From Candidatus Desulfatifera sulfidica (GTDB taxonomy: Bacteria > Desulfobacterota > Desulfobulbia > Desulfobulbales > Desulfocapsaceae), in the NCBI GenBank assembly GCA_014381505.1, contig JACNLK010000048.1:1-32979 (forward strand): a stretch of DNA of 32,979 bases, given 5' to 3'. Position numbers and translations under genes: made by a program. The notes under the pieces are model-generated. The model was not told where the DNA came from, did no database searches, and worked only from the letters and a program-made list of their open reading frames with translations. Positions 1 to 32,979 of the stretch are shown here, in pieces. The first letter of the stretch is position 1; each line of letters starts with the position of its first letter.

Positions 1-500
1 CATCAACACTGCGGCCTCCTAAGTCCGAGGCTTTCAACTTAAATACGAAAGAACCAAATTTACTCCTGATCGTGGTGATTATCTTTTGTCTCTTGCTGAT
101 CATGCGCGTGCTGCGATTTATAAAGGTCCTTGATTTGTTTGAGTACATGCTGGAGCCGATTCTGCCCTTTTTTGGAATGAGTCGGCGTGCAGCGCCTGTT
201 ACAGTGGTTGGTATGGTGGTTGGGCTTTCGTACGGTGGCGCACTGATCATTCGCGAGGCCACTTCGGGTAAACTTGCACGACGTGAGGTCTTTAACTCAT
301 TGGCTTTGATGGGACTTTGTCATTCTTTGATTGAAGATACCTTGCTCATGCTCGCGCTGGGTGCGAAGGTTGACGGTGTTCTCTGGGGAAGGCTTGTTTT
401 TTCTCTAATGGTCATGTTTTTGATTGTACGTCTGCAGCGAGGGCGCGGACATGGAACTGTTCAAGGTCAAACTGGTCAGGAATTTCCAGAACAAGTATGA
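1..500 (+). CDS. Nucleoside-recognition/SpmA-like integral membrane protein, C-terminal part (N-terminus lies outside the window)
   Basis: The frame of ORF 72..500 is open back to the window edge (STLRPPKSEAFNLNTKEPNLLLIVVIIF...). Hydrophobic segments; motif 'GMVVGLSYGGALIIREA' is typical of Gate/nucleoside-recognition domain proteins. Confidence 0.65.
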   Translation, partial: STLRPPKSEAFNLNTKEPNLLLIVVIIFCLLLIMRVLRFIKVLDLFEYMLEPILPFFGMSRRAAPVTVVGMVVGLSYGGALIIREATSGKLARREVFNSLALMGLCHSLIEDTLLMLALGAKVDGVLWGRLVFSLMVMFLIVRLQRGRGHGTVQGQTGQEFPEQV

Positions 501-596
501 TATGAGAAGAATGAAATTGCGAACAATTGTCACCCCCGTTTCCCGCAGGTGACGGGATGATTCCTGTAGTTCTGTAGAAGTAAAGGAGAAGAGGCA

Positions 597-1847
597 ATGA
601 AGATATCCCAATTCGGACATAGAATGACCAGTGGTCCTGGAATTCTCAGTTTGATGGATGATCTGGGTCAGGCCATGGCTGCCGGGGATAAGATTATGAT
701 GGGCGGCGGTAATCCCGGCCATGTTCCAGCCCTGCAGGATTTGATGGCCTCCCGCTTGCATCGGATTGCAGATGATCCTGAGCAGTTGAGACGTCTGATT
801 GGTATTTATGATCCACCTTCTGGTGAGAGCGAGTTTGTCAAATCATTAGCTGATTTATTACGTCGTGAGTACGGTTGGGATGTGGGTCGGGAGCATATTT
901 GTCTCACCAATGGCAGTCAGAGTGGCTTTTTTGCACTCTTTAATCTTTTGGGTGGACAGTATGCTGACGGGACTCGCAAAAAGATTCGTTTGCCCATGGC
1001 TCCTGAGTATATTGGCTATGCTGATCTCGGGCTTACAGATGACTTTTTTGTGGCGACTCGGCCCAGTATTGATTTACTTGCTGATAATCTGTTCAAATAT
1101 CGGGTAGATTTCGATGCTATGGATATTGGTGAGGAGACCGGGGCGATTTGTGTCTCACGGCCTACAAATCCAACAGGTAACGTCATTACAGATCATGAAG
1201 TGGCTGAGCTTGATCGACTGGCGCGTCAGCATGACGTGCCGCTTATTCTTGATAATGCGTACGGCTTACCATTTCCGGGGATCGTTTATTCTGATGCCCA
1301 GCCATTCTGGAACGAAAACACAGTGGTCTGTCTTTCCTTGTCCAAATTGGGATTGCCAGCGGCCAGAACCGGGATAGTTATTGCACGACCTGAGATTATA
1401 CGGGCACTGGCAGCCATGAATGCAGTCATGAATCTGGCCCCTGGCAGTTTTGGGGCTATGCTGACCATGGAGATGGTGGCCAGCGGTGAAATCCTTGATT
1501 TTGGAAGAAAAATAATTCGTCCATTCTATCAATCCAAGGCCGAAAAGGCTGTGGCCGGTTTTCAGACGGCACTGAGTGGGGTTCCGTACCGGATTCACAA
1601 ACCAGAGGGGGCCATGTTTTTGTGGCTATGGTTTGATGATCTGCCAATAAGCAGCCTTGAGTTGTATGAACGACTCAAAAAGCGCGGGGTCCTCGTTGTC
1701 TCAGGCCATTATTTTTTTCCAGGTCTCTCTGGTCAATGGAAGCACAGTGTTGAATGTCTGAGAGTTACGTATTCCCAAGATGATGAGCAGGTGGCTCGGG
1801 GAATTACAATCATCGGAGATGAAGTAAGAAAGGTGTATGCTGTCTAG
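597..1847 (+). CDS. avtA: Valine--pyruvate transaminase (AvtA-like, PLP fold-type I aminotransferase)
   Basis: 416 aa; N-terminus MKISQFGHRMTSGPGILSLMDDLGQAMA...MGGGNPGHVP is characteristic of AvtA; PLP Lys region 'SLSKLGLPAARTGIVIA'; SD aaaggagaaga upstream. Confidence 0.85.
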   Translation: MKISQFGHRMTSGPGILSLMDDLGQAMAAGDKIMMGGGNPGHVPALQDLMASRLHRIADDPEQLRRLIGIYDPPSGESEFVKSLADLLRREYGWDVGREHICLTNGSQSGFFALFNLLGGQYADGTRKKIRLPMAPEYIGYADLGLTDDFFVATRPSIDLLADNLFKYRVDFDAMDIGEETGAICVSRPTNPTGNVITDHEVAELDRLARQHDVPLILDNAYGLPFPGIVYSDAQPFWNENTVVCLSLSKLGLPAARTGIVIARPEIIRALAAMNAVMNLAPGSFGAMLTMEMVASGEILDFGRKIIRPFYQSKAEKAVAGFQTALSGVPYRIHKPEGAMFLWLWFDDLPISSLELYERLKKRGVLVVSGHYFFPGLSGQWKHSVECLRVTYSQDDEQVARGITIIGDEVRKVYAV

Positions 1848-1889
1848 TTTGTGTGGGTGTCTTGAAATGGTCATAGGTGAGGTGCAGTA

Positions 1890-2303
1890 ATGGGTTGGAG
1901 TTACAAGACAGTTCATTTCGGGCTCAAAAAAGAGGGACTTCTGGGCGGTGCGTTCCTGGATGAGGTTGAACTGGAAGTTTCGTTAAATGAGTATGGGAGG
2001 CTGGGCTGGGAATTGATCTCTCTGGTGGACGTACAGGATGGCCTGATGGCTGTGCTCAAGCAACCTTTGGGGCGAGTTCCTGAACAGCAGGATGAATTTC
2101 CGGAAATTCCACAGGAGAGTGTGGCCGAACTACCTGAGTTGGAAGATGAAGTTGATTCTGAGTGTGAAGTTTATACTGAAGGAACGTTTGAAGATGGGCA
2201 TCTGCAGGCAGAAGAGGAATCACAAGACAGTGACGATGAGCAGGCCGAAACAACATCAACTGATGCTCGTCCACTTGATCCCGGAGCCATGCGTATCGGT
2301 TGA
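1890..2303 (+). CDS. DUF4177-like protein with acidic C-terminal tail
   Basis: 137 aa; 'YKTVHFGLKKEGLLGG...LNEYGRLGWELISLVDVQDGLMAVLKQPL' matches the DUF4177 pattern; C-terminal half rich in Glu/Asp. SD aggtgagg. Confidence 0.6.
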   Translation: MGWSYKTVHFGLKKEGLLGGAFLDEVELEVSLNEYGRLGWELISLVDVQDGLMAVLKQPLGRVPEQQDEFPEIPQESVAELPELEDEVDSECEVYTEGTFEDGHLQAEEESQDSDDEQAETTSTDARPLDPGAMRIG

Positions 2304-2474
2304 CGTGCGTTGAGCATCTGGTTGGAGGGGGCAGGTTTGAATAACACTCGAATGGAGTGTAGTGCGTAAGAATTACTCAGTTTTTGAAGCGCGTGGGTAA
2401 AGAATATCCAAGTTTGTTTTTCGCCATCGTCTGTTTCATATTGCTTATCTGGTTCTTTTCTTTAAATATTAGTA

Positions 2475-2583
2475 TGTTATACTAATCGTGCAATGGCTGG
2501 CATGAATGTTGGAAGTCTTTAATTATCTTCATTCTCCCCCTTTTAGCGCCTACTCGACTTGTTCGGATAGGCGCTAATTTTTT
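2475..2583 (+). ncRNA. Candidate small RNA: extended -10 (TGTTATACT, 2475-2483) to intrinsic terminator (2543-2583), predicted transcript about 2490-2583
   Basis: TGnTATACT inside the perfect inverted repeat attagtat-gtt-atactaat (2468-2486); about 94 nt later, hairpin ttagcgccta...taggcgctaa followed by 6 T. No ORF between. C-rich single-stranded stretch 'ctccccctttt' before the terminator. No good -35 seen. Confidence 0.35.
2543..2583 (+). terminator. Rho-independent terminator
   Basis: 10-bp perfect stem ttagcgccta (2543-2552)/taggcgctaa (2568-2577) followed by TTTTTT. Confidence 0.75.
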
Positions 2584-2754
2584 GCGAGGTGATAAATAAA
2601 TGGAGACATCTTTTTGAGGGAAATGGTTATCTTGCGGTCTGCTGAAAGAATTTTCAAAAAGTCATAAATAAGACGGCCCAGCTGTTGGTGCACCATATAG
2701 GGTGACTGTGGCGCTTGTGGCATACGATATGCAGTGGCCTGTCTGCGTTTTCTC

Positions 2755-2784
2755 TTGACATCATTACTTGAGGGAAGCTATGAT
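2755..2784 (+). promoter_or_regulatory. Sigma-70 promoter for the cobalamin riboswitch transcript
   Basis: TTGACA (2755-2760) - 18 bp - TATGAT (2779-2784). Confidence 0.65.
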
Positions 2785-2858
2785 CTTATTCAGGTTGCTT
2801 TAAACCTCAGTAATCGTTTCCTGAGAGGAGGGGATCTGTCTTTATAGCAATCTGAGGT

Positions 2859-3031
2859 CATTCAGGTGTCCGCTTTGCGGACGGTAATAGGGAACGCCGT
2901 GTAAATCGGCGATGGGCCCGCCGCTGTGACTGGTGACAATTCTTGCTATGTGTATGCCACTGCAGCTGAATTTTGGTTGTGGGAAGGCGCAGGATGCGGT
3001 TGAACCGGAAGTCAGAAGACCTGCCTGAATG
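2859..3031 (+). promoter_or_regulatory. Cobalamin (B12) riboswitch aptamer
   Basis: Conserved core 'taatagggaacgccgtgtaaatcggcgatgggcccgccgctgtgac' and B12 box 'ccggaagtcagaagacctgcct'. P1 can form between cattcagg (2859-2866) and cctgaatg (3024-3031). Confidence 0.92.
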
Positions 3032-3116
3032 AGCGGCCTCTCCATGCTTGGGGGGGCGGCTGATTACCGTCGTGGATCAACGGTAATTGTTGCTGATCAC
3101 GTGGATAATTTGGGAC

Positions 3117-3158
3117 ATCCTCGGATCGATGTTGTTTATCGGTCTGGGGATTTTTTTT
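3117..3158 (+). terminator. Intrinsic terminator, probable riboswitch expression platform
   Basis: atcctcggatcgat (3117-3130) pairs with atcggtctggggat (3138-3151) with a few G-U pairs; 7-nt loop; 8 T at 3151-3158; 86 nt after the aptamer. Confidence 0.6.
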
Positions 3159-3341
3159 GCCCGGATCATACTCTCATGGGTATTTTGAAAAATGAGTATT
3201 TTCGTTCAAGATGAAGACGTGCTCAAAGTTTTACCCCAGGCATATGGCTGATATTCTGAGGACAAAGTTTTGAGTGCGACCTGGCTTTTGGGTGAAAAGA
3301 CAATTCTTCAAGGTAGCCTTATTTTTTTTCAGGAGGTTTTC

Positions 3342-3434
3342 ATGCGAATCAGTGAACGGATCATGACTAAAATTGTTCTTACTCAGATCAAAGACTGGGA
3401 CAGCTTTCAACGTATAATGCGTTATTTGCTGTAG
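3342..3434 (+). CDS. Small ORF, 30 aa (MRISERIMTKIVLTQIKDWDSFQRIMRYLL), unknown function
   Basis: Near-consensus SD aggaggttttc immediately upstream of ATG; downstream of the riboswitch and terminator; followed by a strong hairpin. Below the length cut-off of the supplied ORF track. Confidence 0.4.
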   Translation: MRISERIMTKIVLTQIKDWDSFQRIMRYLL

Positions 3435-3452
3435 AGGGAAAGAAACTCAAAT

Positions 3453-3489
3453 GATCCGGGGGGCTGCCTGGTGGGCAGTCCCCCGGATC
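3453..3489 (-). terminator. Strong hairpin between the small ORF and the feoB 3' end (likely feoB terminator, possibly bidirectional)
   Basis: 16-bp stem gatccggggggctgcc/ggcagtcccccggatc with one G-T pair; T-rich tract (atttgagtttcttt) on the minus-strand side, 17 nt past the feoB stop. Confidence 0.6.
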
Positions 3490-3505
3490 AGAAGAAGCAA
3501 AAGAA

Positions 3506-5728
3506 TCAGCCCAGACCCAGAAACATGCCGATTTGATAGACGGCCACAGACAGTATAAAGGCAAAGACAGTATTGAACGCCATGGAAAAATAGGCCCATT
3601 TCCAGGTGCCTGCCTCTTTGGCAATACAGATGACCGTGACAAAGCAGGGGGCGTAGAACATAATAAACAACATGGCCGAAACAGCAATCACCCGGTTCCA
3701 GTGTGGTGACTCAAGTAAGCGATCACCCAAAGGCTGAGAGGCGTCTGCCTCAATTTCGCCCATGGAGTAGGCCGTGCCCAGGGTCGAAACAATGACTTCT
3801 TTTGCAGCAAAGCCACCCATGAGTGCAATATTGGTTCGCCACTCAAAGCCGGCCATTTGGGAGATCGGTTCCAGGCTTGTCCCGATTTGCCCGGCCAGGG
3901 AATGGCGCAGGGCTGCTTCAGACTCTATGACATCAATGGTTGTGAGTTGATCCTGAAGTTCTTGAGACGCTGTGGACAGTTCCTCTCCGGCTGTGGCATC
4001 TTCAGAGCTCTGGGTGATCTTTTCAGCATCAATGTCTGACATAATTGCTTGACGTTGTGCTTCAAAGTTTGCGGCCTCATCTTCTGGAAGACCTGGATAC
4101 GTCATCATGGCCCAGAGGACAACGGAAAAGGCGAGAATTACAGTACCTGCCTTTTTAATGTACTGCCAGGTACGCTCCCAGGTGTGAATTGCCAAACCTT
4201 TGGCAGTTGGAAAACGGTAAGGGGGGAGTTCCATGACAAATGGAGTGGGAGCGCCCTTCAGGACTGTTGATCGAAGTATCTTGGCCGATATCAGGGCTAC
4301 CAGCCAGGCCAGAAGGGTGAAAAACATCATGTAGCTGGCCTTGTGGTCGGAAAAGAAAGCTCCGATAAGGAGGGCCAGGACAGGAACTTTGGCCCCGCAG
4401 TTCATAAAGGGCACTGTGAGCAGGGTGGCCATGCGCTCCTTGGGTGAACGCATGGTACGTGTAGCCATAACACCGGGAACAGCGCAGCCACCGGCAATAC
4501 CACCAGAAATGATGAATGGCATAACGGATGAGCCGTGCAGTCCAAATATCCGAAAAATTCTATCCATCATAAAGGCGACTCGGGCCAGGTATCCGGAATC
4601 CTCAAGAATTGAGATTCCAAGGAACATAAACATGATTAAAGGTACAAAACCCAGGACTCCACCAACTCCATCAATGACTCCCGAGATGAGCATTGAACGC
4701 AATGGTCCTTCGGCCATATTGTTGCGAACTGTATCACCCAGGAATACAAAAACATTTTCCATCCAGCCAACCGGGATTTCACTCCATGTGAAAGTGAACT
4801 GGTAAAGGCCGAAAAGGATAAGGAGCATAGCCACGGGGCCAAAAAACCGATTGGTGAGAACTTTGTCGATCCGATCAGTGATGTGAAGCCTGTCCTGGTC
4901 AAAAGTGTGAGTGACAATTCCCTGGCGGAGGATTGATTTGATGAAGCCGTAGCGGTGATCAGCGATGATTGACTCTGGAAAAACTTCTGTCGTCTTAAGC
5001 GTGTGATCAGATACGGAAGTGACTTGGCTCTCTATTGTCTGGGCTGTGGTTTTGGATTCATCCTGTCCTTTGGAAAGGATCAGGTCGTCGTGTTCCAGGT
5101 ACTTGATTGCCGTATATCTCGATGGGTAACTCTCGGTGAGAAAATTTTGTTCATCAATGATGGCCATCAGGTCGAGAATTGTTTCGTCAAGATCTTCACC
5201 GTAGGAGATATGGGTGGGAATCCATGGTTTGTTTTCCCGGGCAACCTCCATGGCGGCAGTCATCAGTTCGTCCGTTCCCTGGCCATTACGGGCAATGATA
5301 GGTATGACAGGCACCCCAAGGAGTTCTGTGAGCTTTTCCGCCTTGATCTTAATGCCGCGATCCTTGGCAACATCGATCATATTCAGGGCGATAACAATGG
5401 GGATGCCAAGTTCTAAGAACTGGCAGGTGAGATAAAGATTGCGCTCAAGGTTGGAGGCATCAATGATGTTGATCACAACTTTTGGTCGTTGGTTGATCAG
5501 GTAATCGCGTGCGACAACTTCTTCTTCTGAGTAGGCCGTGAGCGAATAAGTGCCAGGTAGATCAGTAATTATCACATGTTGATTGTCGAGTGTTAAAGAG
5601 CCCTCTTTGTAGTCGACGGTGATACCGGGATAGTTACCAACATGTTGACGAGCACCTGTTAGGTGATTGAAAAGAGTGGTTTTACCGGCGTTGGGGTTAC
5701 CAGCCAGGGCCATAAGGAATTTGTTCAT
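3506..5728 (-). CDS. feoB: Ferrous iron transport protein B
   Basis: 740 aa; N-terminal G protein (ALAGNPNAGKTTLFNHLTGARQHVGNYPGITVD, DLPGTYSL), FeoB permease motifs (GGIAGGCAVPGVMATRTM, GGFAAKEVIVSTLGTAY). Confidence 0.97.
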   Translation of the reverse strand: MNKFLMALAGNPNAGKTTLFNHLTGARQHVGNYPGITVDYKEGSLTLDNQHVIITDLPGTYSLTAYSEEEVVARDYLINQRPKVVINIIDASNLERNLYLTCQFLELGIPIVIALNMIDVAKDRGIKIKAEKLTELLGVPVIPIIARNGQGTDELMTAAMEVARENKPWIPTHISYGEDLDETILDLMAIIDEQNFLTESYPSRYTAIKYLEHDDLILSKGQDESKTTAQTIESQVTSVSDHTLKTTEVFPESIIADHRYGFIKSILRQGIVTHTFDQDRLHITDRIDKVLTNRFFGPVAMLLILFGLYQFTFTWSEIPVGWMENVFVFLGDTVRNNMAEGPLRSMLISGVIDGVGGVLGFVPLIMFMFLGISILEDSGYLARVAFMMDRIFRIFGLHGSSVMPFIISGGIAGGCAVPGVMATRTMRSPKERMATLLTVPFMNCGAKVPVLALLIGAFFSDHKASYMMFFTLLAWLVALISAKILRSTVLKGAPTPFVMELPPYRFPTAKGLAIHTWERTWQYIKKAGTVILAFSVVLWAMMTYPGLPEDEAANFEAQRQAIMSDIDAEKITQSSEDATAGEELSTASQELQDQLTTIDVIESEAALRHSLAGQIGTSLEPISQMAGFEWRTNIALMGGFAAKEVIVSTLGTAYSMGEIEADASQPLGDRLLESPHWNRVIAVSAMLFIMFYAPCFVTVICIAKEAGTWKWAYFSMAFNTVFAFILSVAVYQIGMFLGLG

Positions 5729-5828
5729 GGAATTCTCGTGGGTTAAGGTGAGTGTATTGTTTTTCTGAAAAAAATAGGGCTGGCCGATAATTTTTTCAGA
5801 TAGCCAAATAAGTTATGTTTGAGGGGGC

Positions 5829-6002
5829 TCAGTGCAGATCTTTTTTGGGTAAATCGCAGATATTGTCGCAACCGGAACAACTGCAACCACAACCACCGGA
5901 GGTATCCAGGTTGGCCGCTCGTTTGAATTGGCGATAAAGCTTGATGCCGATAAAAAAAATGCAAATGACAACAGCAATAATGATGGCAATAGTCTGGAAC
6001 AT
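5829..6002 (-). CDS. FeoB-associated Cys-rich membrane protein (57 aa)
   Basis: Read directly from the minus strand: MFQTIAIIIAVVICIFFIGIKLYRQFKRAANLDTSGGCGCSCSGCDNICDLPKKDLH*. One TM helix plus CGCSCSGCDNIC cluster; lies between feoA and feoB. Not in the supplied ORF track. Confidence 0.85.
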   Translation of the reverse strand: MFQTIAIIIAVVICIFFIGIKLYRQFKRAANLDTSGGCGCSCSGCDNICDLPKKDLH

Positions 6003-6080
6003 GGTCGTTTTAGTTTGTAATTGTTAGGTGGTCCTAATTGCAAAGGCCAAAAAAAAACCAGGGGTACGATCTGAGTTGAT

Positions 6081-6392
6081 CTATGGCGCAGCAATTAAGA
6101 TATTTTTCATACTTTCATGATCCAGGCTCAGTGTACTTCCGTGTATTTTCAGAAGGCATTGTGAGCCACCCTGCTTTGGACAGATAAGTTCGACTTCTTC
6201 ACCGGGGTAGAGACCCAATGCAGCCATTCTGGCACAGTGACTCCGGTCACCTGTGACTTTGCATATTTTTACACGTCCCCTGTGGCAGGCCTCGGACAAG
6301 GGGCTGGTCTTCCGTGGACACGTGGAGGTATTGCTTTTATTATGACTCCTGCTGGAGCAGCAGTATTTTTTCTTAAACACATTAAAGGTCAT
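6081..6392 (-). CDS. feoA: FeoA family protein with Cys-rich N-terminal extension
   Basis: 103 aa; FeoA/SH3-like core 'RMAALGLYPGEEVELICPKQGGSQCLLKIHGSTLSLDHESMKNILI'; N-terminal KKKYCCSSRSHNKSNTSTC... extension. Confidence 0.8.
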   Translation of the reverse strand: MTFNVFKKKYCCSSRSHNKSNTSTCPRKTSPLSEACHRGRVKICKVTGDRSHCARMAALGLYPGEEVELICPKQGGSQCLLKIHGSTLSLDHESMKNILIAAP

Positions 6393-6414
6393 ATGAACTC
6401 TCGTTGTTTGAAAT

Positions 6415-6446
6415 GTTTAGGTACACCAAACTTTAAGGGCTGTCAA
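6415..6446 (-). promoter_or_regulatory. Candidate feoA promoter region with metal-regulator-like imperfect palindrome
   Basis: Minus-strand TTGACA (6446-6441) about 50 bp upstream of feoA; gtttaggtacaccaaac (6415-6431) is an imperfect palindrome resembling DtxR/MntR-type boxes and would cover the -10 region. Confidence 0.3.
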
Positions 6447-6571
6447 CAATTTTTCAAGTCTTGTTTTCCTGCCTCGGGAGAGGTTTAATGAAAGAAAAGG
6501 GAGCTGGGCTGCCAGTTTGATTGATGTGTAAGTCTTGGGGGTCAATGTAACTCGTGTAAATCGGAGAAAAA

Positions 6572-7747
6572 ATGAGTGTTGAGGTGCCTGGAAGATATAC
6601 TTTGAAGACTGCCGAACGAAGGGCGGTCATTTCAATTTGTCTCAATATAGTTTTGGCTTTGGGGAAGGGTGTTGCTGGTGTTGTGTCGGGATCCACAGCA
6701 CTTATCGGCGACGCCATCCATTCATTGACGGATGTTCTTGGATCCAGTGTGGTTTTTGTTGGAATCTGGGTGGCTGGACGGGAACATCCTTCGTTTCCGT
6801 ATGGTCTTTACAAGGCTGAGACCCTGGCAACTTTGGTTACATCCATGGCTGTTATGCTGGCCGGTTATGAAATAGGCCGGCAAGCCTTGTTTGGTGTTTC
6901 CCGCCTCCCCAATATCTCGGTAGCCTTGCCAGTGACCATCGTCTCATTTCTCGTAGCTTTGAGTTTTGGGCTGCTTCAACAAAAAGCCGCGAAACGTCTT
7001 GGTTCGCCAGGGCTTGCGGCAGATGCTCGTGATTATCTTACTGATTCCCTGTCAACTTTTGTTGTTTTGCTGAGCCTGCTTGCTGCAGGGTTTGGCTATC
7101 AAGTTGATCGTCTGGCTGCAGGGATTGTTTCTCTCTTTGTTTTTTATGCCGGCGGGCAACTTCTGGTGGGGGCATTGAAGGATTTGCTTGATGCATCCAT
7201 AGATCGTGAAACCGAACGCGAGATTATTCATCTGGTTGAAGATCATCCACGAATCACTCGAGTAAAGCAGTGTTTCAGCAGGGTTGCCGGGGGACGCTTT
7301 CTGGTGGATATGGATGTGACTATGCAGACCCCGTCACATAAGGTCGCTGATCAAGTTGCCGATTGGCTTGAGGAAGAAATTCAACGGCAATTCCCGAAGG
7401 TGGTTTTGGCCAGGATTCGTCCCCATTATGCTCTAGGCGAATTTGTTCGAAGGCTGACTCCGGTGACTGGTATTGACGGGGAGCCCACCACCCATCTGGC
7501 ATCGGCGCCATGGTTTTTGCTGGAAACCATTCGTGAAGCAGATGGGGTGGTTGAAAGTCGGAAGTTGGTGGAAAATAAATATGCGCAATCTGAAAAGAGA
7601 CGAGGCCTTCTGGTGGGCCGTTGGTTGCTGAGCTTGAAACCCGATGAGGTTGTTGCTTACGATACCGGGGGAGCGGCTGCTCTTTTGTTAAAAGAGGCGG
7701 GGGTTGACTTGGTTCAACCCTCTTCGTTGACTCTCACAACGATGTAG
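6572..7747 (+). CDS. Cation diffusion facilitator (CDF) transporter with additional C-terminal domain (NifX/NifB-like?)
   Basis: 391 aa; CDF signatures 'STALIGDAIHSLTDVLGSSVVFVG', 'DARDYLTDSLSTFVVLLSLL'; extra ~100 aa C-terminus '...GRWLLSLKPDEVVAYDTGGAAALLLKEAGVDLV...'. Confidence 0.85.
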   Translation: MSVEVPGRYTLKTAERRAVISICLNIVLALGKGVAGVVSGSTALIGDAIHSLTDVLGSSVVFVGIWVAGREHPSFPYGLYKAETLATLVTSMAVMLAGYEIGRQALFGVSRLPNISVALPVTIVSFLVALSFGLLQQKAAKRLGSPGLAADARDYLTDSLSTFVVLLSLLAAGFGYQVDRLAAGIVSLFVFYAGGQLLVGALKDLLDASIDRETEREIIHLVEDHPRITRVKQCFSRVAGGRFLVDMDVTMQTPSHKVADQVADWLEEEIQRQFPKVVLARIRPHYALGEFVRRLTPVTGIDGEPTTHLASAPWFLLETIREADGVVESRKLVENKYAQSEKRRGLLVGRWLLSLKPDEVVAYDTGGAAALLLKEAGVDLVQPSSLTLTTM

Positions 7748-7956
7748 TCCGCTTCGTTGTTGCGCAGAGTTAACGTGCTGCCCATGACTCGAATGGCCAC
7801 CGGGTCGTAGAGAGGTGCCCGACCCTTGATCGTGATGACGGTGCCAGGGACCAGTCCCATTTCCCGCATTCTTGTTCCCATTTCATCTTTTGCCTTGATG
7901 GCGACAATCTCGCCCCGTTGGTTTTTCTTCATCTGTCGGAGTGTTATATCAGTCAT
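7714..7956 (-). CDS. feoA: FeoA family protein (second copy, standalone)
   Basis: 80 aa; 'KDEMGTRMREMGLVPGTVITIKGRAPLYDPVAIRVMGSTLTLRNNEADYIVV' is a canonical FeoA core. Confidence 0.85.
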   Translation of the reverse strand: MTDITLRQMKKNQRGEIVAIKAKDEMGTRMREMGLVPGTVITIKGRAPLYDPVAIRVMGSTLTLRNNEADYIVVRVNEEG

Positions 7957-8017
7957 GTGGCTCTGTACCTTTTGTTAAAATAAATTGTTGGGCGCTCCTA
8001 ACTTTCAAATATTTTGT

Positions 8018-8046
8018 CTTATAGCCAGTACGTGTTGGGAAGTCAA
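8018..8046 (-). promoter_or_regulatory. Sigma-70 promoter for the second feoA
   Basis: Minus strand TTGACT (8046-8041) - 17 bp - TATAAG (8023-8018), about 60 nt upstream of the start codon. Confidence 0.55.
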
Positions 8047-8087
8047 GAGGGTTTTGATTGACGGGTTGTTTGCTGAGTGAAAAGAGT

Positions 8088-8159
8088 TTGCTCAGCTCAA
8101 AGGAGCTGAGCAAGCCTGTCTGGATGATGGAGTTGAGCGGTGTCGAGTTACAGACAGGA
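8088..8159. other. Two adjacent stem-loop-forming inverted repeats in a long intergenic region
   Basis: 11-bp perfect stem ttgctcagctc (8088-8098)/gagctgagcaa (8103-8113), then cctgtctg (8115-8122)/cagacagg (8152-8159). Confidence 0.4.
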
Positions 8160-8682
8160 TCTGCCAGTTGTATTTGTCGTATTTTCTGATGTCAATTCCG
8201 GTCTGCTGTTGATCTTCGTTCGTGAGTAAGCTTTGGTCAGCATAGAAGCACATGGCCAGATTGTGCCTGTGAGGGGAGTTTCCTGAGGTGCCCTTTTTCT
8301 TGATTGAGGTCAGTGCCCAATAACATTTTCCTGTGTCAATCTGGTGTCAACTGTAAAGTCGCCTGCCTAGGTAAAGGGGGGGGCAAGATAAGCTGCTCTT
8401 GTAGAAGTTGCTGCAGGCTATGTGTGTCCCTGTGTTTTGCGGGTCGACTTTGTTGTGGGCTATTGCACAGTGAGTTTGTGTCAGTTTAATCTGCACCTGT
8501 GTTTTGTGGGCTTGATTTTGTATGAGACTCGGAAAACAACATCGTTTCAGCAAGTTATGTATTTGTTTTATTTCTGATGTTCTGGCATGATTTTTTCATT
8601 CTTATTTATCAGTAAGTTATGCGTATGACAGTAGTATCAGCATTGACCAGGAAAGGTCCAGTGCCTGTCAGTGAGATAAAGA

Positions 8683-9825
8683 GTGAGAAGGTACGGTGTT
8701 ATGTCGAGGGGAAATGTTGTGGGTGAATTGTCGAGCAGTACTCATATTGCGTGTTCCAGTGGCGCACTGAAAATATGCTCGACATATTATGCTGAAATGG
8801 GTGGTTATCAGTTGTTGACTACTGAAGAGGAGGCTCGCTATAGCAAAATATTGAGAGATTGTTTTGGTCACATCATTCAGGCTATACAGGACGCTGATTG
8901 TACTATTGATGACATGCTGAAACTGCAGCAAGAATTGTCAGATTATAGCTTGAAGAACCCTGCGCTTCCGCCAAGGAGCATGATTTTAATGTTGGCCTGT
9001 ACAGGGCTTTCTGAAGTGGTTAGCCGTCATCCGGATAACCAACTCTTGCTTGATCTGCAACAGCAGGTTTGGGGATGGCGTCAGGAGTTGGAAGCTGCCA
9101 AAACGATAATGATTAATTCCAATTTACGCCTCGTGGTTTCCATTGCCAAATATTATGCATATCAAAACGATATTTCCTTCAGTGACGTTATTCAGGAGGG
9201 GAATATCGGATTAATGCGTGCCGTTTTTAGATTTGATCCACGGCGTGGAAATCGATTTTCCACGTACGCTACATGGTGGATCAGGCAGTCAATAACACGA
9301 GCGTTGATGGATAAGAGCAAAACGATTCGCTTACCTATTCACTTTGTCGAAAAGAAAAAATTGTATTATCGTTCTGTTCGTGAACTGCGTGAGACTTTGC
9401 AGCGCGAACCCACTATCCATGAAGTGTCTAGGACGTCTGATATTCCACTGGCCAAGATTCAGGAGATTTTGCAGGGCGGCTGGGATACTGTTTCACTTGA
9501 AACACCAATTGGCAGTGACGGTACGTCTACGATCAAGGATTTTGTGGAAGATACAAATGAACTATGTCCATATGAGAAACTGATAGGAAGAGAGCGTAAA
9601 GATCAGATCAGACAAATCCTCTCAACTCTTAACGAGCGTGAACAGCTGGTTTTGAAGCTTCGTTTTGGTCTTGATAACAGCCCGGAACAGACACTGGCTG
9701 AAATTGGCAGAAAGCTGGAAATTTCACGGGAGCGTGTTCGGCAGATCGCAGAGCAGGCTATAGAGCGTCTGCGTCACCCCAGTCGAGCGAAGATCATTGC
9801 TGATTATGGAGAAGTTCAAGTCTGA
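8683..9825 (+). CDS. RNA polymerase sigma factor, sigma-70 family, group 2-like (start may be ATG at 8701)
   Basis: Regions 2.1-2.4 '[62 protein letters not shown]', region 3, and 4.2 '[32 protein letters not shown]'. No recognisable region 1.1. Confidence 0.92.
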   Translation: [380 protein letters not shown]

Positions 9826-9968
9826 CGTGCCAAGGTGTTAACTTATCCTGGACTTCTGGTATTTGAGTCTCGTCCTGTAATGCTTGCACATCTTTGTTGG
9901 GATGGGTTGAAATAAGAAGGCGGGTTGATTTTGGTGAAGCCTGTCCTGCGTAAGGCATGAAAGGTCAA

Positions 9969-10009
9969 AAAAAACGGGGTCTTTGCAAGTTCTGCAAAGA
10001 CCCCGTTTT
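9969..10009. terminator. Bidirectional terminator-like hairpin
   Basis: aaaacggggtctttgca...tgcaaagaccccgtttt perfect stem between the sigma gene and the convergent tRNA. Confidence 0.75.
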
Positions 10010-10015
10010 GTATCT

Positions 10016-10090
10016 TGGTGACCCCAAGGGGAATCGAACCCCTGCTTACGGCGTGAGAGGCCGTCGTCCTAACCGCTAGACGATGGGGCC
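10016..10090 (-). tRNA. tRNA-Glu (anticodon CUC), CCA encoded
   Basis: Reverse complement GGCCCCATCGTCTAGCGGTTAGGACGACGGCCTCTCACGCCGTAAGCAGGGGTTCGATTCCCCTTGGGGTCACCA folds as a cloverleaf; anticodon loop CTCTCAC. Confidence 0.95.
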
Positions 10091-10105
10091 AAAATGGTGG
10101 ACAAC

Positions 10106-10134
10106 TATTTACTGGACAGTGGTATCCTTGTCAA
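10106..10134 (-). promoter_or_regulatory. tRNA-Glu promoter
   Basis: Minus strand TTGACA (10134-10129) - 17 bp - TAAATA (10111-10106), 15 bp before the tRNA 5' end. Confidence 0.6.
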
Positions 10135-10170
10135 GGATTTGTTGCCTGTTCCTTGAAAAAGGGTGCGGGA

Positions 10171-10746
10171 TCAATCCTGGCCTTCACCGATTACTCTTCC
10201 AAACTCTTTGGCTGCTAACAGCTGCTCTTCCTGCTGGAGCAAAGCATCCTTGCTCTCAACACCTCTGATAAGAAGCTCGCTTCCGTATTCAACATCCAAA
10301 GTGTCGGCAAAACATTGGGCGGTCAATATTGAGGCGTCAAACACCTTTTTACCATGTGTGGCGGCTGTGGCCAGCAGGTGTAGTGTACGTTTGTCACCTT
10401 GCCGAAAAGATTCGTGTAAGAGATATTTTCGTGCCCAGCGAGCTTGGAAACGGTCTATGAAACACTTCATTTGACCTGATACATTATAAAAATAAATGGG
10501 AGTGGCCAGCAAAAGCTGATCCGCATGATCAACTTTACCATAGAGCGGCCCCATGTCATCTTTGATAATACACGTCCCTGTCTTGTTGCAACCTCCACAG
10601 CCTTGACAAGGAGAGATGTTCAGCGGGTTGAGACGAATAAACTCAACCTCATGCCCGAATTCTTCCAGACTGATTGCAATATGTCGTGCCAGAGTTTCAC
10701 TGTTGCCGTTTTTACGGGGACTGCCGAGTATGCAGAGTATGTTCAT
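10171..10746 (-). CDS. NADPH-dependent FMN reductase / flavodoxin-family protein
   Basis: 191 aa; 'MNILCILGSPRKNGNSETLARHI', 'CQGCGGCNKTGTCIIKDDM', 'ATPIYFYNVSGQMKCFIDRF'. Confidence 0.88.
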   Translation of the reverse strand: MNILCILGSPRKNGNSETLARHIAISLEEFGHEVEFIRLNPLNISPCQGCGGCNKTGTCIIKDDMGPLYGKVDHADQLLLATPIYFYNVSGQMKCFIDRFQARWARKYLLHESFRQGDKRTLHLLATAATHGKKVFDASILTAQCFADTLDVEYGSELLIRGVESKDALLQQEEQLLAAKEFGRVIGEGQD

Positions 10747-10769
10747 GGGTTCGATGAAAGAGTTGAATT

Positions 10770-12344
10770 TTATAAATTGGGCAAGCGATTAAAGAGAGCG
10801 GTGCTTTTCTTGAGGCTGCTGGCAACCTCTGGGCTGAGAAATTCAGGTGCGCAGCGCCATGACCAGTTGCCCTGTGAAGTTCCTGGTGTATTCATTCTGC
10901 AATCAGACCCAAATCCCAGGATGTCCTGCAGTGGAAAAATTGACAGCCTTGCAATGGATGACATGGCCAGATAAATCAGGTCGTTATGGATTTGATTGCT
11001 GCTGTGGATCTCCTGGTTGGCGTGGGCTTTGATCTTCAAACGGTCCTGATTGGTGAGTTCTGAACTCAAGAACCAGCCAACAGTGGTGTTGTTGTCGTGA
11101 GTCCCGGTGTAAACCACGCAGTTTGATGTGGAGTAGTTGTGTGGCAGGAAGTCATTGTTCGGATTGTTATCAAATGCAAATTGTAAAACCTTCATCCCGG
11201 GAAACCCAAGGTTTTCGCGCAGGTCGTTGACAGCTTCTGTGATCTCACCCAGGTCTTCTGCAATAATTGGCAGGGGGCCCAGTTTTTCCTGGAGATCTGT
11301 GAAAAAAGATATACCGGGACCTGGCAGCCATTGGCCGTTCATGGCTGTCTCTTCGTGTGCCGGAGTAGCCCAGTAGCTTTCAAAGCCTCTGAAATGATCA
11401 ATGCGGGCAATATCAACAAGATTAAAAACGGCTTGAAATCGCGCGGCCCACCATTTGTTGAGTTTGTCGTTTGTTTTTTTGTCTTTGCTGTGCCAGCGGT
11501 AGAGAGGATTACCCCACTTTTGCCCGGTCTTGCTGAAATAGTCGGGGGGGACTCCAGCCACATGTTCAGGTCGTCTGGAAAGTGGGTCTAAATCAAAGAT
11601 ATCCTGATGAGCCCAGACATCTGCGCTGTCTGTGCTGATGTAAAATGGAATGTCTCCGATGAGTCGGATGCCTGCGTGATCGGCATGTTTTTGCAGAATC
11701 CGCCACTGTCTGTAAAACTCAAATTGTTCAAATTCGTAGTAGCTGATTCTTTCTTGTTCTTCAAAACGCAATTGTTTGAGGGCAGCAGGGGTGTGGGCGC
11801 TGATGTCTGCAGGCCAGGTGTTCCAGCTTTGCCCTGCGAAGCGATCATGGCAGGCCATGAAAAGTGTGTAATCGTCAAGCCACGGGGTTGAATCCCTGAA
11901 GTCCGTGAAGGCTTTCTGGTTCATGTTAAAGCGGCTGTGGGCCTGTTGGAGGAGCTGCTGTTTGGCGTGAATGACCGGTGGGTAACTGGTATGGTATTTC
12001 GATGAATTATGAAAGACCTGTAAATCGTTTTTATTGATGAGCCCGTGTTCCTGAAGCAGTATTGGTGAAAGAAGTAAGGGGGATCCGGCAAAGGCGGAAC
12101 GCGTCATATAGGGAGAATTGTCAAAGAGTGGGTCCGTTGGGCCGGTGGGTAAAAACTGCCAGCAGCTTTGACCGGCACTGGCCAGGAAATCCATGAACGA
12201 CCAGGTGTCAGGGCCGAGATCGCCAATTCCATAAGGAGATGGGAGCGAGGTGATGTGGGCCAATATTCCACTGGCTCTGTGAGTTGGGAATGAGCGATGA
12301 GCTTGAGAAGGGCTCCAGGAAGTAGGTGTCATAAAAGAAATCAA
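10770..12344 (-). CDS. malQ: 4-alpha-glucanotransferase (amylomaltase); start probably ATG at 12332 rather than the TTG at 12344
   Basis: 524 aa; 'RASGILAHITSLPSPYGIGDLGP', 'IARIDHFRGFESYW', 'IIAEDLG', 'YTGTHDNNTTVGWF'. Confidence 0.93.
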   Translation of the reverse strand: MISFMTPTSWSPSQAHRSFPTHRASGILAHITSLPSPYGIGDLGPDTWSFMDFLASAGQSCWQFLPTGPTDPLFDNSPYMTRSAFAGSPLLLSPILLQEHGLINKNDLQVFHNSSKYHTSYPPVIHAKQQLLQQAHSRFNMNQKAFTDFRDSTPWLDDYTLFMACHDRFAGQSWNTWPADISAHTPAALKQLRFEEQERISYYEFEQFEFYRQWRILQKHADHAGIRLIGDIPFYISTDSADVWAHQDIFDLDPLSRRPEHVAGVPPDYFSKTGQKWGNPLYRWHSKDKKTNDKLNKWWAARFQAVFNLVDIARIDHFRGFESYWATPAHEETAMNGQWLPGPGISFFTDLQEKLGPLPIIAEDLGEITEAVNDLRENLGFPGMKVLQFAFDNNPNNDFLPHNYSTSNCVVYTGTHDNNTTVGWFLSSELTNQDRLKIKAHANQEIHSSNQIHNDLIYLAMSSIARLSIFPLQDILGFGSDCRMNTPGTSQGNWSWRCAPEFLSPEVASSLKKSTALFNRLPNL

Positions 12345-12733
12345 TGATAAGCTCTTGTCAGGCCTGCTGGTCGACCTTATGGTTTCTCACGTTGCATGGT
12401 CTGGCTGACGTTCTTCTGCCGACAAGAGCTTCAGTTTGTGACAGGGGAGGCTGTGCCATAAAATGAGTAAGTGTGTTTTTTTTGTTCGTGTCTGAAATAT
12501 TTATTTGTTTTTTGTGGATTGAGAATGTAATATATGGTGTTGGCGTACATAAGCCGTTGGCTTGTGTGCGCTTTTGCATTATTTTTTTATCATATATTCT
12601 GTAGTCTTCTCAGGCAAGAGACTTTTTACTCCCCTTGTTGTGCATGCAATTGTTTTTTTGCGAACGCGTCTTTGTGGGGCTGTTTGTCTTTTGGTTTAAC
12701 CTAACTTCAATATAGAGATGGAGATGTTAGCTG

Positions 12734-14068
12734 GTGCTTGCTGAACTTAAAGAAAATCTTCTAAAAACCGGTAAGGCCAAGGGGTGTATCAGCTTCAAAG
12801 CTCTGAATGAGTTATTACCGGATGAAATAAAAGATCCAGATGCAATTGAGAAAATTTTTAACTTTCTTGGTGATCATAATATTCAGATTGTAACCATTGA
12901 GAAAAATGGTGAAAAGCGAACTCTAGCCGGCGAAGTCTGGAATGAAAAGAAGCAGGCCGAGTTTGAAGAAAGCCAACTGATTGATATTGACCCGATCCTC
13001 GACGAGGAAGACAGCCACGACGCAGAAGAGACCACGACCACTTATCTTCGTGAAATGGGTCGTTTTGATCTTTTAACTCCAGAGGAAGAAGCAAAGTACT
13101 CCAAGACAATTCGTCAGGGTTTTGATGCCATCATTTCGGCCATTCGAACCGAGAGCTCAGGGGTCAATGAGATGTCTCTGCTTCGTACCCGTATTGATCT
13201 CTGGGAGAAGCGTGATCCAACTCTGAAACCAAAAAAGCAGCAGTTGAACTTCATGCGCTATAATGTCGTCAGTGCAGCTAAGAAATACACTGATGAAAGG
13301 GACCTCTTGGAACTCCAGGCTCTTGTTGAGGCCTATAGTCGTTCCATCGAGGTTGCCAAGGATGCCATGATCCGGGCAAATCTTCGACTCGTTGTTTCCA
13401 TTGCCAAACGCTATATGCATCAAGGCCTGACTCTGGCTGATCTGATTCAGGAGGGGAATCTGGGATTGATGCGGGCCGTGTTTCGCTTTGACTATACCAA
13501 AGGGAATAAGTTTTCCACTTATGCCAGCTGGTGGATTCGTCAGGCAATCACTCGTGCAATTCTCGATAAGACAAGGACAATTCGATTGCCGGTTCATTTC
13601 CTTGAGCTTCGGAGTCAGTTCTTCAAGGCTTTTTATGCCCTGTATAAGGAACTTGGACGTGAGCCCACGCCCCTTGAGATATCCAAGCACACCGATCTTC
13701 CCATGGATAAGATCCTTGCTATCCTTGAGGCTTCACGTGAGCCCATATCTCTTGAGACCCCCGTGGGTGATGATGACTCAACACTTGGTGATTTTCTTGA
13801 GAATCAGGAATCCCAATCACCCTATGAGGCGGTACAAGTCCGTGAACTGGCAGGACGTGTCACAGAAATTCTTTCAACCTTGAGTGAGCGTGAGGAGAAA
13901 ATTATTCGCCTCCGTTTTGGTATTGGTGAAAAGGCAGAATATACCCTGGAGGAGATTGGCAAACGATTTAACGTCTCCCGTGAACGTATTCGACAGATCG
14001 AGAAAAAAGCACTCAACCGTCTCCGCCATTCCAGTCGTCGAGATAAATTGAAAAACTTTCTTGATTAA
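12734..14068 (+). CDS. RNA polymerase sigma factor, sigma-70 family, with region-1.1-like N-terminus
   Basis: 444 aa, GTG start; '[61 protein letters not shown]', '[32 protein letters not shown]'; N-terminus [47 protein letters not shown] resembles sigma 1.1. Confidence 0.93.
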   Translation: [444 protein letters not shown]

Positions 14069-14138
14069 TACCACAAGCCCGGTTAGAAATTCGTGAATCG
14101 AAACGCGGATCCATTAACCAGTTAAAATCTTAAGGATG

Positions 14139-14170
14139 AAGCCGGGGTTACGTGCCCCGGCTTTTTTTAT
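14139..14170 (+). terminator. Rho-independent terminator between the sigma factor gene and mqnE
   Basis: aagccgggg-ttacgtg-ccccggctt followed by a T run; ends within ~10 bp of the mqnE ATG. Confidence 0.8.
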
Positions 14171-14176
14171 TTAATC

Positions 14177-15274
14177 ATGAGAAAATTAATAGAAAAGGCG
14201 GGTCTGGGAGCAATCCTGGACAAAGTTGAGGCCGGTGAGCGGTTGAGTGGGGCTGATGGTCTTCAGCTTTATCAGAGTAATGATATACTGGCCATTGGTT
14301 ATCTTGCCAATATGGTGCGGGAACGACTCAACGAAGATAAGGCCTATTTTATCTACAACCAGCACATTAATTACTCTAATATCTGCACCAATCTCTGTAA
14401 GTTTTGCGCATTTGGTAAAGACAAGAGTTCTGAGCTGGCCTATGAGATGACCCTGGAAGATGTCAAGGACAAGGTTCGACAACGTCTGGGTGAGCCCATT
14501 ACAGAAATTCATATGGTCGGCGGCATTCATCCTGATCTTCCTTTTTCTTATTATCTGGATCTCCTTCGGGGAATTAAAGAAATTCGACCGGAAGTACACA
14601 TCCAGGCCTTTACCTGCGTTGAGATAGCCCATTTGGCAACACTGGCCGACAAGCCGGTGGCTGAGACGCTTGAACTTTTGAAAGAAGCTGGTTTGGGGTC
14701 GATTCCTGGAGGCGGTGCTGAGGTCTTTGCCCCGCGCATTCGTGAACTCACCTGTGAGCGGAAGTTACCAGGCCAGGACTGGATAGAGGTGGCCAAGACG
14801 GCACATCGGCATGGTTTGAACACGAATGCCACCATGCTCTATGGTCATATTGAAACATTGGAAGAGCGCATTGAACATCTCGAAGCCCTGCGCGAGGCAC
14901 AAGATGAGACTGGCGGTTTTCTGGCCTTTATTCCCCTGGCATTTCATCCCAAGAATACAGAGATGAGCTCTCTTTCCCGAACAAGCGGTATTGATGATCT
15001 GAAAAATATTGCCGTGGCTCGATTGATGCTCGATAACTTCCCGCATATTAAGGCGTACTGGGTAATGATCGGGCCGAAGATGGCACAGGTTGCTCTTTCT
15101 TTTGGCGCTGATGATATGGACGGTACGGTCAAAGAAGAGGTGATTACCCATATGGCTGGTGCTGATACTGATCAGGCCATCGGGAGTGATACGCTTATTC
15201 GGCTCATTAAAGAGGCTGGTCGAATGCCAATTGAGCGCGGTACACTCTACGATGTGATCGCAGTCCACAACTGA
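14177..15274 (+). CDS. mqnE: Aminofutalosine synthase (radical SAM)
   Basis: 365 aa; 'NQHINYSNICTNLCKFCAFGK' (CxxxCxxC) plus conserved 'IPGGGAEVFAPRIRELTC', 'TNATMLYGHIE'. Confidence 0.9.
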   Translation: MRKLIEKAGLGAILDKVEAGERLSGADGLQLYQSNDILAIGYLANMVRERLNEDKAYFIYNQHINYSNICTNLCKFCAFGKDKSSELAYEMTLEDVKDKVRQRLGEPITEIHMVGGIHPDLPFSYYLDLLRGIKEIRPEVHIQAFTCVEIAHLATLADKPVAETLELLKEAGLGSIPGGGAEVFAPRIRELTCERKLPGQDWIEVAKTAHRHGLNTNATMLYGHIETLEERIEHLEALREAQDETGGFLAFIPLAFHPKNTEMSSLSRTSGIDDLKNIAVARLMLDNFPHIKAYWVMIGPKMAQVALSFGADDMDGTVKEEVITHMAGADTDQAIGSDTLIRLIKEAGRMPIERGTLYDVIAVHN

Positions 15275-15303
15275 TGGTTCAAGAACAATTCTGATCTGAT
15301 ATC

Positions 15304-16392
15304 ATGCAAATGAAGATGACAAAGCAAGAGTGGCAGGATATTGCTGATAAAGTTCTGGCCGGTTCCCGGATCAGTGACAAAAACTTTCTCGCCCTGGCTC
15401 ATTCCGCTGATCTCTATCAGCTGGCTTTTCTTGCCGACCATATGCGGAGCCGGTTACATCCTGAGGGGATGGTGACCTATGTTATTGACCGTAATATAAA
15501 TTATACCGATATTTGTGTGTCTGCCTGTCAGTTCTGTGCCTTTTTTAAAGCACCGGAGGACGAAACAGGATATCTGCTCAGCTTTGATGAACTGTCTGAG
15601 AAGATATGCGAAACCAAAGAGTTGGGCGGTACCCAGGTTCTGCTTCAGGGTGGGCTGCACCCGGACAAACCTCTCGAGTATTACGAGGACATGCTCCGTT
15701 TCATGAAGAAAACAGGTATTCATGTTCACGGGTTCTCACCACCTGAGATCTGTCATTTTGCAGAATTGTCTGACCTGAGCATTCGTGAGGTTCTGAAGAG
15801 GTTGATGGCAGCTGGCCTTGACTCTATTCCTGGTGGTGGAGCTGAGATTCTTTCAGACCGGGTCCGCAAACTGACGGCACCCCGAAAATGTACGGCTGAT
15901 CGCTGGATCGAAGTGATGGAGGAAGCACACCTCCTGGGAATGAAGACCACAGCAACCATGATGTTTGGTCATGTGGAGACCATGGAGGAACGGCTCGAGC
16001 ATCTGCGTCGCCTCCGTGAACTGCAGGATCGTACCGGCGGTTTTACGGCCTTTATTCCCTGGCCCTTTCAACCTGATCATACCCCGCTTATTATTTATAC
16101 TCCGATCAATAAAACCAGCGGTATCGAATACTTACGCATGCTGTCACTCTGTCGGATTTATCTTGATAATTTTGATAATGTCCAGGCCTCCTGGGTGACT
16201 CAAGGACCTAAGATTGCCCAACTGTCTCTCTTTTTTGGCGCCAATGATTTCGGAAGTACCATGATTGAAGAGAACGTGGTGGCTGCAGCGGGAGTCAGTT
16301 TTCGACTTTCTGAACAGGAAATACGGACACTTGTTACTGATGCCGGTTTTCAGCCACGACAGCGGCTCATGGACTATACATTGGTTGATTGA
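15304..16392 (+). CDS. mqnC: Cyclic dehypoxanthinyl futalosine synthase (radical SAM)
   Basis: 362 aa; 'DRNINYTDICVSACQFCAFFKAP', 'LLQGGLHPDKPLEYYEDMLRF', 'SIPGGGAEILSDRVR', 'TTATMMFGHVET'. Confidence 0.92.
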   Translation: MQMKMTKQEWQDIADKVLAGSRISDKNFLALAHSADLYQLAFLADHMRSRLHPEGMVTYVIDRNINYTDICVSACQFCAFFKAPEDETGYLLSFDELSEKICETKELGGTQVLLQGGLHPDKPLEYYEDMLRFMKKTGIHVHGFSPPEICHFAELSDLSIREVLKRLMAAGLDSIPGGGAEILSDRVRKLTAPRKCTADRWIEVMEEAHLLGMKTTATMMFGHVETMEERLEHLRRLRELQDRTGGFTAFIPWPFQPDHTPLIIYTPINKTSGIEYLRMLSLCRIYLDNFDNVQASWVTQGPKIAQLSLFFGANDFGSTMIEENVVAAAGVSFRLSEQEIRTLVTDAGFQPRQRLMDYTLVD

Positions 16393-16394
16393 TT

Positions 16395-16501
16395 GTAACT
16401 CTTCAGTAGCGCCCCATCTGCTTTGTCATCGGCCTCTCATGTACTGATCAGTACATTTTGCAGGTCTCTTTCGCGTATCTGGCGCACTGCGGAAGAGTTA
16501 C
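16395..16501. repeat. Nested palindromic element (REP/MITE-like)
   Basis: Outer inverted repeat gtaactcttc (16395-16404)/gaagagttac (16492-16501), inner gcgcc (16409-16413)/ggcgc (16481-16485), central 18-bp perfect palindrome atgtactgatcagtacat (16439-16456). Confidence 0.55.
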
Positions 16502-16594
16502 AGCGCACGGTTTTATGTTTATTTCCGGCATGAAGTTGAATAAGTTACGATTGATTTTTCATTTCACAAAACTGATATGTAGCTGAGAGCTGTT

Positions 16595-17881
16595 ATGAGC
16601 CCTTTGCCGGAAACGTTTTTTCTTTATCGAGCCCCCTGGGTCCTGCCCATAGTCACCCCGGCCATTTCAGACGGGGCCGTTCTGTGCAGCGCCGGGCGTA
16701 TTGTTTCCGTGGGCTCTGCTGTTCAGCTGCAACAGGAATTTCCACAGGCCGTGGTGCACCATTGTGATGGTGTCTTAATGCCTGGCCTGGTCAATGCCCA
16801 TTGCCATCTCGAACTTTCACACCTTGATCAAATTTCACAACCCAATGAAACAGGAAGCATGTGTGACTGGATTCAGGAGCTCCTTGCCTGTCGCTTTCAA
16901 GATCAGGATACGACTGTGGCAAGAACTGCTGCACGCCGGGCATTGATCGGGCAGTACGAATCTGGTGTGGCTCTCCTGTTGGATATCGGCAATGATGAAT
17001 CCTGTCTTGCTGACTATTCCGTCCAGGGACTTGAGCGTCTGTTTCTTCTGGAATGTCTTGCTGCTACAACTGTATCTGAACAACAGGCACTTGCCACGAT
17101 TAAACAGTTACCTGATACTGCCCTAGCTACGGCTCATGCCCTTTATTCCACCAGGCCTGAGTTGCTCACGACTTTGAAGCAACGAGCAGACAGAATGAAT
17201 CATGTTTTTTCATTGCATTTGGCTGAATCAATCGATGAAATGCTCTTTCTGGGCGATGGCCGTGGTTGTTTTGCAAATTTTCTTGCTGAACGTGGAGCTG
17301 CCGATTTTCCAGTCCCCAGAACTTCCATGCAGCATGGTGGAGTCACTGAAATCCTCGCTGATCTGGGTCTATTGAGTGAAAACTTACTCTGTGTCCATGG
17401 GGTTCATCTGACTCAACAGGATTTGGATCGATTGGCCCATGCAAAGGCTTCAGTCTGTCTTTGTCCCGGGAGTAATCGTTTTCTCAAAGTCGGGATGGCT
17501 CCAGTAACACAAATGCTTGTATCCGGTCTTCTGCCAGCGTTGGGTACAGACTCTATTGCCTCAAATGAGACATTGGATATCTGGCGTGAGGTGCAATTTA
17601 TCCGTGAGGATCACCCTGAGATTCCACCTGAGACTGTTCTTGCCATGGCAACCTTGGGTGGCGCACGGGCCTTGGGTCGTGCAAATGACTATGGCTCTCT
17701 GGTTCCTGGAAAAAAGGCTCAACTCCTTCATGTGGTCTCATCTGCCCTATGTGAAGCAAGCAACTCTGTAGAACTGCTTGATGTGCTGACCACAGCTGGG
17801 CGGCCACAGGATATAGACTGGCTTGACGGTTCATCAGATGAGCCCTCAACAATGATGGTAAATAACGGGATGAACAGATGA
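16595..17881 (+). CDS. mqnX: Amidohydrolase, probable aminofutalosine deaminase (MqnX-like)
   Basis: 428 aa; metal-binding 'NAHCHLELSHL', 'LHLAESIDE', 'CLCPGSNRFLKVGMAPV', 'LGTDSIASNETLDI'; located between mqnC and mqnA. Confidence 0.75.
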   Translation: MSPLPETFFLYRAPWVLPIVTPAISDGAVLCSAGRIVSVGSAVQLQQEFPQAVVHHCDGVLMPGLVNAHCHLELSHLDQISQPNETGSMCDWIQELLACRFQDQDTTVARTAARRALIGQYESGVALLLDIGNDESCLADYSVQGLERLFLLECLAATTVSEQQALATIKQLPDTALATAHALYSTRPELLTTLKQRADRMNHVFSLHLAESIDEMLFLGDGRGCFANFLAERGAADFPVPRTSMQHGGVTEILADLGLLSENLLCVHGVHLTQQDLDRLAHAKASVCLCPGSNRFLKVGMAPVTQMLVSGLLPALGTDSIASNETLDIWREVQFIREDHPEIPPETVLAMATLGGARALGRANDYGSLVPGKKAQLLHVVSSALCEASNSVELLDVLTTAGRPQDIDWLDGSSDEPSTMMVNNGMNR

Positions 17882-18726
17882 CAGATGTGAAGCTTGCCAG
17901 GATAGGCATGGTTAATTTCATCAATACTGCACCGATCTATGAAATTTGGAAGGAGCTTGTGCATCCCCAGAGCTGGCAAGTTGTTGAAGCAGTACCCACT
18001 GTCTTGAACCGGATGCTGTCAGAGGGCGAGCTTGATCTTGGCTTTGTTTCCTCCCATGAGTATTGTCGCCAGCCTCAGAACTACAGGATATTGGCAGATC
18101 TTTCCATCAGCGCCAACGGGCCAGTGGGCTCGGTATTTCTTTTCTCGCAGTGTCCGCCCCAAGAGCTGGATGGCCAGATTGTTTTGTTGAGTGGACAGTC
18201 CCAGACATCGGTCTATCTGCTCAAGATCATTCTGGAAGAATTTTATGGTATTCGTCCTGTGTTTCAAGTGGGTGATGTGCGAGAAGCTGGCGCGAAAGAC
18301 TGGTCAGGAGCCGGGGTGCTGGCCATTGGCGATGACGCTCTGCGCCTGCATGGAGCGAAACAGTTTTCCTGGCAACTTGATCTGGCCGAAGTCTGGAAAG
18401 AGCATACTGGGCTGCCGTTTGTCTTTGCTGTTTTTGCGGCGCGAGAAGAGTTTTGTTTGAATTACCCTGATCTTCTTTCAGCGATCCACTCAAAGCTGGT
18501 CAGTTGCCGCAAGCAGGGTGCCAGTTCTCTGGTGCGGATCAGTCGCCTGGTGGCACCACGTATTCCTATGGATCCGGAACGTTGTTTGACGTATCTTCAG
18601 GCCATACAACATGATTTTGATTCCATCAAGCAACAGGCCTTGAGCCGCTTCTTTCAGTTTCTGATTCAGCGCGGAGAGGCAAGTGAGGAAGCTCAGCCGT
18701 TGAAAATCATCCCCCTGACTGCTTGA
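17878..18726 (+). CDS. mqnA: Chorismate dehydratase, menaquinone biosynthesis
   Basis: 282 aa; 'RIGMVNFINTAPIYEIW', 'GELDLGFVSSHEYC', 'SVFLFSQCPPQELDGQIVLLSGQSQTSV'; start overlaps the upstream stop by 4 bp. Confidence 0.85.
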   Translation: MTDVKLARIGMVNFINTAPIYEIWKELVHPQSWQVVEAVPTVLNRMLSEGELDLGFVSSHEYCRQPQNYRILADLSISANGPVGSVFLFSQCPPQELDGQIVLLSGQSQTSVYLLKIILEEFYGIRPVFQVGDVREAGAKDWSGAGVLAIGDDALRLHGAKQFSWQLDLAEVWKEHTGLPFVFAVFAAREEFCLNYPDLLSAIHSKLVSCRKQGASSLVRISRLVAPRIPMDPERCLTYLQAIQHDFDSIKQQALSRFFQFLIQRGEASEEAQPLKIIPLTA

Positions 18727-18746
18727 TGAATTATGGAGAACAGTAG

Positions 18747-19325
18747 ATGAAACTGTCGCAGCGTAAGAAAATCCTGGTTGCTGTCACCGGGGCCTCGGGA
18801 ATGCTCTATCTGGATGTATTTCTGACCGAACTGGCCAGGCTTGATGTTGAGGTGCACGGCATCTGTTCATCGGCGGGACGACAGGTCCTGGCGTTGGAAC
18901 AGGGGAGGGGGCCCGAAGAGTTGCCCGCAGTGTCTCGCTGGTTTGACGAGAAGGATTTTGCCGCCCCGCCATCTTCAGGCTCCAGTGGCTATCAGGCCAT
19001 GGTGGTTCTGCCGTGCAGTATGGGGAGCCTGGCCGCAATTGCCCAGGGGTTGTCAACAAATTTAATTCATCGTTCAGCCGATGTGGTACTCAAAGAACGG
19101 AAAAGGCTTGTTCTGGTGGTTCGTGAGACCCCGTTCAACAGGACTCATCTGAAGAATATGCTTGCGGTCCATGATGCAGGTGGTGTGATTTGTCCACCAT
19201 TGCCCAGCCTTTATTTCAAGCCTGAGACTCTTGAAGAGGCGGCCCGTACTTTTGCCTGGCGCCTGGCAGATCAGATTGGGCTGGATATTCCCGGCCGTAG
19301 ACGTTGGGCGGATGAAGTATGCTGA
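18747..19325 (+). CDS. ubiX: UbiX-family flavin prenyltransferase
   Basis: 192 aa; 'ILVAVTGASGMLYLDVFL', 'VVLPCSMGSLAAIAQGLSTNLIHRSADVVLKERKRLVLVVRETPF'. Confidence 0.93.
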   Translation: MKLSQRKKILVAVTGASGMLYLDVFLTELARLDVEVHGICSSAGRQVLALEQGRGPEELPAVSRWFDEKDFAAPPSSGSSGYQAMVVLPCSMGSLAAIAQGLSTNLIHRSADVVLKERKRLVLVVRETPFNRTHLKNMLAVHDAGGVICPPLPSLYFKPETLEEAARTFAWRLADQIGLDIPGRRRWADEVC

Positions 19326-20176
19326 AAAAGGTTTCCATTCTCCTGGAGATGATCAAGTTTAAACTGACCATCTTTGCGCTTCCCTTTGCCTTTATGGGTG
19401 CATTTCTGGCAGCTGGAGGAGTGCCTGAATGGATGATCTTCTTCTGGGTGGTCCTGGCCATGGTTGGTGCCCGGACTGCAGCCATGGGTTTCAATCGCAT
19501 CGTTGACCGGCGTTTTGACGCTGCCAATCCGCGTACTGCCGAGCGTGCCCTGCCAGCCGGTGAAGTGAAGCTGGTCGAGGCCTGGGCTATGGTCATGCTA
19601 GCCTCTCTTCTTTTTTTCATCTCCTGCTGGCAGCTCAACCGTTTAGCACTGACCCTTGCGCCTCTGGCCCTCTCCTTAACCTTTTTCTACTCAGTGACCA
19701 AACGTTTCACCTCGTTTTGTCATCTGGTATTGGGGATTGCTCTGGCCTTCTCACCATTGGGTGGCTGGGTGGCAGTGAGTGGCAGCCTTGCGGGTTTTCC
19801 ATGGGCATTATCCGTTGGGGTTCTGCTTTGGGTTGCAGGCTTTGATACTATTTACGCATGTCTGGATAGTGACTTTGATCGCAAGGCTGGTCTCCACTCT
19901 CTCCCCGCTCGTCTGGGGGCAAAGGTGGCCTTTCGCCTGGCAAAGGTCTTTCACCTGCTGGCCTTTGTCGGTTTTACTCTGACAGGTGTTCAGGCAGGGC
20001 TGAATGCCTGGTATTATCTCGGGATCGCGGTGACCGCAGGGGCTCTCTGTTATCAGCATTACCTGGTCAATCCCAATGATCTGTCGCGTATTCATGCCTC
20101 CTTCTTCTCTATGAATGGCCTGATCAGTCTTGCCCTGTTCATTTCTACCTGGGTTGCTCTTATCACTGCGGTCTGA
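19319..20176 (+). CDS. UbiA-family prenyltransferase (menaquinone; MqnP-like)
   Basis: 285 aa; 'GARTAAMGFNRIVDRRFDAANPRTAERALPAG' and 'YACLDSDFDRKAGLHSLPARLG'; overlaps ubiX stop by 7 bp. Confidence 0.9.
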   Translation: MLKKVSILLEMIKFKLTIFALPFAFMGAFLAAGGVPEWMIFFWVVLAMVGARTAAMGFNRIVDRRFDAANPRTAERALPAGEVKLVEAWAMVMLASLLFFISCWQLNRLALTLAPLALSLTFFYSVTKRFTSFCHLVLGIALAFSPLGGWVAVSGSLAGFPWALSVGVLLWVAGFDTIYACLDSDFDRKAGLHSLPARLGAKVAFRLAKVFHLLAFVGFTLTGVQAGLNAWYYLGIAVTAGALCYQHYLVNPNDLSRIHASFFSMNGLISLALFISTWVALITAV

Positions 20177-21524
20177 ACAGTATTGATCTGTTCTTTCTAG
20201 CCTTGTCCTCGTCCACCATTTGCAGAAGTATTATTCCGAGAATAAAAAATGAGATGAGCGAGAGTATGGCATTGCGTGAAGATCCGCTCCAATGACGCAT
20301 GAGTCCGAAAATAAACGGCCCCAGTACTGCTGAAAACTTACTGACGACCGAGTAAAAGGCAAAGAACTCTGCCGAGGAGTCTTTGGGGATGATTGAGGCG
20401 TAGAAGGAGCGGCTGATGGCCTGTGAGCCTCCGAGGACCAGACCAACGATGCCGCCAAGCACGAGGTATTCGGTCTCTGTTTGAATAAAATATGCATAAA
20501 CGACCACAGCAGACCAGGTCACCAGAGAGAGCAGTATTGCCTTTTTGCTGTTGGTTTTTTCTGCAATCCAGGCAAAGAAGAGGGCGCCGGGGATCGCGAC
20601 CACCTGAACCAGGAGCAGGGTGCACATTAAGGCAGTTGCCGAAAGGTGGAGTTCTTGCCTGCCATATATGGTGGCCATAATAATGACTGTCTGAATGCCT
20701 TCATTGTAGACAAGAAAAGCCAGCAGGAACAGGAGCAGATGACGCTGGTGTTTGACTTGCCCCATGGTTTGCCAAACCCTGGAAAGACCCAGGGCCGGAT
20801 AGGTCAAAGCCATGGTGTGAAACGCAAATCTTCTGGGTATTTCTCTGGCAACTTGTTTTTCCTGAAGCAAACAGGCACTGATCAGAGCAAATCCTCCCCA
20901 CCAGAGAGCAGCACTCAGCATTCCCAGCCTTGCAGCTGACTCCTCAGTTATTCCGAATAAATCATGAGCGGCAATGAGTATCAGGGCACAGCCAAACTGA
21001 ATGGCCCCACCTGCGTAGCCATAGGCAAAACCCTTGCTGGATACTCGGTTTTCCTGCCCCGTCATGGCAATATGGGGAAGGAAGGCATCATAAAAAACGT
21101 TGGCTCCAACAAATCCTATCTGCGAAATGACAAAAAGAACAATGGTCAGCCAGACTTGACCTGGCCCGCAAAACGAAAGCAGGGTGGCGCTGATTACCCC
21201 CAGATAACAGAAGCTAAAGAGAAAACGCTTTCTTGTTGCACTAAAATCAGCAATTGCCCCCAGGGTCGGTGCAAACAGGAAAATTATGAAAGCAGCCGCT
21301 GAAGCCATGAATCCCCAGAGGGTTTCTGCTGCAAACAGGGTCTCTCCCACAAGAAATCCCTGCGGTGGAACCACAACTGCGGCAAAGTACATGGGTAAGA
21401 TGCCCACAGCAATGGTGGTCATGTAGGCGGAGTTTGCCCAGTCGTACATGGCCCAACCAAAAATAACCCGTTTGTTGCCACGTATGGTCGTTGTGTGTGG
21501 GGGAGGTGTTGGTTGACTCAACAA
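20163..21524 (-). CDS. MFS transporter, UMF1 (Atg22-like) type
   Basis: 453 aa polytopic; 'FGWAMYDWANSAYMTTIAVGILPMYFA' and 'LVLGGSQAISRSFYASIIPKDSSAEFFAFYSVVSKFSAVLGPFIFG' typical of UMF1 family. Confidence 0.88.
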   Translation of the reverse strand: MLSQPTPPPHTTTIRGNKRVIFGWAMYDWANSAYMTTIAVGILPMYFAAVVVPPQGFLVGETLFAAETLWGFMASAAAFIIFLFAPTLGAIADFSATRKRFLFSFCYLGVISATLLSFCGPGQVWLTIVLFVISQIGFVGANVFYDAFLPHIAMTGQENRVSSKGFAYGYAGGAIQFGCALILIAAHDLFGITEESAARLGMLSAALWWGGFALISACLLQEKQVAREIPRRFAFHTMALTYPALGLSRVWQTMGQVKHQRHLLLFLLAFLVYNEGIQTVIIMATIYGRQELHLSATALMCTLLLVQVVAIPGALFFAWIAEKTNSKKAILLSLVTWSAVVVYAYFIQTETEYLVLGGIVGLVLGGSQAISRSFYASIIPKDSSAEFFAFYSVVSKFSAVLGPFIFGLMRHWSGSSRNAILSLISFFILGIILLQMVDEDKARKNRSILFRPQ

Positions 21525-21733
21525 CGTTCTCCGGAAAAAATGCAGTTAGCGTCGGTTGTTTTTACTTTATTCAATCATTGATTGATTATTTCTGGATCGT
21601 ATCATCATTTTATGGGATTGTTAAGTCAGGCGGTTTGACATTGCAAACATGAGAATAGGATTTTGGTTTTTTGTTATACTTTAACAGAGCGTTAATATAT
21701 GGGGACGTGAGTCATGCTTGAGAGGTTTATATT

Positions 21734-22606
21734 TTGATTTCACTACTGATCCGTTTAGTTGTACTCGGCTCCCTGGGGCAGCTGCTGGCAGGGACAGTGA
21801 CTCTGGCCGAGTCGCTTGAGGCGCAGCCTCGGGTGAATGAAGTATCTGCTTTGGCCATTGACTGTCGGCCTGAAGTCCTGACCTATGATATCTCCTGGAC
21901 TGGAGGAATTAAAATTGGAAAAATGAACCTGGCTGTTGTGCGTAATGACAAGGATGAAACGTGTGAAATTCATGCTCGTGTCAGGGATTCAGGTTTGTTT
22001 CGTCTTTTTTATCCGGTGGATGATACCTTTGTTACCCAGGTAGATGAGACTTGGCTGCCGCTCAGGTATGAGGTGGAGCAGCGTGAAGGGGAGGGCTACG
22101 AGGCCCGACGACTGACTGTCTATGACCAGAGGCAAGGATTGATCAGATACTGGAAAAATAAGGGAGAAGAACAAGAGTTTACAGCGGCTGGCCCGGTGCA
22201 TAATGAGTTTACTTCATTTTTTGTGACACGTTTTTTGCCCTGGAGTACAGAGCACACTCGCTTTGTCGTGCCAACCTGGGCCGATGAAAGCCGTAACCCG
22301 GTTGAGGTGGAGTTACGTGGTACAAAGAGGATTTACAGTCATTACATGGGCACGGTGGAGACACTCGAGGTGCTACCGCGCATGACCTTCAAAGGCCTGT
22401 ATGATAAGAGCGGTGATACCGTTATCTGGTTCTCTGACGACAGATGCCGAATCCCGCTTCGCATTAACTCAAAAATCTTAATCGGCTCTCTGACAGCAGA
22501 ACTGAAGGAATATGATGGCGAGCGGTGCCCGGAATGGCTGGAGCGTATTGCTCAGCGTCGTTCAGCCCTTGCTCCTGAGCTGGATTGGTCAGGTATGGGC
22601 GACTAA
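21734..22606 (+). CDS. DUF3108 domain-containing (envelope) protein
   Basis: 290 aa, signal-like N-terminus; 'LTYDISWTGGIKIGKMNLAV...', 'FTSFFVTRFLPW', 'VIWFSDDRCRIPLRINSKILIGSLTAEL'. Confidence 0.7.
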   Translation: MISLLIRLVVLGSLGQLLAGTVTLAESLEAQPRVNEVSALAIDCRPEVLTYDISWTGGIKIGKMNLAVVRNDKDETCEIHARVRDSGLFRLFYPVDDTFVTQVDETWLPLRYEVEQREGEGYEARRLTVYDQRQGLIRYWKNKGEEQEFTAAGPVHNEFTSFFVTRFLPWSTEHTRFVVPTWADESRNPVEVELRGTKRIYSHYMGTVETLEVLPRMTFKGLYDKSGDTVIWFSDDRCRIPLRINSKILIGSLTAELKEYDGERCPEWLERIAQRRSALAPELDWSGMGD

Positions 22607-22788
22607 ATGATGATTTCAGTCTATTTCATCACTTAATCAACGGGTAAGTGCGGTTTTGGATGCGCCCCTTGATAAAAAAGTATATACTGTCAAATTTCAT
22701 TTGGGGCTTTGTGGGTTTTGTGTGGTTCCACGGCCCTGTTCTGTCTGTCATTAAATCAATAACAATTGAAGGCTAGAAGGAGAAAATT

Positions 22789-23436
22789 ATGAAACTGATA
22801 CTTTTGGGTGCCCCCGGTGCCGGAAAAGGCACTGTAGCTAAATTATTGACCGCAGTTGACGGGTCTGTTCAGATTTCAACCGGTGATATCCTGCGTGGCG
22901 CGGTGAATGCCGGTACTGATCTTGGTAAAGAAGCTCAGGGCTACATGAATCGCGGTGATCTGGTTCCTGATTCACTGATTATGGGTATCATGGAAGATCG
23001 CCTCCAGGAGCCAGACTGCGAAAAAGGCTTTCTGCTCGACGGATTTCCACGAACCATTCCCCAGGCCGAGGAACTTAAGACTCTTTTGGCCAAGCTCAAC
23101 ATTGAACTGGATATGGCAGTTGAGATTGATGTTCCCCGTGATGTGATCCTTGATCGTCTTTGCACTCGTCGGACCTGCGCCAACGGTGACTGTCAGGCTA
23201 TTTATAACGTCAAGTCCAACCCGCCTAAAGTCGAGGGAATCTGTGACAAGTGTGGCAGCCCCGCCATTCAGCGTGAGGACGAGACCGAGGAGGCCATCAC
23301 CCATCGTCTCGAAACCTATAACGAGAAGACCGCCCCTCTCATTGGTTTTTACAAGAACGAAGGTCTGCTCATGACTGTTACCGCTACCTCCAGTGATGAT
23401 GTAATTGCAGCTGTTAAGGCCAAACTGTCCCTGTAA
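22789..23436 (+). CDS. adk: Adenylate kinase (Cys-containing, zinc-type LID)
   Basis: 'MKLILLGAPGAGKGTVAKLL', 'ISTGDILRGAV', 'GFLLDGFPRTIPQAE'; C-x5-C ... CDKC in the LID region; SD aaggagaaa. Confidence 0.95.
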   Translation: MKLILLGAPGAGKGTVAKLLTAVDGSVQISTGDILRGAVNAGTDLGKEAQGYMNRGDLVPDSLIMGIMEDRLQEPDCEKGFLLDGFPRTIPQAEELKTLLAKLNIELDMAVEIDVPRDVILDRLCTRRTCANGDCQAIYNVKSNPPKVEGICDKCGSPAIQREDETEEAITHRLETYNEKTAPLIGFYKNEGLLMTVTATSSDDVIAAVKAKLSL

Positions 23437-23451
23437 TTTTTTGTTTTTAGT

Positions 23452-23494
23452 GGCGGTTTCACAGCATATCAGTGCAGTGAAACCGCCTTTTTTT
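23452..23494 (+). terminator. Rho-independent terminator after adk
   Basis: ggcggtttcac (23452-23462)/gtgaaaccgcc (23477-23487) followed by TTTTTTT. Confidence 0.85.
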
Positions 23495-23519
23495 GACTCT
23501 GTAAAGGAGAATTGCCCCG

Positions 23520-24410
23520 ATGACTGATGCTATGATAACAACTGATTTTCCGACCCTCAACCTCCTGCACCGTGGTAAGGTTCGTGACATGTATGGCATA
23601 CCCGGCCATGATGATAAGCTGATCATGGTAGCCACAGACAGAATTTCCGCCTATGACGTTGTTATGGATGATCCCATTCCGGGCAAGGGTGCTGTTCTGA
23701 CGCAACTGTCTTTGTTCTGGTTTGATTTGCTTGGAGATATTGTTGAAAATCACCTGATCAGCGCCGATGTGGATGAGTATCCAGAGGTCTGCCAACCCTA
23801 TGCGGATCAACTTCGGGACCGATCAATGCTTGTTCGTAAAACACAGCCTCTTCCTGTTGAGTGCATTGTTCGTGGTTATATATCTGGTTCGTTCTGGAAG
23901 GCTTATCAGAAAAATCGGGTGGTCTGTGGTTTTGAGTTACCCGAAGGCCTGCAGGAATCAGATCAGTTTCCTGAGGTTCTTTTTACCCCATCCACCAAGG
24001 CTGATCAGGGTGATCATGATGAGAACATTTCATTGGAACAGCTTGAGGCCAAAATGGGACCTGAGCGCAGCCGTGAAATAGCCGAAATCAGTATACAGCT
24101 GTACTCCCGTGCGGCTGAGTATGCCCGCAAAAAAGGAATTATTATTGCTGACACCAAGTTTGAGCTGGGTGAAATTGATGGTAAATTGATTCTGATTGAT
24201 GAGGTCCTGACTCCTGACTCCTCACGTTTCTGGCCTGTGGATGAGTATCAGCCAGGCAAAGGACAGCCCAGCTTTGACAAACAGTTTCTTCGCGATTATC
24301 TCTCGACACTGGACTGGGATAAAAATCCTCCTGCACCAGCATTGCCAGCTGAAATTACGGCAAAAACCAAAGAACGCTATGAAGAGGCTGTGCGCAGGAT
24401 TACTACCTGA
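23520..24410 (+). CDS. purC: Phosphoribosylaminoimidazole-succinocarboxamide synthase
   Basis: 296 aa; 'LHRGKVRDMYGI', 'ATDRISAYDVVM', 'PVECIVRGYISGSFWKAYQ', 'IADTKFELG', 'LIDEVLTPDSSRFWP'. Confidence 0.96.
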   Translation: MTDAMITTDFPTLNLLHRGKVRDMYGIPGHDDKLIMVATDRISAYDVVMDDPIPGKGAVLTQLSLFWFDLLGDIVENHLISADVDEYPEVCQPYADQLRDRSMLVRKTQPLPVECIVRGYISGSFWKAYQKNRVVCGFELPEGLQESDQFPEVLFTPSTKADQGDHDENISLEQLEAKMGPERSREIAEISIQLYSRAAEYARKKGIIIADTKFELGEIDGKLILIDEVLTPDSSRFWPVDEYQPGKGQPSFDKQFLRDYLSTLDWDKNPPAPALPAEITAKTKERYEEAVRRITT

Positions 24411-24441
24411 TAGTCAGCTCCTCTGGTGACGTTGGATGAGT

Positions 24442-24480
24442 AAAAAAGCCTGACCGGAGATCTTCGGTCAGGCTTTTTTT
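24442..24480. terminator. Bidirectional terminator between convergent purC and pyk
   Basis: aaaaaagcctgaccg...cggtcaggctttttt. Confidence 0.85.
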
Positions 24481-24637
24481 ATGGGTGCGGGTATCATTGG
24501 GAAATGAGGATTTTCATTCAGAATCAGGGCGCGCTCAGTCTATTACCGCAGGCATGCCATTGATCTCCCAATGATCAAAAGTTGAGCGCAATGCAGATAT
24601 CGGGTGAAAAGAGAATTTTTCAGGGGAACCATGAGAT

Positions 24638-26086
24638 TCAGCCCGGAATTTGTTGAACTTTAATCAGATTTGTTGTTCCAGGTTCTGAGACCGGACTGCC
24701 CAGTGTAATGACAATGATTGCCGCGGGAGGAAGCAGTCTGTGGGCGAGAATAGTTTCTTCAGCTGTCCTGATTAAAGATTCTGTGTCGGCCTGCATATCA
24801 ATAGACATTGATCGTACACCGTGCAATATTGACAGTTGCTTTTGTACCTGGGGTGAAGTTGTGAGGGCCAGAATGGGGACCAGGGGTCTGTTTTTGGCCA
24901 GAAGCCTTGCTGTGGAACCTGTTTTTGTGAAGGCCACGATCAGTCCGGCTTTGACCGTGAGGGCGGTGCGACAGGCAGCTTGGGCTATGGCTTCATCAAT
25001 TGAGGTGAAGTCATCACTGGCACGTTCTTTGAGGAATATAGAACTACATTTTCTATTGGCATACAGTTCCTGTTCAACTTCACCAGCGATTCGACTGAGT
25101 ACCTGAACTGCTTCCCCCGGGAACTTTCCCACCGAAGTCTCACCCGAGAGCATCAGTGCATCACTGCCGTCGAGGATTGCATTGGCTGCGTCTGAGGTCT
25201 CGGCTCGTGTTGGTACTGGTCTGCTGATCATGCTCTCCAGCATTTGAGTGGCGGTAATCACCGGTTTTCCAGCTGCAATACATGCCCTTATGATGTTTTT
25301 CTGGATCATGGGTACTTTTTCAAGTTTCATTTCCACGCCCAGATCTCCACGTGCGACCATGATGCCATCTGTTGCGGCAAGTATTTTAGGAAAATCTTCA
25401 ACTGCCTCAGGTTTTTCAATCTTGGCTATGATTTCGATCTTTTTACCGTGTGCATTGATTTTATGACGCAACTCTTCAATGTCAGAGGCTTGCCGAACAA
25501 AAGAAAGTGCGACAAAATCAAAATCCTCATCCAGAATAAAAGCAAGATCCTGCACATCTTTAGAAGTCAAAGCCGGGACTGAAAGGACACTGTCCGGTAG
25601 ATTCAGTCCTTTGCGGCTTGTAATTGGACCGCCGACCACGACTTGACACTGAAGAGATTGATTGCTCTTGTCAAGAACCAGAAGGTCAATTTTCCCATCA
25701 TCAATCAGGACATGTTGTCCGACCTGGATATCGTCAACCAGGAAGCGGTCAAGAATGGGAATGGATTGTGTCCCGAAAGGTTGCTCCAGGGTCAGGCTCA
25801 CAGCATCACCTTGGGCAAGGATAATCGGCTCCTGGGGCAGGTCTCCGATCCTGATTTTTGGTCCCTGAAGATCTGCCAGTAATCCGATGACTTGTCCGTT
25901 CTCTTCGGCCAGACGTCTGATTCGCCCAATCTGCCTTTTTTTGGCGGCCAGGTCGCCATGGGAAAAGTTGAATCGAAACAGATCGACTCCAAGTTGAAGG
26001 AGTTTCGTCATCTCGAATTCCTGGTCACAGGAAGGGCCAACAGTGGCAATAATCTTTGTTCGGCAGCGGGTGGCTAGTGTCTTCAT
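24638..26086 (-). CDS. pyk: Pyruvate kinase (start taken at MKTLATRCRTKI; the ORF track extends to 26128)
   Basis: 'TKIIATVGPSC', 'FRFNFSHGD', 'GIMVARGDLGVEM', 'ITATQMLESMISRPVPTRAETSDAANAILDGSDALMLSGETSVGKFP'. Confidence 0.96.
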   Translation of the reverse strand: MKTLATRCRTKIIATVGPSCDQEFEMTKLLQLGVDLFRFNFSHGDLAAKKRQIGRIRRLAEENGQVIGLLADLQGPKIRIGDLPQEPIILAQGDAVSLTLEQPFGTQSIPILDRFLVDDIQVGQHVLIDDGKIDLLVLDKSNQSLQCQVVVGGPITSRKGLNLPDSVLSVPALTSKDVQDLAFILDEDFDFVALSFVRQASDIEELRHKINAHGKKIEIIAKIEKPEAVEDFPKILAATDGIMVARGDLGVEMKLEKVPMIQKNIIRACIAAGKPVITATQMLESMISRPVPTRAETSDAANAILDGSDALMLSGETSVGKFPGEAVQVLSRIAGEVEQELYANRKCSSIFLKERASDDFTSIDEAIAQAACRTALTVKAGLIVAFTKTGSTARLLAKNRPLVPILALTTSPQVQKQLSILHGVRSMSIDMQADTESLIRTAEETILAHRLLPPAAIIVITLGSPVSEPGTTNLIKVQQIPG

Positions 26087-26438
26087 TATATAAGTTGCAG
26101 GGTGATGGGATGGAGGGGATCTGCACAACAGTGCTGCGAGTGATTATGTGAATAAGTCAGCGATGTGAATCATTTTACCATACTCTGTGATGGCTGTGGT
26201 ATACTATCGCTGTTGTCATGGATTGTGGGTGAAATGTACACTTCAAGCTCAATTGTAATTTGTTGCAGTTGTATCTTGTTTCCCGAACAGTACTTTTTTT
26301 GGATAGTTTTCGCCTCGGTTTTTTATGATTCATTCCTTGGCGATGATTTTGTTCATTGTGAGCAGAATCGGTTCTTTTGAGAACTGGGCATGATAACGGT
26401 ATTTATTACTTGAGCACAATAATACAGGATGGGAATGA

Positions 26439-27950
26439 ATGACTGAAGAAAACGGTAGCACCACAGGCAGGAAGAGCGGCAAACCACAGAAGAGGCCTGG
26501 CTCCGGAGTGAAAAGTGAGGCAGGGGCGCCATCAGTCGGGGATGCGACTGGTTCCGGCCAGCCTCTTTCTCAGAGTAAAGCTGACAATAATCATGCCAAA
26601 AAAAATAATGATGCCCCAAGGCATAAGCGTGGCCCGAAGAAAAATACTCCTGAGAACAGTTTCTGGGATCCAGCCAGTTTTGTGGTTGAACCCCAGGCGG
26701 GTAAAACCCGTTTTCATGATCTGGATCTCCCTGCAGAGTTGATGCATGCTATCCATGATCTGGAGTTTGAGTTCTGTACTCCTATCCAGGCCGAGGCTCT
26801 GCCGCAGGCCATTGCCGGGCGTGATGTGGTGGCCAAGGCCAGTACCGGCACCGGTAAAAGTGCGGTTTTTCTGATTGCTTCATTTGCACGGTTGCTCCAG
26901 AAAGAGCAGGGACGACGCAGACCGGGCCGTCCGCAGGTCTTGGTTATTGCACCCACACGAGAGCTGGTTGTTCAGTTGGCCAAAGATGCGCGTGCCCTTG
27001 GCAAATATACAGAGCTTGAGGTTGTTGCTGCCTATGGCGGTATTGATTATCAAAAACAGCGTCAGCGCTTGCAGGAAAAGCGGGTGGATATCCTGGCAGC
27101 GACTCCCGGACGCCTGCTTGATTATGTGGGGAAAGGTGTTGTCAATCTGTCTGAGGTTTCCATCATGGTTATTGATGAGGCTGATCGAATGCTCGATATG
27201 GGCTTTATACCGGATGTCCGCAAGATCATCTATAAGACGCCCGATAAATCAAAACGACAGACTGTGCTTTTCTCCGCGACCTTGACCGAGGACGTTAAAC
27301 GTCTTTCTTCACAATGGTGCAGAGAGCCGGTTTCCATTGAGACTGAGTCAGATCAGATGACAGTTGAAACGGTTGAGCAGATCGTCTACATGACCACCAC
27401 GACTGAGAAGTATGATGTCCTCTATAATCTGCTTCAGAGTGGTGATTGTGATCGAGTCATGATCTTTACCAATATGAAAAATGAAGCCAGGCGTTTGAGT
27501 GAGCGTTTACGTCGTAACGCAATTGATTGCGTTCTCCTGAGTGGGGATGTCCCGCAGCAAAAACGGAGCTCCCGTCTTGAATCATTTCGTGAAGGCCGGG
27601 TGAAGATATTAGTTGCAACTGATGTGGCTGGGCGAGGTATCCATATTAATGGTATCAGTCATGTGGTGAACTATACACTTCCCTATGAACCTGAGGATTA
27701 TGTTCACCGTATCGGGCGCACCGGGCGTGCTGGAAAACCTGGAATTTCCATAAGCTTTGCAGATGAATCTGGTGGCTTTTACTTGCCTGACATCGAGGAA
27801 TTCATAGGCGAGAGCCTCCCTTGTGCCGTACCGCCAGAGGAGTTACTGGTTCCGGCTCCCAAAGGGACTGTGCAGATTAAAAGTGAAAAATTTATTGATT
27901 CAGGTAAAAGTAAAAAGGGGATGAAAGGAGGGCGTCGGCCACGCCGCTAA
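26439..27950 (+). CDS. ATP-dependent RNA helicase, DEAD-box family (RhlB/RhlE-like)
   Basis: 503 aa; 'TPIQAEALPQAIAGRDVVAKASTGTGKSAVF', 'APTRELV', 'ATPGRLLDYV', 'VIDEADRMLDMGF', 'FSATL', 'HRIGRTGRAGK'; basic N- and C-terminal tails. Confidence 0.95.
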   Translation: MTEENGSTTGRKSGKPQKRPGSGVKSEAGAPSVGDATGSGQPLSQSKADNNHAKKNNDAPRHKRGPKKNTPENSFWDPASFVVEPQAGKTRFHDLDLPAELMHAIHDLEFEFCTPIQAEALPQAIAGRDVVAKASTGTGKSAVFLIASFARLLQKEQGRRRPGRPQVLVIAPTRELVVQLAKDARALGKYTELEVVAAYGGIDYQKQRQRLQEKRVDILAATPGRLLDYVGKGVVNLSEVSIMVIDEADRMLDMGFIPDVRKIIYKTPDKSKRQTVLFSATLTEDVKRLSSQWCREPVSIETESDQMTVETVEQIVYMTTTTEKYDVLYNLLQSGDCDRVMIFTNMKNEARRLSERLRRNAIDCVLLSGDVPQQKRSSRLESFREGRVKILVATDVAGRGIHINGISHVVNYTLPYEPEDYVHRIGRTGRAGKPGISISFADESGGFYLPDIEEFIGESLPCAVPPEELLVPAPKGTVQIKSEKFIDSGKSKKGMKGGRRPRR

Positions 27951-27990
27951 TAATTGCTGAGATTTTGGCAGTTGGAGAACCCGGTTAGAT

Positions 27991-28030
27991 AAAGGCTGGT
28001 CAGTTGAGTAATCACTGACCAGCCTTTTGT
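27991..28030. terminator. Rho-independent terminator after the helicase
   Basis: aaaggctggtcagt (27991-28004)/actgaccagccttt (28014-28027). Confidence 0.8.
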
Positions 28031-28273
28031 GTTTTGCCCGCTATGGTTGAAAAATCCTGCCTGCGCCAGGAAGGCGTCACCCTGACCACCGGGGCTACAT
28101 CTGTAACCAGCAATAATTATTGTAAAATTGTAATGTGTAACTTCAGAAGAAGAAATCCCTGTTGAACACTCTGGGAAAAATTTAATAATTGAGACATATT
28201 TGAGGTGAATGATTATCGTTTTCGGTAAATAAAGAGCGTCACAGCCTAGACTGAAACAGAGAAGGAGCAAGTT

Positions 28274-30136
28274 GTGGACTTTCAAAACATAAATGAAATA
28301 GAACCGGGCAGAAACATCCTGGGGCAGGAGGAAAGTCCTTATCTCCTGCAGCACGGAAACAATCCGGTCCACTGGCAGGTCTGGGATGAGCAAGCTTTTA
28401 TCCGGGCCCAAGTGGAGGACAAGCCCATCTTTTTATCAATTGGTTATTCCACCTGTCACTGGTGTCATGTCATGGCCCATGAATCCTTTGAAAATGAAAA
28501 AGTTGCCGCGTTTCTCAATACTCATTTTGTGAACATCAAGGTGGATCGGGAGGAGAGACCCGATGTGGATCAGGTCTATATGGCGGCCTGCCAGATGTTG
28601 ACCGGAGCAGGAGGGTGGCCACTTTCTCTGTTCCTGCTTCCTGATCTGAAACCTTTTTATGCCGGAACCTATTTCCCACCTCAGGCCCTTTCTGGGCGGC
28701 CTGGTTTCATGGATCTCCTGCAATCAATTAATCAGGTCTGGAAGCATCAGCGCGGACAGGTCAATCAGACTGCGGAAGATCTGTTCAGTCGCTTGAAAGA
28801 ACAGGATGCGTATGTTTCAGGGCACCTTGATGATCATTGGCTTGATCGTGGAACCGCTCAGTTTTCTGAAAGTGTTGATGTGAAACATGGAGGATTTGGC
28901 GGAGCACCGAAGTTTCCCCGCCCGGTTGTGCCGGATTTTCTCCTTCGCCATGGTGGTCGAATCGAAGATCTCCGTATTCAGAAGATGGGCCTGAATCATC
29001 TCCTGGCCATGGCACGGGGGGGAATTCATGATCAGGTGGGGGGCGGTTTTCACCGATATTCTGTTGATGAGGCCTGGCAGGTGCCTCATTTTGAGAAAAT
29101 GCTCTACGATCAGGCTCAACTGGCCAATGTTTATCTGTTTGCCCATGAACAGACAGGTGATCCTTTTTTTGCCCAGGTTGCCAGAAATACCCTGGATTAT
29201 GTGTTGCGTGATCTCAAGGATGAGCGTGGAGTCTTCTACTGCGGTGAGGATGCCGATAGTCCGGATCTGAAGTCACCTGGTATTCAACGGGAGGGCGCTT
29301 TCTATCTGTGGCGCTTGGATGAATTGAAAGCACTCCTGACTCCTGATGATATGAAACTCTTAACACTGATCTTTGCTCTGAGGGCTCAGGGAAACGTCAT
29401 CCATGATCCACACCTGGAGTTTTCGGGGCAGAACGTTTTCTGCCGTCAGCATCACTGGCGCAGAGACTGTGTTGTCCAAGGTCTGGCTGAGCAGGATGTT
29501 GAAGAGCGCTTGAAAGGAATCATGGGGATTTTATTCGAGGCCAGGCGGCAACGACCGCGTCCTCATCGGGATGAGAAGATACTGGTATCATGGAATGGCT
29601 TGATGATCTCGGCCTTGGCACGTGCTGGAGCTGTTCTTAAGGATGAGCGTTATTCTCAGGCGGCGGTTCAGGCAGCAGATTACTTTGCCATGAAATTTCA
29701 GAAACAGGGCGCGTTGCGCCACTGGTGGCGATCTGATGAAAGGGATTGTCCTGCGGGGCTGGCTGATTATACGTCACTCGTGCAGGGTCTGCTGGACATG
29801 TTCGAAGCTGGAAGAGATCAGCAATGGTTGGATATTGCTCTGGCCTTGAGTCGAAAACAAGATGATATTTTTGCTGATGGTCGAGGTGGGCTCTATGATT
29901 ATCAGGATCGTTCTGATCTCCTGTCGCGGGGCCGCACAGATTATGACGGGGCAGAACCGGCACCCGGATCGGTGGCTGTCATGAATTATCTGCGTCTTGG
30001 GGTCCTCTGTAATGATCAATGTTGGGTCCGGCGAGCCGAGGAAGTCTTAAGTACCTTTGCGCAATCCCTGAACCGTTATCCAGCGGCCCTGCCGCACATG
30101 CTTTCAGCCATGGAATACCGGCGCACTTTCTGCTGA
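28274..30136 (+). CDS. Thioredoxin-domain (DUF255/YyaL, SSP411-like) protein
   Basis: 620 aa, GTG start; '[48 protein letters not shown]', '[28 protein letters not shown]'. Confidence 0.95.
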
Positions 30137-30157
30137 TCTCCTCTCCTGCAATCAAAA

Positions 30158-30205
30158 TGCACACAAAAAAGGCGGTCTCAATAAAGGACCGCCTTTTTGT
30201 GTGCA
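30158..30205. terminator. Bidirectional terminator between convergent DUF255 gene and wrbA
   Basis: tgcacacaaaaaaggcggtc/gaccgcctttttgtgtgca, ~19-bp stem with a single A bulge. Confidence 0.85.
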
Positions 30206-30209
30206 GGTA

Positions 30210-30821
30210 TTACGCGTTAAGCTTCATGGCAATTCTTGCCACATGCTCACCTTGATAGCGAGCACCGGCCAATTCATTCTCAGAAGGCAGGCGAGAACCA
30301 TCCGTGCCGGCAATCGTTGATGCACCGTATGGTGAGCCGCCTGTGATTTCATCGTTACGCATCTGTCCGTCAAAAGCATAAGGCAGGCCAACGACGACCA
30401 TGCCGTGGTGCAGGAGTGTGGTGAGAAAAGAAAGGATGGTCGCCTCCTGACCTCCATGTTGAGTGGCCGTCGAGACAAAGACACTGCCCACCGTGCCCAC
30501 CAGAGCACCTTGCTGCCAGAGACTTCCTGTTGCATCAATAAACTGACTCATTTGACCGCACATATTGCCGAAACGAGTTGGCGTCCCAAAAATAATCGCT
30601 CCGGCTTCGGAGAGTTCATTCACTGTGGCAACAGGAATGTCGGTTAGATTTTTCTGGGCCTCGGTGGCACCCATTGCGGCAATGACGTCATCGGTCAATG
30701 TCTCAGGGACGCGACGTAATACAACTTCCACTCCGTCAACAGAAGATGCGCCTTCGGCAACTGCTTCAGCCATCAGTTGTATATGTCCATAAAGGGTATA
30801 AAATAAAATGATAATTTTCAT
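30210..30821 (-). CDS. wrbA: NAD(P)H:quinone oxidoreductase, WrbA family
   Basis: 203 aa; '[54 protein letters not shown]', 'GLPYAF'. Confidence 0.93.
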
Positions 30822-30940
30822 GTCAGGCCTCCCGGATCTGTGTTGATCTGTACATCACAATATTAAGGTACCTTGGATGAACTGTAATTCTCAAGATACT
30901 ACTACATTGTAGCGATGAAAGGTGGGGCTGGCAAGGGGAA

Positions 30941-31465
30941 TTATCTGCGATTGAGCAAGGTGAGAACGTTGAGATAAATCTTTTCTGAAATATCGTCGAT
31001 GATTAAACTCAATGCTTCTGCCTCATTTCCGGCAGTTTGCGTGTTGCTGCTGCCAATGAAGTAGGATTCGGTCCAGGTTTCAGAGGGGATTTCCAGGAGA
31101 AGCAGGTTGCTCGATTGATCCTTGAGAACATAGCGAACGGTGAGAATGACTTTGACTTCACTGGTCGCCCCTGTGCCTGCAGAAGTGAGGCTTGGAATAT
31201 CAAGGCTGATAATTTCGCCAGCCAGGAGAAGATTGGCAGCTTTCCCAGGTGAAACTGCTTTGATTGCAGATGATTTCTGAAACCATCGCTGAAGCGAGCG
31301 AGACATGCGGCTACTGAGGCCGAGATCACTGGTTCGATTCTTCCAGGGATTAATCTGGATAGTCTGTTCCGGGCCTGTGTAGATATAGGGATTGCGATAG
31401 CCACATGATACAGGCAGGCACAGAATGACTAGGATGAGAATCAGGATTCGGCCAGACGTCTTCAT
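30941..31465 (-). CDS. lptE: LPS-assembly lipoprotein LptE-like
   Basis: 174 aa; lipobox-like 'LCLPVSCGYR', LptE-type fold pattern; directly downstream of leuS, a common leuS-lptE arrangement. Confidence 0.7.
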   Translation of the reverse strand: MKTSGRILILILVILCLPVSCGYRNPYIYTGPEQTIQINPWKNRTSDLGLSSRMSRSLQRWFQKSSAIKAVSPGKAANLLLAGEIISLDIPSLTSAGTGATSEVKVILTVRYVLKDQSSNLLLLEIPSETWTESYFIGSSNTQTAGNEAEALSLIIDDISEKIYLNVLTLLNRR

Positions 31466-31487
31466 GGTTCTTTCCCCGAGTTACTGG

Positions 31488-32979
31488 TCAGACAACGATG
31501 TTGACCAATTTGTTTTTAATAACAATTGTTTTACGTACTGTTTTGTCAGTAATAAATTTTTGGATATTGGGGTCAGACAAGGCCATTTGCTTGACGGTAT
31601 TCTCATCCTGATCAGCGGCAACCTGGAAACGTGCACGGACTTTACCATTCACTTGGATAACCACAGTTACTTCGTCATCACGAGCTGCATCCTCATTAAA
31701 TTCCGGCCATGCTTCCTGATCAATAGTGGTCGGTTTTCCCATCTGTTGCCAGAGCTCCGCTGTAAAATGGGGGACCATGGGTGACAGGAGAAGGAGGATG
31801 GTCTCGCATGCTTCGTGAATCAGGACAGGATCAACTGCCTGCTCCGCCTCACCTGCAGAAAGAGATGAGAGCGTGTTGAATAATTCCATGACGCCGCTGA
31901 TGGCCGTGTTGAAATGGAAGTTGTTTTCAATGTTCTCCGTTACACGGCGTATAGTCTGGTGAGTCTTGCGGTGCAGTGAGCGACCGGACTCGTTCATGTC
32001 AGCATCGTTTATTGCCCCGTCAGTCTTGAGTTGTTCAAGGTTTGACATGATATAGCGATGGATGCGATTCAAAAAGCGGAAGGAGCCTTCGACGCCCTTG
32101 GCGTTCCATTCAAGATCCTTTTCAGGGGGCGCGGCAAAGAGGCTGAAAAGTCGTGTTGTGTCGGCTCCATATTGCTGGATCAGATCATTGGGGTCAACCA
32201 CATTCCCCTTAGATTTTGACATCTTGGAACCGTCCTTGATCACCATGCCTTGAGTAAGAAGGTTGGTGAAGGGCTCGTCAATGGTCAGATAACCCAGATC
32301 GCGTAGAACCTTGGTAAAAAAACGAGAGTAGAGAAGATGCAGAATAGCGTGTTCTACACCACCAATGTACTGATCAACGGCCAACCAGTGAGCTGCCTTG
32401 TCTTTGTTCAGCGGGGCCTTGTCTTCCCGTGGGCTGGTGTAGCGGGCAAAATACCAGGATGACTCCACAAATGTATCCATGGTGTCAGTCTCACGTCGGG
32501 CCGATCCGCCACAGGCAGGACAGTTGGTTTCAATAAAAGAAGGGCGCTGGTGCAAAGGGGCGCATTGCTCTTCCGCTCCGTTTTTATCTGCTGGTAGAAC
32601 GATTGGCAGGTCGCTCAGGGGAACAGGCTGAACACCACAACTCTCGCAATGAATCATCGGGATTGGCGTCCCCCAGTAACGCTGGCGGGAGATGCCCCAG
32701 TCGCGGAGACGAAAGGTTGTCTGGGCAAGACCAAAACCCTGCTGTTCCGCGTGGGTCACAATGGCTTTTTTGGCAACTGAAGAATCCATGCCAGTAAAGT
32801 CGCCGGAATTGGCTAACAGGCCGACATCTGTGCATGCCTCAGACATTGTGTTTACATCAATATCTGTGTCTGCCGGAATAACCACGGGTTTGATGTCCAG
32901 GTCGTATTTGCGGGCAAATTCAAAATCACGCTGATCATGGGCTGGTACGGCCATGACCGCACCTGTGCCATATTCCATG
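31488..32979 (-). CDS. leuS: Leucine--tRNA ligase, C-terminal part (5' end beyond window)
   Basis: 'MEYGTGAVMAVPAHDQRDFEFA' (editing domain), 'VDQYIGGVEHAILHLLYSRFFTKVL', 'MSKSKGNVVDP'. Confidence 0.97.
   Translation of the reverse strand, partial: MEYGTGAVMAVPAHDQRDFEFARKYDLDIKPVVIPADTDIDVNTMSEACTDVGLLANSGDFTGMDSSVAKKAIVTHAEQQGFGLAQTTFRLRDWGISRQRYWGTPIPMIHCESCGVQPVPLSDLPIVLPADKNGAEEQCAPLHQRPSFIETNCPACGGSARRETDTMDTFVESSWYFARYTSPREDKAPLNKDKAAHWLAVDQYIGGVEHAILHLLYSRFFTKVLRDLGYLTIDEPFTNLLTQGMVIKDGSKMSKSKGNVVDPNDLIQQYGADTTRLFSLFAAPPEKDLEWNAKGVEGSFRFLNRIHRYIMSNLEQLKTDGAINDADMNESGRSLHRKTHQTIRRVTENIENNFHFNTAISGVMELFNTLSSLSAGEAEQAVDPVLIHEACETILLLLSPMVPHFTAELWQQMGKPTTIDQEAWPEFNEDAARDDEVTVVIQVNGKVRARFQVAADQDENTVKQMALSDPNIQKFITDKTVRKTIVIKNKLVNIVV

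Follow-up and report, generated by a model that had tools for sequence, protein, structure and literature searches.

In Candidatus Desulfatifera sulfidica, a cobalamin riboswitch was found to precede a gene of 30 codons which is under purifying selection at the protein level and belongs to a family of the order Desulfobulbales. The window, the whole stretch of DNA that was analysed, comprises 32,979 nucleotides. Comparison of the related loci suggests that the 30-residue protein has been retained over a long time in these sulfur-cycling bacteria, beside B12-uptake genes or often alone; a so far undescribed role in the Desulfobulbales response to B12 shortage is probable. The reading considered likely is that of a B12-starvation microprotein which acts in trans, and the ORF of which is translationally coupled to any btuB-type gene that follows it. 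A wider version is given about even chances: the unit would be an order-wide, stand-alone riboswitch-microprotein module, the product of which is made only at B12 scarcity, acts freely and either regulates or spares a system that depends on B12 or takes up corrinoids, as a previously undescribed protein second messenger of cobalamin starvation.

The riboswitch leader and the ends of the unit

On the plus strand, a sigma-70-like promoter, TTGACA-N18-TATGAT, is located at positions 2755-2784. It matches the consensus at 11 of 12 positions, and its score was not equalled by any shuffle of the upstream region. At the matching place in a sister species of the same genus, TTGACT-N17-TACAAT was read from the alignment; a sigma-70 promoter shared by the family was not identified, most of the relatives' upstream regions giving no signal above shuffles. 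The aptamer (2847-3042, plus strand) covers positions 1-189 of the RF00174 model with 112.8 bits (E 9e-28), compared to a curated cut-off of 31.5, and the leader RNA is unexceptional as an RF00174 member. Further downstream in the leader, an intrinsic terminator at 3117-3158 on the plus strand, consisting of a stem of 15 pairs (3117-3151) and a T8 tract, represents the expression platform and is near-identical in the sister species. Among the relatives, the T run is typically located 40-100 nt upstream of the start codon of the open reading frame (ORF). Riboswitches in which an RF00174 aptamer is combined with an intrinsic terminator shut genes off on cobalamin binding. OFF control is therefore expected of this leader, and the microprotein would be made under B12 scarcity: with plentiful cobalamin the transcript would stop at 3158, and with scarce cobalamin RNA polymerase would read through and the 30-residue protein would be produced.

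The microprotein gene (MRISERIMTKIVLTQIKDWDSFQRIMRYLL) is located at 3342-3434 on the plus strand, with the Shine-Dalgarno sequence AGGAGG (3331-3336, plus strand) six bases upstream; a strong Shine-Dalgarno sequence is present in nearly all relatives. The unit is closed by a very stable hairpin of 18 bp at about 3452-3490 (-40.4 kcal/mol, z = -7.1), between the ORF and the convergent gene feoB, which was called at 3506-5728 on the minus strand and lies outside the unit. This hairpin has no U tract on the plus strand and is probably the end of the transcript. The sister species has a hairpin at the same place with a different sequence, and hairpins are found at the end of many units in relatives that are solitary, being followed by neither a receptor nor a chelatase gene; several of these are perfect, with 15-22 bp. 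On the minus strand, an ORF of 57 aa is present at 5829-6002, between feoB and feoA; it has a single hydrophobic segment, its tail is rich in Cys, and it resembles FeoB-associated small membrane proteins.

An earlier note, made from the letters of this DNA alone, had described a consensus-like promoter, an aptamer at 2859-3031, the terminator at 3117-3158, a 30-codon ORF with a near-perfect Shine-Dalgarno sequence, a hairpin at 3453-3489 and feoB on the opposite strand thereafter. All of these were recovered, the aptamer at full length by the RF00174 scan that the note had proposed, and the Shine-Dalgarno sequence proved to be perfect. The note had also stated that no B12 gene is found downstream, and in the window no gene for B12 uptake or synthesis directly follows the ORF. 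Since most of the loci lack the downstream gene by which a riboswitch-btuB unit is defined, the unit does not count as a standard one.

Between terminator and ORF, a dispersed palindromic, MITE-like repeat of about 141 bp is inserted at 3178-3318. It is absent from the sister locus and lies outside the conserved unit. The repeat has about 40 matches in the host genome, compared to about 12 in that of the sister species, and a second copy is present in the window at 24489-24625. A copy folds into a single long hairpin; the ends are GGGTACTTTGAAAAAT and ATTTTTCAAGGTAGCC, and short direct repeats are apparent at many flanks. At the locus described here, the hairpin of the repeat is followed by TTATTTTTTTT (3319-3329), directly before the Shine-Dalgarno sequence. 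In the host species the insertion may serve as an additional terminator and might lower the expression of the microprotein, a point which counts against the main reading.

Codon-level selection and the microprotein family

The sister genome, which is labelled uncultured Desulfobulbaceae bacterium, contains aptamer, terminator, ORF and convergent feoB in the identical order. In the alignment of the two loci, aptamer, terminator, Shine-Dalgarno sequence and ORF are close, and the remaining intergenic DNA has largely diverged. The two peptides are 83% identical, and 63% of the synonymous sites of the ORF differ compared to 10% of the nonsynonymous sites, corresponding to a pN/pS of about 0.16. 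In all nine comparisons, the ORF gave a pN/pS of 0.12-0.30, for solitary groups and receptor-operon groups alike, and the controls, consisting of the two other frames and 84 nt upstream, gave about 0.8-2.9 in eight lineage groups, for which the ORF values were 0.125-0.28; these values are pairwise sums within groups and not independent, and the contrast between ORF and control was the same in every group. For the solitary groups, values of 0.17 (f12), 0.28 (g7) and 0.24-0.28 (g5) were obtained. Eighteen solitary sequences from g7 and from g1, the genus of the window, gave 0.30, with differences of 0.31/0.19/0.51 by codon position. The check for synonymous-biased substitution suggested in the earlier note showed the synonymous excess in every lineage tested, which in a conserved frame is the pattern of a protein-coding gene.

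The same data bear on the suggestion that the unit is the remnant of a lost B12 gene, a riboswitch that has outlived its gene with an ORF present by chance. In favour of such a loss, the window has no B12 gene after the unit, and a receptor gene occupies that position in other families. The note had named as a sign of decay an ORF that is not conserved while its flanks are; the opposite was found: ORF, Shine-Dalgarno sequence, terminator and aptamer are intact and are retained by the sister species, whereas the other intergenic DNA has mostly diverged. Moreover, the ORF is conserved throughout the family and is itself the selected product in many species. The probability left for decay is minimal, and in the form stated it is ruled out by the ORF conservation and the codon pattern.

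The core of the microprotein family is KDWDSFQ. Alignment of 75 members showed no variation at the tryptophan of (K)DWD, and conservation in at least 90% of them for M1, E5, both aspartates, Q23 and R27. An AlphaFold2 model contains helices at residues 3-15 and 19-29, with a mean pLDDT of 83 and a pTM of 0.36, which for a helical-hairpin prediction of 30 residues is weak structural evidence. The protein is predicted to be soluble-looking, with two short helices flanking the invariant (K)DWD turn; a strand-plus-helix fold, guessed early from the sequence, was abandoned for the two helices of the model. With its conserved core in the middle of the peptide and its variable C-terminus, the protein appears to differ from typical arrest peptides. 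No useful match was identified in Pfam, NCBIfam or PHROGs, and matches in the PDB were weak and at chance level. Matches on plasmids or phages were not found, and searches of the literature, covering open-licence papers, returned no description of the family. It is thus without counterpart in the libraries and the open-licence literature searched.

Distribution, riboswitch linkage and downstream contexts

The searches for family members used two query sequences, those of the window and the sister species, and then 23. The ORF was identified in 107 of 258 Desulfobulbales genomes, representing 35 of the 69 genera of the order, mostly as a single copy per genome; in the approximately 151 genomes without a detected copy, the gene may be truly absent, too diverged or missed because the MAG is incomplete. 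Outside the Desulfobulbales, no convincing match was obtained in two phylum-wide samples of 395 genomes. When all GTDB species were scanned with a sequence pattern, the hits were Desulfobulbales-like records, with the exception of two or three loosely labelled MAGs. Desulfobulbales, including Desulfocapsa, are important anaerobes of the sulfur cycle, and the relatives carrying the family are Desulfocapsa and other Desulfobulbales MAGs.

An RF00174 match is located just upstream of the ORF and on the same strand in 77 of 80 loci, and a separate scan gave 19 of 20. Among the three loci without such a match, two are located at contig ends and one has none. The claim of a small protein under B12 control, one of several readings offered in the earlier note, is thereby strongly supported, since a conserved and selected family is tied to the riboswitch.

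The genes downstream of the ORF fall into three classes. Of 79 classifiable loci, about 25 have a TonB receptor gene next to the ORF or in the operon, and in many of these the start of the receptor gene overlaps the stop of the ORF as ATGA. A cobalt-chelatase context is present in five loci, four with a permease gene followed by CbiK and one, from a MAG, with an in-frame fusion. The remaining loci, about 49, are solitary and have many different neighbours: convergent feoB in g1 and g7, a convergent Qrc-like operon in g5 and assorted genes elsewhere. In other families the ORF stands immediately before a TonB receptor gene, and some solitary units are therefore likely to have arisen by separation from a receptor operon. 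In the fusion locus, L188 (G003:C529), the frame of the small ORF stays open through a signal-peptide-like segment and into a CbiK-like sequence; the locus is given no weight, as it comes from a single fragmented MAG and is cut at the contig end. A TPP riboswitch match is located on the opposite strand in its vicinity.

The convergent feoB had led to the proposal that the product of the unit is an RNA, either a small RNA under B12 control or an antisense RNA to feoB that ties cobalamin to iron uptake. Both g1 species and almost every g7 locus have feoB in convergent orientation, and in Listeria B12 riboswitches control antisense or regulatory RNAs (PMC9943018, PMC8079631). However, the neighbour is limited to g1 and one other genus, g7, and is replaced by unrelated genes in the other lineages; strong hairpins close the solitary units and stand between ORF and feoB, and the selection is patterned by codons. 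An RNA product is very improbable, and antisense to feoB is not supported as a conserved function on account of the neighbour turnover and the intervening hairpins.

Mode of action and comparison with known systems

The microprotein is best read as acting in trans, because selection on the solitary copies is at the protein level and no neighbour is constant; a constant target in cis is not available, since the solitary loci are flanked by many different genes. A B12-dependent enzyme, or a step in the use of corrinoids or cobalt, would be the probable point of action of the protein. In loci with a TonB receptor gene downstream, ribosomes translating the small ORF would in addition be fed into the receptor gene by way of the stop-start overlap.

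MntS and MgtS of E. coli are microproteins induced by starvation. The microprotein of the Desulfobulbales resembles them as a tiny protein for metal or cofactor scarcity that would act in trans; it differs in its control by a riboswitch, and no relation in sequence was shown. Compared to cobalamin riboswitch-btuB attenuation units, the same RF00174 aptamer is used and a TonB receptor follows in about 25 relatives, whereas the Desulfobulbales add a conserved microprotein, located between terminator and receptor or alone.

For Mycobacterium tuberculosis, the B12 riboswitches of ppe2 and metE were reported to have translated uORFs which modulate the downstream gene, and the ppe2 switch was proposed as a class IIb variant with translational OFF control (PMC11260477). 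Both systems have a B12 riboswitch followed by a short ORF, and the stop-start overlap of ppe2 with the next gene is matched in the receptor operons of the Desulfobulbales, which by analogy suggests translational coupling there. In contrast, the riboswitch variant and the peptides differ, and in Desulfobulbales conservation extends to the peptide itself and most units have no B12 gene downstream.

The mycobacterial system is also the precedent, with its AUGA coupling (PMC11260477), for the view that the ORF is a cis-acting leader, the translation of which sets the next gene by termination-reinitiation, with the solitary copies as leftovers of receptor operons. The frequent ATGA overlap in the TonB-receptor loci agrees with such a role. 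However, a uORF serving as a landing pad needs no conservation of its amino acids and leftovers should decay, and the solitary copies of f12, g7 and g5 are under equal purifying selection. A purely leader-type role is therefore unlikely, and the trans-acting microprotein remains the preferred interpretation. If the microprotein acts in trans, an extra layer would be added to the bacterial B12 economy; if the ORF is a leader, the uORF-riboswitch coupling known from Mycobacterium would be extended to a Gram-negative order.

In Listeria, AspocR and Rli55 are regulatory RNAs controlled by B12 riboswitches (PMC9943018, PMC8079631). They share with the unit described here a B12 riboswitch without an ordinary B12 protein gene; the product in the Desulfobulbales differs from a regulatory RNA in being a protein under purifying selection. 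Riboswitches with a seemingly empty downstream region are often set aside. In this case, an apparently orphan switch revealed an uncatalogued protein family, the function of which is directly testable because the signal, cobalamin shortage, is already known.

In the host genome (2.08 Mb, 94% complete), genes were identified for a B12-dependent ribonucleotide reductase and for a CbiK chelatase, and the single other cobalamin riboswitch precedes a TonB receptor gene with no small ORF between. Among the relatives, two loci, L156 (G049:C53) and L164 (G249:C2), contain three cobalamin riboswitches in tandem, in a region of about 2.2 kb that includes the small ORF and the permease-CbiK genes. Solitary units are located 459-964 nt upstream of nrdJ in three loci (L204, L205, L187). 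An operon of solitary unit and nrdJ was rejected, as in two of the three a separate upstream region bearing a palindrome intervenes. This palindrome, of the type ACAACATGTTGT, precedes nrdJ in L204 and L205 and is perhaps an NrdR-type operator.
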